In this document: piece by piece, positions 1 to 59,086 of the stretch
Numbering within the stretch: position 1 is the first letter of the stretch
How the letters are laid out: every line of letters begins with the position of its first letter
Source: Desulfovibrionaceae bacterium
GTDB taxonomy: Bacteria > Desulfobacterota > Desulfovibrionia > Desulfovibrionales > Desulfovibrionaceae
Assembly: GCA_015709205.1 (NCBI GenBank)
Contig: JACCQO010000021.1
Location: 1 to 59,086, forward strand
Direction: 5' to 3'
Length of the DNA: 59,086 nucleotides
The notes under the pieces: model-generated
The model's input: the letters and a program-made list of their open reading frames with translations, nothing else
What the model was told of the DNA's origin: nothing
Databases searched by the model: none
Position numbers and translations under genes: made by a program

Positions 1-56
1 GGGCGGGGAGGAAGAGGGAACCCTTTGGGAAAGGGCTTCCCTCTTCCTCCCCGCCC
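1..56. repeat. Terminal hairpin repeat (left end)
   Basis: A long G/C-rich inverted repeat: the arms pair over about 26 bp around a GGG loop at 27-29, with one bulged C at 36. The same hairpin, without the bulge and in opposite orientation, closes the window at 59028-59086, and the 15 bases next to each copy (here 58-72) also match. It resembles the palindromic intergenic elements I recall from Desulfovibrio genomes (unverified). No T-tract follows, so it is not a classical terminator. Confidence 0.75.
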
Positions 57-758
57 CTCCCCCGGCTTCTTCGCTCTCTTCTCCGCCCCTCCCCACCGAC
101 GCCGCCACAAAAATAAAGGTGTCTTTTGGGTTGGAATTGGGTATGGTGCCTTCCTAGAGCCATCTGCGACGTTTTTCCGGGCGGGTTCCGTGGTCCGAAA
201 CGTCGTGTCCCGGTATTTGCGCCGGGTTTCGCGGGGGGAAAATTCCGAATGCCGAGTGCATTGCGCGCTGGTCGGCGTGGAGCCGACGGGTTTGTGGCGT
301 CTGCGGGCGGTGGCCTGCCGATGGCCGCGCTGTTGCGCGATCGCCTTGCGGGTCGGTCCGTTGCGCAATCCTCCCCCCGTGTGCGTTCCTCTTTTTCCAT
401 AGGCAGCACCGGTTCGCGTTTCGGCGCGGGCCGACACCCCCACTCCCAGCGGGAACCTGTGGGCCGTTGCGCCCGCCACGGCGAGGACCGACGCCGGGGC
501 ACAGCGGCCCCAGGTTCCCCAGTGGGTGTCTGAACTTTTCCCTTTTTTACAATCGGCGGCGCGTCCGGCCGAACGGCGGCGCAGCGGGCCCGGGCCGAAA
601 TGCGGCGGCGGCCGGCGCGCGGGGATCCGCGCCGGGCCAGCAACCGCCCGAGGTGCGTGGGGCGGCGTGCAACGCGCGCATTTCGTGCACCTTTTCCGCC
701 GGGCCGCGGCCTTGCCAAGAGCGGCGCGGGGCGGTAGCACGGAGGGCAGGAGCATGCC
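57..758. other. Gene-poor leader region with inverted repeats
   Basis: I see no convincing coding region in these 700 bases: the open frames lack ribosome binding sites and have arginine/proline/alanine-rich shadow translations. Several inverted repeats are visible: CGACGTTT/AAACGTCG around 169-205, GTCGGC/GCCGAC around 271-286, ATTGCGC/GCGCAAT at roughly 259-369, and a long interrupted one at about 434-530. The region is a candidate for structured RNA, but I could not match it to RNase P, tmRNA, SRP RNA or 6S RNA signatures. Confidence 0.4.
434..550 (+). ncRNA. Possible structured RNA with U-rich tail
   Basis: Two complementary arms (ACACCC..ACT..GGGAACCTG on the left, CAGGTTCCC..AGTGGGTGT on the right) would give a rod-like hairpin of about 95 nt with a bubble. 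It is followed by a T-rich run ending near 549 (TTTTCCCTTTTTT). This suggests a small RNA or leader with a terminator. The conserved apical sequence of SRP RNA is absent and I could not assign a family. Either strand could be transcribed; the T-run favours plus. Confidence 0.25.
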
Positions 759-1514
759 ATGAACAGCACCGTGCAGCAGCGTATCGACGAGGCCTGCGCC
801 CTGTGGCGCAAGGCGCATTGCGTCCTGACCGTGACCGGCGCGGGTATTTCCGTGCCGTCGGGCATTCCGGATTTTCGCAGCCCGGGCGGGCTGTGGACCA
901 AGTTCGACCCGGACGAGGTGGCCTCGCTCACGGCGCTCAAATCCAGGCCGCGCAGGGTCTGGGAGTTCCTGTTGGAGGCGGCCAGGGTCTTCGGCCGCGC
1001 CGAGCCCAACGCGGCACACCTGGCGCTGGCGGAACTGGAACGCGCGGGCTTTCTGGCCGGGGTGATCACGCAGAACATCGACGGGCTGCACCAGCGCGCC
1101 GGTTCGGCGCACGTGATCGAGTTCCACGGCTCGGCCGCGGAATACCACTGCATGCGCTGCGGCCGGGACCATCCGCGCCAGGCGGCCGAGCGGCTGCGCG
1201 AGGACGAGCTGCCGTGGCTGTGCGAGTGCGGCGGGGTGATCCGGCCGGACATCGTGTTCTTCGGCGAGATGATTCCGCCGCACGCGCTGTCGGCCAGCCG
1301 CGAGCTGGCCTCGCAGGCGGACCTTTGCGTGATCGTGGGCACCTCGGGCGAGGTGGCTCCGGCGAACACGCTGGCGCACGCGGTGGCCGCGTCCGGCGGG
1401 CGGGTGGTGGAAATCAATCTCGGGGCCACGGCCTACGGGTCGCTGGCGGACGTGCGCATCGATGCGCGGTGCGAGGAGGTCCTGCCCGCCATCCGCAACG
1501 CACTCGTTTCCTGA
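759..1514 (+). CDS. SIR2 family NAD-dependent protein deacylase (sirtuin)
   Basis: A 251-residue sirtuin, which removes acyl groups from protein lysines using NAD+ and releases nicotinamide and O-acyl-ADP-ribose. The family signature is complete: GAGIS near residues 27-31, TQNIDGLH at 104-111, catalytic His123 in EFHGS, and four zinc ligands Cys131, Cys134, Cys155 and Cys157. An NAD-binding GTSGEV stretch lies at 194-199. The start is the ATG behind a GCAGGAG-type site; another ATG two codons upstream is less well spaced. The Tyr/Arg pair of SIRT5/CobB-type desuccinylases is not evident, so ordinary deacetylation is the safer inference. It stands alone, about 200 bases upstream of tolQ on the same strand; co-transcription is possible but unproven. 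Confidence 0.9.
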   Translation: MNSTVQQRIDEACALWRKAHCVLTVTGAGISVPSGIPDFRSPGGLWTKFDPDEVASLTALKSRPRRVWEFLLEAARVFGRAEPNAAHLALAELERAGFLAGVITQNIDGLHQRAGSAHVIEFHGSAAEYHCMRCGRDHPRQAAERLREDELPWLCECGGVIRPDIVFFGEMIPPHALSASRELASQADLCVIVGTSGEVAPANTLAHAVAASGGRVVEINLGATAYGSLADVRIDARCEEVLPAIRNALVS

Positions 1515-1718
1515 CCTCTTTTGCGGTCCAGCGGCGCAGGCCCCGTCCGGCGGACCTTTGCGCCCCCTTCAAACCCTTTCCGAATTGCGGTATGCCAGGG
1601 GCGGCCCAAGGGGCCCAGCCCGATGTCCCCGCGCTGCGCCGGTCCGACCGGCCAGGCCCGGCGGACGTTTGCGCGGAACCACAAACCCGGCGGCCCCCGC
1701 CGCATCCGGAGCCCGATC

Positions 1719-2441
<723 letters not shown>

Positions 2442-2519
2442 GCGGGCCTTCCGGGCGGACCGCAACGGACCGCAGGCCCCGCGCCCCCGCCCCGCCCCCC
2501 AACAAGACCCGGAGGCATC

Positions 2520-2963
2520 ATGGCCGGCATCAGCCCCCAGAAGGGGTATATCGCGGAAATCAACGTCACGCCCTTCGTGGACGTGATGCTCGTCCTGCTC
2601 ATCATCTTCATGGTCACGGCCCCGCTGCTCACCCAGGGGTTGGACGTGGAGTTGCCGCAGACGCGCGCCGTGGACGCGCTGCCCGCGGACAACGACTCCA
2701 TCGTGCTCTCGGTCAAGGCCAACGGCGACATCTACCTGGACGAGTACGAGGTCGCGCTGGACGAACTGGCCGGGCACGTGCAGCGGCTGGTCACGGAGAA
2801 GAACAAGCGCCTGTTCCTGCAGGCGGACAAGTCCGTGCCCTACGGCGAGGTGGTCAGGATCATGGGCGAGGTCAAGTCGGCCGGCGTCACCAACCTCGGC
2901 GTGGTGGCCGAACGCGAGGAGCAGGACGGCAAGGCGTCCTCCAAGGGCGCCAAGAAGAAGTAG
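2520..2963 (+). CDS. tolR: TolR, energising subunit of the Tol-Pal system
   Basis: A 147-residue ExbD/TolR family protein with one membrane segment (about 18-38) and a periplasmic domain. The segment begins NVTPFVDVMLVLLIIFMV, and Asp21 is the proton-carrying residue conserved in the family. An ATCATGG start is preceded by CCCGGAGGC. The C-terminus is lysine-rich (KGAKKK). It lies 78 bases behind tolQ and 11 bases ahead of tolA, so the genes are clearly one operon. Stoichiometry and mechanism are inferred from the family. Confidence 0.93.
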   Translation: MAGISPQKGYIAEINVTPFVDVMLVLLIIFMVTAPLLTQGLDVELPQTRAVDALPADNDSIVLSVKANGDIYLDEYEVALDELAGHVQRLVTEKNKRLFLQADKSVPYGEVVRIMGEVKSAGVTNLGVVAEREEQDGKASSKGAKKK

Positions 2964-2974
2964 CCCGCACCCCC

Positions 2975-3931
2975 ATGCGTTCCATCGGTTTCCTCCTCTC
3001 CCTGTGCCTGCACGCGGGCATCCTCATCTTCGCCCTGGCCGGGCCGTCGCTCATGGGACCGGCCATCGACCTGGGCGTGCCCGTGTACAGCATCGACCTG
3101 GTCAGCCTGCCCGCGCCGCCGGGGCCCAAGAAGCCCGGCCCGCCGCCCGCTCCCAAGATCGAGAAGCCCGCGCCCGAAGCGGCCCCGGCCCCGGCCCAGA
3201 TCGCCGAGGCCGCGCCGCCCAAGCCCGCGCCCAAACCCGAACCCGCCCCCGAGCCCAAGCCCGAGGCCGTGCCCATCAAGAAACCCGACGCGCCCAAGCC
3301 CGAGCCCCAAAAGCCCGAGGCCAAGCCCGTGCCCAAGCCCAAGCCCGAGCCCAAGCCGGAACCGAAAAAGCCCGAGCCCGCAAAGCCCGAGCCGAAAAAG
3401 CCGGAACCCAAGAAGCCCGAGCCCAAGAAGCCCGAAAAGAAAAAACCGCCCGAGCCCACGCCCGAGCAGTTGCTGGCCCAGGCGCTCAAGGCCGCGGAAA
3501 CGCACGTGGCCCGCGACGAGGCCATGGAGCGCAAGGCCCTGGAGCAGGAGCTGGCCGCGCTGCGCCAGGGCGTGGAGCAGCAGCAGGAACAGAACGCCGA
3601 GACCGGCGGCGGAGGCGGCATGGAAGGCGGCGTCGAGGGCGGGCGCGAAGGGTTGGTCGGCGTCTATTCGGTCATGGTCGAGCGCATCATCAAGGAGCAC
3701 TGGAGCTTCCCCAACGTGGCCGGCCGCGAGGTGCTCACCTGCCGCGTGGAGATCAATCTGGACAACGCGGGAAATATCCTCAATTATACGCTCCTGGCCT
3801 CCTCGGGCAGGGCGGACTTCGACGCCTCGGCCCTCAAGGCCGTGGCCGACACCAAACTGCTCCCGCCGCCGCCCCGGGCCGATCTCACCGTGATCCGCAT
3901 CAACTTCAACCTCCAGGATCTGGCACAGTGA
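2975..3931 (+). CDS. tolA: TolA/TonB-like periplasm-spanning protein
   Basis: A protein of 318 residues with an N-terminal membrane anchor (about 4-22). A long Pro/Lys/Glu/Ala-rich stretch (about 45-165) is built of KPEPK-type repeats, then come a charged probable coiled coil (about 168-205), a Gly-rich hinge and a C-terminal TonB/TolA-type domain (about 225-318, including the SVMVERIIKEHWSFP segment). TolA links TolQR to Pal across the periplasm. The open frame runs far upstream, but the ATG at 2975 begins the anchor and sits 11 bases after tolR. Its stop overlaps the tolB GTG. The repeat has more Pro-Lys than the Ala-rich helix of enterobacterial TolA. Confidence 0.85.
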   Translation: MRSIGFLLSLCLHAGILIFALAGPSLMGPAIDLGVPVYSIDLVSLPAPPGPKKPGPPPAPKIEKPAPEAAPAPAQIAEAAPPKPAPKPEPAPEPKPEAVPIKKPDAPKPEPQKPEAKPVPKPKPEPKPEPKKPEPAKPEPKKPEPKKPEPKKPEKKKPPEPTPEQLLAQALKAAETHVARDEAMERKALEQELAALRQGVEQQQEQNAETGGGGGMEGGVEGGREGLVGVYSVMVERIIKEHWSFPNVAGREVLTCRVEINLDNAGNILNYTLLASSGRADFDASALKAVADTKLLPPPPRADLTVIRINFNLQDLAQ

Positions 3932-5298
3932 CCCATACGCGCCCCCTCTTCCGCCTCGTCCTCGCCGCGGCCCTGTGCGTCGCGCTCGCCGTGCCGGCGG
4001 GCCTGACGCTCGCGACGCGCGCCGAGGCGGCCGCCCCCCTGACCATCGACATCTACGGCCCCGGCCAGAGCAAGCTCAAGGTCGCCCTGGCCCAGCCGCT
4101 CTACGGCCCGGACGCGAACGCCACCGCGCCCGTCGAGGCCGTGGACCTGCAGAAGCACCTGGTCCACAACCTGGACTACCTGCCCTTCATCGAGCGCATC
4201 GCCGGGGGGACCATCCTGGGCGGCGACCGGTTGGACGCCTTCTCTGGACCCGATGTGGACTTCCGCCGCTTCCAGCTGGCGGACGCGGACCTGCTCGTGA
4301 CCACGGGCTGGTTCCCGGCCAAGGAGGCCGGTTCGTGGACCGTGGAGCTGCGCGTGTTCCAGGCCTTCACCGGCAAGCTCCTGGTGGGCAAGGCCTACTA
4401 CGACATCACCGGGCCCCAGATCCCCCGCCTGGCGGACAAGTTCTGCGCCGCGTTCATGGAAAAGCTCACCGGCCACGGCGAATTCTTCCTGGCCACGCTG
4501 GCCTTTTCCAAACGCCTCGGCCCGCGCGACAAGGAGCGCAACATTTGGACCGTGGGCGCCACGGGCCGCGACCTGACCCAGGTCACGGACCTCAAGGGGC
4601 TGTCCATGAGTCCGTCCTGGTCCAACGACGGGCGCTACATCATCTTCACGCACCTGGGTGCGCGCTACCATTCCCTGGGCGTGTGGGACCGCGCCACGCG
4701 GCAGACGCACCAGATCAAGTTCCCGGGCAACACGATCATCGGCCCGACCTTCACGCCGGAGAACAAGGTGGCCGTCAGTCTGGCCTCGCGCGGAAATCCG
4801 GACATCTACCTGCTCAACCACATCTTCCGCAAGGAGCAGGTGCTGGTCCAAAACTGGGCCATTGACGTCTCGCCGAGTTTCAGCCATGACGGCACTCGCA
4901 TGGCCTTCACTTCGTCCCGGCTGGGCAATCCACACATCTTTCTCAAGGATTTCACCACCGGCGAGGAGAAACGCGTGACCTTCAACGGCAACTACAACAC
5001 GGATCCGGATCTCTCGCCGGACGGCACGCTGGTGGCCTTTGCCCGGCGCACGTCCGAGGGACACCGGATCTTCGTCATGGACCTGAAGAGCGGCCGCGAG
5101 CGTCAGGTGACCTTCGGCCCGGGCAACGACGAGCAGCCCGCCTTTGCGCCGGACGGCTACTTTCTGGCGTTCACGTCCAATCGCAGCGGCAAGTACGAAC
5201 TCTACCTGACCACGCGCCACGGCGACACGCCGAAAGAGGTGCCCACCGGGCCGGGCGAGGCCAACTTCCCGGCCTGGGGCATGGTGCCGGGGCAGTAG
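3928..5298 (+). CDS. tolB: TolB, periplasmic beta-propeller protein
   Basis: A 456-residue secreted protein. The N-terminal signal peptide has a hydrophobic core at about 8-28 and a likely AEA-A cleavage near residue 35. The N-terminal alpha/beta domain precedes a six-bladed propeller whose blades carry WD40-like DPDLSPDG, SPSFSHDG and QPAFAPDG repeats. TolB binds Pal and is released or captured by TolA. I chose the GTG at 3928 because it overlaps the tolA stop in a GTGA arrangement and begins the signal peptide directly; upstream in-frame sequence is the tolA shadow. The length is close to the usual 430. Confidence 0.92.
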   Translation: MTHTRPLFRLVLAAALCVALAVPAGLTLATRAEAAAPLTIDIYGPGQSKLKVALAQPLYGPDANATAPVEAVDLQKHLVHNLDYLPFIERIAGGTILGGDRLDAFSGPDVDFRRFQLADADLLVTTGWFPAKEAGSWTVELRVFQAFTGKLLVGKAYYDITGPQIPRLADKFCAAFMEKLTGHGEFFLATLAFSKRLGPRDKERNIWTVGATGRDLTQVTDLKGLSMSPSWSNDGRYIIFTHLGARYHSLGVWDRATRQTHQIKFPGNTIIGPTFTPENKVAVSLASRGNPDIYLLNHIFRKEQVLVQNWAIDVSPSFSHDGTRMAFTSSRLGNPHIFLKDFTTGEEKRVTFNGNYNTDPDLSPDGTLVAFARRTSEGHRIFVMDLKSGRERQVTFGPGNDEQPAFAPDGYFLAFTSNRSGKYELYLTTRHGDTPKEVPTGPGEANFPAWGMVPGQ

Positions 5299-5312
5299 TC
5301 CACAAGGAGATC

Positions 5313-5408
5313 ATGAACAGGCTGCTTGACAAGGAAAAATCAATCCCGCTAAAGTTGTTAGTATTATTAGACGTCATAGGGTTGTCACACCCCCCTGATA
5401 TGCGGTAG
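5313..5408 (+). other. Micro-ORF between tolB and pal, 31 codons
   Basis: Fifteen bases after tolB an ATG follows an AAGGAG ribosome binding site (5304-5309) at ideal distance and opens 31 codons before TAG. The peptide has a charged start and a Leu/Val-rich middle (LKLLVLLDVIGL). I do not recognise it. It could be a leader peptide for pal, a tiny membrane protein or chance. A promoter-like element overlaps it. Confidence 0.3.
5326..5355 (+). promoter_or_regulatory. Candidate sigma-70 promoter for pal
   Basis: TTGACA at 5326-5331 is a perfect -35 hexamer; TAAAGT at 5350-5355 is a fair -10 at 18-base spacing. It lies in the AT-rich tolB-pal gap and would give pal a leader of about 115 bases, allowing extra expression of this abundant lipoprotein. 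Confidence 0.4.
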
Positions 5409-5477
5409 CGTACAGAGCACGGGCTATTTCCCGTGCGGCAACATAACGGAATCTTTAGAGCTTGAGGAGGAAGGCAA

Positions 5478-6026
5478 ATGAACGCGATGAAATGGCTCCG
5501 GTTGGCCGTGTTCCTGACTCTGTGCATGACCGTGGCCTTCGGATGTGCCAAGAAACAGGTCGAAACCGCTCCCATGGAGCAACCCGCCGCCGCGCAGCAG
5601 GCCCCGGCGGCCGAGCAGCCCGCAGCCGCGCAGTCCGGTTCCGACCTGGCGTCCAGCGAGCTCACGCAGAAGCTCAACCAGGCCAAGGCCGAGATCACCG
5701 GCGGCCGCATCTTTTTCGATTTCGACAAGTTCGACCTGAAGCCCGAGGCGCGTGACGTGCTCAAGGCCAAGGCCGCTCTGCTCAAGCAGTTCGGCGACAT
5801 CCGCGTGCTCATCGAGGGCCATTGCGACGAGCGCGGCACCCAGGAATACAACCTGGCCCTGGGCGAGCGCCGTGCGCGCGCCTCCTACGAGTTCCTGGTC
5901 CTGCTGGGCGTTCCCGCCAGCCAGTTGGAGATGGTTTCCTACGGCGAGGAATATCCCCTGGATCCCGGCCACGACGAGGCCGCCTGGGCCAAGAACCGCC
6001 GCGACGAGTTCAAGATCATCAAGTAG
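5478..6026 (+). CDS. pal: Pal, peptidoglycan-associated outer-membrane lipoprotein
   Basis: A 182-residue lipoprotein. The signal peptide ends in a VAFGC lipobox with Cys23 as the lipidated residue. An Ala/Gln/Pro-rich linker (about 30-55) leads to an OmpA-like peptidoglycan-binding domain (about 75-182) with the GHCDERGTQEYNLALGERRA motif. Pal ties the outer membrane to peptidoglycan and is the partner of TolB. The start has a strong GAGGAGG site. It is the last gene of the tol cluster and is followed by a strong terminator. The cpoB (ybgF) gene often found after pal is missing here. Confidence 0.95.
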   Translation: MNAMKWLRLAVFLTLCMTVAFGCAKKQVETAPMEQPAAAQQAPAAEQPAAAQSGSDLASSELTQKLNQAKAEITGGRIFFDFDKFDLKPEARDVLKAKAALLKQFGDIRVLIEGHCDERGTQEYNLALGERRARASYEFLVLLGVPASQLEMVSYGEEYPLDPGHDEAAWAKNRRDEFKIIK

Positions 6027-6053
6027 CCTTCCACTCGCTATTCGAGCAGCACC

Positions 6054-6090
6054 GCGCCGCGTCCTGGGGAGGGACGCGGCGCTTTTTTTT
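6054..6090 (+). terminator. Rho-independent terminator of the tol-pal operon
   Basis: Arms GCGCCGCGTCC (6054-6064) and GGACGCGGCGC (6072-6082) form a perfect 11-bp stem followed by eight T residues (6083-6090). Confidence 0.93.
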
Positions 6091-6478
6091 GCGCGCTGCG
6101 GCGGGGGGCCCGGTCGGAAAACGCGGCGGCGAAGCCGGGCGAGGCCGGGCGAGGCCGGAACCCGGGCCCATGGAGGGCGCGCTCTCCGGTCCGGATCGGA
6201 CGCGGAAGGCAGATCCGGGCCGCCGCTGCAGAGGCGCGGTGGCGCGGAGAGCGGGACCGTACGAGGATGCGCGGAAGGAGCGGTTGCGGAGAGGCGTCGG
6301 GACGGACGCAAAAGGCAAGACGCCGAACAGGAAGACGACTCGGCGCAGGGAGACGATTCGGCGCGGGAAAGACGGTTTGCGGGGGAGACAGTCTGAAAAA
6401 AGAAACCATCCGGGGAGAGACGAAGCGCGGCCGGGAGGGGCAAAGCCCGCAGGCCGGACGGAGAAGACGAGGCCGGGC
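6091..6478. other. Purine-rich intergenic stretch without a gene
   Basis: About 390 bases between the tol-pal terminator and the end of pgpA. The plus strand is strongly G/A-rich, with short GGCGAGGCC-type direct repeats near 6135-6165 and GACGATTCGGCGC-type repeats near 6335-6365. No ribosome binding site or plausible protein is seen; it may be the decayed 3' flank of pgpA. Confidence 0.4.
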
Positions 6479-7081
6479 CTAGAGGGGCAGCAGGAGCAGG
6501 ACCGCCTGCAGGGCCGCCAGGGCGTAGAGCCCGGCGACCACGTCGTCGATCATCACGCCGTAGCCCGCGGCCAGCCAGTCTTCCGAGGCGCGCACCGGCC
6601 AGGGCTTGGCGATGTCGAAGACGCGGAAGAGCACCAGCCCGGCCGCGAGCTGAGCCGCAGACGCGGACGCGGCCAGGGGCAGATAGGCCAGCCACTGCCC
6701 GAGCACCTCGTCCACGACCACCTCGCCGGGGTCCTTCCTGCCCAGCACGCGCTCGGCGCGCGTGGCAGCGACCCCGCCCAGCCAGAAGAGCAGCGCCAGC
6801 AGCGCGACCCGCCCGAAAAACGGCAGCGGCAGAAACACGAACGGCGCCAGCAGCGCGGCCACGATGGACCCGCAGGTGCCGGGCATGACCGGCGACAGCC
6901 CGGCGGGCCACACGCGCGCCACGGCCAGGGCCAGGCGATCCGGCCATTGCGCGCGCCCTCGGCCGTCGGCGGGGGGCGTTCCGCCGACGCGGCCCAGCGC
7001 GACGGGATCGGCCGGATCGGGCCGGTCGGGACGCGCGGCCGACGGCTCGCGGTGCGGGCGGGAGCGGAGGACGACGGACAT
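6479..7081 (-). CDS. pgpA: Phosphatidylglycerophosphatase A
   Basis: An integral membrane phosphatase making phosphatidylglycerol from phosphatidylglycerophosphate. The family motifs are present: PGTCGS, DPGEVVVDEVLGQW with the acidic metal ligands, RVFDIAKPWPVR, and GYGVMIDDVVAG. Several hydrophobic segments fit the family. The start is uncertain: the conserved part begins about 47 residues after the ATG at 7081, and an in-frame GTG at 7153 would add 24 residues. Neither has a good ribosome binding site, and the Arg/Pro-rich N-terminal 45 residues may not be translated. It follows the kinase gene at 7179-9599 closely on the same strand. Confidence 0.85.
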   Translation of the reverse strand: MSVVLRSRPHREPSAARPDRPDPADPVALGRVGGTPPADGRGRAQWPDRLALAVARVWPAGLSPVMPGTCGSIVAALLAPFVFLPLPFFGRVALLALLFWLGGVAATRAERVLGRKDPGEVVVDEVLGQWLAYLPLAASASAAQLAAGLVLFRVFDIAKPWPVRASEDWLAAGYGVMIDDVVAGLYALAALQAVLLLLPL

Positions 7082-7178
7082 GGGCCCGTTGTGGCCCAAC
7101 CCCGCGCAAAGCGCAACCCCGCGCGCGGGCCCGGCCGGGAACGGGCAGCCCACGGTGGCCGGGACTACGCTTCCGGAG

Positions 7179-9599
7179 CTACGCGGCCGGGGCCGCGTCG
7201 GCCACCGGGAGCGTGAAGAAGAAGCGGCTCCCGCTGCCCATCTCGCTCTCCACCCAGATGGCGCCGCGGTAGTGGGCCACGATCTCGCGGCAGATGGCCA
7301 GTCCCAGCCCGCTGCCCTTGAGCGTGTGCGGCAGGGTGTCGCCCTGGTCCACCTGGCGGAACTTGTCGAAGATCCGCGCGGCGTCGGCCGCGGCCACGCC
7401 CACGCCCGTGTCCGCCACCTCCACGCGCACCACGTTCGACGCCGGGGCCGCGACGCGCACGCGCACGCAGCCGCGTTCCGTGAACTTGGCCGCGTTGTTG
7501 AGCAGGTTGACCATGACCTGAAGGATGCGGTCGCCGTCGGCGTGCACCGCGGGCAGGTTCTCCTCGCACTCGACCACGAGCTCCACCTCGGGCCGGTCGT
7601 TGAACTCGCCGCGCACCGAGGACACGGCCAGATCCACCAGGTCGGGCAGGTACAACCGCCGATCGCGCCAGTCCATGCGGCCGGTCTCGATCTTGGAGAG
7701 GTCCAGGAAGTCGTTGATCAGCCGGGTCAGCCGACGGCCTTCCTCGGTGATGATCTCCAGGTTCTCCACAATGCGCCCGCCCTTTTTGACCAACGTCTGG
7801 TCCGTGGCGAAGGGCAGGAAAAAGTGCTCGAAATCCCGGCGGATGAGCTGCGCGAAGCCGCGGATGGAGGTCAGGGGCGTGCGCAGGTCGTGGGACACGG
7901 TGGACAGGAACGCGGACTTCATGCGGTCCAGCTCGGTCAGGCGCATGTTCGCGGTCTTGAGCTGCACGGCCTGTTCCTCCAGCAGGCTCGTGCGCTCGTG
8001 CACGATCTCCTCCAGGTGCAGGTTCAAGGCGGCCAGTTCATCCTCGGTGCGCTTGCGCTCTGTGATGTCCGTGACCATCCAGAGCACGCCCTTGGACATG
8101 TCCGGTCGCTCGGCCTGGTCCACGGCGGCCCCCGAGAGCAGCATCCACAGGGATTCGCCGTCCCTGCGCCGCAGCTGGTACTCCACCTGGATGCGCTCGC
8201 CGCGCGCCAACTCGCTGTAGTGCGTGTCCCCGAACTCGCGGTAGCGCTCCCGGCTCAGGTGCAGTTCCAGCATGTTGTGTCCCAACATCTCGTCCCCGTC
8301 GGCGTAGCCGAAGAGCTCGGCCGCGCGCTGATTGGCGCGGTGGATGCGGCGGTCGCCGCGCAGCAGCAGGATGCCCACCTGGCTGTTGTCGAAGATGGAG
8401 CGCATCTCCCCAAGGGCCAGGCTCAGCCCCTGCTGCACGCGGCGGCGCTGGAGGATGTTCGCCCCCATGGCGAGCAGGGCCCCCAGCAGGCAGACCAGCA
8501 ACCCCGCGGACCACCACACGGCATGGCGGTACTGCTCGTAAAAGGACGCGGGCCGGTTGACCACGAGGCTGCCCGAGGGCAGCAAATCCTCGCCCACGCC
8601 CGCGCGCACCAGGGCCGCGTGGTCGAACATGTAGCGGCTGGGCACCGTGCTCACGCGGGGCAGGGTCGCCGTGTCCTCGCCCGCCAGCACGCGGGCCGCC
8701 AGACGGCCGGCGGCCATGCCCTGGCGGTAGGGGCTGGCGAGCAGGCCGCCCACGATGCCCCGGCCCAGCGAGGTGTCCAGGAGTCCGTAGACGGGCGCGG
8801 AGGTGGCAGCGCACAGTCGCGCGCAGACGTCTTCGCTGTCGAGATAGGCCCCGCTCGCGTCGCGGTAGAAGACACAGAAGAAAAACACGCTGTGCGGGGG
8901 CGCGGAGCTCGCGCGCAACACGAGTTCGTCCACGGTCAAGTCGTCGAGCACGGTCGCCTCGACCCGCCCGGCCAGGGCGGACAACGGGCCTTCCAGGGCC
9001 TGGCGCACCTTGCGCCCCGTGTTCGTGCGGTCCAGGACCACGAAGAGCCTGCGCGCGTCCGGATGCAGGCGCAACCCCACTTCCAGCCCCTGGCGCAGGC
9101 CGAGGTCCTCGGAAATGCCCCAAAACCCCGGGTACCCCGCGATGTCCCGCTCGGTCAGGTCGTTGGCCCCGCAAAAGACCACGGGCGCGCCCGGGAACAG
9201 GTCGTCGCGGTGCTGCCTGAGAAAGTCCAGGGCGTTGTCGTCCGAGGCCAGGACGAGGTCGAAGCGGATTCCGGCGAACTTGCTGCGGTAGCCCTGATAG
9301 AGGCGCCTGAAATGTTCGGGCGAGGAGAATCGCTTGGAATCCATGTATTCCACGAGCAGGTCGATGGGGCCGGTCCGGCCCAGGCCGTCGCGGATGCCCC
9401 GAAAGATGTCGTCGGAATACTTGAGCCCGGCGTGGTAGGAGCTGAGGTAGAGCACCCGCCTGGCGTGCGGGACGGCATCGGCGGCGCGCGCCGCCCACGG
9501 CCCCAGGGTCCACAGCGCGCACGCCGCCATCAGCGCGCACAGCCATGGCCCGACGATCCGCCCCCCCCTTACGTTCAACGCGGCCCGAGGTCCCTGCAT
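7179..9599 (-). CDS. Membrane sensor histidine kinase with periplasmic substrate-binding-like domain
   Basis: An 806-residue kinase. A signal or anchor segment (about 16-40) is followed by a periplasmic domain of the ABC substrate-binding type (about 45-345; begins RRVLYLSSYHAGLKYSDDI) and one membrane segment (361-382). A PAS domain (about 398-515), a coiled-coil linker, HisKA with phospho-accepting His570 (STVSHDLRTP) and a HATPase domain with NLLNNAAKF, DTGVGV and GSGLGLAI boxes follow. It presumably senses a periplasmic ligand; which one cannot be told. The ATG at 9599 has a GGGGAG site; the frame extends 51 codons further but without signal character. No response regulator is adjacent, so it is an orphan unless it phosphorylates the receiver of the neighbouring hybrid kinase. 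Confidence 0.88.
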   Translation of the reverse strand: MQGPRAALNVRGGRIVGPWLCALMAACALWTLGPWAARAADAVPHARRVLYLSSYHAGLKYSDDIFRGIRDGLGRTGPIDLLVEYMDSKRFSSPEHFRRLYQGYRSKFAGIRFDLVLASDDNALDFLRQHRDDLFPGAPVVFCGANDLTERDIAGYPGFWGISEDLGLRQGLEVGLRLHPDARRLFVVLDRTNTGRKVRQALEGPLSALAGRVEATVLDDLTVDELVLRASSAPPHSVFFFCVFYRDASGAYLDSEDVCARLCAATSAPVYGLLDTSLGRGIVGGLLASPYRQGMAAGRLAARVLAGEDTATLPRVSTVPSRYMFDHAALVRAGVGEDLLPSGSLVVNRPASFYEQYRHAVWWSAGLLVCLLGALLAMGANILQRRRVQQGLSLALGEMRSIFDNSQVGILLLRGDRRIHRANQRAAELFGYADGDEMLGHNMLELHLSRERYREFGDTHYSELARGERIQVEYQLRRRDGESLWMLLSGAAVDQAERPDMSKGVLWMVTDITERKRTEDELAALNLHLEEIVHERTSLLEEQAVQLKTANMRLTELDRMKSAFLSTVSHDLRTPLTSIRGFAQLIRRDFEHFFLPFATDQTLVKKGGRIVENLEIITEEGRRLTRLINDFLDLSKIETGRMDWRDRRLYLPDLVDLAVSSVRGEFNDRPEVELVVECEENLPAVHADGDRILQVMVNLLNNAAKFTERGCVRVRVAAPASNVVRVEVADTGVGVAAADAARIFDKFRQVDQGDTLPHTLKGSGLGLAICREIVAHYRGAIWVESEMGSGSRFFFTLPVADAAPAA

Positions 9600-10082
9600 G
9601 GCTCTCCCCGGGACGGGGCGCGCCCCGTCCGTTCCGGGCGGCGCTCCGGGCGTGCAGGACAACGTCCGGCACGCACGGACCACCACCCGCGCGATGGTTC
9701 CCCGCCCCTCGCCTCGCCCCCCGGTGAGCCGACGGCCCCGTTTCCCCCGCACGCCGAACGTGCGACAGAATACGGTGAGTTCAATGTATACCCCTTATCT
9801 CCCCCTCTGTCATCCAACCTGCGCCAATAATTCATGTTGCGCCGAAACCCGGACGCCATGCGGATTCGCGCGTCCCCGACGGACGCGAGGAGCGCAATGT
9901 CGCAACACGACGACAAAAAAAGTACCGTATAAACATGTTGTTGAACGGAAGTCGCCGCGATGCGCGGTCCGAATTCCCGGCCCGATATCCCGAACGGACA
10001 ATCGGAACGGATGCGCGATCACGGCGGGGAGCCCGACGCCCACGAAACGGTTCAAGGACGGGGAGCGGGCGGGCCTGCGGCC
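9600..10082. other. Intergenic region between two kinase genes
   Basis: 480 bases without a credible gene. It holds the candidate promoter at 9785-9813, an AT-rich patch at 9915-9945 and a short GCGTCC/GGACGC stem near 9866-9884. On this evidence the two kinase genes are probably separate transcription units. Confidence 0.4.
9785..9813 (-). promoter_or_regulatory. Candidate promoter of the membrane histidine kinase gene
   Basis: Read on the minus strand: ATGACA (plus 9808-9813), 17 bases, TATACA (plus 9785-9790). It lies in the only AT-rich patch between the two kinase genes and would leave a leader of about 180 bases. Confidence 0.45.
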
Positions 10083-13000
10083 TCAGGACCGGCCGGTCCT
10101 GCCGGAACGACCGGCGCAGACCTCGCCCAGGGTGCGCAGCAGCTCGCGCATGGACACGGGCTTGGACAGGTAGGCGTCCATGCCCGAGCCGAGGAAGCGG
10201 TCCATGTCGTCCTTCATGGCGTGGGCCGTGAGCGCGACCACGGGCACGCGGGAGCAGTGCGCCAGTTCCGGCGCGGTGCGGATGGAGCGGGTGGCCGCCA
10301 GGCCGTCGAGCACGGGCATCTGGACATCCATGAGCACGCAGTCGAAGGAGGCGTCCGCGAGCAGGTCCAGGGCGATGCGGCCGTTGGCGGCCGTGGTCAC
10401 CTGCACGCCCCGTTTCTCCAGGAGCTTGCGGATGCTCATGCGGTTGACGGCCTCGTCCTCCACCAGCAGCACGCGGAGCGCACCCAGGCCGGTCGCAACG
10501 GACAGGGCCTCGTCCGGGGCCGCATCGGCGCCGCTCGCGGGCCCCGCGTCCGGACCGGCATCCGGTTCCGGGGCCGATCCCGCGTCCGGGATCGCGAAGG
10601 GCGGAAGGGGGGCCGCGGAGATGCCCCACATCGGGCCGGGCCGGGCCACGGCGCACGCATCGGCCGGGCCCAGGGGGATGCTCACGTAGAAGGTGGTGCC
10701 CCGCCCCTCGGCGGAGCCCCCTGCTCCGGAGTCCTCAGTCCTGGAGTCCTCAGCCCTGGAGTCCACGGCGATGGTCCCGTGCATGAGGGCCACGATGCGC
10801 TTGACGATCTGCAGCCCCAGCCCCGCGCCCTGGAACCGCCGGGTGTAGGAGGTGTCCGCCTGGGTGAAGGGCTCGAACACGTAGGCGAGCTTATCCTCGG
10901 GGATGCCCGCGCCCGTGTCCGCGACCGTGAAGAGCACGCGGCAGGCCGCGCAGGCCGGGCCGAAGCCCCCGGTGCCGGAGCCCTCGCCGGGGCCGGAGCC
11001 CTCGCCAGGGCCGGAGCCCTCGCCAGGGCCGGGCTGCCACTGCAGGTCCGCGCGCACGCGGATCTCCCCTTTTCCCGTGAACTTGACCGCGTTGCCCGCA
11101 AGGTTGAAGAGCACCTGGCGCAGGCGGATGGGGTCCCCAGTGAGTTCGCAGGGGATGCGCGGGTCCAGGGACACACGAAAGCGCACGCCCTTGGCCTCGG
11201 CCACGGGCGCGTAGGTCTCGCGGAGCATGGCCAGGATGTCGGCCACGTTCAGCCGCTCCCGGGCCAGGAGCATGCGTCCCGCTTCGACCCTGGAGAGGTC
11301 CAGGATGTCGCTGAGCAACCGGGTGAGGTTGTGGCCCGAGCACAGCGCCGTGCGGATGTATTCGTCCTGTTCCGGGCTCGTGTCCGTGGTCTCCAGCAGT
11401 TGGAGCATGCCCAGAATGCCGTTGAGCGGGGTGCGCACCTCGTGGCTCATGTTGGCCAGGAATTCGGTCTTGGCCCGGCTGGCGGATTCGGCGTGCTCGC
11501 GGGCGCGTACCTGGGCGGCCTCCTCCTCCTTGCGGCCGGTCACGTCGCGGGCCACGGCGTAGGCTACGCCGAACTCGGGCCAGGGCTGCGCGACCCAGTT
11601 CAGCCAGCGGTAGGTCCCGTCGCTGCAGCGGTAGCGGTTCTCGAAGCGCACGACCCCCTCGCCCCGCGCCAGCTTGTTGCGGAGCACGTCGAGCGTGGCA
11701 TCCAGGTCGTCGGAATGCACGAAGTCCAGGAAGGGACGGCCGAGCAGTTCCTCCTCGCCGTGGCCCAACAGGCGCGTGAAGGCCGGGTTGACCTTGATGA
11801 AGGTCGCGGACTCGATGTCCGCGATGCAGATCAGGTCCAGGGACATGGTGAAGATGCGCACCAGGTCTTCCTGGAGCCGCTTCTTCTCGGTGATGTTCAC
11901 GCCCAGGGAGGTCACGCCCTGGGGCAACCCTGTGCGGTCGCGGTCCATGGCGTTGGTCCAGCCGATGATCAACCGGGTTCCGTCACGGCGCAGGATGGCG
12001 TTCTCGTAGTAGCCGAAGGCACCCGGATCGCCCCGATCCAGGGTCTGGCGGAACACGGTGCGGATGGTTTCACGCTCGGCAGGCTGGATGAAGAGGTCGA
12101 ACCAGTCCCGGCCCATGACCTCCTCCGCCCGATACTCCACGAGGTCCAGGAAGTAGGCGTTGGCAAAGACGATGCGCCCCTCGCGGTCCAGGGACAGGGC
12201 CACGAGATCGACGTTTTCCAGGAAGCTGCGGAAGCGGAACTCCGAGGTGCGCAGGGCCTCCTCGGCCTCCCGGCGCGCGGTGATGTCCTGAAAGGTGCCC
12301 ACCACGCGCACGCAGCGGCCGTCGCGCAGCACGGGCTGGCCCACGGCGCGCGCCCAGAACGGGGTGCCGTCCGCCCGGGTGCAGCGCGCCTCGAGGTCGA
12401 AGGGCTCGCCCTGCTCCACGGCGCGGTTCATGGCAGCGGCCACGCGCTCGCGTTCGTCCGGCGGATAGAAGGCGAGGTGCTCGTCCGGCCCGGGCGGCGG
12501 CGTGCCCTCGGGGATGCCGACGATGGCGTAGGTCTGGGAAGTCCAGGCGGCGGTGCGGGTGACGAGGTCGTGCTCCCAGCCGCCGATGCGGGCGATGCGC
12601 CCGACCTCGGCGAGCATGGCCTCGCTCCGGCGCAGGGCCCTGTAGGAGGCGCGCTGCTCGGTCACATCCACGAAGACCGTGGCGAAACGCCCGGGTTCGA
12701 GCCGGAAGGCCGCGACCTCGAAATAGCGGCCCAGCGCGCTGGAGAAGCCCACGAAATGTGTGGGGTCGCCTGTCGCGACCACGCGTCCGTAGGCCCGGAT
12801 CCAGGATTCCTCCACGCCCGGGAGCACCTCGCGCACGGTGCGGCCGACGATGTCCCGCGCCGACAGCCCGGTGAGCCGCCCGAAGGCGGGGTTCACGCTC
12901 AGGAACCGGTAGTCCGTGGGTTCGCCGCGTTCGTCCGTGACGATCTCGTGCACGGCGAACCCGTCGAGCATGGCCCGGAACAGGGTGCGGTACTCGCGCT

Positions 13001-13487
13001 CGGCGAGCTTCTGGGCCGAGACGTCCAGGGCCACCTCGAAGACCGCCGTCGCGCCATCGCTGTCGATCAGAGGCGCATCGTAGAGCAGCCATTCGCGGCC
13101 CCTGCCGTCGGTCCATTCGCGCGCCACCGGGCCGCCCGAGCGCAACACCCGCTCGACGATGCAGGGCACGCAGGGGGTGGAGCGGCCGTTGAATATCTCG
13201 TGGCACGTGCGGCCCACGGGGTCGGCGCAGAAGGCGCGCCTGAAGGCGCTGTTGGCAAAGCCGACGACGTGGCCGGCCCGCTGCACGAGGACGGGCCAGG
13301 GCAGGCTCTCCATGAACTGCTCCAGGCACGGCGTGCGCGTCTGCACGGCCCGCTCCCGGCTCCCAGGCGTGCACCCGGCGCAACGGCCGCCGCCCGTTCC
13401 GCCAGGCCCTCCTGCGGCCAGACGCGCCTCGGCCTCGCGCAACGCCGCCAGCAACTCCGCGCGGCTCATGTCCTCGTAGCGGCCCAT
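10083..13487 (-). CDS. Soluble multi-PAS hybrid sensor histidine kinase with receiver
   Basis: A cytoplasmic kinase of 1134 residues without membrane segments. Five PAS/PAC units are recognisable at about 55-160, 165-280, 290-405, 412-535 and 540-655. HisKA follows with His682 (ANMSHEVRTPLNG), then a HATPase (about 780-940) and a C-terminal receiver (1004-1120) with phospho-acceptor Asp1054 and Lys1109. The first PAS carries Cys95, Cys106 and Cys109 (TCHEIFNGRSTPCVPC), a pattern seen in some redox- or cofactor-binding PAS domains. Two low-complexity inserts interrupt the HATPase: GSGPGE repeats at 819-838 and EDSRTEDS repeats at 909-925. The ATG has a GGGGGGA site. No HPt or output gene is nearby, so the phosphorelay partner is unknown. 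Confidence 0.88.
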   Translation of the reverse strand: MGRYEDMSRAELLAALREAEARLAAGGPGGTGGGRCAGCTPGSRERAVQTRTPCLEQFMESLPWPVLVQRAGHVVGFANSAFRRAFCADPVGRTCHEIFNGRSTPCVPCIVERVLRSGGPVAREWTDGRGREWLLYDAPLIDSDGATAVFEVALDVSAQKLAEREYRTLFRAMLDGFAVHEIVTDERGEPTDYRFLSVNPAFGRLTGLSARDIVGRTVREVLPGVEESWIRAYGRVVATGDPTHFVGFSSALGRYFEVAAFRLEPGRFATVFVDVTEQRASYRALRRSEAMLAEVGRIARIGGWEHDLVTRTAAWTSQTYAIVGIPEGTPPPGPDEHLAFYPPDERERVAAAMNRAVEQGEPFDLEARCTRADGTPFWARAVGQPVLRDGRCVRVVGTFQDITARREAEEALRTSEFRFRSFLENVDLVALSLDREGRIVFANAYFLDLVEYRAEEVMGRDWFDLFIQPAERETIRTVFRQTLDRGDPGAFGYYENAILRRDGTRLIIGWTNAMDRDRTGLPQGVTSLGVNITEKKRLQEDLVRIFTMSLDLICIADIESATFIKVNPAFTRLLGHGEEELLGRPFLDFVHSDDLDATLDVLRNKLARGEGVVRFENRYRCSDGTYRWLNWVAQPWPEFGVAYAVARDVTGRKEEEAAQVRAREHAESASRAKTEFLANMSHEVRTPLNGILGMLQLLETTDTSPEQDEYIRTALCSGHNLTRLLSDILDLSRVEAGRMLLARERLNVADILAMLRETYAPVAEAKGVRFRVSLDPRIPCELTGDPIRLRQVLFNLAGNAVKFTGKGEIRVRADLQWQPGPGEGSGPGEGSGPGEGSGTGGFGPACAACRVLFTVADTGAGIPEDKLAYVFEPFTQADTSYTRRFQGAGLGLQIVKRIVALMHGTIAVDSRAEDSRTEDSGAGGSAEGRGTTFYVSIPLGPADACAVARPGPMWGISAAPLPPFAIPDAGSAPEPDAGPDAGPASGADAAPDEALSVATGLGALRVLLVEDEAVNRMSIRKLLEKRGVQVTTAANGRIALDLLADASFDCVLMDVQMPVLDGLAATRSIRTAPELAHCSRVPVVALTAHAMKDDMDRFLGSGMDAYLSKPVSMRELLRTLGEVCAGRSGRTGRS
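10713..10763 (-). repeat. In-frame short tandem repeat in hybrid kinase
   Basis: Degenerate 18-base units containing GGAGTCCTCAG encode the EDSR-type repeat in the loop before the last strand of the ATPase domain. The units differ slightly, suggesting slippage followed by drift. Confidence 0.6.
10974..11033 (-). repeat. In-frame 18-bp minisatellite in hybrid kinase
   Basis: About three near-identical 18-base units (plus strand GGAGCCCTCGCCAGGGCC) encode GSGPGE repeats inside the HATPase domain, between the N box and the G1 box. Unit length is a multiple of three, so copy-number change would keep the frame. Confidence 0.75.
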
Positions 13488-13786
13488 GGTCCCCCCGTCC
13501 CCTCGCCTTCCGGGCGTCCGGCCGCCTTTCCACGCCCAACGGCCCGGAAAACGGCGGTCATTCTTGCCTCCTTACCCTCAACCACTTTTTTTGGGAAATG
13601 ATAATTGGTTCACGGCCGCCCGTTGCGGACGACGCGCCGGGGCGTCCCAACGGCACGGACAAGGGGCGGCGCACGCGCCGATCCGCCGGAGCCCGGCTGC
13701 GGCGCACCGCCCGGCTCCGGCGGAACGGGCATGGCGCCGACGGGGCTCCCGCCGACGCGCCCGCTGCACGCCGGGCCGGTACGCAC

Positions 13787-13815
13787 TTGCATTGCGGCAT
13801 TTGTGTTGATAGTAT
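13787..13815 (+). promoter_or_regulatory. Candidate promoter of the first MarR-GNAT gene
   Basis: TTGCAT (13787-13792), 17 bases, TAGTAT (13810-13815). The -10 sits at the centre of the perfect palindrome, so a bound repressor would block polymerase. Confidence 0.5.
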
Positions 13816-13828
13816 CAACACAAATGCC
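13796..13828. promoter_or_regulatory. Perfect 33-bp palindrome, probable MarR operator
   Basis: Arms GGCATTTGTGTTGATA (13796-13811) and TATCAACACAAATGCC (13813-13828) are exact reverse complements around a single central base. The AT-rich element stands out in a G/C-rich region 92 bases before a MarR-domain gene. MarR dimers bind such inverted repeats, so autoregulation is the natural inference. No T-tract follows, so a terminator is unlikely. Confidence 0.8.
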
Positions 13829-13920
13829 TTGACCCGACGCCGTTCGCGGCCGGGGCGGACGAGGCAGGAGCGCCCGGGCCATGCCCGGGCCATGCCAGAA
13901 GAACAAGATGGGAGGACGCC

Positions 13921-15060
13921 ATGCACCGTTGCGTCGCCGCCTTTCGGCGGTTCAACCGCTTCCACACCCGACTGCTGGGGCTCTTCAGCCCCCGCCTGCT
14001 GGCCACGCCCCTGAGCCTGGCCCAGGCCCGCACCCTGTACGAGATCGCCGCGCGCCCAGGGACGCACGCCGCGGCCCTGGGCCGCGACCTGGGTATGGAC
14101 CGCGCGCAGGTCAGCCGCATCCTCGCGCGCCTGCGCGACCAGGGGCTGATCCGCCTGCTGGACCCGGCTGCGGGACGGCGCGGCGCGCCTCTGGAGGCGA
14201 CGGACAAGGGGCTGGAGACGCTGCGCGACCTGAACCGCGCGGCCGACGCCCAGGCCGCGCGGCTATTCGCCGGGCTGAGCGCGCACGAGCGCGCGCGGCT
14301 GGCCGGGGCCCTGTCCACGACCCGCGCCCTGCTCGCGCGCGGCGAGACTCGGGCCGCGGCCCAGTCCGAAATGCGCGCCCACGGCGCGGCTTCCGAAAAC
14401 CCGGACGCTCCCGGCCAGTCCGGCCCACAGGCGTGCGCTCCTGCCGGCGCAACGGCCGGGAGAGACGCTGCGCAGGACCGGACCATGGCCCGACAGGCCC
14501 CGTGGACCCCGCAGACCCCGCAGGAGAGCGCCGCAACCCCCACGCCGGGCGCAGTGGCCCTGCGCCCGGCGCGCTCCGGCGACATGGGCCGGGTCATCAC
14601 GCACCACGCGGACGTCTACGGCGCCGAGTACGGCTTTACCGGCGAATTCGAACGCTACGTGCTCCTGGGGCTCGCGGCGCTCGCCCAGGGGAGCAACGAG
14701 CGCGAGGGGCTGTGGATCGCGGAGCGCGACGGCGCATTCCTGGGCTGCGTGGGCGTGGTGGAGGCGGAGGCCAACGCCGCGCAACTGCGCTGGCTGCTGG
14801 TGCTGCCCGAGGCGCGCGGGCTGGGGCTGGGGCGGCGGCTGGTGGAATGCGCCGTGGACTTCTGCCGCGCGCAGGGCTACGCGAGCATCCTGCTCTGGAC
14901 CCTGCGCGCCCTGGACGCGGCGCGCGGCCTGTACGCGAGCAGCGGCTTCCACCTGGCCGAAGCCCGAAACGGCACCATGGGCGGCCGGCCCCACGTGGAG
15001 GAACGCTGGGAAATGGAGCTGGTGGCGCGGACCCCACGGCCCGACGACGGCCAGCCCTGA
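13921..15060 (+). CDS. MarR-type regulator fused to GNAT acetyltransferase (first copy)
   Basis: A 379-residue fusion. The N-terminal winged-helix MarR domain (about 5-140) has its recognition helix at LGMDRAQVSRILARL (57-71) and the wing at about 77-95. An Ala/Pro/Gln-rich linker (about 145-208) leads to a GNAT domain (about 212-370) with acetyl-CoA motif ARGLGLGRRL at 298-307. Such proteins are known as bifunctional HTH regulator/N-acetyltransferases; the acetyl acceptor is unknown. The start has a GGGAGG site. The promoter and a perfect palindrome lie just upstream. A second gene of the same architecture follows after 285 bases, but the two share little obvious sequence. Confidence 0.88.
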   Translation: MHRCVAAFRRFNRFHTRLLGLFSPRLLATPLSLAQARTLYEIAARPGTHAAALGRDLGMDRAQVSRILARLRDQGLIRLLDPAAGRRGAPLEATDKGLETLRDLNRAADAQAARLFAGLSAHERARLAGALSTTRALLARGETRAAAQSEMRAHGAASENPDAPGQSGPQACAPAGATAGRDAAQDRTMARQAPWTPQTPQESAATPTPGAVALRPARSGDMGRVITHHADVYGAEYGFTGEFERYVLLGLAALAQGSNEREGLWIAERDGAFLGCVGVVEAEANAAQLRWLLVLPEARGLGLGRRLVECAVDFCRAQGYASILLWTLRALDAARGLYASSGFHLAEARNGTMGGRPHVEERWEMELVARTPRPDDGQP

Positions 15061-15299
15061 TTCCGCCGAAACAGGATCGCGCCTCGGCCGCGCGGCGGCG
15101 CAAGCCGACAGCACCGCGAGCGGCAGCGGGCGGTGTCCTCCGCGTCCAGCCTGCGCCTCCCCTTCCGCGTCGCTACGCACCGCCACAAGCACCCTCTCGC
15201 GTCACCTCCGCAGCCCCCTGACGGCGCGGCATCTCCCCCCACAGCCGCGAAAGGAATCCGGCACTCCCCCTTGCCATCGGCGCGGCAAGGGAATAACGT

Positions 15300-15327
15300 T
15301 TGCACTTACGTAGGCAACTACTAATAT
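15300..15327 (+). promoter_or_regulatory. Candidate promoter of the second MarR-GNAT gene
   Basis: TTGCAC (15300-15305), 16 bases, TAATAT (15322-15327), in an AT-rich patch 19 bases before the gene. TACGTA is palindromic inside the spacer and TTGC/GCAA flank it, which could mark an operator. This implies a separate promoter for the second fusion gene. Confidence 0.55.
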
Positions 15328-15345
15328 CCATCAGGAAGGAATGCC

Positions 15346-16308
15346 ATGGACTTGTTGCAGGAACTCGGGCCGGTCGCCCTGGGCAGCCGGCTGCGGCGGC
15401 TGGGGGACACGTTCGCGGCGGACGCGGCGCACATCTACGGACTTTACGGCGTCACGCTCCAGCCCCGCTGGTTTCCGGTCTTCCACCTGCTCTGTTTGCA
15501 GGAGGAAAGCACCATCACCGCCATGGCCCGGGACATCGGCTGCTCGCACCCCGTGGTCAGCCAGGCGGTCAAGGAAATGCGCCGCGCCGGGCTGGTGGAG
15601 ACCGCGCCCGGCCGCACGGACGGCCGGGTCAACGTGGTCCGGCTCGCGAAAAAGGGCCGCGCGCAGGTTCCGGGCATGCAGGCCCAGATGCGCGACGTGG
15701 CCGTGGCAGTGGAGCGGCTGCTGGGCCGAATGCGCCACGACCTCTGGCGCGCCATCGAGGAGCTGGAAGCGCTCCTGGACAAGGAGGGCCTGTACGCCCG
15801 GGTGCGCACGGTCCGCAAGGAACGGGCGGCGGCGGCGGTCGAAATCATCGATTACGAGCCGCGCTTCCACGAGGATTTCCGGCGATTGAACCGCGCATGG
15901 GTCGAACGCTATTTCGAGCTGGAGGAGGCGGACAACGAGGTCCTGGATAACCCGGAAGAACGGGTGATCGGGCCGGGGGGGTGCATCCTGCTGGCGCGCC
16001 GCGCCGGGGAGATCGTGGGCACGGCGGCCCTGCTGCGCATCGACGCGACGACCTTCGAGCTGGCCAAGATGTCCGTGAGCCCGCGCGAGCAGGGCAAGGG
16101 CATCGGGCGGCGGCTGGCCACCGCCGTCCTGGACCGGGCCCGCAGCCTGGGGGCCCGGCGCGTGTTCCTGGAAAGCAACACGCGGCTCACGCCGGCCGTT
16201 TCCCTGTACTCCTCGCTCGGGTTCACGCCCATGGCCAGCCAGCCCTCGCCGTTCAAGAGGTGCAACATCCAGATGGAATTGCTGCTGACCGGCGGCGCAT
16301 CCGATTGA
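15346..16308 (+). CDS. MarR-type regulator fused to GNAT acetyltransferase (second copy)
   Basis: A 320-residue protein with an N-terminal MarR domain (about 20-145; recognition helix near CSHPVVSQAVKEMRRAG) and a C-terminal GNAT domain (about 165-315). The GNAT has acetyl-CoA motif REQGKGIGRRL at 247-257 and an ESNTRLTPAVSLYSSLGF segment typical of the family's last helix. The start has an AGGAAGG site. It is followed 47 bases on by a DUF2000 gene on the same strand. Unlike the first copy there is no long low-complexity linker. Confidence 0.9.
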   Translation: MDLLQELGPVALGSRLRRLGDTFAADAAHIYGLYGVTLQPRWFPVFHLLCLQEESTITAMARDIGCSHPVVSQAVKEMRRAGLVETAPGRTDGRVNVVRLAKKGRAQVPGMQAQMRDVAVAVERLLGRMRHDLWRAIEELEALLDKEGLYARVRTVRKERAAAAVEIIDYEPRFHEDFRRLNRAWVERYFELEEADNEVLDNPEERVIGPGGCILLARRAGEIVGTAALLRIDATTFELAKMSVSPREQGKGIGRRLATAVLDRARSLGARRVFLESNTRLTPAVSLYSSLGFTPMASQPSPFKRCNIQMELLLTGGASD

Positions 16309-16355
16309 ACCGCCGCGCCCGGGTGCCCCCCCGCAACGAGCACAGGGAGAAGGAC

Positions 16356-16763
16356 ATGAAATTCGACACCAAGCTGGCGGTCGTGGTCCGCGAGGACCTG
16401 CCCACGTGGCAAAAGCTGAACGTCACGGCCTTTACGGTCAGCGGCATCGCGGGAACGCAGGACGTGCTCGGCGAGCCCTATGTGGACGGCTCGGGCGTGG
16501 TCTCGCTGCCCATGGTCCGCCAGCCGATCCTGATCTTCGCCGCGGACCGCGAGCGGCTGCGCGCCATCCACGCGGCCGTGCGGCAGAGCGACATCCGCTT
16601 CACCGTGTACACCGAGGAACTCTTCGCCACCGGGCACGACGCGGCCAACCGCGCGGCCGTGCGCGCCGTGGCCAGCGACGGCCTGGACATCGTGGGCCTG
16701 GGCCTCTACGGCCGCAAAAAGCCCATGGACAAGGTGCTCAAGGGCGTGCCCCTGCACCGCTAG
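16356..16763 (+). CDS. DUF2000 family protein
   Basis: A 135-residue soluble protein matching my recollection of DUF2000: it opens KLAVVVREDLPTWQKLNVTAF, has a central PILIFAAD strand and ends GLYGRKKPMDKVLKGVPLH. The family has no established activity; I recall a peptidyl-tRNA-hydrolase-2-like fold but cannot verify it. The start has an AGGGAGAAGG site. Position directly behind a MarR-GNAT gene suggests one operon under that regulator. Confidence 0.8.
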   Translation: MKFDTKLAVVVREDLPTWQKLNVTAFTVSGIAGTQDVLGEPYVDGSGVVSLPMVRQPILIFAADRERLRAIHAAVRQSDIRFTVYTEELFATGHDAANRAAVRAVASDGLDIVGLGLYGRKKPMDKVLKGVPLHR

Positions 16764-16786
16764 ACGGAGGCTGGCCCGGCCGGGAC

Positions 16787-17041
16787 TCAGCCGCGCCCGG
16801 CCCGGCGGCGGCGCAGGGCGCGCCACAGCCCCAGCAGGCTGATGCAGGCCCAGAACCCCTCGATGAGCGCGGCCGCGAGGTTGAAATCGTGGGCCAGGGA
16901 AAAGAGGATGGCCGCCGCGCCCAGGAAGTTGGCCACGGAATAGCCCGGCGAACGGCTGTCCACGCGCTCGGTCTGCAACAGCAGGTACGCGCCGAGGATC
17001 GTCAGCGACCCGGCCACGCCCACCACGTCAGCAATCCACAT
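16787..17041 (-). CDS. CBU_0592-like small membrane protein
   Basis: An 84-residue protein with three hydrophobic segments (about 3-22, 34-52 and 54-74) and an Arg-rich C-terminus. The pattern ADVVGVAGSLTILGAYLLLQTERVDSR resembles the small CBU_0592 family of unknown function. Its ATG lies inside the 3' end of the ada-like gene (14-base overlap), so it is translationally coupled and the last gene of the eamA-ada operon. A role alongside the transporter is only a guess. Confidence 0.75.
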   Translation of the reverse strand: MWIADVVGVAGSLTILGAYLLLQTERVDSRSPGYSVANFLGAAAILFSLAHDFNLAAALIEGFWACISLLGLWRALRRRRAGRG

Positions 17042-18107
17042 CCTCGCCCTCCCGTTCGAGCAGCTTGCGCTTGCGTTCCTCGCCCCAGCGGTAGCCGCCC
17101 AGGCTCCCGTCGCCGCGCAGCACGCGGTGGCAGGGCACGGCCACGGCCAGCCGGTTGGCCGCGCAGGCCCGGCCCACGGCGCGCGCCGCCCCGGGGCTGC
17201 CGATGCGCGCCGCGATCTGGGCATAGGTCGCGGTCTCGCCCGGAGCGAGCTCGCGCAGCGCGGCCCAGACGCGCTCCTGAAAGGCCGTGCCCTGGATGTC
17301 CAGGGGCAGCTCCGGACCGGGCCCGCAACGGGGCCGCTCGATGCCGGCCACCACGCGCTCCACCAGGGCGGCGAACTCCGCGTCCCCGGCCTCCAGCCGC
17401 GCGCCGGGAAACCGCTCGCGCGCCAGCCGCTCCAGTTCCTCGGGCCCGTCGCCGAGCTCGATGGCGCACACGCCCCGCGCCGACGCCGCCACCAGCACCC
17501 AGCCCAAAAAACAGCGCGCCACCCTGTAGCGGATGGCCAGCCCGGCCGCTCCGGCGCGGTACTCGGTGGGGGCCATGGCCAGCCGCCGCCCCGCGTTCTC
17601 GTAGGCCCGGCTGCTGGAGCCGTAACCCGCCGCGTACACCGCGTCGGTGACCGAATCGCCCTGGTCCAGGCTGGCGCGAAAGCGCCGGGCCTGGTGCGTG
17701 GCGGCATATTGGCGCGGGGTCACGCCCACGATTTCGCGGAACACCCGCTGGAAGTGCCAGGGCGAAAGCCCGGCCTCGGCGGCCAGGGTCGCCAGCGGCG
17801 GCGGCGCGTCCGCCGCCTCGATGGTCCGGCAGGCGCGCACCACGGCCGCAAGGCGCGCATCCGGCGGCCCGTCGCCCTCGGGGCGGCAGCGCCTGCACGG
17901 GCGATAGCCCGCGGCCAGGGCCTCGGCCGGGGTGGCGAAGAACTCCACGTTCTCCGGCCGGGGCCGCCGCGATGGGCACCAGGGGCGGCAGAAGATGCGG
18001 GTGGTGCGTACGCCGTAGACGAACGCGCCGTCCGCATCGCGGTCGCGTTCGATCACGGCGCGCAGCCGTTCCTCGGTGGTGGCGTAGGCATTGCTCTTGC
18101 CGTTCAT
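17028..18107 (-). CDS. ada: Ada-type bifunctional DNA methylphosphotriester/O6-methylguanine methyltransferase and regulator
   Basis: A 359-residue protein with all three Ada parts. The N-terminal zinc domain has Cys40, Cys44, Cys71 and Cys74, the first presumably accepting methyl from phosphotriesters. An AraC-type helix-turn-helix (about 85-185) includes LSPWHFQRVFREIVGVTPRQY. A C-terminal O6-methylguanine methyltransferase domain has acceptor Cys326 in AVPCHRV. It repairs alkylated DNA and, when methylated, activates alkylation-response genes. The ATG overlaps the stop of the upstream transporter gene (ATGA), and the next gene overlaps its 3' end. The coupling to a drug/metabolite exporter is unusual. 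Confidence 0.93.
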   Translation of the reverse strand: MNGKSNAYATTEERLRAVIERDRDADGAFVYGVRTTRIFCRPWCPSRRPRPENVEFFATPAEALAAGYRPCRRCRPEGDGPPDARLAAVVRACRTIEAADAPPPLATLAAEAGLSPWHFQRVFREIVGVTPRQYAATHQARRFRASLDQGDSVTDAVYAAGYGSSSRAYENAGRRLAMAPTEYRAGAAGLAIRYRVARCFLGWVLVAASARGVCAIELGDGPEELERLARERFPGARLEAGDAEFAALVERVVAGIERPRCGPGPELPLDIQGTAFQERVWAALRELAPGETATYAQIAARIGSPGAARAVGRACAANRLAVAVPCHRVLRGDGSLGGYRWGEERKRKLLEREGEDVDC

Positions 18108-19153
18108 GATTCGCGCCTCCCTGCCGCGCTCGCGGCCTTGCGCCGCAGCGCGCCGCCGACCAGGCCGCGCCCCCGGGCCAGCGGACGGCCGTCCACCGCG
18201 GCCAGCCCCAGGCCGAGCAGGGCCAGACCCGCAAGATGCCCGAGTCCGAAGCGCTCGTCGAGGAACAACACGCCCAGGACGTTGGCGCTGACCGGGACCA
18301 GGAAGGTCACCAGGAGCACGTTGGTGGCCCCGGCCGTGGCCAGGATGCGGAAATAGAGGATATAGGCCAGTGCCGTGCAGGCCAGGGCCAGGCCGAGCAC
18401 CGCTCCCCACGTGGCCCAGCCCGGCGCGGGCAGCAGCCAGGGCCGCTCCGCCAGCAGCGCCGCCGGGGCCAGGAGCACGGCCGAGGCCGTGACCTGGCCC
18501 GTGGCCGCCGCGAGCGGGGGCACGCCCAGCGCGGCGAAGCGCCGCCCGAACGCGCCGCCCAGGGCGTAGGACAGGGCCGCGCCGAGCACCGCGCACTGCG
18601 CCGCCAGGACCACACCCCCGCCCTGCACGACTGCCCCGCCCTGCCCGCCGGACGCGCTAGCCAGAGCCCCGGGCCCGATCAGCCAGACCACGCCCGCGAA
18701 CCCCGTGAGCACGCCGAGCGCACGGCCGGGCGTGATGCGCTCGTCACGCGTGGCGCAATGGGCCACGAGCACGGAAAAGAGCGGAGCCGTGGCGTTGAGG
18801 ATGGCGGCCAGGCCGCCGGCGATGTGCGTCTGGCCCCAGACGATGAGGCTGAAGGGCACGGCGTTGTTCAGCGCGCCCATGACGGCGAAGGCCGCCCACA
18901 AGTGCGCCGGGCGGGACGCGCCGGACGAACGCGCCGCCCGCCCCTTGCCCGCCGTGCGCCTTCCGCGCACCGCGACAATGGCGTTGAGCGCCAGCGCGGC
19001 GAGCCCCACGCGCAGCCAGACGATGGTCAGGGGCGGCAGCTCGCGCACGGCCACGCCCACGAAAAAGAACGAGCCGCCCCAGATCGCGGACAACCCGAGG
19101 AGCATGGCCCATTCCAGCGGCCCCATGGCCCTGACGGCGGAATTCGCGTCCAT
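18104..19153 (-). CDS. EamA family (DMT superfamily) transporter
   Basis: An inner-membrane protein of 349 residues made of two EamA repeats, each with about five hydrophobic segments: roughly 15-155 and 185-325. The start MGPLEWAMLLGLSAIWGGSFFF and the VFFLVPVSANVLGVLFLDE-like end are typical of drug/metabolite exporters. The substrate is unknown. Two Ser/Gly/Arg-rich loops (about 63-82 and 165-180) are longer than usual. Start: ATG at 19153, behind AGGAGGG. Its stop overlaps the ada start by four bases, so it heads a three-gene operon. Confidence 0.88.
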   Translation of the reverse strand: MDANSAVRAMGPLEWAMLLGLSAIWGGSFFFVGVAVRELPPLTIVWLRVGLAALALNAIVAVRGRRTAGKGRAARSSGASRPAHLWAAFAVMGALNNAVPFSLIVWGQTHIAGGLAAILNATAPLFSVLVAHCATRDERITPGRALGVLTGFAGVVWLIGPGALASASGGQGGAVVQGGGVVLAAQCAVLGAALSYALGGAFGRRFAALGVPPLAAATGQVTASAVLLAPAALLAERPWLLPAPGWATWGAVLGLALACTALAYILYFRILATAGATNVLLVTFLVPVSANVLGVLFLDERFGLGHLAGLALLGLGLAAVDGRPLARGRGLVGGALRRKAASAAGRRES

Positions 19154-19251
19154 GAACGCCCTCCTGTTTCGAAGGACGTGTAGCCGCAATCCGCACGTGC
19201 GGCACTCCGCATCTTGCGGTGCAATTCGCCGCGCCCGGCTTCGCGCAGGGC

Positions 19252-19674
19252 TCAGTCCGTGAAGCCGCGCTCGCGCAGGGCGTCGGCGTTGACGAACCGG
19301 GCCATGCCGGTCCTCATGCGCCGGAAGCCGAGCCGCTCGTAGAACCCCTCCTTGCCCGGTGCGGCGTAGAGGATCACGTTGCAGTGGCCCACGCGCGCCA
19401 GCAGGGCCTCCACGATGCGCCGCCCCGCCCCGCGCCCCTGGCATTCCGGAAGCACGGCGCAGTCGTAGATCGCGGCCTGGTAGGCTCCGTCGGAAATGGC
19501 CCGGCCGAAGCCCGCCAGCACGTCGCCGTCGTAGACGAACACCGTGGCGTAGCTGGCCTCGAAGGCCGCGCGGTGCACCTCGGGCGCATGATGGGCCATG
19601 CCCACGCGGCGCAGGATCTCCGCCACCCGCGCCCAGTCCACACCCGCGCACTCCGACCGGTACTCCAGTTCCAT
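19252..19674 (-). CDS. GNAT family N-acetyltransferase
   Basis: A single GNAT domain of 140 residues. It has the acetyl-CoA motif ECQGRGAGRRIVEALL (about 75-90) and a C-terminal APGKEGFYERLGFRRM segment. The acceptor is unknown. The ATG at 19674 has a GGGAG site; an in-frame ATG 20 codons upstream gives an Arg-rich extension with no family match. It is on the same strand as the eamA operon, 98 bases upstream. Confidence 0.87.
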   Translation of the reverse strand: MELEYRSECAGVDWARVAEILRRVGMAHHAPEVHRAAFEASYATVFVYDGDVLAGFGRAISDGAYQAAIYDCAVLPECQGRGAGRRIVEALLARVGHCNVILYAAPGKEGFYERLGFRRMRTGMARFVNADALRERGFTD

Positions 19675-19836
19675 GACGTCTCCCTTGCGGCGTCCGCGCC
19701 GCGTTCCGGCATGCATCCGTCGATATCCGCGCACCCGGCGGCGGGGCCTGCGCCCTGCTTTTGACGCCGGGAGACGCGCGGCCTATGCTGCGTGCGACAC
19801 CCGCCCGCACCGGGCACACATCATCCGGAGGAAGGC

Positions 19837-20403
19837 ATGAGCAACCATCCCGTGGCCGCAGGCAAGAGCAGCATCGACCTCATCGACCGCGAGCTGGCCT
19901 TCGCGCACATCGTCTCGGCCGACGCCGCGACCTACCTGGACCTGGCCTGCGGCGCGGGCCGCTACGCCCTGCCCCTGGCCGAGCGCGTCGGGCCCGGCCG
20001 CACGGTCTACGCCCTGGACCTCTGGGCCGAGGGCGTCGCCGCCGTGGAGCGGGAGGCCGCGCGCCTGGGCCTGGCCAACCTCCGCGCCATGCGGGCCGAC
20101 GCCACGCTCCCCCTGCCCCTGGAGGACGGCGCGGTGGACGTCTGCCTGATGGCCACGATCCTGCACGACCTGCCGCCGGAAAAGCGCGCCGGAACCCTGG
20201 CCGAGGTGCGCCGGGTGCTCGCGCCGCGCGGCGCGCTGGTGCTCATCGAGTTCAAGAAGCGCGACGCGGGCCCGGGCCCCCGCAAGGAGCTGCGCGTCAG
20301 CGCGGCCGACGCCCTGGCCCTGCTCGCGCCCCTGGGCTTTGCCGAGGACGTGGCCCTGGACCTGGGCGAATTCACCTATCTCGCGCGCTTTTCCTTGAAA
20401 TAG
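19837..20403 (+). CDS. Class I SAM-dependent methyltransferase
   Basis: A 188-residue methyltransferase of the UbiE/type 11 kind. Motif I is LDLACGAGRYALPLAERV (about 34-51), the acidic end of strand 2 is YALDLW, and motif post-II is MATILHDLPPEK. The substrate is unknown. The start has a CCGGAGG site. The gene is divergent from the GNAT gene at 19252-19674 and convergent with the thiamine-diphosphate enzyme; a long hairpin separates the latter two. Confidence 0.88.
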   Translation: MSNHPVAAGKSSIDLIDRELAFAHIVSADAATYLDLACGAGRYALPLAERVGPGRTVYALDLWAEGVAAVEREAARLGLANLRAMRADATLPLPLEDGAVDVCLMATILHDLPPEKRAGTLAEVRRVLAPRGALVLIEFKKRDAGPGPRKELRVSAADALALLAPLGFAEDVALDLGEFTYLARFSLK

Positions 20404-20425
20404 CAGAAGAAGAGCACGTCCCCGC

Positions 20426-20459
20426 CGCCATCTCCCGGCCCAAGGGCCGGGAGATGGCG
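20426..20459. terminator. Perfect 16-bp stem between convergent genes
   Basis: CGCCATCTCCCGGCCC (20426-20441), an AA loop, and its exact reverse complement (20444-20459). It lies between two convergent stop codons, so a bidirectional terminator is likely although neither side has a real T-tract. Confidence 0.65.
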
Positions 20460-20475
20460 CGCGAACGCCTTCCCC

Positions 20476-22095
20476 TTAGATCACGGCCTCGATGAGCCGC
20501 GGCCCGGAGCCGCGCAGGGCCTCGGCAAAGGCGTCGGCAAAGGCCGGTGCGGTCTCCGCGCGCACGGCCGGAACGCCCATGCCCTCGGCCAGATGCACCC
20601 AATCCAGCGACGGATTGTGCAGGTCCAGCAGGGACAGGGCCAGCTCGCCCTTGGACGCCGCCTGGACCAGGCGCAGCTCCTGGTTGAGCACGGCGTAGGA
20701 GCGGTTGGCGTAGATCACCGTGACCACGGCGAGCTTTTCGCGGGCCTGGGTCCAGAGGGCCTGCAGGGTGTACATGGCGCTGCCGTCGCCCTCCAGGGCG
20801 ACGACCTTGCGGCCCGGCGCGCCGATGGCCGCGCCCGTGCTCAGCGGCAGGATGCCGCCGATGGAGCCGCCCGTGAGCGCCAGGTAGTCGTGGGGGGCCG
20901 CCGTGCCCAGCAGCCCGGCGTGCGGCAGGGTCGAGGTGATGCCCTCGTCGGCCACGATGGCCTCTTCCGGCAGCAGGGCGGCCACCACGCGCATGACGGC
21001 CTCGGCGGTCAGCGGGCCGTTTGCGGACGGTGCAGGCAGCGCGGGCGGATCGAACGGCGCCACAATCCTAGCCACGGCCCCGGGCCCGGCCCCGCTCGCG
21101 GTCGCGCCCACGGCCTCGGCAAGCATGGCCAGCGCCGCGTTGCCGTCCTCGTGCGCATGCGCGAGCGTCAGGATCGCGCAGTCCGGCGGCGTGAGCCAGC
21201 CCTCCTGGTCCGGATAGGCGAAGAAGGAGACCGGCGGCTCGCCGCCCACGAGCAGAAGCCGATCGAACTCGGCCAGCCGTTGCAGCACGGCCTGGCCGCG
21301 GTAGGCCAGCTTTTCCACCACCGGGGCCCCGGCCCCGGCGCGCCGGCGCGGGGTGAAGGTGTCGCAGAACAGCACGGCCCCGGTCTTTGCGGCGATGCGC
21401 CCGGCGGCCTCGAGCCCCGGTCCGTGCAGCGCGGCCCCGCGCAGCAGGATCGCGGTGCGCCCGCCGTCCGCCAGGGCGCGCGCCGCCGCCTCCACGGCCG
21501 CGTCGGAGACCGGGGCCGGGACGCAGGGTTCGAGCCGGGGCGCGGGCCGCTCGGCCGCGAGCCAGGCCGTGTCCGCGGGCAGGATCAGGCTGGCGATGCG
21601 CCCCGGGGCCTCGCACGCGGCGCGCACGGCGCGCGCGGCGTCGGCCGCCACGGTGCGCGGGCTGCGCGGGCGGCGGACCCAGTGGGAGATGGACTCGGCA
21701 AAGCCCGTGACGTTGGAGGTCAACGGCGCGTTGTAACGCTCGTGGTAGGTGGCGTGGTCGCCGATGACGTTGACCACGGGCGACTGCGCCTTGCGGGCGT
21801 TGTGGAGGTTGGCCATGCCGTTGGCGAAGCCCGGGCCGAGGTGCAGCAGGGTACAGGCGGGCTTGCCCGCCATGCGCGCGTAGCCGTCGGCCGCGCCGGT
21901 GACCACGCCCTCGAACAGGCAGAGCACCGGGCGCATGCCCGGGATGCGGTCCAGGGCGCTGACGAAGTGCATTTCCGAGGTGCCGGGATTGGCGAAACAC
22001 ACCTCGATGCCGCTTGCGACCAGGGTGGCCACGAGGGATTCGGCCCCGTTGAACGTTTCGGGAAGCCGTGCGCCGGCTTGGTTTGCGCTGGCCAT
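20476..22095 (-). CDS. Thiamine-diphosphate-dependent enzyme, acetolactate synthase/benzoylformate decarboxylase-like
   Basis: A 539-residue enzyme with the three-domain TPP fold. The pyrimidine-binding domain (about 15-180) has catalytic Glu62 in FEGVVTGAADGYAR, the central domain spans about 200-330, and the TPP domain (about 365-530) has GDGSAMYTLQALW followed by NRSY. It is probably named acetolactate synthase large subunit by automatic pipelines, but there is no small regulatory subunit or ilv gene nearby, so catabolic 2-oxoacid decarboxylase or lyase activity is equally possible. The ATG has an AAGGAG site. It stands alone between convergent and same-strand unrelated genes. Confidence 0.82.
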   Translation of the reverse strand: MASANQAGARLPETFNGAESLVATLVASGIEVCFANPGTSEMHFVSALDRIPGMRPVLCLFEGVVTGAADGYARMAGKPACTLLHLGPGFANGMANLHNARKAQSPVVNVIGDHATYHERYNAPLTSNVTGFAESISHWVRRPRSPRTVAADAARAVRAACEAPGRIASLILPADTAWLAAERPAPRLEPCVPAPVSDAAVEAAARALADGGRTAILLRGAALHGPGLEAAGRIAAKTGAVLFCDTFTPRRRAGAGAPVVEKLAYRGQAVLQRLAEFDRLLLVGGEPPVSFFAYPDQEGWLTPPDCAILTLAHAHEDGNAALAMLAEAVGATASGAGPGAVARIVAPFDPPALPAPSANGPLTAEAVMRVVAALLPEEAIVADEGITSTLPHAGLLGTAAPHDYLALTGGSIGGILPLSTGAAIGAPGRKVVALEGDGSAMYTLQALWTQAREKLAVVTVIYANRSYAVLNQELRLVQAASKGELALSLLDLHNPSLDWVHLAEGMGVPAVRAETAPAFADAFAEALRGSGPRLIEAVI

Positions 22096-22354
22096 TGTCT
22101 GACTCCTTGTTGCAGCGATGAAAAAGGGGGTCCCTGCGAACGCGCCGCGCGCGGTGCGCGGCGAAACGCGGTTTTTCCGGATGATCGGGCGATCGGACGC
22201 CGGGGATGCAGCAGGACCGTTCCGCCATGGACCCGCCTGGGTTGCGGGGCTGCGGAACACTGCGCGGCAAACCGGAAGCCTAGCGAAGCGATCCGGGCGG
22301 GTCAAGCCGGACCGGGCAAAACGGCCCGCCGCATCGACGGCGGCCGCGCCCGGG

Positions 22355-23221
22355 CTAGCCCAGCTCGAAGCTCGTCACGCCGAAAATCCTTTCCAGGCGC
22401 AGGGCCGGGGGCGGCCCGGCGTACATGCGCGCGGTGCCGAAGACCCGGCGCATGCCGTGGGCCCGCGCCAGGGCCATGCCCGGCGCGTTGACCTCGGGCA
22501 CGTCGAGGTACACGGGGCCGCCAGCCGCCCGGGCGCACAGCGCGCGGAACAGCGCGTCCGCCAGGGCCGGATCGTCCGCGAACAGCGGCCCGATCTTGGC
22601 CCCCTCGCGGCACGGGCGGAGCAGCCCCCAGCCCGCCGGCCCGGCCCGGCCGAAGGCCCCCAGGGCCACGGCGCCGTCCATGGTCAGCCAGGCGCGCAGA
22701 AAGGGTTCGCGCGCGGCCGGAAACAACTCCCGCTCGTACGCGGCCAGGGCCGGAAGATCGGCGGCCGCCGGCGGGCGCAGCTTGATCGGACCCGCGGCCG
22801 GGTCCCCGGCGGGCTCCGCCCGGCGCGCCGCGTCGGGCAGCTCGAAGCGCACGTTGCTGTACTGGAACACGAACCCGCTCCGGGCGTAGTTCGCCTGCTG
22901 CTCGAACACGCCGTCCAGGCCCACGACGCGGCCTTGCAGCCGGTCCATGGCCGCGCGCCAGAGCCGCAGGCCGTGGCCCCGGCCGCGCAGCTCCGGCCGC
23001 ACGATGTAGAAGCCGATGAACCCGAACCCGTCCGCGTAGCGCACGGCGGAGATGCACCCCGCGGGCTCGCCGTCCGCCAGGCCCAGCAGGAAGCCGCCCG
23101 GATCCTGCGCGTAAAAGGCGTCCGCGTCGCGCAGCCCCGGGTTCCAGCCCTCGGCGGCCGCCCTGTCCACGGCCCAGTCCACCTCGTCCCGGCGCATGGC
23201 GCGGATGAGCAGTGCGGACAT
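22355..23221 (-). CDS. Two-domain GNAT acetyltransferase
   Basis: A 288-residue protein. The N-terminal GNAT domain (about 3-130) has the acetyl-CoA motif PELRGRGHGLRLWRAAM. A second acetyltransferase-like domain (about 145-285), with PCREGAKIGPLFADDP and the LDVPEVNAPGMALARAHGM stretch, matches the C-terminal domain of YitH/HolE-type acetyltransferases. The acceptor is unknown. The gene lies about 260 bases upstream of the TPP enzyme on the same strand. Confidence 0.88.
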   Translation of the reverse strand: MSALLIRAMRRDEVDWAVDRAAAEGWNPGLRDADAFYAQDPGGFLLGLADGEPAGCISAVRYADGFGFIGFYIVRPELRGRGHGLRLWRAAMDRLQGRVVGLDGVFEQQANYARSGFVFQYSNVRFELPDAARRAEPAGDPAAGPIKLRPPAAADLPALAAYERELFPAAREPFLRAWLTMDGAVALGAFGRAGPAGWGLLRPCREGAKIGPLFADDPALADALFRALCARAAGGPVYLDVPEVNAPGMALARAHGMRRVFGTARMYAGPPPALRLERIFGVTSFELG

Positions 23222-23484
23222 CGCCTACCTCGTCGTTGTGTGTTCGTACCGGCCCCGGGATCCGGCCCGGCATCCCCCGAGGTCCTGCCGACGCCGGACC
23301 CTCGAGATAGGCAATGAATACAGGACCCGGGAGCCTTCCGTCAAAAGCGTTGCTTCCGGCCGGAACGGCGGGTATGCGGGCCTGAAGCGGCTCGCGGCGC
23401 GGTCTTCCTTGCCGCGCCGCGTCTTTTCCCTGCCGCGGCGTGGCCGCCTTGCGGCCCGCGCGGCGCAACCGACACGGAGGCTCC

Positions 23485-23844
23485 ATGCGACCCAGGGAAC
23501 TCGTCGGCAGGTGGGTGGAGGCGTTCAACAACGGCGATGCGGGCGCCCTGGCGGACCTCTACGCAGAAGAGGCCGTCAACCACCAGGTGGCCGAAGCGCC
23601 GGTGCAGGGCCGCCGGGCCATCCGGGAGATGTTCGCCCGGGAGTTCGCCCGGGCCGGGATGACCTGCATCGTGGAGAACCTGTTCGAGGACGGGGAATGG
23701 GCCATCCTGGAATGGCGCGATCCGCTCGGCCTGCGTGGGTGCGGCTTCTTCCGCGTCCAGGACGGCAGGATCGCGTTCCAGCGCGGCTATTGGGACAAAT
23801 TGTCCTTCCTGCGCCAGCACGGGCTGCCCCTGCCCACGGAATAG
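23485..23844 (+). CDS. SnoaL/NTF2-like protein
   Basis: A 119-residue protein of the NTF2-like superfamily. It opens RPRELVGRWVEAFNNGDAGALADLYAEEAVNHQ and ends with the paired strands WAILEWRDPLGLRGCGFFRVQDGRIAFQRGYWDK. Members are small ligand-binding or isomerase-like enzymes; no specific reaction can be assigned. The start follows CACGGAGG. It is convergent with the OsmC gene. Confidence 0.85.
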   Translation: MRPRELVGRWVEAFNNGDAGALADLYAEEAVNHQVAEAPVQGRRAIREMFAREFARAGMTCIVENLFEDGEWAILEWRDPLGLRGCGFFRVQDGRIAFQRGYWDKLSFLRQHGLPLPTE

Positions 23845-23905
23845 CCGCCGTTTCCGCCCGCCGCCGGGCCGGTCCCGACAACTCCCGACTGCGGGGCGTG
23901 GCCTC

Positions 23906-24355
23906 TCAATGCACGACGACCTGGAGCGGGGTGGGCTGCATCGTGTTGGCGCACACCGGGCACAGCCCGACCACGCGGTCCACGAAGGCCTGCCGCTCCT
24001 CCGCGCTCAGCGGCGCATCGAAACGCACGTCCAGGGCGAACCGCGGAAATCCGATCCGGCTCTTTCCTTCCAGGGCCAGCCTGCCGATGCCCAGGGCGCC
24101 GCGCACCCTGACCCGGATATCGGCGATCGGCATCCCCTCGACCTGCGCAACCAGGCGCAAGGCGGAGACCAGACAAGCCCCCAACGAAAAGGCGTACATT
24201 TCCGGCGGATTGGGCGCCGTATCCGTGCCCGCGAGCGACTCCGGCTGGTCGGTATGCAGGATGTGCGTCCTGACCCTGCCTTCGATCCGCTTCCCCTGCC
24301 CCTGCGTTGCAAGCACATCCACCTCGTACTGCGGTCCCGCGTCCGTTGCACACAT
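23906..24355 (-). CDS. OsmC/Ohr family protein
   Basis: A 149-residue OsmC-like protein, a family of thiol peroxidases or their relatives acting on organic hydroperoxides. It shows FSLGACLVSALRLVA with the first conserved Cys and GLCPVCANT with the second Cys pair near the C-terminus, consistent with a redox-active site. I prefer the ATG at 24355, preceded by GTGGAGG at good distance; an ATG seven codons upstream lacks a site. It lies 24 bases after the diguanylate cyclase gene on the same strand. Confidence 0.85.
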   Translation of the reverse strand: MCATDAGPQYEVDVLATQGQGKRIEGRVRTHILHTDQPESLAGTDTAPNPPEMYAFSLGACLVSALRLVAQVEGMPIADIRVRVRGALGIGRLALEGKSRIGFPRFALDVRFDAPLSAEERQAFVDRVVGLCPVCANTMQPTPLQVVVH

Positions 24356-24379
24356 GTGACGCACCTCCACTGGCAAAGG

Positions 24380-25603
24380 TTACGAAATTCCGTCTCCGGC
24401 AACCGGCCCGGCCACCTCGATCCGATTCTTCCCCTTGGCCTTGCTGCGGTACATGGCCTGGTCGGCAAGCAGCACGAGTTCGTCCGGCGACGCCAACCCG
24501 CCCGCGGCGGCCGTGGCCACGCCGATGCTCAGCGTGACGAAGGCCGAGGCCGTGGAGGTGCGGTGCGGGATCGCCAGAGCGTCCACGGCGTTCCGGATGG
24601 ACCCGGCCACGGCGGCCGCGCCGTGCGCGTCGGTGTTGGGCAGGAGCATGACGAACTCCTCCCCGCCGTAGCGCGCCGCGACATCCGCACCGCGCCCGCC
24701 GGCCTTCCTGAAGACCGCCGCGACCGCCTTGAGGCATTCGTCGCCGGCCTGGTGTCCGTGCGTGTCGTTGTAGGCCTTGAAGCTGTCGATATCGGCCATG
24801 ATCAGCGACAGCGGCTGCCTGTTGCGCAGCATGCGCTTGTATTCGAGGTTCAGCATCGCGTCGAAGTATCTGCGGTTGAAGATGTTGGTGAGCCCGTCCA
24901 TGTTCGCCAGCGCCTCGATCCGTATGTTCGCCGCGCTCAAATCCTTCTCCATGCGATGCATGTTCAGGATCAGGAACGAGCACGTGACCGCGACGGCGGA
25001 CAGGATCGAGACAAGGATCGCCACGTTCTGCAAGACTTCATGGTTCGTGATGAACAGCACGACGCCATCGTGCGACAGAACGACGGCGATGCGAAACATC
25101 AGGCCGAAAATGGAAAACAGAAGAGAGGTTATGAGCAGCAGATCGGGCTCTCCCAATACGGCGGGCAGATGCCTGACCGCGACGTAGAGAGCCTGGACGA
25201 AAAAAATCGCCACGACGGAGCACAGACAAACGATCCTGAGGCACAGATTGGTCTCCACATAGGTGGCCCACAGAAACGTCAGCGTGAAGGCGGCGAGGAC
25301 CAGCAGATTGACGACGCGCGCCCTGCATTTGGCCCCGGTGAAGATCACCAGGCCCTTCGTGAGCAGGAGCGGCCACAGGACGAGAAGAAAATTCGCCGCG
25401 ATGATCGTGACGAAATCCGGCAAAAGGCCGCGCAGGGAGACCAGGACCCCGCCCATCCCGGCGCTCACGACGCCCCCGGTCCAGTGATGAAACCCCGGGT
25501 AGGCCCTTCGCGCCATCGAATAGTAGACCATGATCCCGGCGAGAACCAGATTGGCCAGCGCGCCGAGCAGCAACATCGTCCGAACATCCAGAAACTCGAG
25601 CAT
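24380..25603 (-). CDS. Membrane diguanylate cyclase (first)
   Basis: A 407-residue protein that should make cyclic di-GMP. The N-terminal half holds about six to seven hydrophobic segments (10-215). A short helix then leads to a GGDEF domain (about 240-400) with an intact GGEEF active site and an RGAD inhibitory I-site five residues before it, so feedback inhibition is likely. The ATG at 25603 has an AGGG site and follows a good sigma-70 promoter. It precedes the OsmC gene on the same strand; the divergent neighbour is a lone PAS protein. Confidence 0.9.
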   Translation of the reverse strand: MLEFLDVRTMLLLGALANLVLAGIMVYYSMARRAYPGFHHWTGGVVSAGMGGVLVSLRGLLPDFVTIIAANFLLVLWPLLLTKGLVIFTGAKCRARVVNLLVLAAFTLTFLWATYVETNLCLRIVCLCSVVAIFFVQALYVAVRHLPAVLGEPDLLLITSLLFSIFGLMFRIAVVLSHDGVVLFITNHEVLQNVAILVSILSAVAVTCSFLILNMHRMEKDLSAANIRIEALANMDGLTNIFNRRYFDAMLNLEYKRMLRNRQPLSLIMADIDSFKAYNDTHGHQAGDECLKAVAAVFRKAGGRGADVAARYGGEEFVMLLPNTDAHGAAAVAGSIRNAVDALAIPHRTSTASAFVTLSIGVATAAAGGLASPDELVLLADQAMYRSKAKGKNRIEVAGPVAGDGIS

Positions 25604-25728
25604 CACGATCCCTGGCCGCACCTGCACTGTTGGAGGTTGCCGCCCACTGTCCGCGCGCGGCAAGGGCACTCCGGCGCACTGCGCTGCCGACGGCCCGATC
25701 CTCTTGATCGGCGTCGTGCCCCCCAGCC

Positions 25729-25756
25729 ATTAGATATGCCGAGCGAATGATGTCAA
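25729..25756 (-). promoter_or_regulatory. Sigma-70 promoter of the first cyclase gene
   Basis: On the minus strand: TTGACA (plus 25751-25756), 16 bases, TCTAAT (plus 25729-25734). A perfect -35 and five of six matches at -10; leader about 120 bases. Confidence 0.65.
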
Positions 25757-25845
25757 TCCGATGGCGACGCGCCGGGAGCGGGCCGTTCCCTCCGGCGGCG
25801 ACCTCCGGCGGCGTGCGGGATCGTGCACGTGGGCATTGTTCCTGC

Positions 25846-25874
25846 TTGCATGTGGCCCGGGGGCTGCGTATTTG
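25846..25874 (+). promoter_or_regulatory. Weak candidate promoter of the PAS gene
   Basis: TTGCAT (25846-25851), 17 bases, TATTTG (25869-25874). The -10 is poor, but the position (about 45 bases before the start codon) is right. Confidence 0.35.
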
Positions 25875-25923
25875 GGTGGGCAGCGGGCCGAAGAAAATCC
25901 ACCCGCAATCAAAGGAGAAAAAC

Positions 25924-26277
25924 GTGAACAACACCACGCTGACCACCGCCGAGCTTGCCGCCGTGCTGGATCAGGTGCCCGCCGGCATAACCGTCACGGA
26001 CGCCCAGGGGACTATCCTCTACTACAATACGTACTGCACCCGATTCGTGGACAGGAAGCCTGAATATATCGGCCGGAACATCCTATCCTGCCACAACAAG
26101 GAGCAAAGCATCGTCAAGATCAAGCAGATTCTAGCGGACTTGGCGGCGGGGACCTTGGATGAAGTCTACTACGAGACGCAACGGGGCGAGAACAGATTCG
26201 GGGTGACCGTCTCGAAATTCGTCTTTGCGGGAAAAGACGTCGGCCTTATCCAGTGCTTCTCCAAAGTCAACAAATAG
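25924..26277 (+). CDS. Single-domain PAS sensor protein
   Basis: A 117-residue protein that is essentially one PAS domain (QVPAGITVTDAQGTILYYNTYCTRFVDRKPEYIGRNILSCHNK...). The CHN motif near residue 61 resembles PAS domains found next to DUF438-type hemerythrin-like proteins. It starts at GTG with a strong AAAGGAG site; the open frame upstream has no site or domain. With no output domain it probably acts by binding a partner, plausibly one of the two neighbouring diguanylate cyclases, but that is inference. Confidence 0.8.
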   Translation: MNNTTLTTAELAAVLDQVPAGITVTDAQGTILYYNTYCTRFVDRKPEYIGRNILSCHNKEQSIVKIKQILADLAAGTLDEVYYETQRGENRFGVTVSKFVFAGKDVGLIQCFSKVNK

Positions 26278-26608
26278 CCTCGGCCATTGCCGCCCCTTGC
26301 GCGGCAATCGGGAATGCATGGGCGTCGTCCAGGGAACCGCGTCCGACCGGGATTTGTCAGCCTTCTCGGGGGACAGTGACGCGCCGCTCCACCGCGTCTT
26401 CAGCATCTACGCCAGGGGCAGGCCGACAACGTTGGCCAATCCGGCAAAACGATGACTGCTCGCCGTCCCCTGAGCTCCACTCCATCCGGCGCAACCGGGT
26501 GAGGCCCCGCGCGGGAGCCTCGGAGTTCATGCCATGCTCAAATGACATCAGCCTTTATTCGTTCAAGAGCAAGCAAGCCCCCGACAACAGATAGAGCCGC
26601 GCCGACAG
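26278..26608. other. Gap between convergent PAS and cyclase genes
   Basis: 330 bases with no intact gene. ATTGCCGC/GCGGCAAT (26286-26308) may form a terminator-like stem after the PAS gene. A maf-like fragment sits at 26411-26435. Confidence 0.5.
26411..26435 (-). pseudogene. Displaced 3' fragment of maf
   Basis: These 25 bases match 27898-27922, inside the intact maf gene, at 24 positions and in the same orientation. On the minus strand they encode NVVGLPLA, the conserved C-terminal Maf motif. A TAG replaces the following Arg codon, then Met-Leu-Lys faces Val-Leu-Glu. Beyond that similarity fades. It looks like the remnant of an original maf 3' end cut off by insertion of the cyclase-bearing segment. 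Confidence 0.6.
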
Positions 26609-27754
26609 TCACTCAAAAACGACCCTATTGCGTCCGGATTCCTTGGCCTTGTAAAGAGCGGCGTCGGCCCGCTGCATGACCCTCTCGATTGTTGCATCCT
26701 GGGCAGTCAGCATCGTCATGCCGATGCTGACGGTAATCTGAAATGTATCCTGGTTGATCTGGACTTCCATGTTTTCGATTTCACTGCGCAGGCGTTCCGC
26801 AGCCACAATCGCCAGCTCTTGAGACGCCTCGGGCAGGATGACCGCGAATTCCTCTCCGCCCAACCGTCCGAACAAATCCGTTTTCCTCAGAACGTCCTTG
26901 CCTCGAAAAGCCAGCGTCTTGAGGGCGCAATCCCCGCCATGGTGACCACGGGTATCGTTGACGGCCTTGAAATGATCCACGTCAATCATCAGGAATGCCA
27001 AGGAATGATCGTAACGCTTGGAACGAATCAACTCTTGTGCGCCATGCTCGATGAAGGTTCTCCTGTTCAGGATTCCTGTCAACGTGTCGATGGAAGCCAG
27101 TCGGGTCAAATCCTGGTAGAGGAATTCCCACCGCGTGAGGATGTAGCCCGTGATAGCGACCAGCATGGCCAAAGTCTGCATAAGCAAGGTCGATATCTGC
27201 AAAAAATTTGGGTCGACAAGTTTATAGTCGCTCAAGAAGAATATAAATACTCCGCGTATAATTGTGAAAATAGAGCATAGGGCGAGTACCATTCCTGAAA
27301 ATTTTTGCAGCAAAGATGGTCTTGAAGCATAAAAAATCAAGAAAAAGGAAGGAATTCCAAAAGACAATGCAAGCATGATTGACGATATGGATATTATAAA
27401 TGTAACGCTCAATGCATGTATCCATATTAATGACACTTCAAAAATAGCCATAAAAGCAAATAATATTTGTGTCCGCTTTGCAATATTGATGGCAAGAGAC
27501 AACATACAAAGACCTTCAGCAGCGATTCCGCTAACGTAGAGGCTATTGCCGAGATTGAAGGAAAGAATGAATGGAATACTATTGCGAAGCAAGATAAGAG
27601 TCCATCCGATACCTTGCGCAGCCAAACTCACTATGAATAACGTATCATAGCGCAATGCGCGTCGATACATTGCAAATGCTACCAGTATTGCGGCAACGGA
27701 GTTTCCCATTGCCAAGAAGAGAACGATGGTCTTAACGTGAAGAAATTCTGACAT
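26609..27754 (-). CDS. Membrane diguanylate cyclase (second), AT-rich
   Basis: A protein of 381 residues with about seven hydrophobic segments (5-210) and a GGDEF domain (about 220-378) with intact GGEEF and an RKTD I-site five residues before it. It should make cyclic di-GMP under feedback control. The architecture equals the first cyclase, but the sequences differ. Base composition is far more AT-rich than any neighbour, especially 27180-27760, and codon use differs accordingly; this points to recent transfer. No good ribosome binding site precedes the ATG, so the start is less certain. It lies 88 bases behind maf on the same strand and is flanked by a maf fragment. Confidence 0.87.
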   Translation of the reverse strand: MSEFLHVKTIVLFLAMGNSVAAILVAFAMYRRALRYDTLFIVSLAAQGIGWTLILLRNSIPFILSFNLGNSLYVSGIAAEGLCMLSLAINIAKRTQILFAFMAIFEVSLIWIHALSVTFIISISSIMLALSFGIPSFFLIFYASRPSLLQKFSGMVLALCSIFTIIRGVFIFFLSDYKLVDPNFLQISTLLMQTLAMLVAITGYILTRWEFLYQDLTRLASIDTLTGILNRRTFIEHGAQELIRSKRYDHSLAFLMIDVDHFKAVNDTRGHHGGDCALKTLAFRGKDVLRKTDLFGRLGGEEFAVILPEASQELAIVAAERLRSEIENMEVQINQDTFQITVSIGMTMLTAQDATIERVMQRADAALYKAKESGRNRVVFE

Positions 27755-27842
27755 CGTATTGATTTTGTGGATCAGGTCGTCTCGGGTCACCACCAGATGT
27801 GGTGGGGACCTTGCCTGAAACCTACCGCGAATGCACGAATTT

Positions 27843-28487
27843 TCAGTCTTGCCCTGGAATGACAACACCCCAGGATACCAAGACTTCCAGAACACGAGCC
27901 AGGGGCAGGCCGACGACGTTGGTGTAGGAGCCGCACACGTGCTCGACCAGGAAGGCCCCGCGGCCCTGGATGGCGTAGGCCCCGGCCTTGTCCAGGGGCT
28001 CGCCCGTGGCCGCATAGGCCGCGATGACCGGTTCGGGCTGCGCGCCCATGGTCACTTCGGTCTCGGCCCAGAATTCCTCGCGCCGCCGCGCACCCTCCAC
28101 GTCCTGCGGCAGGAACAGGCAGCAGCCCGTGACCACCCGGTGCGTGCGCCGCTCGCCGCCGCACAGCAGGCGCAGCATCTCCCGCGCCCCGGCCTCGTCC
28201 TCCGGCTTGCCCAGGATGCGCCCGTCCGGCGCGACCACCACCGTGTCCGCACCCAGGACCACGGCCCCGGGGCGCGCCGCGGCCACGTCCAGGGCCTTGG
28301 ACCGCGCTGCGCGCAGCGCATAGGCCTCGGGCGGCTCGCCCGGCTCCGGGTCCGGCTCGGCCCCCGGGCTGGGGACCACCTCGAAATCCAGCCCGGCCGA
28401 GGCCAACAGTTCCCGCCGCCGCGGCGAGCCCGAGGCCAGCACCAGTGCGCCGCGGGTCGCAAACGGCCCGAAATTCCGCTCGTCCAT
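27843..28487 (-). CDS. maf: Maf family nucleoside triphosphate pyrophosphatase
   Basis: A 214-residue Maf protein, a house-cleaning enzyme that hydrolyses non-canonical nucleoside triphosphates to monophosphates. It has the LASGSPRRRELL loop (about 17-28), the GADTVVV strand with catalytic Asp, the GKPED segment, and the C-terminal YAIQGRGAFLVEHVCGSYTNVVGLPL motif. An AGGAG site lies about 10 bases before the ATG. The C-terminal 17 residues after the motif may come with the downstream insertion. In Desulfovibrio I recall maf near flgM, as here. Confidence 0.92.
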   Translation of the reverse strand: MDERNFGPFATRGALVLASGSPRRRELLASAGLDFEVVPSPGAEPDPEPGEPPEAYALRAARSKALDVAAARPGAVVLGADTVVVAPDGRILGKPEDEAGAREMLRLLCGGERRTHRVVTGCCLFLPQDVEGARRREEFWAETEVTMGAQPEPVIAAYAATGEPLDKAGAYAIQGRGAFLVEHVCGSYTNVVGLPLARVLEVLVSWGVVIPGQD

Positions 28488-28708
28488 GTTTCCGATGCTC
28501 CTGTTGCCGTATTTCCCGCCGCCGTCGGCGCCCGACTGCGCCCGCGACGGGCATCGTGTCCGGCTTCGACGATTTTCCGCCCCCCCTCCGGCACGGGCGG
28601 TGTGGCGATTTCGCCCCGGCCGCAGCCCCGAACGCGCCGCCGGGGCCGGGCTCCGGACCGTTTTCTACGGCCCCGCCGCCTTCCGGACAACCCCCCTTTT
28701 CACGAAAA

Positions 28709-28737
28709 TTTACAATTTCCGTTTTCGCGTGTAGAAT
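28709..28737 (+). promoter_or_regulatory. Sigma-70 promoter of the gene at 28837
   Basis: TTTACA (28709-28714), 17 bases, TAGAAT (28732-28737): five of six matches in each hexamer. Leader about 94 bases. Confidence 0.65.
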
Positions 28738-28788
28738 CAGTGTATTGAAATACCAAAAAATATTTCAGAAAAAAGATGCCCGCGCCCT

Positions 28789-28815
28789 TAAGTCTAAAGG
28801 GTTTCATCCGATGAG
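28789..28815 (+). promoter_or_regulatory. Possible sigma-28 (FliA) promoter
   Basis: A TAAGTCTA-like -35 (28789) and TCCGATGA (28807-28814), close to the flagellar GCCGATAA -10, about 22 bases before the start codon. Weaker than the element before flgM. Confidence 0.35.
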
Positions 28816-28836
28816 ATAAGCGAGGGGGTATGGTGC

Positions 28837-29253
28837 GTGTCCTACAAATCCTTCTACGTTCGTAACATGCTGCAGAAATACGGCAGGCAGCTTGTCAATG
28901 CCCGGCGGCTGGCGCGGTTCAAGCGTTCGCTCCGGGCGTCGGGCGTCGAGGACGAGGTCACCATCTCCCGGGAGGCCAAGCGCAGGGAACTCATCGAAAA
29001 GGTCGCCCGGGAGATCATCGAGAACCTGATCATCGCGGGCAGCGACAACCCCATCGTGCACGACATTACAGCCCGGCTGGCCGCGGACGTGGGCGAGGAT
29101 CTGCAGTTTACATACCCTCCCTCGGAAGATGACCTGCAGATATTCAGAAAGAGCGACCAGGGGCCGATAGAGATTACATCGCAGGAGAAGATCCGCATCC
29201 TGAACCGCCTCTGGCAGATTACATTGGACAAGGTGAATGACACTATGCTCTAA
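28837..29253 (+). CDS. Conserved hypothetical protein upstream of flgM
   Basis: A 138-residue soluble protein. It has a basic N-terminal third (MLQKYGRQLVNARRLARFKRS), a central helix-rich part (RELIEKVAREIIENLIIAGS) and an acidic C-terminal third. It starts at GTG with a GAGGGGG site eight bases upstream. I recall a small hypothetical gene at this place, next to flgM, in Desulfovibrio genomes but no known function. The sequence begins like a regulator of flagellar genes or an assembly chaperone, but no motif proves it. The stop codon TAA is part of the flgM promoter -35 region. Confidence 0.75.
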   Translation: MSYKSFYVRNMLQKYGRQLVNARRLARFKRSLRASGVEDEVTISREAKRRELIEKVAREIIENLIIAGSDNPIVHDITARLAADVGEDLQFTYPPSEDDLQIFRKSDQGPIEITSQEKIRILNRLWQITLDKVNDTML

Positions 29254-29278
29254 TCTTTTCCTGCCCCCGGGCCGATAA
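29251..29278 (+). promoter_or_regulatory. Sigma-28 (FliA) promoter of flgM
   Basis: GCCGATAA (29271-29278) is an exact flagellar sigma-28 -10; TAATCTTT (29251-29258) matches the TAAAGTTT -35 at six of eight positions, spacing 12. The -35 includes the TAA stop of the upstream gene. FlgM is a classic late (class 3) target. Confidence 0.8.
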
Positions 29279-29328
29279 GAAGTGCAAGGAAGATTTGGAC
29301 CATCGCCTTTCGGGGGAGGAGAATAGTT

Positions 29329-29634
29329 ATGGAAATCACAAAGATGATGTCGGGGCTCGACCCCTACCGCCAGCAGGCCAAGGTCGAGAAGACCGACGCC
29401 GACAGCGCGCGCGCCAAGAACGCCAAGGGCTCTTCCGGCTCCGGGGACAAGGTAAGCCTGTCCGCCGAGGCCCGCCAGCGCACCGAGGCCTACAAGGAGG
29501 CCATGAGCGCCCCCGAGGTGCGCCGCGAGAAGGTCGAGGTCCTCAAGGCCCAGGTCGAGAGCGGCGAGTACCAGGTGGATTCGCGCAAGATCGCCGAAAA
29601 CATGCTCAAGGACGATCTGGACCTGTTCCTCTAG
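29329..29634 (+). CDS. flgM: FlgM, anti-sigma-28 factor
   Basis: A 101-residue protein of the FlgM family. The disordered Ser/Gly/Lys-rich N-terminal half is followed by DKVSLSAEARQ and the C-terminal sigma-binding helices (VRREKVEVLKAQVESGEYQVDSRKIAENML). It holds FliA inactive until it is exported through the finished hook-basal body. The start has a GGGGGAGGAG site. It is transcribed from its own sigma-28 promoter and ended by a strong terminator, away from the leftward flagellar operon. Confidence 0.93.
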   Translation: MEITKMMSGLDPYRQQAKVEKTDADSARAKNAKGSSGSGDKVSLSAEARQRTEAYKEAMSAPEVRREKVEVLKAQVESGEYQVDSRKIAENMLKDDLDLFL

Positions 29635-29737
29635 CCGGACGCGGCGGCCACGCATGGGCATCCCCGTGCGCCGGACCGCCGCAGGGGCTGCCGCGTTGCG
29701 CGGACGGCAGCGCCTTTTTTCGTTCGAACGCGAACTG

Positions 29738-29770
29738 CGCGCCAGGGGTTGCCCCCTGGCGCGTTTTTTT
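29738..29770 (+). terminator. Rho-independent terminator of flgM
   Basis: CGCGCCAGGGG (29738-29748), loop TTGC, CCCCTGGCGCG (29753-29763), then seven T residues. Confidence 0.92.
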
Positions 29771-29950
29771 GTGCGCTCCGAAGCTCCGGCGCGCTCGGCG
29801 CGGGAACGGCGCTCCGGCATGCGCAGGGCCTCCCGCCAACGCATGGGGCCTGGCTCAGCCCGTCGCCCGCGGGAGAGCCCGGCCGGATGCGCAAGCGACC
29901 AGACCCCAGCGAGCGGGCCGGACCCTGCCGGACGGCGGGCGAACCGCCCG

Positions 29951-29981
29951 AAAAAACGCGCCCGGCCATGGGTCGGGCGCG
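29951..29981 (-). terminator. Rho-independent terminator of the flagellar operon
   Basis: On the minus strand CGCGCCCG (plus 29974-29981), a nine-base loop, CGGGCGCG (plus 29957-29964), then six T residues (plus 29951-29956). It closes the flgF-to-fliW transcript. Confidence 0.9.
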
Positions 29982-30034
29982 TGCCGTGTGCAGGGAACGG
30001 CGCGGCGCCGAGGCGGCCGCGTCGGGGCGACGGG

Positions 30035-30496
30035 CTATTTCCAGGTGCCGCCGTCGGGGCCGTGCAGGTAGAAGTGCCCGGGCAGCTTGGACTCCACCTG
30101 GGGCACCTGCAGGCCGATGCGCGAGGTGTAGTTGACCAGGATCGGGCCGGTCATGTTCAGGGCCGTCTTCTCCGGCTGGCCGCGCGGGATGGTCACGGTC
30201 ACGAGCACGGCCACCTGGCGGATGTTCTTGAGCCGCAGGATCTTGCGCTCGGCCTCGCCGAGCTTGATCTCGTAGTCCGCGGTAAAGCTGTAGGGGTCCG
30301 CCACCAGCAGTCCCACCGTGGCGTCCTCCAGACTCTGCAGCACGAGAAACGGCGAGTCCTCGCGGATCTGCAGCAGGGTGAACTCGTGGTGCTCCTCCAG
30401 CCCGATGACGCCCTTGGGGAAGTACAGCACCTTGTCCAGGGTGATGCTGCGCCTGCCCAGCCGGGTCTGGATCACTCTTTCGTCTTGCCTTGCCAT
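30035..30496 (-). CDS. fliW: FliW, flagellar assembly factor and CsrA antagonist
   Basis: A 153-residue FliW. It begins with [28 protein letters not shown], followed by [23 protein letters not shown] and ILRLKN...[10 protein letters not shown]. FliW binds CsrA or flagellin, so that flagellin secretion frees FliW to relieve CsrA repression of flagellin translation. The start lies inside csrA (25-base overlap), ensuring coupled synthesis. It is the last gene of the operon. Confidence 0.94.
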
Positions 30497-30711
30497 AACT
30501 GCGCCACCGCCAGCAGGTCGTCCTGGCTTGCTTGAAGGGAGAGCTCGTTCTGCTCCTTCACCTTGCGGTACAACTCTTCCCGGTACACGGTCATGTCGTC
30601 CGGAACCTCCAGGCCCAGCTTTATCTGCCGTCCCTGGACGTTCAGGATGGTAACCTTGATGGTGTCGCCCAGGTACAGGCTTTCACCGGGCCGCCGCGTC
30701 AGTATGAGCAT
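30472..30711 (-). CDS. csrA: CsrA, carbon storage/flagellin translational regulator
   Basis: A 79-residue RNA-binding dimer: [23 protein letters not shown], a conserved RNA-contacting [23 protein letters not shown], and a Lys/Gln-rich tail. It binds GGA loops in leaders and represses translation, typically of flagellin in bacteria with FliW. The ribosome site before the ATG is modest. The gene sits 217 bases behind flgL and overlaps fliW. Confidence 0.95.
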
Positions 30712-30928
30712 GTGGTATCCACCGTGTTCGGCCGGACGATCCCTGTCCGTGCCGGCTCCGGCGTCCCCGGGCTCGCGTGCGGCGAACCTACGTCAGGGAC
30801 GCCCGTGCGTCCAGTGCGGGTCTCCCGGCCCGGGGGCCGAAACGCTCCGCGTTCCTCATCACGCCGCGGGCCTGCCGCCCGCCGGGCGCGCCCGTGTCCC
30901 TGGCGGCGCGCCGTATCCCGCAAGCGGG

Positions 30929-32461
30929 CTAGATATAGTTGGTCAGGTTCATGCGCATGACCATGGAGGAGGACTTGAGCACGCTCTGGTAGATGAGCTC
31001 CTGCTGCGCGAGCTGGGTCATCAGCTCGGCCACGTCCACGTCCTCGATGGCGCTCATGCGCTCCTCTTCCGAAAGCTTGTTGTTGGTGTGCATGTTCGCG
31101 GCCACGGTCAGCCGGTTCTCGCGCCCGCCCACCGAGGCGGCGTGCGTGAGCACGTGCGAACTGGCCACGCGCAGGTCCTCCAGGGCCTGCGAGACGCCCG
31201 CCTGGTTGTCGGTCTCGAGATAGGCGAGCAGCTTGCCCACGGTCTCGAACATGTTCTTGGGCCCGCCGTCGAACATGGCCGAGGCGTTGGACTGCCCGGG
31301 CGCGGTGTACACGCCGCCGAACACGTCCTTGCCCACGGAATTGACCGTGATGAACTCGTTCGGGGAAATCTCGAAATTCACGTCCGCGCGGCGCGGGTGC
31401 ACCAGGAACTGGTCGCCCGCGTGCACGATGTTGGAGCCGTTGGAGGTCAGCTGCAGGAAACCGCCCGGCACCACCAGGGTGGCCTCGCCCGGGGTGGCCG
31501 CGTTGGACACCGAGTTGCCCGTGACCCAGCTCTGGCCGCCGTCGCGCGAATAGGAATACTCGATGCGCCCGGCCAGCGAGGTGTCCGAAGCGTTGTCGAT
31601 GCGGATGATGGTGTCCTCGGGAAACGCGCCCGAGGCCGAATAGCTCACGTCCTGGGTCGCGCCCATCAGGGTCACGTCGATGGCGTCCTCGTCGTCGCCC
31701 TGGTAGATGGCCGCGGGCCGCACCCACAGCCAGGTGCCGTTGTCCTGCACCGCGTTGCTGTCCGGGTCCACGGCAGAGACGGCGGTGCCGTTCGCCAGGG
31801 TCAGGCGCACGCCGTTCAGGTCGAGCACGTTCTGGCCCGCGGCCAGGGTGGCGTCGGTCCAGGTGTCCCCGCCGTCGCTGGAATAGCGGTAGTCGAGGTC
31901 CGTCGCGCCGCCCACGGCGCCGCTGTCCAAAAACTGCACGAGCACCGTGGAATCGGAGCTGCCCTCCACGCGGAAATTGGTCACGTTGGGATCGCTGGAG
32001 GTCAGGGACAGCCCCATGGAGAAGGCCGACTGCTCGGTCTTCTGCCCGGCGAAGATGTGCTTGCCCTCGTACTCGGTGTTGGAAAGGTTGATGAGCTGCT
32101 CGAAGAGCTGGCGCACCTCGTAGGATATCTGCTTGCGGTTGGTGCCGTCGTAGGTGCCGTTGGCGGCCTGCTCGGCCAGCTCCTTGATGCGCGTGAGCAC
32201 GGTGTTGACCTGCACCAGGGTATTGTCGGCCAGGTTCAGCCAGCCCTTGGCCTCGCCGATGTTGCTCTGGTACTGGTCGATGGCCCCGATGGAGTTGCGG
32301 TAGCTGAGCACGCGCGAGGCGCCCACGGCGTCGTCCGAGGGCTTGTTGATCTTCTTGTGGCTGGAGGACTGGATGTTCAGGTCCATCAGCCTGGACAGCG
32401 AATTGTTCATGTCCCCCACCATGTGGGAGAACAGGTTCCTCTGCGAGACTCTCATGACCAT
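30929..32461 (-). CDS. flgL: FlgL, hook-filament junction protein
   Basis: A 510-residue flagellin-like protein forming the second junction zone between hook and filament. The conserved N-terminal helix (MRVSQRNLFSHMVGDMNNSLSRLMDLN) and C-terminal helices (EERMSAIEDVDVAELMTQLAQQELIYQSVLKSSSMVM) pack in the filament. The middle is an expanded beta-rich, surface-exposed domain, making it about 190 residues longer than the enterobacterial protein. Met3 is another possible start. It lies 26 bases behind flgK. Confidence 0.93.
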   Translation of the reverse strand: MVMRVSQRNLFSHMVGDMNNSLSRLMDLNIQSSSHKKINKPSDDAVGASRVLSYRNSIGAIDQYQSNIGEAKGWLNLADNTLVQVNTVLTRIKELAEQAANGTYDGTNRKQISYEVRQLFEQLINLSNTEYEGKHIFAGQKTEQSAFSMGLSLTSSDPNVTNFRVEGSSDSTVLVQFLDSGAVGGATDLDYRYSSDGGDTWTDATLAAGQNVLDLNGVRLTLANGTAVSAVDPDSNAVQDNGTWLWVRPAAIYQGDDEDAIDVTLMGATQDVSYSASGAFPEDTIIRIDNASDTSLAGRIEYSYSRDGGQSWVTGNSVSNAATPGEATLVVPGGFLQLTSNGSNIVHAGDQFLVHPRRADVNFEISPNEFITVNSVGKDVFGGVYTAPGQSNASAMFDGGPKNMFETVGKLLAYLETDNQAGVSQALEDLRVASSHVLTHAASVGGRENRLTVAANMHTNNKLSEEERMSAIEDVDVAELMTQLAQQELIYQSVLKSSSMVMRMNLTNYI

Positions 32462-32487
32462 GGCTCGTGCCTTCCTTTGCCCTGCGC

Positions 32488-34602
32488 CTAGTTCTTGAGC
32501 CCGAGCAGGGTGTTGAACATCTCATCGGCAGTGGTGATCAGCTTGGCAGCGGCGCGGTAGGAATGCTGGTACTTGATCAGGTTGCTCATCTCCTCATCCA
32601 GGTTGACGCCGGCCATCTCCTCCTGGCGGTCGTTGAGGTCGCTGGCCAGGGTGTTCTGGTAGGCGTAGGCGTACTTGGCCGAAGCGGTGTCCGCTCCCAC
32701 GGTGGCCACCAGGGTGGAGACGTATTCCTGCAGGGTCTGGTTGGACGTGGTGCTGAAGGTCGTGGATACGGTCACGTCCTTCTTGGCCAGGTCGGCCACG
32801 GCCTTGGCCATGACGTTGTCGCCCGTGTTGGCCTCGCCCGCGCCGTTCACGGCCCCCGCGTTGATGTGGTTGAGATCCGTGGTGACCTCGGAGTTGAAGG
32901 CCAGGGTCGTGCCGTCGGTGCCGTTGAAAAAGGTGTTCAGCCCCAGCCCCGCGAACAGGCCGGACGTGTCCGTGCCGAAGGCGTACTCGTAGCCGTCGTT
33001 GGCCTGGATGCGCAGCTTGTTGTTGGTGATGGAGGCCGTGAGGAAGCCGCCGTAGTTGGCGTTGAGCGCATCGCGCACGTCCTCCAGGGAATGCACCGCC
33101 GGATCGAAATTCTGGATGCCCGCCGTGCCCATGTCGAAGTCCAGGGGGCCGAAGGACGCGGACGAGGCCAGTTCCCCCGTGGCCTTGTCGTAGCAGTAGA
33201 TCATGGCGTTGCCTTCGGAGAGCTTGTCGAACCAGTGCAGGCCCGAGGATTCGCTCCCCAGGGGCAGGGAGGAATCGCGCACCTCGTAGGTGCCGGTGAG
33301 GTCGGCGATCTTGGTCAGCCCGGCCCCCTGGCTGTGCATGCGGTTGACCTCCCAGGCCAGGGTCTCGGCCAGGGCGTCGAGCTGGTCCTCGTATTTGCCC
33401 ACGTAGGCGTCGCGGAAATTGCAGTACCCGGTCAGGATGCCCCCGGTCAGGCGCGAGGAGTCGTCCTGGCCGTCGAAGGCGATCTGCGGGGTGATGTTCA
33501 TGAACGAGGAGGTGTTCTTGTACCAGTAGAGCCCGTTCTTGGGCACAATGGTCCAGGTGTCCCCGGCCTGGATGTCGTTGCCCGAGCCGGCATCGAACCA
33601 GATGGTCAGCTCGCCCACGTCCACCTTTTCGTCGTCCGGCCGGGCCGAGAACACGGCCTGGTTGCCGTCGGCGTCCTCCAGCCAGGTCTTGCCGCCGTCC
33701 AGGGAGACGCGGAAGGTGGCCGCGGAACCCGCGTTGGAAACCTGCCCGGACGTCAGGAATTCGATGGTGTACTCGTGCGAGTCCGTGCCCGAGTAGGCGA
33801 TGTCGCCGTCGAAGGTGGAACCCGCGGTCTGGGACATGTACGTCTTGGGGCCCTCGAACTTGATGTCGTAGGTCACGGTCCCGTCCACCAGGGTCTGGCC
33901 GGCCTTGGTCAGGATCTTGAACTCGCCCCCGCCGTTGTCGATGACGTTGATGTCCATCTTGGTGGCCAGTTCGCGCACGAGCTGGGCACGGTTGTCGTAG
34001 AGCGTGTTGGCGTTGTTCACGCCCGGGATGTCGTGGTTGGAGATCTGCAGGTTGATGTCCGCGATCTGCTTGATCAGCCCGTTGACGTCGTCCACCTCCT
34101 GGCCGATGAAATCGTTCATCTGGTCCTGCATGCGCTGCAGGTCGCTCTTGGCGTTGTTGATGATCGAGACCAGGTTGGTGGTGTGGCCGATGAGCGCCTC
34201 GCGCGCCGAGAGGTCCTCGGGCCGCAGGGAGAGCTCCTGCCAGTCGGCGAAGAACTGGGTCAGGGCCGTGTTCAGGCCGCTGGTGTTGGACTCGTTGAAC
34301 AGGCTGTCCACGGCCTGCAGGTTCGCGTACAGCGCCTGGTAGCGGTCGCGCGTGGAGGCCTTGGTGTTGTACTGCGCCTCGATGAACCCGTCGAAATAGC
34401 GGATGACCTCCTTGGCCACCGATCCCGTGCCGAGCTGGCCGGGATAGAAGTCCAGCGGGCTGTTCTCGTCGAAGAGCACACGCTGCCGGCTGTAGCCGGG
34501 CGTGTTCACGTTGGCGATGTTGTTGCCCGTGACGTTGATGGCTGCCTGGGCGCCGAACAGCGCCGTGGAGCCGATGTCGAGGATGGTGTTCAGACCGGAC
34601 AT
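32488..34602 (-). CDS. flgK: FlgK, first hook-filament junction protein
   Basis: A 704-residue hook-associated protein. The N-terminus (NTILDIGSTALFGAQAAINVTGNNIANVNTPGYSRQRV) and C-terminal helices (NLDEEMSNLIKYQHSYRAAAKLITTADEMFNTLL) have the FlgK signature. The central region has two related Ig-like modules (EYTIEFLTSGQVSNAGSAATFRVSLDGGKTW). FlgL carries similar 'DGG(K/Q)(T/S)W' modules, so the two junction proteins share an insert type. It starts one base after the flgN stop, so it is coupled. Confidence 0.94.
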   Translation of the reverse strand: MSGLNTILDIGSTALFGAQAAINVTGNNIANVNTPGYSRQRVLFDENSPLDFYPGQLGTGSVAKEVIRYFDGFIEAQYNTKASTRDRYQALYANLQAVDSLFNESNTSGLNTALTQFFADWQELSLRPEDLSAREALIGHTTNLVSIINNAKSDLQRMQDQMNDFIGQEVDDVNGLIKQIADINLQISNHDIPGVNNANTLYDNRAQLVRELATKMDINVIDNGGGEFKILTKAGQTLVDGTVTYDIKFEGPKTYMSQTAGSTFDGDIAYSGTDSHEYTIEFLTSGQVSNAGSAATFRVSLDGGKTWLEDADGNQAVFSARPDDEKVDVGELTIWFDAGSGNDIQAGDTWTIVPKNGLYWYKNTSSFMNITPQIAFDGQDDSSRLTGGILTGYCNFRDAYVGKYEDQLDALAETLAWEVNRMHSQGAGLTKIADLTGTYEVRDSSLPLGSESSGLHWFDKLSEGNAMIYCYDKATGELASSASFGPLDFDMGTAGIQNFDPAVHSLEDVRDALNANYGGFLTASITNNKLRIQANDGYEYAFGTDTSGLFAGLGLNTFFNGTDGTTLAFNSEVTTDLNHINAGAVNGAGEANTGDNVMAKAVADLAKKDVTVSTTFSTTSNQTLQEYVSTLVATVGADTASAKYAYAYQNTLASDLNDRQEEMAGVNLDEEMSNLIKYQHSYRAAAKLITTADEMFNTLLGLKN

Positions 34603-35079
34603 CTAGAGCCTCCCGCTGAGCAGCCTCGCCTGTGTGGTGCCGGTGCGGGCGAGCCGTCCGGACCGGGCATAGGTGTCCTTGTGCGAGGGCGCTATCTTTT
34701 CGTGCAGGAACTCGAGCATGTCCTGGCCCTGGTCCATGAGCGCGAGCACCAGCTCGGCGTTGGACGAGGCCTGGCGCGAGCAGCGCTGCTCCAGCCGCTC
34801 GATGGCGTCGGCCAAGCCCTTCAGCTCGGAGGCCTCGTCGGCCATGGCCTCGGGCAGGGCGTCGGCCAGCACACGCACCGAACGCTCGGCCAGCTCGTTC
34901 TTCAGGCACAGCCGCTCGGCCGCCACCTGGCGCAGCAGCTCGTGGATGGAGAACTCGAGCTGGGTCACCTCCTGGGGCCTGCGCTCCATGAGGTGGGTAA
35001 ATTCTTCCTGCAGGAGGTCGTCGAGGACCTCCAGGGCCTTGGACTGTCTGGTGAGATTTGCCTTGATCCGGGTCAGCAT
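34603..35079 (-). CDS. flgN: FlgN, type III export chaperone for FlgK/FlgL
   Basis: A 158-residue largely helical protein of the FlgN family, which guards FlgK and FlgL before export. It has long charged helices (NLTRQSKALEVLDDLLQEEFTHLMERRPQEVTQLEF) and a C-terminal part rich in basic residues. Position directly before flgK and the length agree with the role; sequence alone would be weak. Confidence 0.82.
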   Translation of the reverse strand: MLTRIKANLTRQSKALEVLDDLLQEEFTHLMERRPQEVTQLEFSIHELLRQVAAERLCLKNELAERSVRVLADALPEAMADEASELKGLADAIERLEQRCSRQASSNAELVLALMDQGQDMLEFLHEKIAPSHKDTYARSGRLARTGTTQARLLSGRL

Positions 35080-35083
35080 GGGG

Positions 35084-36559
35084 CTATCCTCTCTGGTTCG
35101 AGCGGCCGATGGGAAGACCCGCCAGCAAACGCTGCTGAATCATTTCCGGGTCCCAGGCCTGATCGCCCTGGCGCAGTTCGAAGTGCAGATGCGCTCCCGT
35201 TGACCGGCCGCTGCTGCCTACTTCTGCAATTTTCCGGCCAGCGCGCACCGTGTCGCCCACCTGGACGTCCAGTTCGCTGTTGTGGCCGTAGTAGCTCTTC
35301 CAGCCGTTCGCATGTTCCAGGACCACCAGGTTGCCGTAGCCCGCGTGCGGCCCGGCCTCGACCACGGTGCCGTCCCAGCAGGCGCGCACGGAGTCGCCCT
35401 GGTCGGCCAGGATGTCCACCCCGGCGTGGAAGGCGCGCTCGCCCGTGAAGGGATCCTTGCGCCAGCCGAAGGCCGAGGAGACATCGCCCTGCGTGGGCCA
35501 GCTCAGGGGCACGCTGTAGCTCGGACCGCCGCCCAGGGACACGGCCTCGCGCAGCCGCGCGGCCACGTCGGGCCGGGGCGCGGGCGCGGGGCCGCCGCGG
35601 CCGTTGACCGGGCCTTCGTTGCGCAGGATGGAGGCGGCCAGGGCGTTGACCCGGCCCTGGATCTCGCGCTGCGAGACCGGGCCCGAGGTCCGGGCGGCAT
35701 CGGAATCGACGGCCCCGGAAAGACCACCGGAAGAGAGGCCGCCGGAAGAAAGACCGGAAAGAGGATCCGCACCCGCCGGGTCCGCCGCGGACGGTTCAAG
35801 GGCGAAGTCCGCCCCGGGGTCGGCCGCGGCCGCATCGTCCGTGGAGACCGCCGACTCCGCCACGCCCTGGGCCGCGGCCCGTTGCGCGCGAACCGCCTCC
35901 TCCTGGCGCACGCGTGCGAGCATGGGCGCCAGACGGCTCTGGTCCACCTTGTTACCCGCAAGGCGCGCGCGCGCGGCGTAGGCCGCGGCGGCCGCGCCGG
36001 GCCCGGGCGTTCCGCCCTGCCCCGCCGGCCCTTCGCCCTGCCCGTCGAGCACGGTCACGTCCGAATACATGGCCGCGGCGGAGCCGTCGAACTCCGGCTC
36101 TGGCGCGGCCTTGGGCGCGGCCGGCGCCGCGGCCGGGCGCAGGGGCCGCACCGCGTGGTGCAGCGCCATGGGGGCGCGCTCGCCGTTGGGAATGGTCTTG
36201 GAGCTGGAGCGCGCGAGCTGCTCCTTGAGCTGCGAGTACAGCTCGTCGCCCAGGCCGATGCCGCCGTCCTCGGACAGCTTCTTGGCCAGTTCCTGGTCGA
36301 ACATGGAGAGGTAGAAATCCTCTTCCTTGGAATGCAGGAAGCCCTTGGGCACCGTGGAGCGCATCTGCTTCCACAGTTTGTTGATGAAGATGGACTCGAA
36401 CCCCTGGCAAGCCTTGCGCAACTCCTTGTCCTTGTCCTTGGCGCCGGCCAGCCTGTTGCGCAGGGAACGCAGCGAGAGCTGCTTCTGCACCAGGTCCTGC
36501 TGTGCCTTGTCCAGGCTCGTGGCGGCCAATTGGGCGTCCATGTCCGCTCCGTTCATCAT
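35084..36559 (-). CDS. flgJ: FlgJ-type rod protein fused to M23 peptidoglycan endopeptidase
   Basis: A 491-residue fusion. The N-terminal rod-binding domain (about 40-125; KACQGFESIFINKLWKQMR) is typical of FlgJ. A long Ala/Gly/Ser/Asp-rich linker (about 130-340) holds SGGLS repeats near 270-285. The C-terminal LytM/M23 domain (347-475) has zinc ligands His378, Asp382 and His459 and catalytic His426 and His457. In enterobacteria the second domain is a glucosaminidase; here an endopeptidase would open the wall for the rod. It lies between flgI and flgN with near-zero spacing. Confidence 0.9.
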   Translation of the reverse strand: MMNGADMDAQLAATSLDKAQQDLVQKQLSLRSLRNRLAGAKDKDKELRKACQGFESIFINKLWKQMRSTVPKGFLHSKEEDFYLSMFDQELAKKLSEDGGIGLGDELYSQLKEQLARSSSKTIPNGERAPMALHHAVRPLRPAAAPAAPKAAPEPEFDGSAAAMYSDVTVLDGQGEGPAGQGGTPGPGAAAAAYAARARLAGNKVDQSRLAPMLARVRQEEAVRAQRAAAQGVAESAVSTDDAAAADPGADFALEPSAADPAGADPLSGLSSGGLSSGGLSGAVDSDAARTSGPVSQREIQGRVNALAASILRNEGPVNGRGGPAPAPRPDVAARLREAVSLGGGPSYSVPLSWPTQGDVSSAFGWRKDPFTGERAFHAGVDILADQGDSVRACWDGTVVEAGPHAGYGNLVVLEHANGWKSYYGHNSELDVQVGDTVRAGRKIAEVGSSGRSTGAHLHFELRQGDQAWDPEMIQQRLLAGLPIGRSNQRG

Positions 36560-36560
36560 C

Positions 36561-37721
36561 CTAGATGACCTCCAGGTCCGCGTGCAGGGCGCCCGCGCTC
36601 TTGAGCGTGCGCAGGATGGAGATCAGGTCGCGCGGGGTCGCGCCCAGGGCGTTGAGCCCGTCGATCATCTCCTGGAGCGTGGCCCCCTCGACCATGACCA
36701 GCCGGTGGTTCTGCTCCTTCACGCCCACGTTGGTGGTCGGCGTGGCCACGGTCTGGCCCGGGCTGAAGGCCCCGGGCTGGGACACGTTGGCGCCGTCGGT
36801 GACCACGATCTGCAACGAACCGTGGGCCACGGCCACGCGCGACAGGCGCACGTTGCGGCCGAGCACCACGGTGCCGGTCTTCTCGTCAACCACCACCCGG
36901 GCGCGGGACTCGGGGCTCACGTCCAGGTTCTCCAACGAGGCCATCAACGGCACCAGGTTGCCCTTGAACTGCTCGGGAACCTTCATCTCGATGGTGGAGA
37001 TGTCGCGCGCGTGCGCATAGTCGCCGAACAGGGCGTCGTTGATCTTGCGCACCACCTGGTCGGTGGTGGAGAAATCCGCGTCGTTCATGTGCAGGGTCAG
37101 GCCGTCCTGCTGGTTGTACTCGAAGGGCACGGCGCGTTCGACCACCGCGCCGTTGGGAATGCGGCCCACGGTGGTGATGTTCTTCTGGGCCGTGGCCGCC
37201 TGGCCCTGGACCGAGAACCCGCCCAGGGTCAGCGGGCCCTGGGCCAGGGCGTAGACCTTGCCGTCCACGCCCTTGAGCGGGGTGAGCAGCAGCACGCCGC
37301 CGAGCAGGCTCGTGGCGTCGCCCAGACTGGAGACCGTGACGTCGATGCGCGAGCCCGGACGCTCGGAAACCCGCATCTTGGCCGTGACCATGACAGCGGC
37401 CACGTTCTTGGGCTTGAGGTTGGACGAGTCCACGCCCACGCCGACCTTCTCGAGCATGTTGACCATGGACTGGATGGTGAAGTCCGCGCCCTGCTTGTCG
37501 CCGGTGCCGGACAGGCCGACCACCAGGCCGTAGCCCACCAGGTCGTTGGCGCGCACGCCGCCGAAGGAGGCGATGTCCTTGAGGCGCACGGCCGCGGCCG
37601 GGCCGGGGCGGCAGAGCCCGAAGGCCAGCAGCGCGGCCAGGGCCAGGACGCAGAGCGTCCGCGCACGCGGGGCGAACGGGATGCGCCCGGGGGGTGTGGG
37701 GAAAGAAGCGTTGCGGTTCAT
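36561..37721 (-). CDS. flgI: FlgI, P-ring protein
   Basis: A secreted protein of 386 residues that forms the periplasmic P-ring. A signal peptide (about 12-42, ending GPAAA-V) precedes [31 protein letters not shown], the family hallmark. The ATG at 37721 has a GCAGGA site; an ATG nine codons upstream is too close to its own site. Length and ends match the family. It is separated from flgJ by one base. Confidence 0.95.
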
Positions 37722-37764
37722 GGCGTTCCTGCCTGTGGTCTTGTGCATCCTGCGTTCGGGTCCG

Positions 37765-38541
37765 CTAGAAGGGCCAGACGTTCTCCAGCACCCTGGAGAG
37801 CCAGCCCGGGCGCTGCTTGTCCGCGAGCACGCCCTTGCCGTAGTACTCGATGCGCGAGTCGGCGATGTGCGTGGAGAGCACGGAGTTGTCCGAGGAGATG
37901 TCGCGCGGGCGGATGATGCCGCGCACGACCATGATCTGGGTTTCGTCGTTGACGCGCACCTCGCGCGCGCCCTCGATCTGCATCAGCCCGCCGGGCAGGA
38001 TGCGCACCACGCGCGCGGCCACCGTGGCCGTGACCTCGGATTCGCGCTTGGTCTCGCCCGTGGAGTCGAACTTGGTGGTCGTGCCGCTGTTGATGATCGG
38101 CGTGCTGCCCACGTTGCCCTTGAGGCCGAGGGACCCGGCGAAGGGCAGGGGCACGAAGGTGTCCTTCTGGAAGAAGTTCGACACGCTGATGTCCGTGGTG
38201 GACTCGCGGTCCGAGGTGGTCTCGGCCTTGTTCTTGGCCGTGGCCTTTTCCACGATGCTCACGAGCACGATGTCGCCCACGCGGTGCGCGCGGTTGTCGG
38301 AAAAGAGGTAGTCCGCGCCCGCCTCGGAATACAGCGAGCCGGGGTTGTCCGCCGGGTTCTGGGGTTCCTCGGCCTGCACCGGGGTCATGGACTCCATGGG
38401 CCCGGGGGTGGAATGGTTCGGGGCGCAGGCCGAGAGGCCGCCCAGGGCCAGGGCCAGGGCCAGGGCCGCCGCCGGAGCCGTCCTCGAAGCCGTCCGGGAG
38501 GCCCGGGGGCCCTTGCCGTATGCCGTTTCATGCCGTTGCAT
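37765..38541 (-). CDS. flgH: FlgH, L-ring lipoprotein
   Basis: A 258-residue outer-membrane lipoprotein making the L-ring. Its signal peptide ends in a LSAC lipobox at Cys39. The conserved body includes [30 protein letters not shown] and [30 protein letters not shown]. It sits between flgA and flgI. Confidence 0.94.
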
Positions 38542-38565
38542 CGTCGTCTCCTCCGTCGCGCCCGC

Positions 38566-39597
38566 TTACTGCACGCTCACCGTGCCGGAATCCACCACGC
38601 GGGCGTAGACCTGTCTCCGGCTTTGCAGGTTGCGTACCGGAATGTGGTCGCCGGGGCTGCCGTCGGCCATGGCCTCACCCTGGGCCTCCAGGCGGATGTG
38701 CGCGCCCTTGAAGACCATGACCACCTTGTCGCCCCGGCTGACCATGGGCACGGGTTCCAGGTTGTCGCGATAGAGCACCTGTCCGGCGCCCACGGGCCGC
38801 TTGACGCGCCAGGGGCCGCCGCGGCCGTCCCAGATCTCGCCGCGCAGGTAGGCCTCGTTCTTGCGCACCTGGGTCAGCGCGTCTGGCGTCACGGAATCCC
38901 CGTGGTTCAGGGGCCGCCCCGCGGCGGGCACCGTGCGCCACACGTCCACGAAGACCCCGGCCGAAATCGAGCCCGCCTCGCGGCCGTCCAGGGTGCGGAC
39001 CATGAGGACCAGGGGCGTGCTCCCGGCCCGCAGTCCCGAGGGCAGCTCCACGCAGACCTTCTGCGTGGCGTCGTCCAGGAACAGATACGGCGGCAGCCGG
39101 AAGTCGCGCAGGGAGGCCTCGCCGCCGAGCGCGGGCAGCTTGGGGGTCAGTTCCTTGACGGCCAGGTTGCGCAGCTCGTGCTCCAGGAGCACCCGGCCCC
39201 CGCGCGCCAGGACCATGCGCAGGGGCATGAGGCACAGGGCCGAGGTCTTGCCCAGGTAGTGCTCCAGGGCCGCGGCCAGCTTGTCGCGGTTCACGGCCAT
39301 GGGCCGCCCGCCCGCCGGGGGAGAGGACCAGAGTTGCTTGGAGGCCAGGGCCCGCCACTCCTCCGGTCGCATCTCTCCCACGGGTTCGGCGATCTCGCCC
39401 AGAAGCACCCGTTCCCCAACCACGACGGCTGCTTCCTTGATGCGGATGCGCCAGGGGGTCTGCTGCACCTGTTGGACCTGTTGGGCCTCGGCAAGCGCGG
39501 ACCAGGCCAGGGCGAACAGCAGAACGCCTGAGAAAACCGCGGCCGCCGCCGTGGTCCGCGCCCTCCCCGCGCCGTCTCTGCCGTTTCCTGCAAACAT
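38566..39597 (-). CDS. flgA: FlgA, P-ring assembly chaperone
   Basis: A 343-residue periplasmic protein. After a signal peptide (about 15-40) come a divergent domain with GERVLLGEIAEPVG and two SAF-type domains. The last (about 250-343) shows RPVGAGQVLYRDNLEPVPMVSRGDKVVMVFKGAHIRLEAQGEAMADG, the FlgA signature. It helps FlgI assemble. The ATG at 39597 is preferred over an adjacent in-frame GTG at 39600 because the GGGGG site is better spaced. It is longer than the usual 220 residues. Confidence 0.92.
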   Translation of the reverse strand: MFAGNGRDGAGRARTTAAAAVFSGVLLFALAWSALAEAQQVQQVQQTPWRIRIKEAAVVVGERVLLGEIAEPVGEMRPEEWRALASKQLWSSPPAGGRPMAVNRDKLAAALEHYLGKTSALCLMPLRMVLARGGRVLLEHELRNLAVKELTPKLPALGGEASLRDFRLPPYLFLDDATQKVCVELPSGLRAGSTPLVLMVRTLDGREAGSISAGVFVDVWRTVPAAGRPLNHGDSVTPDALTQVRKNEAYLRGEIWDGRGGPWRVKRPVGAGQVLYRDNLEPVPMVSRGDKVVMVFKGAHIRLEAQGEAMADGSPGDHIPVRNLQSRRQVYARVVDSGTVSVQ

Positions 39598-39606
39598 CAC
39601 GTCCCC

Positions 39607-40389
39607 CTATCGCTTGAGCTGGTTGGCCATCTGCAGCATCGAGTCCGCGGTCTGGATGGCCTTGGAGTTGGTTTCGTAGGCGCGCTGGCCCACGATCATG
39701 TTGACCATCTCGTCCACGATCTCGACGTTGCTCATCTCCAGGTAGCCCTGGCCGATGGTGCCGTAGTTGTTCTCGCCGGGCACGCCCTCGGTGGCCGCGC
39801 CCGAGGCGTCGGTCTCCACGTAGAGGTTGCGGCCCATGGCCTTGAGGCCCGCGGGGTTGATGAAGGTGTAGAGCGGGATGTCCGCGGCCGCGAGCTCGGC
39901 GCCGGTGTTGTCCAGGGCCGAGAGGTGGCCGTTCTCCGTGACCACCACGTTGACGGTCTCGGCGGGCATGGTGAACTGGGGCTGGAGGATGTAGCCGTTG
40001 GCCGTGACCACGTTGCCCTGGTCGTCGAGCTTGAAGGCGCCCGCGCGGGTGTACTGCATCTCGCCGTTGACGCTGACCTGGAAAAAGCCGTCGCCCTCGA
40101 TGGCCAGGTCCAGGGGGTTGCCCGTGTTGGAGTAGTCGCCCTGGCTGAAGAACTTGTGCACCGTGGTCGGGCGCACGCCCATGCCGACCTGCATGCCCGT
40201 GGGGATGCGGTTGCCACCCGGGGTCATGGACCCGGCGATCTTCAGGTTCTGGTACATGAGGTCCTCGAACTCGGCCCGGCTCTTCTTGAAGCCCACGGTG
40301 TTCACGTTGGCCAGGTTGTTGGAGATCACGTCGATGTTCAGCTGCTGGGCGATCATGCCCGTGGCGGCCGTCCACAGGGAACGCATCAT
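39607..40389 (-). CDS. flgG: FlgG, distal rod protein
   Basis: A 260-residue rod protein with the expected [44 protein letters not shown] start and [32 protein letters not shown] end. It forms the drive shaft passing the L and P rings. The GGAGG site lies nine bases before the first ATG. It follows flgF by 33 bases. Confidence 0.96.
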
Positions 40390-40422
40390 TTCGCATATCC
40401 TCCTTGCGCGCGGAGCGGCGCG

Positions 40423-41202
40423 CTATTTCACTCGTCCGACCTGGGTCACGGCCTTGAGGTCCGTTTCCTGGGTGTTGGTGATCATCTTGGTGTAGGCCTC
40501 GAAGGTGCGCTGGGCCTCGATCATGTTGACCATCTCCTCGACCACGTTGACGTTGGAGGCCTCCAGGAAGCCCTGGTTGACCGTGGCCCCGGTGGCGTCC
40601 ACCTCGTTCAGGGGCTGGTTGTTGCGGCCCTGGTAGAGGCTTTCGCCGCGCTTCTCGAGCAGCGCCAAATTGTCGACGGTGACGACCTGGAACTGGTCCA
40701 CCTCCGCCCCGTCGGCGAGGATCCGGCCCTCGCCGTCCACGGTGACGTGGGCGTTGGGCGGCAGGGCGATCTCGCCCCCCTGGCCGAGCACGGGCCAGCC
40801 CTGCTCGGTGACCAGCACGCCCTCGGGCGTGACCTGGAAGTGCCCGTTGCGCGAGTAGTAGTCGCCGTCGGGCGTGCGGATCTTGAAGAATCCGTCCCCG
40901 GCGATGGCCATGTCCAGGGGCCCTCCGGTGCTGCGCATGGAGCCCTGGCTGAAGTTGGTCAGAGCCAGGGCCAGGCGCGGACGGGCCACCTGCATGGGCC
41001 GCGGGAAGAGCTTGTCCGAACGCAGGTTGGCCACGGGCTCGTAGATGGTGTCGTGGGCGAAGCGGATGAAGGTGTCCTTGAAGGCGAGGTTGTCCTTCTT
41101 GTAGCCCGTGGTGTTCACGTTCGCGAGATTGTTGGTGATCGTCCTCAGGCGCATCTCCTGGGCCATGGCCCCGAACATGGCGCTGAACATACTGTTCTGC
41201 AT
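40423..41202 (-). CDS. flgF: FlgF, proximal rod protein
   Basis: A rod protein of 259 residues with N-terminal [25 protein letters not shown] and C-terminal NVNVVEEMVNMIEAQRTFEAYTKMI motifs shared with FlgG. The ATG at 41202 has an AAGGAGG site; the open frame upstream is non-coding. It is the first gene of the leftward eleven-gene flagellar operon ending with fliW. Confidence 0.94.
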   Translation of the reverse strand: MQNSMFSAMFGAMAQEMRLRTITNNLANVNTTGYKKDNLAFKDTFIRFAHDTIYEPVANLRSDKLFPRPMQVARPRLALALTNFSQGSMRSTGGPLDMAIAGDGFFKIRTPDGDYYSRNGHFQVTPEGVLVTEQGWPVLGQGGEIALPPNAHVTVDGEGRILADGAEVDQFQVVTVDNLALLEKRGESLYQGRNNQPLNEVDATGATVNQGFLEASNVNVVEEMVNMIEAQRTFEAYTKMITNTQETDLKAVTQVGRVK

Positions 41203-41402
41203 GGTCCGCTCCTCCTTGGCCCGTGGATAGCAATTTGCGGGCCAAGCCCGGGAAGCCCCGCCCGGCGCGGCCCGACGAGTGCGCCCGGTCCCTGCCGCGC
41301 CGCCCTGCGGCGCGGCCGCTGGACTCTTGACGCGCCGGGAAAACCGACCCCCGAAAGCGGCAAACCCCTTGCGCGCGATTCCCGGATGTGCCACACGGAA
41401 GC

Positions 41403-41430
41403 ATTGTTGCGTATTGTGAAAATACGTCAA
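41403..41430 (-). promoter_or_regulatory. Candidate promoter of the flgF operon
   Basis: On the minus strand TTGACG (plus 41425-41430), 16 bases, AACAAT (plus 41403-41408). No sigma-54 (GG-N10-GC) element was found. Leader about 200 bases. Confidence 0.45.
41410..41426. promoter_or_regulatory. Inverted repeat in the flgF/lipoprotein divergent region
   Basis: CGTATT (41410-41415) and AATACG (41421-41426) around five bases, extended imperfectly by TTG/CAA on the outside. It falls between the -35 and -10 of the leftward promoter and 37 bases before the rightward start codon, a good place for an operator. Confidence 0.4.
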
Positions 41431-41462
41431 ATTCGGGACGAATTACACCGCACGGGGGGACC

Positions 41463-42632
41463 ATGAACAGAATACACACCGCACTGCTGCTCGTCTGGCT
41501 TGCATCGCTGCTGGCAGGATGCGCCAGCAACTCGGGCATGATCCCGTCGTTCCAGGACATTACGACGGAAACGCGGCGTCACGGCTATCTGCACGGCCGC
41601 CAGTACGAGGCCATCTCCATTCCCGGCCTGCTGCCCTCGCCGGACGCCGGTTTTCTCTACGCCCACAATCCGCGCCGGTTCCCGCTGGCCAAGGTCGGCG
41701 TGAGCCACAACGCGACCTTCACGCTTGTGCGCACCATCGGGGCCAACTGCACCATGGCCCAGGTCAGCGCCCTGCGCGACGGGATCATGGGCATGCGCAG
41801 CCTGGCGGACGAGGTCGTGGAACTGAAGTACGAGAAGCGACAGGACGAACTGCTCAAGCTCCAGGCCGTGTACGACGCGGTCAACAGGGACGAGAAGCTC
41901 AACCTGGCCTCGGCCTGGTCCAACGGCAGCAAGGTGGGACTGAACGCCACGGAACTCGGCGCCCTGAACTTGCGATTGCAGAACGCCACCAGGGAACTGG
42001 CGAAGCAGGAGAAGGACCTCTACAGCCAGATCAACCAGCCCGGACTGATGATCTTCCGCTGGAACCGGGAGGACGAGTCCGCCACCTCGGTCCAGGCCAC
42101 GGACATGGTCGGCGCGTCCTACGCCTCGTCCCGGGCGGGCAAGGGCTTCGCCGTGGTCGGCGGAGTGCGCGTGAGCACGCTCTTCGTGGGCACGGACATC
42201 CTCGACAACGCCCCGCACGCCCGGGACCTCGGGGTGATCCGCAACTGGCTGCCCATGCCCACCTCCCTGATCCAGGCCAAGTACATCACCTACGTCTCGG
42301 AGGTGGATTCGGCCCGCTCCTTCTCCCTGAAGGTCAGCGTCACGGCCGCGGAGCTCAAGGCCCTGGCCGCGGACTGGGAAAAGAACCTCAACCTCGAGCT
42401 GGCCTACTACCGCGCGCGCATCGAGAGCTTGAGCAACGCGGCCTTCATGGGCAACGGCACCCTGGAGGTGCGCAGCGTGCCCATGGTCAACGCGACCTTC
42501 CACAAGGACATGCTCGGCACCTACAACGGCACGGACGCCTGGGCGGGCATCTACGATGTGGCCACTCCCCTGAACACCCTGCAGATGTTCATGGGCAAGG
42601 TCGACGCGCCCCTGGAGGCTGGCGGCCTTTAG
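41463..42632 (+). CDS. Putative lipoprotein of unknown function
   Basis: A 389-residue protein. The signal peptide ends in a LLAGC lipobox at Cys19. The mature part has no domain I recognise. It contains VSHNATFTLVRTIGANCTMAQVSALRDG, a long helical stretch (about 100-180) and several Trp/Tyr-rich strands; a low-complexity region is lacking. The start has a GGGGGGA site. It diverges from the flagellar operon and ends 205 bases before a tRNA gene, without partners. An envelope role is inferred only from the lipobox. Confidence 0.75.
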   Translation: MNRIHTALLLVWLASLLAGCASNSGMIPSFQDITTETRRHGYLHGRQYEAISIPGLLPSPDAGFLYAHNPRRFPLAKVGVSHNATFTLVRTIGANCTMAQVSALRDGIMGMRSLADEVVELKYEKRQDELLKLQAVYDAVNRDEKLNLASAWSNGSKVGLNATELGALNLRLQNATRELAKQEKDLYSQINQPGLMIFRWNREDESATSVQATDMVGASYASSRAGKGFAVVGGVRVSTLFVGTDILDNAPHARDLGVIRNWLPMPTSLIQAKYITYVSEVDSARSFSLKVSVTAAELKALAADWEKNLNLELAYYRARIESLSNAAFMGNGTLEVRSVPMVNATFHKDMLGTYNGTDAWAGIYDVATPLNTLQMFMGKVDAPLEAGGL

Positions 42633-42793
42633 GGGACGTTGCGCCACGGAGCCGGGCGGCCGGGCAGGGAAGGCGGCGGGCCGCGGATGCGCCCCGCCGC
42701 CTTGTGCGCGCGCCGGGCGGATCGGGCCCGGCGGACCTGCGGACGAAAATCACGGGAAGCAAGGAATCACGGTATTTTTCCCCTGGACGTCGC

Positions 42794-42822
42794 TTGACAA
42801 ACCCAGGGGCCGTCCGTATGAG
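42794..42822 (+). promoter_or_regulatory. Promoter of tRNA-Gly
   Basis: TTGACA (42794-42799), 17 bases, TATGAG (42817-42822), ending 15 bases before the mature tRNA. Good position and a perfect -35. Confidence 0.7.
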
Positions 42823-42837
42823 AGGTTGTTTCCGAGA

Positions 42838-42913
42838 GCGGGTGTAGCTCAGTTGGTAGAGTACAAGCTTCCCAAGCTTGGTGTCGCGGGTTCGACCCCC
42901 GTCACCCGCTCCA
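42838..42913 (+). tRNA. tRNA-Gly, anticodon CCC
   Basis: A complete 76-base cloverleaf. The acceptor stem is GCGGGTG (42838-42844) with CACCCGC (42903-42909). The D-arm has AGCTCAGTTGGTAGAGT and the T-arm GCGGGTTCGACCCCCGT. The anticodon loop TTCCCAA is closed by CAAGC/GCTTG, so the anticodon is CCC, reading GGG. The CCA end is encoded (42911-42913). tRNA genes are frequent integration sites, but no integrase or second copy is seen here. Confidence 0.95.
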
Positions 42914-43003
42914 CTTCCGTGACCGTCTCACAGTCGGCCGCCGCGCGGCCGCTCACGGGGTGGATCCTCTGGATCCCCCCTTTTTTATTATCGGAAATCG
43001 GCC

Positions 43004-43645
43004 ATGAAGGACTCCAGGACCATCCAGACCGTCACCGAACTCGCCACCCCCCTGGCCGAGGCCCTGGGCCTTGTGCTCTGGGGCGTGGAGTTTGCGGGCG
43101 GCGCGGGCCGCAAGAGCGTGCTGCGCATCTATGTGGACGCCGCGTCCTTGCCGAACGGGCCCGAGCCGGACGCGCCTGCAACCGAATCGGTCGCGCCTAT
43201 AACAGACATGCGCGAAACGGGCATGGGCGCAACGAACGTGGACGGCGCGGCCGTCCCGGCGCAGGCCGGGGTGAGCATCGACCAGTGCGCGCGCCTGTCG
43301 CGCGACCTGGGCCTGGCCCTGGACGTGGAGGACGCCGTGCCCGGGTCCTACACCCTGGAAGTCTCCTCGCCCGGGTTCGAGCGCCGCTTTTTCCGCGTTG
43401 CGCAGTTGGCCGCCTACGTGGGCCACGAGGTGCGCGTGGAACTGCACGAGCCCCTGGACGCGCCCTTTCCCGGGCGCAAGAATCTCGTGGGCGCGCTCGA
43501 CGCCGTGGACGGCGCAACCCTGCGCCTGACCGTGGACGGCGAACCCGTGCAGGCCGATTTCGCCGCCGCGAAGCGCGTGAGCCTCGTGCACCGCTTCCAG
43601 GATTCGTCGGCCCGGGGCAAAGGGCCCGCCAAGAAGAAGAAATAG
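43004..43645 (+). CDS. rimP: RimP, 30S ribosomal subunit maturation factor
   Basis: A 213-residue RimP. The N-terminal domain (LGLVLWGVEFAGGAGRKSVLRIYVDA ... GVSIDQCARLSRDLGLALDVEDAVPGSYTLEVSSPGFERRFF) and C-terminal domain match the family. It is longer than the usual 150-160 residues because about 38 low-complexity residues (49-88, PNGPEPDAPATESV...) are inserted between YVD and VSID. It opens the rimP-nusA-ylxR-infB operon. Confidence 0.9.
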   Translation: MKDSRTIQTVTELATPLAEALGLVLWGVEFAGGAGRKSVLRIYVDAASLPNGPEPDAPATESVAPITDMRETGMGATNVDGAAVPAQAGVSIDQCARLSRDLGLALDVEDAVPGSYTLEVSSPGFERRFFRVAQLAAYVGHEVRVELHEPLDAPFPGRKNLVGALDAVDGATLRLTVDGEPVQADFAAAKRVSLVHRFQDSSARGKGPAKKKK

Positions 43646-43699
43646 AGGCGCCGCGCAGACCGGCCGTCCGGCACCGCGCCTTATTCCGGAGGAACGACA

Positions 43700-45091
43700 A
43701 TGGGCATGGACCTGAAGAAAGCCATCGATCAGATCAGCAAGGACCGGGGCATCGACCGCGATCTCCTCATCGACACCCTCGAGGAGGCCGTGCGCTCCTC
43801 GGTGATCCGCAAGTACGGCGAGGACATCGACGTGGAGGTCGGGTATTCCGACGAGACCGGCGAGATCGAGGCGCACCAGTTCAAGATCGTCACCGAGGAC
43901 GTGGAGGACTCCACCAACCAGATTTCCCTGGAGGAGGCCCGCCAGTACGACCCCAACGTGCGCATCGACGACGAGATCGGCTTCAAGCTGAAGATCGAGG
44001 AACTGGGCCGCATCGCCGCCCAGTCGGCCAAGCAGGTCATCATCCAGCGCATGCGCGACGCCGAGCAGGAGATCATCTACGAGGAGTACAAGGACCGCAA
44101 GGGCGACATCGTCAGCGGCATCATCCAGCGCCGCGACCGCGCGGGCTGGATCATCAACCTCGGCCGCACCGAGGCCCTGCTGCCCAAGGAGGAGCAGATC
44201 CCCCGCGAGCACTACAAGCGCGGCGACCGCGTGCAGGCCTTCCTCATCGACGTGCGCAAGGAGGGCCGCGGCCCGCAGGTCATCGTCTCCCGCTCGCACC
44301 CGGACTACATGAACGTGCTCTTCAAGCGCGAGGTGCCCGAGGTGGACGACGGCACGGTCACGCTCATGGGCGTGGCCCGCGATCCGGGCTCGCGCGCCAA
44401 GGTGGCCGTGGTTTCCCGCGACCGCGACGTGGACCCGGTGGGCGCGTGCGTGGGCATCCGCGGCTCGCGCATCCAGAACGTGGTCCAGGAGCTGCGTGGC
44501 GAGCGCATCGACATCGTGGTCTGGTCCCCGGACATCGCCACCTACGCCAAGAACGCCCTGTCCCCGGCCATGATCACGCGCATCACCGTGGACGACGAGG
44601 ACAAGGAGCTCGAGGTCGTGGTGCCCGACGACCAACTGACCCTGGCCATCGGCCGCAAGGGCCAAAACGTCAAGCTGGCCTCCAAGCTCCTGGGTTGGAA
44701 AATAGATATCTATACGGAAACCCGTTACAACGAGCTCAACGTCGGCCGCCAGGCCATGGAACAGCTCGCCAGCGTGGCGGAGATCAACGTGGACGCCTTC
44801 CTCTCCGCGGGCTACGACGCCCTGGAAAAGGTGGACGAGGCTTCGGACGAGGAACTCGCCGCCGTGGAAGGTCTGACCCCGGAGAAGATCGCCGACGTGC
44901 GTTCGGCCCTGGGCATCCTGATGCCCTCTCCGTCCGCCCCGTCCACCCCTGACGAGACCGACGAGGTCGGCGAGGGGAGCGGGGAGCCCGAAGCGCCGGA
45001 TGGCGACGCGGCCGGGGACGCCGAGGCGGCCGAGGCCACCGGGACCGAGGAAGACGGGGACGAGGAAGACGCGGCCCAGCCGGACGCCTAG
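43700..45091 (+). CDS. nusA: NusA, transcription elongation/termination factor
   Basis: A 463-residue NusA. The N-terminal RNA-polymerase-binding domain (about 1-125) is followed by an S1 domain (about 130-200, GDIVSGIIQRRDRAGWIINLGRTEALLP) and two KH domains (about 205-345, with GACVGIRGSRIQNVVQEL and AIGRKGQNVKLASKL). A short helical segment and an acidic Asp/Glu/Ala-rich tail (about 415-463) end it. It controls pausing, termination and antitermination. The start follows a CGGAGG site. Confidence 0.96.
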   Translation: MGMDLKKAIDQISKDRGIDRDLLIDTLEEAVRSSVIRKYGEDIDVEVGYSDETGEIEAHQFKIVTEDVEDSTNQISLEEARQYDPNVRIDDEIGFKLKIEELGRIAAQSAKQVIIQRMRDAEQEIIYEEYKDRKGDIVSGIIQRRDRAGWIINLGRTEALLPKEEQIPREHYKRGDRVQAFLIDVRKEGRGPQVIVSRSHPDYMNVLFKREVPEVDDGTVTLMGVARDPGSRAKVAVVSRDRDVDPVGACVGIRGSRIQNVVQELRGERIDIVVWSPDIATYAKNALSPAMITRITVDDEDKELEVVVPDDQLTLAIGRKGQNVKLASKLLGWKIDIYTETRYNELNVGRQAMEQLASVAEINVDAFLSAGYDALEKVDEASDEELAAVEGLTPEKIADVRSALGILMPSPSAPSTPDETDEVGEGSGEPEAPDGDAAGDAEAAEATGTEEDGDEEDAAQPDA

Positions 45092-45104
45092 GGGCCCGGA
45101 CGCC

Positions 45105-45373
45105 GTGCAACGACAGGAACCAACCGCACCGGGCGACCGTCGCGACGACGGGCCCGTGCGCATGTGCTGCATCTGCAGGGGCCGCTTTCCCAAGGAAACG
45201 CTCCTGCGCCACGTCTGTCCCGGCGATGCCGGGGCCGGTGCGCCGGGCGGGCTTGTGCCCGACCCCGAGGGGCGCCTGCCGGGACGGGGTTTTTACGTCT
45301 GCGGCGACGCGGACTGCCGGCGGCGGTTCGAGAAGTACTCGGGCTGGCGAAGGAAGTGCAAGGGAGTGCGATT

Positions 45374-45377
<4 letters not shown>
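45105..45377 (+). CDS. ylxR: YlxR (DUF448) RNA-binding protein
   Basis: A 90-residue protein with the YlxR signature [17 protein letters not shown], a [15 protein letters not shown] motif and a Lys/Arg-rich end. YlxR is a nucleoid- or RNA-binding protein encoded between nusA and infB in many bacteria. I used the GTG at 45105, 13 bases after nusA, behind AGGGG; the first ATG in frame (45162) would remove only non-conserved residues. Its stop overlaps the infB start (ATGA). Confidence 0.85.
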
Positions 45378-48331
<2,954 letters not shown>

Positions 48332-48334
48332 CGG

Positions 48335-48368
48335 GTCGGGCCGCCCGGTTCCCCGGGCCCGGCCCGAC
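48335..48368 (+). other. Hairpin after infB
   Basis: GTCGGGCC..CCCGG / CCGGG..GGCCCGAC form a strong stem with a TTCC loop directly after infB. No T-tract follows, so a processing site or attenuator is as likely as a terminator. Confidence 0.45.
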
Positions 48369-48535
48369 GGGCGCGGACGGCGACGGCCGCAAATCATGCG
48401 GATGACCGCGCGCCCGAATGCGCATAGGATGCGGGCGAGCGTTCCGCCCCGCTCCGCCGACGCGGCGGAAGCGACGCCGGGCGGAACGAGGCGGACGGCC
48501 CCCCCGAAGAACGGGCCCGGGCAGGAGAGCGGAAG

Positions 48536-48826
48536 ATGTACGTGGGCATCGCGCGCGTTGAATTCGCGCTGCACGGCAACGATTCGCTCAAGGGCAAGCG
48601 CCGCGTGGCCAACAGCCTGAAGCAGAAGATGCGCAACCGCTTCAACGTGGCCGTGGCCGAGGTGGAGGCCCAGGACAGCCACACCCGCCTCGTGCTCGCC
48701 GCCGTGACCGTGGGCAACGACCACGTGCACGTGCGCCGCAGGCTGGACAACTGCATTTCCATGCTCGAGGACATCTCGCCCGAGGAGATGACCGACAGCG
48801 TGGTGGAGATCATCAGTGGAGAATGA
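48536..48826 (+). CDS. DUF503 (YlxP-like) protein
   Basis: A 96-residue protein of the DUF503 family, found next to infB in many bacteria. The sequence MYVGIARVEFALHGNDSLKGKRRVANSLKQKMRNRFNVAVAEVEAQD is diagnostic. It has a ferredoxin-like fold in my recollection; no firm function is established, though a tie to ribosome assembly is often suggested. The start has an AGGAGAGCGGAAG site. The 3' end overlaps the nrnA start by 11 bases. Confidence 0.88.
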   Translation: MYVGIARVEFALHGNDSLKGKRRVANSLKQKMRNRFNVAVAEVEAQDSHTRLVLAAVTVGNDHVHVRRRLDNCISMLEDISPEEMTDSVVEIISGE

Positions 48827-49943
48827 CGGGCCCCGCGCCTCCGCGCACAGCGGCACGAGCCGCCCGGCCATCACGGAAACGTGCCTGGACCTGCTCGGCT
48901 CCATCCCCGAGCCCATGGCCCGCTTCCTCGACGTGCTGCGCGGCGAGGACGACTTCCTCGTGGTCAGCCACTACAACCCCGACGGCGACGCCCTGGGGTC
49001 CATGGCGGCCATGGGCCACGTGCTCCGCGCCCTGGGCAAGCGCTACGCGCTCTACAACGTCTCCGGCGTGCACCAGGCCTTCTCCTGGCTGGACATGTCC
49101 GCGCCCGTGCAGACCGCCCTGCCCCTGGCCGACGGCTTCGTCCCGCGCTGGACCATCGTGCTCGACTCCGGCGACACCGCGCGCGTGGGCGCGGAGATGG
49201 CCGCCGCGCTGCGGCCCGAGGCCACGCTGAACATCGACCACCACCTCAAGAACCCGCTCTACGGCACGGTGAACTGGGTGGACACGCGCATGTCCAGCGT
49301 GGGCGAGATGGTCGCGCTGGTCGCCCTGGCCCTGGGACTGGAGCTCTCCGGGCCCCTGGGCGAGGCCGTGTACCTGGCCATCGTCTCGGACACGGGCTCC
49401 TTCAGCTACGGCTCCACCAGTCACCGGGCCATGGCCCTGGGCGCGGAGATCATCCGCCTGGGCCTGGACCCCAGCGCCTTTACGGACAAGTTCCAGAACA
49501 ACTGGTCGCACGGGCGGCTGAAGCTCTTCAGCGAGGCGCTGCACAAGGCCGTGTTCCACTGCCACGGCAAGGTCGGCGTGATCCGCGTCACGCGGGAGAT
49601 GTTCGCGCGCACCGGGACCACGCCCTTCGACACCGACGGCATGGTGAACTACCTGCGCCGGGTGCGCGACGTGCTCGTGGCCGTGATCATGCGCGAGGAG
49701 GGCGACGGCACGGTGAAGTTCAGCCTGCGCTCCAAGGGCACGACCAACGTGCAGGCCGCGGCCGGCCACCTGGGCGGCGGCGGGCACCGCAACGCCGCGG
49801 GCGGCATCATTCCCGGCACCCTGGACCAGACCGAACGCGTCCTGATCACCACGGTATGCACGCACCTGGGGCTGGAGGTGCCGGACTGGGACGCCCTTCC
49901 CGGAGCCGGGGGAGCCGAAGGCGCCGGGGGCGGGCGTGGCTAG
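48816..49943 (+). CDS. nrnA: NrnA-type DHH nanoRNase / pAp phosphatase
   Basis: A 375-residue DHH-DHHA1 protein. Motifs are NPDGDALGSMAAMGHVL with the first Asp pair, LDSGDTARVG, NIDHHLKN (the DHH triad), SDTGSFSYGSTSH and, in DHHA1, GGGGHRNAAGG. It degrades short oligoribonucleotides and converts 3'-phosphoadenosine 5'-phosphate to AMP, which matters in a sulfate reducer only if PAPS is used. It starts at GTG inside DUF503; the 3' end overlaps truB by eight bases. Confidence 0.9.
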   Translation: MENDGPRASAHSGTSRPAITETCLDLLGSIPEPMARFLDVLRGEDDFLVVSHYNPDGDALGSMAAMGHVLRALGKRYALYNVSGVHQAFSWLDMSAPVQTALPLADGFVPRWTIVLDSGDTARVGAEMAAALRPEATLNIDHHLKNPLYGTVNWVDTRMSSVGEMVALVALALGLELSGPLGEAVYLAIVSDTGSFSYGSTSHRAMALGAEIIRLGLDPSAFTDKFQNNWSHGRLKLFSEALHKAVFHCHGKVGVIRVTREMFARTGTTPFDTDGMVNYLRRVRDVLVAVIMREEGDGTVKFSLRSKGTTNVQAAAGHLGGGGHRNAAGGIIPGTLDQTERVLITTVCTHLGLEVPDWDALPGAGGAEGAGGGRG

Positions 49944-50874
49944 ACGGCGCGAGGCCGCAAGCCAGCTGCACGGCCTGCTGGTCCTGAACAAGCCCTCGGG
50001 GCCCACCTCGGCGCGCTGCCTGGAGATGATCAAGCGCGACCTGGGCCAGCCCAAGATCGGCCACGCCGGGACCCTGGACCCGCTGGCCTCGGGCGTGCTC
50101 CTGGTGCTCCTGGGCAAGGCCACCAAGCTGGCGCAGTATCTTTTGGAGGGCGGCAAGACGTATTCCGGCCGCCTCAGGCTCGGCGTGACCACGGACACCT
50201 ACGACGTGGAGGGCGAGGTCACGGCCGAGGCGGATTGGAGCCGCGTCTCCCCGGAACAGGCCGCCGACGAGGTGCGCGCCTGGGCCGGACTGACCGAGCA
50301 GACCGTGCCGCCGTATTCGGCGGCCAAGCACGAGGGCAAGCCGCTCTACCGGCTCTCGCGCGAAGGCTTGGAGACGCCGGTCAAGACGAAGGCCATACAG
50401 ATTTCCCACGCCGAGGTCCGCAAGGTGGACCTCCCGTGGGTCGACTTCCGGGTGTCCTGCGGCGCAGGCACGTACGTACGGTCCCTGGTCCACAGCCTGG
50501 GGATGCGACTCGAGTGCGGCGCCATTCTGACGGAACTCATCCGGGAGTCCAGCCATCCGTTCAGCCTCGACCAGGCGCACGACCTGGACGACGTGCTGAA
50601 CGAGCCGCACGCCTTTGCCGAGCGGGTGCTCCCCCTGGCCGAGGCGCTGCCCCATTGGCCGCGGGTGACGCTCACCCCGGCCGAGGCGGCGCTGGTGCGC
50701 AACGGGGCGCGCCTGCCGCTGGCGACGGGCGCCGGAGCGGGGGACGTCCCCTCCGCATCGGGATTGCGGGCCGTGTTCGTGGAGGACCGCGAACAGGGGC
50801 CCGCCCCGATCGCTCTGGTGGAAGCGCGGCTCGAGGACGGCGGACCGGTTTGGGCCATCCTGCGCGGCATATAG
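49936..50874 (+). CDS. truB: TruB, tRNA pseudouridine-55 synthase
   Basis: A 312-residue TruB that modifies U55 in the T-loop of tRNAs. [15 protein letters not shown] opens the fold; catalytic Asp48 lies in [34 protein letters not shown] and [17 protein letters not shown] follow, then a C-terminal PUA-like part. It starts at GTG overlapping the nrnA end. Confidence 0.95.
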
Positions 50875-50942
50875 CCGCGCACGGCCCGGGACACGCCGCG
50901 CACGCGGCGGTAGGAACAACCATCGACCAGGAGGATACCGCT

Positions 50943-51212
50943 GTGGTTCTGACCGTTACGGACAAGGCGAAGATCATGCAGGACTACGAGCTGCACGAAG
51001 GGGACACCGGCTCCCCGGAGGTGCAGATCGCCCTCTTGACCGCCCGCATCGAGTACCTGACCGAGCATTTCAAGACCCACAAGAAGGACTTCCATTCGCG
51101 CACGGGTCTGCTGAAGCTCGTCGGCCAGCGGCGCAAGCTGCTCAACTACCTGAAGAAAAAGGACATTCAGCGCTACCGGGAGATCCTGCAGCGCCTGAAC
51201 CTGCGCAAGTAA
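50943..51212 (+). CDS. rpsO: Ribosomal protein S15
   Basis: An 89-residue S15, the normal length. It has [25 protein letters not shown] and [25 protein letters not shown], the 16S-rRNA-binding helices. A GTG start follows AGGAGG at eight bases. It is followed after a hairpin by pnp, the ancient rpsO-pnp pairing. Confidence 0.97.
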
Positions 51213-51233
51213 CGCGCACGCAACCGAGCGCAT

Positions 51234-51261
51234 GCCGGGGACGCCGCAGGGCGTCCCCGGC
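51234..51261 (+). promoter_or_regulatory. 12-bp stem in the rpsO-pnp spacer
   Basis: GCCGGGGACGCC (51234-51245), loop GCAG, exact reverse complement (51250-51261), without a T-tract. In enterobacteria this spacer carries an RNase III site through which PNPase controls itself; the stem may serve as a processing site or partial terminator. Confidence 0.5.
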
Positions 51262-51412
51262 CTCGCCCCTCCGGCTTCATCCTGCGCGCAATCCGCCGAC
51301 CCACGGACCCCGGGAATTTCGCACCGTCCGTGCATCGCCAGATTGCGGGAAGGAACGGACGGAGGGGAGCTCACAGCCGGGCCACCGGCCCGATATCCGA
51401 AAAGGAAGCAAC

Positions 51413-53704
51413 ATGAGTGAGAACATCTTCAACGCCACGCGCGTGACCGCCAAGGCGGGCGCGGGCGAGGTCCTGCTGGAGACCGGCCGCCTGGCCAACC
51501 AGGCCGACGGGGCCATCTGGATCCAAAGCGGCGGCACCGTGGTGCTGTGCACCGTGGTCACGCAGCCGCTCAACCGCGAGGTCAGCTTCTTCCCGCTGGT
51601 CGTGGACTACATGGAGAAAATGTACGCGGCCGGCCGCATCCCGGGCAGCTTCTTCCGCCGCGAGATCGGCCGCCCCAGCGAGCACGAGACGCTCTGCGCC
51701 CGGCTTATCGACCGGCCCATCCGCCCGCTGTTCCCCAAGGCCTTCCGCGACGAGGTCCAGGTCCTGGCCACGGTGCTTTCCGCCGACCAGATCAACAGCC
51801 CGGACGTGCTCGCCGTGACCGGCGCCTCCGCCGCGCTGACCATCTCCAAGGTGCCCTTCGGCGGCCCGGTGGCCGCCGTGCGCGTGGGCCGCATCAACGG
51901 CGAGTTCATCGCCAACCCGACCCACGACCAGACCGACGCCGCGGAAATGAACATCGTGCTCGCGGGCTCGCGCGAGGCCGTGGTCATGGTCGAGGGCATG
52001 GCCACCTTCATGCCCGAGAAGGTCGTGGCCGAGGCCATCGAGTTCGGCCACGCCGCCCTGCAGCCGCTCATCGACGCCCAGCTCGCGCTGCGCGAGCAGG
52101 TCGGCCGGCCCAAGATCGAGGTGGTCGCGCCCGAGGAGACCCCGGGGCTGCGCGCCGCGGTGGAGGAGATCATCTCCGCCGACCTCAAGGCCGCCCTGCA
52201 GGTGCCCGAGAAGATGGCCCGCAAGGACGCCAAGTCGGCCTGCAAGGCCAAGCTGATGGAGGCCCTGGCGGCCCGGCCCGAGTACGCCGAGGCCCCGGAG
52301 GTGCTGGGCGAGGCCGACGACATGCTCGGCGCGCTGACCAAGCAGATCGTGCGCGCGCGCATCAAGGACGAGGGCGTGCGCATCGACGGCCGCGACCTGA
52401 CCACGGTGCGCCCGATCCTCTCCGAGGTGCAGGTGCTGCCCCGGGCCCACGGCTCCGCCCTGTTCGCGCGCGGCGAGACCAAGGTGCTCGTGGTCGCGAC
52501 CCTGGGCTCCGGCTCGGACGAGCAGCGCATGGACTCCCTGCGCGGCGACGCCACCAAGCGGTTCATGCTCCACTACAACTTCCCGCCCTACTGCGTGGGC
52601 GAGGTCAAGATGGTCCGCGTCTCGCGCCGCGAGATCGGCCACGGCATGCTCGCCGAGCGCGCCATCACCCCGGTGCTGCCCAAGACCGACGAGTTCCCCT
52701 TCACCCTGCGCGTGGTCTCCGAGACCATGGAGTCCAACGGCTCCTCGTCCATGGCCACGGTCTGCGGCACGTCCATGGCCCTGATGGACGCGGGCGTTCC
52801 GGTCAGCGCTCCGGTGGCCGGCACGGCCATGGGGTTGATCAAGGAGGGCGAGGACTACTACGTGCTCACGGACATCCTCGGCGACGAGGACGCCCTGGGC
52901 GACATGGACTTCAAGGTCGCGGGCACGGCCGACGGCGTGACCGCCGTGCAGATGGACATCAAGATCGCGGGCATTCCGCCCGAGGTCATGGCCCGCGCCC
53001 TGGCCCAGGCCAAGGAGGCCCGGCTGCACATCCTGGGCGAGATGGCCAAGGTCATCGCCGCGCCCAGGGAGGAGCTCTCGCCCTTCGCGCCGCAGCTCGA
53101 GGTCATCCACGTGAACCCGGACATCATCCGCGTGATCATCGGCCCGGGCGGCAAGAACATCAAGGCGCTCACCGCCGAGACCGGCGCGGCCATCGACATC
53201 GAGGACGACGGCTCCATCTCGATCTTCGCCCCGTCCGTGGAGTCGCTGGAGCTGGCCAAGCAGCGCATCAAGTACTTCGACCAGACGGCCGAGCTGTACA
53301 AGGACTACGTGGGCACGGTGCGCCGCACCCTGGAGATCGGCGCCATCGTCGAGATCCTGCCCAACCTCGAAGCGCTGGTGCACATCTCCCAGCTGGACAC
53401 CGAGCGCGTGGAGAAGACCGAGGACGTGGCCAAGATCGGCGAGCAGATGAAGGTCAAGGTCATCGAGATCAACGGCGACCGCATCCGCGCCAGCCGCAAG
53501 GCCGTGCTCCTGGAGGAGCGCGGCGAGGAGTTCGTGCCGCCCGAGCCGCGCCTGAGCGGCGGACGCGGCCGTGATGGCGGACGCGATGGCGGACGCGGCG
53601 GGCGCGACGGCGGCCGTGGCGGTCGCGACGGCGGACGCGGCGGACGCGACGGCGGCGGTCGGCGCGACGGCGGCGGCGGACGGCGCGAGGGCGGCAACCG
53701 CTAG
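51413..53704 (+). CDS. pnp: Polynucleotide phosphorylase with RGG-like tail
   Basis: A 763-residue PNPase, the 3'-5' phosphorolytic exoribonuclease. There are two RNase PH domains (about 8-220 and 310-530; [30 protein letters not shown]-like motif, [11 protein letters not shown]), a linking helical domain, a KH domain (about 555-620, [22 protein letters not shown]) and an S1 domain (about 625-700). The last 45 residues are almost only Gly, Arg and Asp in GGRDGGRG repeats, longer than in most PNPases and likely RNA-binding. It ends at a strong terminator. Confidence 0.96.
   Translation: [763 protein letters not shown]
53564..53703 (+). repeat. Gly-Arg-Asp tandem repeats in the pnp 3' end
   Basis: Short GGCGGACGCGGC/GGCGCGACGGC-type units repeat about eight times in frame and encode the PNPase tail. 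Unit lengths are multiples of three. Confidence 0.75.
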
Positions 53705-53746
53705 CGCGCGCCGCACCGGCGAAGACGCACCGACGCAAGCGCATAC

Positions 53747-53777
53747 AAAGGGAGCCCCGATGGGGCTCCCTTTTTTT
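53747..53777 (+). terminator. Rho-independent terminator of pnp
   Basis: AAAGGGAGCCCC (53747-53758), loop GAT, GGGGCTCCCTTT (53762-53773), in total seven T residues up to 53777. Confidence 0.95.
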
Positions 53778-53881
53778 CACCCCTGCCGGGCGAAGAACAC
53801 GGCGGACCGAGGGACGACCGAACCGCGCGTAAGGCGCACGCCGCAACTGGCGCCGCGCCAGCCACCCGTTGCGCGGAGCGC

Positions 53882-53913
53882 AAAACGCCCCCGGCCGCGG
53901 GCCGAGGGCGTTC
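53882..53913 (-). terminator. Terminator of the hypothetical gene at 53971
   Basis: On the minus strand AACGCCC-TCGGCC and GGCCGG-GGGCGTTTT pair with one mismatch around CGC, followed by a short T-run. It faces the pnp terminator. Confidence 0.65.
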
Positions 53914-53970
53914 TTACCTGGCAAGGCCGGGCGCGCCCGCGCATCCGGCCGTTTCCCTCTTTCCGTCCGT

Positions 53971-55137
53971 TCAGCCCGCTTGGTCCGGCCTTTTCGCCTC
54001 CGCCCCATTCGGCTCCGCCCCGTTCCCGTCCGGCTTCCCATCGTCCGGCGTCCCCTCGCCCGGCTTGCCCGCATCCGGCGGCAGGGAGGCGACGAACGCC
54101 GCCGTGGTCGGGTAGGCCGCGCTGAAGGGCTCGCAGGAGGGATAGTGCAGCGGCGGCTGCGGGAAATAGGCCGCATCGACCTCCGCCAACGTCTCCGGCG
54201 TGCGTCCCTTTTCCTTTTCATAGCGCCGGATGGCCACCATGTACTTGAGCGAGGCCACGGCGTTCTGCATCTCGTCCAGGAGGCTCAGGATATCATCACC
54301 AACGAACACCATGGCCTTAAAAAGATCGGGCAACAACGTGGGCCGCAAAAATTCCTTTTCCACGGCGCGATATTCGACCATGTCCGCGCAACGCCCGGCA
54401 AAGACCTGCGCATAGCGGCGCGCGTACCGCAACGACCTGTGAAAGCCGAAGGATTGGTACAACACGACGGCGTTGTACGGAAAATCGACCGGATGCGGCA
54501 CCAGGCACCCGAGTATGATGTCGCGGCTGGCCTCGACGCCCCCGGCGATGCCGGACTGGTAGTAACGCGTCATCTCCCGGATCGCGCCGAGCCGCCGATG
54601 CTGCGCGGCGAGCCAGCCCGCATCGGCGTGACCGAACGCCGCAAAGGCCCGCGCATTCACGATGTGGTGGAAGACCCTGTTGAAGCAGCCCACGTCGAAA
54701 AAGTCCATGTCCGAGCGAAGATAGCCGTCCATTATGGCGATGATGCCGCCGTAAACGGCATTGGCGGCCGCGAAATCCCCCTTGGCGAGCAGCGGCGGCA
54801 GGGACGCGGCGAGGCCGTCGAAGAACGTGGCGAACTCTGGGCACGTCCCGAGTTCAAGGCACATCGCGGGCGCGGCGTCCGCGCCTTCCGCGCCGCCGTC
54901 CGCCCGGGCAACGCCGCGCGGGCCGCTCCCGTCCGGCCGCAGGAAGTCCGCCATGCTCCGGCACGGCCGCACCGCGCCGCCGTTCAGGTCGGCCAGCACC
55001 TCCCGCCGGTAGCGCGCTCCGTCCGCGTAGTCCCGGGCCACGATCTCCCGCGCCATGCTCAACAGCACGAAGACCAGCAGGTGCGCGACCACCGGAATCA
55101 GCACGACTGCCGCGATGATTTTCAGAAACAGCTTCAT
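53971..55137 (-). CDS. Hypothetical membrane-anchored protein
   Basis: A 388-residue protein I do not recognise. An N-terminal hydrophobic segment (about 3-27) anchors or exports it. The rest is a long mostly helical domain (about 40-345) rich in Tyr, Phe, Arg and Asp with several Cys; it ends in a Pro/Gly/Asp/Glu low-complexity tail (about 355-388). The ATG at 55137 has a GAGGAA site and begins the hydrophobic segment. It follows the gene at 55201 by 63 bases on the same strand and is probably co-transcribed. Confidence 0.65.
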   Translation of the reverse strand: MKLFLKIIAAVVLIPVVAHLLVFVLLSMAREIVARDYADGARYRREVLADLNGGAVRPCRSMADFLRPDGSGPRGVARADGGAEGADAAPAMCLELGTCPEFATFFDGLAASLPPLLAKGDFAAANAVYGGIIAIMDGYLRSDMDFFDVGCFNRVFHHIVNARAFAAFGHADAGWLAAQHRRLGAIREMTRYYQSGIAGGVEASRDIILGCLVPHPVDFPYNAVVLYQSFGFHRSLRYARRYAQVFAGRCADMVEYRAVEKEFLRPTLLPDLFKAMVFVGDDILSLLDEMQNAVASLKYMVAIRRYEKEKGRTPETLAEVDAAYFPQPPLHYPSCEPFSAAYPTTAAFVASLPPDAGKPGEGTPDDGKPDGNGAEPNGAEAKRPDQAG

Positions 55138-55200
55138 GGGATTCCTCAACAGCCCTGGTGCCACGAAATCTCCATCGTGAAGCACCAGGGCCAATACATG

Positions 55201-55752
55201 CTATTTCCTTTTATACTGTTGCAGCCCTCTTTTGAGCAGATAATCCTGGTAAAACGTAGTCAGATTTGCACCGATCCTGCCAATATCTTGATATATTCTT
55301 CGCTGTCCCTCGGCAGCCCGGAGCAATGCTTCGTCATCATTCTCCCGAGAAGCTACTCCAAAATTATCGTGTGTTTCTTTTCGGTCCTCTTGGTACGCCT
55401 CCCAATCATCCATGAGAGAGGGTTCTCCCCGGCGCGCCTCCCCTTCTTGCTGGTCCTTCATGATCTCTCCCTTCTTGCGCAGGGAATCTCCGCTGCCTCC
55501 GCCTTGCAGCGTGTCGTCCCCGGCCTGGCCCTCGGTTTGGCCGCCCGCATCGAGCAGGGTGAGGTACGGCTGCCCTTCTTCCGTGCCCAACCGCCCTTCC
55601 GTATCAAGCTGTCCTTCCGGGCCCCGCGTCGTAATCCACCAATCCGGATGCCTGCGCCCCCGGGGAATGGCCTGCACCATGTTCGGGTCCGTCAGCAACG
55701 TGAACCGTCCATCGGAAAACTGAATCCATTGTCGGTTGTTCGATGCTAGCAT
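55201..55752 (-). CDS. Hypothetical protein, partner of the membrane-anchored protein
   Basis: A 183-residue hydrophilic protein I do not recognise. The N-terminal 50 residues (QWIQFSDGRFTLLTDPNMVQAIPRG...HPDWWI) look folded. A Gly/Gln/Glu/Thr-rich middle (about 55-125) and a charged, helical C-terminal part (about 125-183, ending QYKRK) follow. The start is well supported by GGAGGT eight bases upstream of the ATG at 55752. Base composition is lower in G/C than its surroundings. It probably forms a two-gene unit with 53971-55137; function unknown. Confidence 0.6.
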   Translation of the reverse strand: MLASNNRQWIQFSDGRFTLLTDPNMVQAIPRGRRHPDWWITTRGPEGQLDTEGRLGTEEGQPYLTLLDAGGQTEGQAGDDTLQGGGSGDSLRKKGEIMKDQQEGEARRGEPSLMDDWEAYQEDRKETHDNFGVASRENDDEALLRAAEGQRRIYQDIGRIGANLTTFYQDYLLKRGLQQYKRK

Positions 55753-56265
55753 TGGAAGACCTCCAGTGTCAAAATGCAAGAGCGCCGCCCGGCCACCCAT
55801 TGCGGCCGACGGCGAAAGAGAAAGGACTGTCCGCTTGTGGAATTGCAACGACGATGCGGCACGCCGCACCAGCAACAACGGTCGCTCCTGGCGCGCCCAA
55901 CGTGGACGAGAGAAGAAAGAGGAGAAAAAAGAGACGGCGATAGAGGGGACAACAGCGTGCGCTGTTTTCTATTCGACGAAATATCTCTTCCCAAACATAG
56001 ACTTGTTTGTCAAGCCTGAGACCTCATCCCCCCGGCCCCGCCGTGCCCGACGGTCCTCCGGCGGCTTCATGGGACCTTCAACGCGGCACGCGGCCCTCCC
56101 GGCGCGCCCCACGCCGGGTTTGCCAATGGTGCGCGCTTCCTGTAATTCTAGGTCCGGAATCCGCTTCCGGCCGGAACGCGGTCGCCAACCCGGCAGCGCC
56201 GCAAGGCGCCAAACGCGACGAACGCGCCGGACGCGCCAACCGCGACGAATCGCAAGGGAATGCGC
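55753..56265. other. AT-richer divergent gap
   Basis: 513 bases between the hypothetical pair (leftward) and the MBL-fold gene (rightward). A perfect palindrome lies at 55950-55965. TTGACA occurs on the minus strand (plus 56007-56012) without a matching -10. No gene supported. Confidence 0.45.
55950..55965. promoter_or_regulatory. 16-bp palindrome upstream of the hypothetical pair
   Basis: AACAGCG and CGCTGTT around TG. The orientation is the reverse of a LexA CTGT-N8-ACAG box, so it is not one. A TAGAAA-like -10 for leftward transcription lies just beside it. Confidence 0.35.
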
Positions 56266-57216
56266 ATGAAGATCCATTTCTGGGGCACGCGCGGGTCCGT
56301 GCCCGCCTCGCTCGGCCACGCCGCGGTGCGCGCCAAGGTGCGCGCCGCCCTGGAGATCGCCGTGCAGCGCGGCCTGCCCGAATTCGCGGACATCGACGCC
56401 TTCATCGACGAGCTGCCCTTTGCCGTGCGCGGGACCTACGGCGCAAACACCAGCTGCGTGCAGGTGGACGCCGGGGGGCCGGAATACCTGATCTGCGACG
56501 CGGGCACCGGGCTGCGCGACTTCGGCAACGCCATGCTCGCGGCCCACGGCGGCGCGCCGCAGACCTACCACATCTTCCTGTCGCACCTGCACTGGGACCA
56601 CATCCAGGGGCTGCCCTTCTTCGTCCCGGCCTACATCCCGGACAACCGCATCGTCTTCCACTCCGGCCACGCCGAGGCCGAAACCGCCCTGCGCGTGCAG
56701 CACGCCTCGCCCTTCTTTCCCGTGGACTTCGACGAACTCGGCGCGGAGATCGAGTTCCGCCGCGTGCACGACGGCGGCAACCTGGCCGTGGGCGACGTGG
56801 ACGTCTCGGTCCTGCGCCTGCGCCACCCGGGCGACTCCTTCGGCTACGCCTTCGCCCACCGGGGCCGCCGCGTGGTCTACGCCACGGACAACGAGCACAC
56901 CCACGAACCCACGGACCCCAAACACCCCCTGCACCGCTTCGTGCAGGACGCGGACCTGCTGATCTTCGACGCGCAGTACACCTACGCCGAGGCCGCGACC
57001 AGCAAGCGCGACTGGGGGCATTCGTCGAACATGGCCGCCGTGGAGGTGGCCGCGGCGCAAGGGGTGCGGCGGCTGGCGCTCTTCCACCAGGAGCCGGGCC
57101 AGTCCGACGCCATGCTCGACAAGTTCCTGGCCCAGACGCGCCACTTCGCCGAACTGGCCGAAGGCGGCACGCCCGAGGTCTTCATGGCCTACGACGGGTT
57201 GCGCATCGAGGTCTGA
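56266..57216 (+). CDS. MBL-fold metallohydrolase
   Basis: A 316-residue metallo-beta-lactamase-fold protein. The start MKIHFWGTRGSVP and TYGANTSCVQVDAG are typical of a widespread family of putative phosphodiesterases. Metal ligands are in SHLHWDH (HxHxDH) with later His (RHPGDSF), Asp (YATDNEH) and His (WGHSS). The substrate is unknown. I chose the ATG at 56266 over 56260 because the AAGGGA site is then six bases away. It is convergent with the DHH gene, separated by a bidirectional terminator. Confidence 0.88.
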   Translation: MKIHFWGTRGSVPASLGHAAVRAKVRAALEIAVQRGLPEFADIDAFIDELPFAVRGTYGANTSCVQVDAGGPEYLICDAGTGLRDFGNAMLAAHGGAPQTYHIFLSHLHWDHIQGLPFFVPAYIPDNRIVFHSGHAEAETALRVQHASPFFPVDFDELGAEIEFRRVHDGGNLAVGDVDVSVLRLRHPGDSFGYAFAHRGRRVVYATDNEHTHEPTDPKHPLHRFVQDADLLIFDAQYTYAEAATSKRDWGHSSNMAAVEVAAAQGVRRLALFHQEPGQSDAMLDKFLAQTRHFAELAEGGTPEVFMAYDGLRIEV

Positions 57217-57254
57217 CGGCAGCGGGCGCCCTTCCCCCGCCCCCCCTCGCCCCG

Positions 57255-57302
57255 CCACGCAAAAGCGCCCGGACCAACCTCGGCCCGGGCGCTTTTGCGT
57301 GG
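57255..57302. terminator. Bidirectional terminator
   Basis: CCACGCAAAAGCGCCCGG (57255-57272) pairs exactly with 57285-57302. The A4/T4 blocks inside the stem provide a T-run in each direction. It lies between the convergent MBL-fold and DHH genes. Confidence 0.85.
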
Positions 57303-57336
57303 GGTATTGCCCGAAGGGCCCGCCACCGCGCGCGGC

Positions 57337-58263
57337 TCAGCACTCGTTCAGCAACCGGTTCAGGATCTCCTGCACCACTCCGGCGGTCTCCTCCGGGTCC
57401 ACCTGGCAGCTGCCCACGGCCGCGTGGCCGCCGCCGCCGAAGTCGAGCATGATCCGGCCCACGTTGGCGCGGCAGCCGCGATTGAGGATGGAGTGCCCGG
57501 CCGTGACCACGTCCTTGCCCACCGTGCGGCTGTGCAGCAGGAGCATGGACGCCTTGCAGGCCGGGTACAGCGCATAGACCAGAAAGCGGTTGCCCACGTG
57601 GATGTCCGTTACGGTGCGCAGGTCCGTGACCACCACGTCGCCGAAGTCCTCGGTGTGCTCGCGCAGCATGTGCCGGAACGGCTCGGCCTCCGCGAAATAC
57701 AGGTCCACGCGCTCCTTCACGTCCGGATGCTCCAGGAGATCCTCCAGGCTCAGCCGCTGGACCAGATCGACCATCTCGCGCAGAAACGCCCAGTGGTCCT
57801 TGGCGAACGGCCTGCGGCCGATGCCGGTGCGCGGGTCCATGAGCAGCCCCACCAACACCCAGCCCGAAGGATGCTCGATCTCCTCGGCCGTGAGCTCGGC
57901 CGCGTCCACCCGGTCCACGGCGTCGAGCATGGGCTCGAAACGCGCGTCGAACCGGCGCGTGCCGCCGAAATAGTCCCAGACCACGCGCGCCGCGCTCGGA
58001 GCCTTCTTGATGGCCCCGCGCAAGCCCTTGAAGGCGTGCGTCTGCTGGCGCAGCCGCGCGGACTCGCTGACGTGGTGGTCGAACCACATGCCCGCGCCCT
58101 CCACAAAGGGCAGATTGGCCAGCACGTCCTCGGGGCCCACCGCGATCTTGCCGTCCTGCACGTCCTTTGGATGCGCGTAGAGGAACGAATCGATGATCCC
58201 GGCCTGGAGCATCATGGCCGCGCAACACAGCCCGTCGAAATCCGCCCTGGTTACCAGCCGCAT
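57337..58263 (-). CDS. DHH family phosphoesterase (exopolyphosphatase-like)
   Basis: A 308-residue DHH-domain protein. RADFDGLCCAAMM carries the first Asp pair, MWFDHH the DHH motif, and DFGGGGHAAVGSCQVDPE is the DHHA1-type glycine-rich end. Related proteins are annotated as exopolyphosphatase or oligoribonuclease-like; the true substrate is unknown. The ATG at 58263 has an AAGGGGG site. It differs from nrnA in this window in length and spacing of motifs. Confidence 0.83.
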   Translation of the reverse strand: MRLVTRADFDGLCCAAMMLQAGIIDSFLYAHPKDVQDGKIAVGPEDVLANLPFVEGAGMWFDHHVSESARLRQQTHAFKGLRGAIKKAPSAARVVWDYFGGTRRFDARFEPMLDAVDRVDAAELTAEEIEHPSGWVLVGLLMDPRTGIGRRPFAKDHWAFLREMVDLVQRLSLEDLLEHPDVKERVDLYFAEAEPFRHMLREHTEDFGDVVVTDLRTVTDIHVGNRFLVYALYPACKASMLLLHSRTVGKDVVTAGHSILNRGCRANVGRIMLDFGGGGHAAVGSCQVDPEETAGVVQEILNRLLNEC

Positions 58264-58445
58264 CTGCGTCCCCCTTCTCGTTCGTGGTCCGCGCACGGCG
58301 CCAACGCCGCACCGCTCCTAGCCAACAAGCATACAGAAGCCCCCGGCACGCCGCAACCTTCGGCGGCCCCCTCCTGCGCCGCTGTCCCCTGCTTCCCCGC
58401 CCGCGTTCCGCGTCGCGTCCCCCGTTGCCCCCAGAGCATGCTATT

Positions 58446-58461
58446 TGTGCGATATCGCACA
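58446..58461. promoter_or_regulatory. Perfect 16-bp palindrome
   Basis: TGTGCGATATCGCACA is its own reverse complement, flanked by TTT/CAAA. It lies about 40 bases upstream of the promoter-like TTGCAA-TATATT and about 183 bases from the divergent DHH gene. Probable operator of unknown regulator. Confidence 0.5.
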
Positions 58462-58497
58462 CAAAGAACAACAGCGGAGATCCCCTAATATATTGCT

Positions 58498-58525
58498 TTG
58501 CAAGAGGAAAAAGAACTTATATATT
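58498..58525 (+). promoter_or_regulatory. Candidate promoter of the terminal small gene
   Basis: TTGCAA (58498-58503), 16 bases, TATATT (58520-58525). The leader to the small gene would be about 260 bases. A TATACT at 58531-58536 is an alternative -10. Confidence 0.4.
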
Positions 58526-58790
58526 TTTCCTATACTGTCTGCCGGAGACCATGGACAGGATGGCCGTGTGGCAAGGACTTTCAGCAAGACGGAGCGTGCG
58601 GATACGCACGCGTGCTATTCATTTGAATTTACAGAGTATTCAAGCACAGCCCCTATTGAATCTTTCAATTTGCCCGATAGGGGTGGGAGCAGTATGAGAA
58701 TGACACGGGTTTGCCCGCAGAGCGGCCCGCAAATTCCAGGAGCACCGGGGGTCAGGACCGCCGCGGAACGCGACGGCAACGGAGGAAACC

Positions 58791-59006
58791 ATGGAAGCCA
58801 TCGAACTTCTCCAGCAACGGCACCACCGCCAGATGGACGAACTGCGCAAGATGCACCGCGCGGAGTCGCGCAAGCTCGAACGCGAACTCAAGGACATGGA
58901 CCGCAACCTGTCCCGCCTGCGGCGGCAGATCGCCGAACTGGACAAACCCCAGTCCCCCCCGCTGCTCTGGACCCAGTTAAAATGGGTCTTCAACATCCTG
59001 CTGTAG
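58791..59006 (+). CDS. Small coiled-coil protein with hydrophobic tail
   Basis: A 71-residue protein of unknown function. Residues 5-50 are highly charged with heptad-like Leu/Met spacing (LLQQRHHRQMDELRKMHRAE...KDMDRNLSRLRRQIAELD), a likely coiled coil. The last 14 residues (LLWTQLKWVFNILL) are hydrophobic and may insert in or lie on the membrane. A GGAGG site seven bases before the ATG supports translation. It is followed by the terminal hairpin. Confidence 0.7.
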   Translation: MEAIELLQQRHHRQMDELRKMHRAESRKLERELKDMDRNLSRLRRQIAELDKPQSPPLLWTQLKWVFNILL

Positions 59007-59027
59007 ACGCGTGAAGAAGCCGGGGGA

Positions 59028-59086
59028 GGGGCGGGGGAGGAAGAGGGAACCCTTTGGGAAAGGGTTCCCTCTTCCTCCCCCGCCCC
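59028..59086. repeat. Terminal hairpin repeat (right end)
   Basis: A perfect inverted repeat: 28-bp arms around a GGG loop at 59056-59058. With the preceding GAAGAAGCCGGGGGA (59013-59027) it is the inverted counterpart of positions 1-72. It lies 21 bases after a stop codon and may act as a 3' RNA stabiliser or factor-independent terminator without T-tract. Confidence 0.8.

Follow-up and report, generated by a model that had tools for sequence, protein, structure and literature searches.

The window, the whole 59 086-nucleotide stretch analysed, carries a maf gene on its minus strand and, directly behind it, one gene for a GGDEF cyclase that lies between two copies of a short direct repeat. 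Positions 26411-26435 agree with positions 27898-27922, within maf, at 24 of 25 bases in the same orientation and at a distance of 1487 nt, so that both borders of the insert bear 3'-terminal maf sequence as a direct repeat. Translated from the minus strand, both copies encode NVVGLPLA; a stop follows in the 26411 copy, and maf runs on with RVLEVLVSWGVVIPGQD to its stop. The cyclase coding sequence was corrected to start at the in-frame ATG where the DNA match to a homolog from another genus of the family (genome G145) begins. It was the only open reading frame between the repeats with a recognised Pfam family, and no integrase gene was found there. The GC content of the insert was 49%, versus 76% for the maf body. 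The sequence-only reading had described such a repeat with its coding motif and stop, enclosing one cyclase gene of foreign composition with no integrase left, and each of these points was confirmed. A second GGDEF gene (24380-25669) and a small protein with a PAS domain (25924-26277) are encoded just past the displaced maf tail, and a scan of the window for RNA families and tRNAs returned nothing but a tRNA-Gly (ccc) at 42838-42913. The features of the locus are collected in Table 1.

Table 1. Features at the 3' end of maf in the window, listed in the reading direction of maf
Feature	Position	Strand	Basis
maf body, native part up to the crossover region	27921..28487	-	Pfam Maf 2.9e-56; GC3 0.93
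Core NVVGLPLA, attL-like junction (repeat copy 27898-27922)	27897..27920	-	Matches the other copy at 24/25 bases; usual starting point of maf-tail duplications in relatives
maf tail, apparently imported, 17 codons and stop, AT-richer than the body	27843..27896	-	GC3 0.47 vs 0.93, Fisher p=5e-6
Left end (LE), arm-like GGTCCCCACC at 27801-27810	27798..27842	-	LE profile, window outside the seed, E=2.5e-5
Cargo GGDEF protein (diguanylate cyclase by family), 381 aa, N-terminus apparently hydrophobic (by eye)	26609..27754	-	Pfam GGDEF 3e-45; 59% homolog in G145 at the same site
Right end (RE), diverged, GC-shifted half-site; its counterparts in G023 and G047 open with the 3' part of an integrase gene	26434..26519	-	Anchored PSSM
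Core NVVGLPLA, attR-like junction (repeat copy 26411-26435)	26410..26433	-	Repeat identity; uniqueness in window and genome
Displaced, decayed old maf tail with an in-frame stop and one frame shift, ending at the expected stop after ...VPREG	26357..26409	-	Scores against shuffles and random 60-mers

We then counted the repeat pattern with up to three mismatches. It occurred at two sites in the window and at none in 100 dinucleotide shuffles, and the whole 4.25-Mb genome likewise contained two sites, with none for a reversed control pattern. The maf gene itself showed a sharp break in third-position GC content (GC3), which was 0.93 in the 189 body codons, 0.88 in the eight core codons and 0.47 in the last 17. 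Among 50 maf loci evaluated in the same way, 18 had a break with an uncorrected p<0.05, and the window ranked fifth after G020, G002, G183 and G288 and ahead of G298 and G106. In G002, G288, G298 and G106, tail copies or element ends were found behind maf as well. In G020 (L063) and G183 (L087), a strong break was found yet neither a second tail nor an element end was detected behind maf, so a GC3 break alone is no proof of a present insert; these two breaks perhaps mark inserts since lost or decayed. In the window, the attached tail restores the reading frame and gives Maf an intact C-terminus like that of its relatives. The earlier suggestion that the C-terminus may be imported is supported by this composition. 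At the protein level the tail is similar to those of the nearest relatives, a likeness expected if the elements carry a working maf tail, and it still looks imported.

The 53 bases following the 26411 core can still be aligned to the 17 residues of the Maf tail plus the stop codon, provided that an in-frame stop and a single frame shift are tolerated; the alignment score was reached by none of 3000 shuffles and by three of 6000 random 60-mers from the window. The GC content of this displaced tail was 0.65 vs 0.53 for the attached tail. Displaced and attached tails were compared in 14 loci, one of which, G145, was left out of the result. The displaced tail was GC-richer by at least 0.12 in six of the 14 (the window, G106, G002, G138, G285 and G298); G288, G214 and G187 showed about equal values, and in G107, G040, G137 and G109 the displaced tail had the lower one. 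The six GC-richer cases are explained by a single old insertion each, and stacked imported tails may explain those with an equal or lower value.

The architecture was then searched for in other genera of the family, the comparison genomes including none from the window's own genus. The 88 maf loci were picked for additional maf matches, for closeness, by genus or by maf score and are therefore a biased, not a random, sample, in which nine loci had less than 5 kb behind maf. Tail copies or ends were found in 24 of the 88, a count that takes tail copies from the first batch only and includes G026 and G043, whose duplications differ from the others. The first-batch loci with the maf tail repeated behind maf were G145, G156, G202, G214, G288, G106, G040, G137, G109, G298 and G187, with decayed copies in the last three. 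The 37 later loci gave tail copies (E<0.01) in G044, G087, G285, G294, G059 and G138, those in G087, G294 and G059 being weak extra copies beyond the 24; an eight-residue match in the maf locus of G048 was not counted as a tail copy. Ends or tail copies were spread over ten genera among the 88 loci (without G026 and G043), to which G023 and G047 add two. With G026 and G043 set aside, the tail duplications of most loci begin at the same few bases, CAACGT, across several genera. G026 and G043 carry longer maf duplications with no RE, that of G026 starting from codon 103, and G026 possibly reflects a different insertion route at maf. A defence-like block lies between maf and a 330-nt maf duplication in this genome (L071, 3465-15018), with no RE detected, and contains by eye an SNF2-type helicase, a DNA methyltransferase, a Fic protein and a type III restriction-like protein.

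The cyclase homolog of G145 is 59% identical to the window protein and is encoded just downstream of maf among tail copies, which occur at three places around it besides maf itself. The DNA match covers the gene with 69% identity over 1133 nt. Among the matches listed for 200 family genomes, including the window's own, G145 alone had a close full-length homolog, and none was found at E<=1e-55 in 47 further family genomes. Since Maf of the same two genomes is 55% identical, the cyclase value is barely higher and is no proof of recent transfer, and any direction or date given to the movement of the cyclase cassette would be inferred. The sequence-only reading had held that maf-tail copies in relatives lacking the cyclase would count against it. 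Copies of the maf tail were indeed found in such relatives, where they enclose different inserts, and the tail-replacement reading is thus not refuted.

Conserved non-coding ends accompany the tails. Upstream of many extra tail copies we found an RE half-site with the consensus (by eye) CTCCCACACAAGTCCCCAC...GTAAA...TTGACGACAA..GTTAC..TTTTGCCATTCTGATC, then AACGTCGTCGG, and downstream of many tail stops an LE motif, AAAAATCGTACATTCGCGG...CCCCAC. An RE profile iterated from 12 seeds, the window among them, matched behind maf in 16 of the 88 loci at E<1e-4 (10 seed loci including the window, and six new ones). An LE profile built without the window and used at E<0.01 placed an LE directly behind maf in 12 of the 88, seven of them outside the seed, and the window's own LE match begins 2 nt past the maf stop. 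The window RE was scored by an anchored position-specific matrix made from nine other REs with the core excluded. Its predicted place was the top of 118,000 window positions, with a score of 8.5 (next 3.2; the nine seeds score 34-93) that was reached by none of 20,000 shuffles. A nhmmer profile of the RE only, built without the window, gave no match in the window at E<=10, which indicates that the window RE has diverged, apparently by GC drift; taken with the matrix score, the data point to a probable but diverged RE.

Several further sites with these ends were observed. At positions 5080-5353 of the viral contig L142, and in the same DNA in G002 C31, two REs lie about 170-180 nt apart with just a maf tail and an LE between them, apparently an empty cassette present in both a genome and a viral contig. 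In G145, an RE that has lost its maf tail (L057, 11638-11713) follows a ParD-like gene, the partner of which appears to be truncated. In G014 (L137/L146, C434 at 4232), a maf tail and the first part of an LE directly follow a gene that by eye resembles citrate synthase genes, on a contig that has no maf, and this is a possible secondary insertion site.

An integrase was associated with these ends in relatives of the window. A second site on contig C31 of G002 consists of a maf tail, an LE-like stretch and a C-terminal piece of a tyrosine integrase ending in arm-type repeats, followed by another gene, a complete RE, a maf tail and a further RE; 3000 overlapping bases of this contig and the viral contig L142 are identical. 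When the 77-aa integrase piece was searched against 289 family genomes, the top matches were G002 itself, G023, G047 and G048. The G023 integrase is intact, of the tyrosine type and 352 aa long (Pfam Phage_integrase 3.9e-19). On its contig C62, an RE extends over the integrase gene's 3' end and the core (E=1.1e-10) and is followed by a GC-rich, intact maf tail, and on C33, a separate contig that the assembly does not link to C62, maf has an AT-rich tail followed by an LE (E=3.6e-5). In G047 C32, a broken integrase gene runs straight into an RE (1.3e-9), a maf tail and an LE (2.3e-6). Neither G023 nor G047 was in the seed of any profile. The next closest integrase, that of G048 (49%), has no maf tail within about 370 nt behind it.

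The window's genome contained no G023-like integrase at E<=1e-15 among the matches listed, and its eight other PF00589 matches were all on contigs other than the window's. Among the 6361 open reading frames behind maf in the 88 loci, none matched an 11-sequence integrase profile that finds the intact integrases of G023 and G048 and misses the broken pieces in L216 and L144. In 12 genomes searched with PF00589 (11 with tails or ends and the window's own), the nearest match to maf among those listed was 49 kb away, in G288. The catalyst is likely to be a maf-specific tyrosine integrase acting in trans from an autonomous relative such as that of G023. Viral sequences were also searched. Two maf loci were found in viral contigs, neither of which had, by eye, an element at the maf 3' end, and no cyclase was found in viral contigs; the genome contigs scanned contained distant maf genes only. 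One named match among these, together with the gene order, points to Desulfovibrionaceae as the probable family of the window. A 28-residue Maf-tail peptide had no match at E<=1 in phage and plasmid records, a weak test with so short a query.

The cargo behind maf in the different loci included GFA, GNAT, ParD, SnoaL-like, DinB and LysE proteins by Pfam, and three of the nine cargo proteins scanned had no Pfam match. Genes behind maf were compared in 13 pairs across genera; the proteins were more alike than the maf bodies in 10 pairs, and the three less alike were two LysE pairs and one short match. The clearest case was that of the GFA proteins of G288 and G165, which were 92.7% identical vs 47.9% for the maf bodies, and in both genomes the gene precedes a tail copy or RE. 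A 164-aa protein was 79% identical between G138 and G044 vs 61% for maf, GNAT pairs were 66-71% identical vs 46-49%, and a DinB pair 60% vs 48%. In some genomes the GNAT and DinB genes lie past the last detected tail copy and are putative cassette genes there. Integrase-less cassettes with shared cargo thus occur across genera.

Three other origins were weighed against these data. Simple duplication or homologous recombination, in which a circle or fragment bearing a piece of maf integrated with no dedicated ends, would account for tail repeats that are sometimes near-identical (79 of 79 nt in G214), for one G202 copy that reaches upstream of the core, and for the longer duplications of G026 and G043, which lack an RE and fit such recombination. 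The duplications in most other loci, however, start at the shared CAACGT in several genera and are flanked by conserved non-coding ends, and the RE overlaps the integrase gene end in G023 and G047. Because breakpoints are shared and conserved ends stand beside the inserts, we rejected this origin for the window, where we consider it improbable, and kept it as a possible one for G026 and G043. Still less probable is an origin in which the cyclase is a native AT-rich neighbour and the 26411 copy has nothing to do with maf, being a short motif that arose by chance or is kept by selection. The repeat is indeed a conserved coding motif and the window RE is weak by plain profile, but the LE, the RE and the rest of the tail all stand at their predicted places, and the shuffle and whole-genome counts led us to reject a chance origin of the repeat; we give this origin almost no credence.

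Integron gene cassettes form arrays in which small accessory genes of unrelated kinds share a single site, and the GNAT, GFA, LysE, DinB, ParD and SnoaL genes behind maf recall them. An integron-type array with attC sites and an IntI recombinase is nevertheless very improbable here. Of 13 boundaries with an anchored AAC, one had the motif RYYYAAC, and four more boundaries lacked an AAC; the window's own boundary matches neither it nor GTTRRRY. Unlike integron cassettes, the maf units have ends made of phage-type arm repeats and the gene's tail, the boundary motif is mostly absent, and the associated recombinase is the 352-aa protein with a phage-integrase domain. The integrase-type search behind this comparison used the general PF00589 in 12 genomes, and the integron origin was set aside on the boundary motif.

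We conclude that the window very probably contains an integrase-less integrative cassette that replaces the tail of its target gene and works like a cis-mobilizable element; it is old, measures about 1.49 kb from core to core and carries a diguanylate cyclase as cargo. Insertion at the maf 3' end with tail replacement, as the sequence-only reading had proposed, is upheld by the composition break, the conserved ends at both borders (the right one diverged), the readable displaced tail and the same architecture with other cargo in relatives, one of which has an intact integrase gene beside a GC-rich maf tail. In the proposed course of events, an element of about 1.49 kb with its own maf 3' end, the cyclase gene and both recombinase-binding ends would have recombined site-specifically into the 3' end of maf, with the crossover falling within the conserved CAACGTNGTCGG stretch. 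The element's tail (27843-27896) would have completed maf in frame, and the old tail would have been pushed to 26357-26433, where it would now be decaying. Lacking an integrase, the element would probably have been moved by a tyrosine integrase specific for maf that an autonomous relative, for example that of G023, provided in trans; a circular intermediate, catalysis by a G023-type enzyme and help in trans are the parts of this course that we infer.

Phage 21 and e14 integrate at icd, a protein gene. The maf system resembles them, and the dusA family of integrases (PMC4482086), in that integration is site-specific and a conserved protein gene is its target; the site in dusA is at the 5' end, whereas maf is used at its 3' end and the occupants behind it mostly lack an integrase. 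The closest likenesses that we noted are to the ssrA islands of Dehalococcoides and to cis-mobilizable elements (CIMEs) with tandem accretion. The ssrA islands lie in tandem downstream of a single conserved gene, are each delimited by a copy of its 3' end, and include 15 islands without an integration module and an integrase gene whose 3' end overlaps the attachment site (PMC3146451). The maf system likewise has tandem units behind a conserved gene, 3'-end copies, module-less members and an integrase gene end over the attachment site. By that account the Dehalococcoides target is a tmRNA and the integrase of the serine family, whereas here the target is a protein gene and the associated integrase of the tyrosine family, and the first RE lies just 0.17-3.9 kb behind maf in the 16 loci that have one. 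CIMEs, which are described as decayed ICEs or IMEs, keep attL and attR, have lost the integration and transfer genes and form tandem series where their target gene ends (PMC5704250). In the window, attL and attR are both present (the attR side diverged), and integrase and transfer genes are absent. Unlike CIMEs as portrayed there, the maf cassettes are small, often with one or a few genes, and related cargo recurs in different genera, which suggests that the integrase-less form itself travels.

No report of maf as an attachment site was found in the literature searched, the coverage of which was partial and does not prove absence in print. The TIGER/Islander catalogue excludes islands of less than 2 kb and requires an integrase according to its description (PMC12424338), and maf cassettes of this kind accordingly fall outside at least this one large island catalogue. 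An odd 25-base repeat has led to a mapped attachment site whose ends are defined, to a likely recombinase and to a group of integrase-less cassettes. We tentatively propose, at somewhat less than even confidence, that the family maintains an integron-like cassette economy run on a phage-type integrase, in which integrase-less cassettes composed of a maf tail, cargo and an integrase-gene end would enter maf across genera by means of a helper in trans, each insertion giving maf a new tail and leaving the older one as a fossil record. Displaced tails may allow past insertions to be put in chronological order, and the system offers a direct test of whether a phage-type integrase mobilizes small cassettes in trans.
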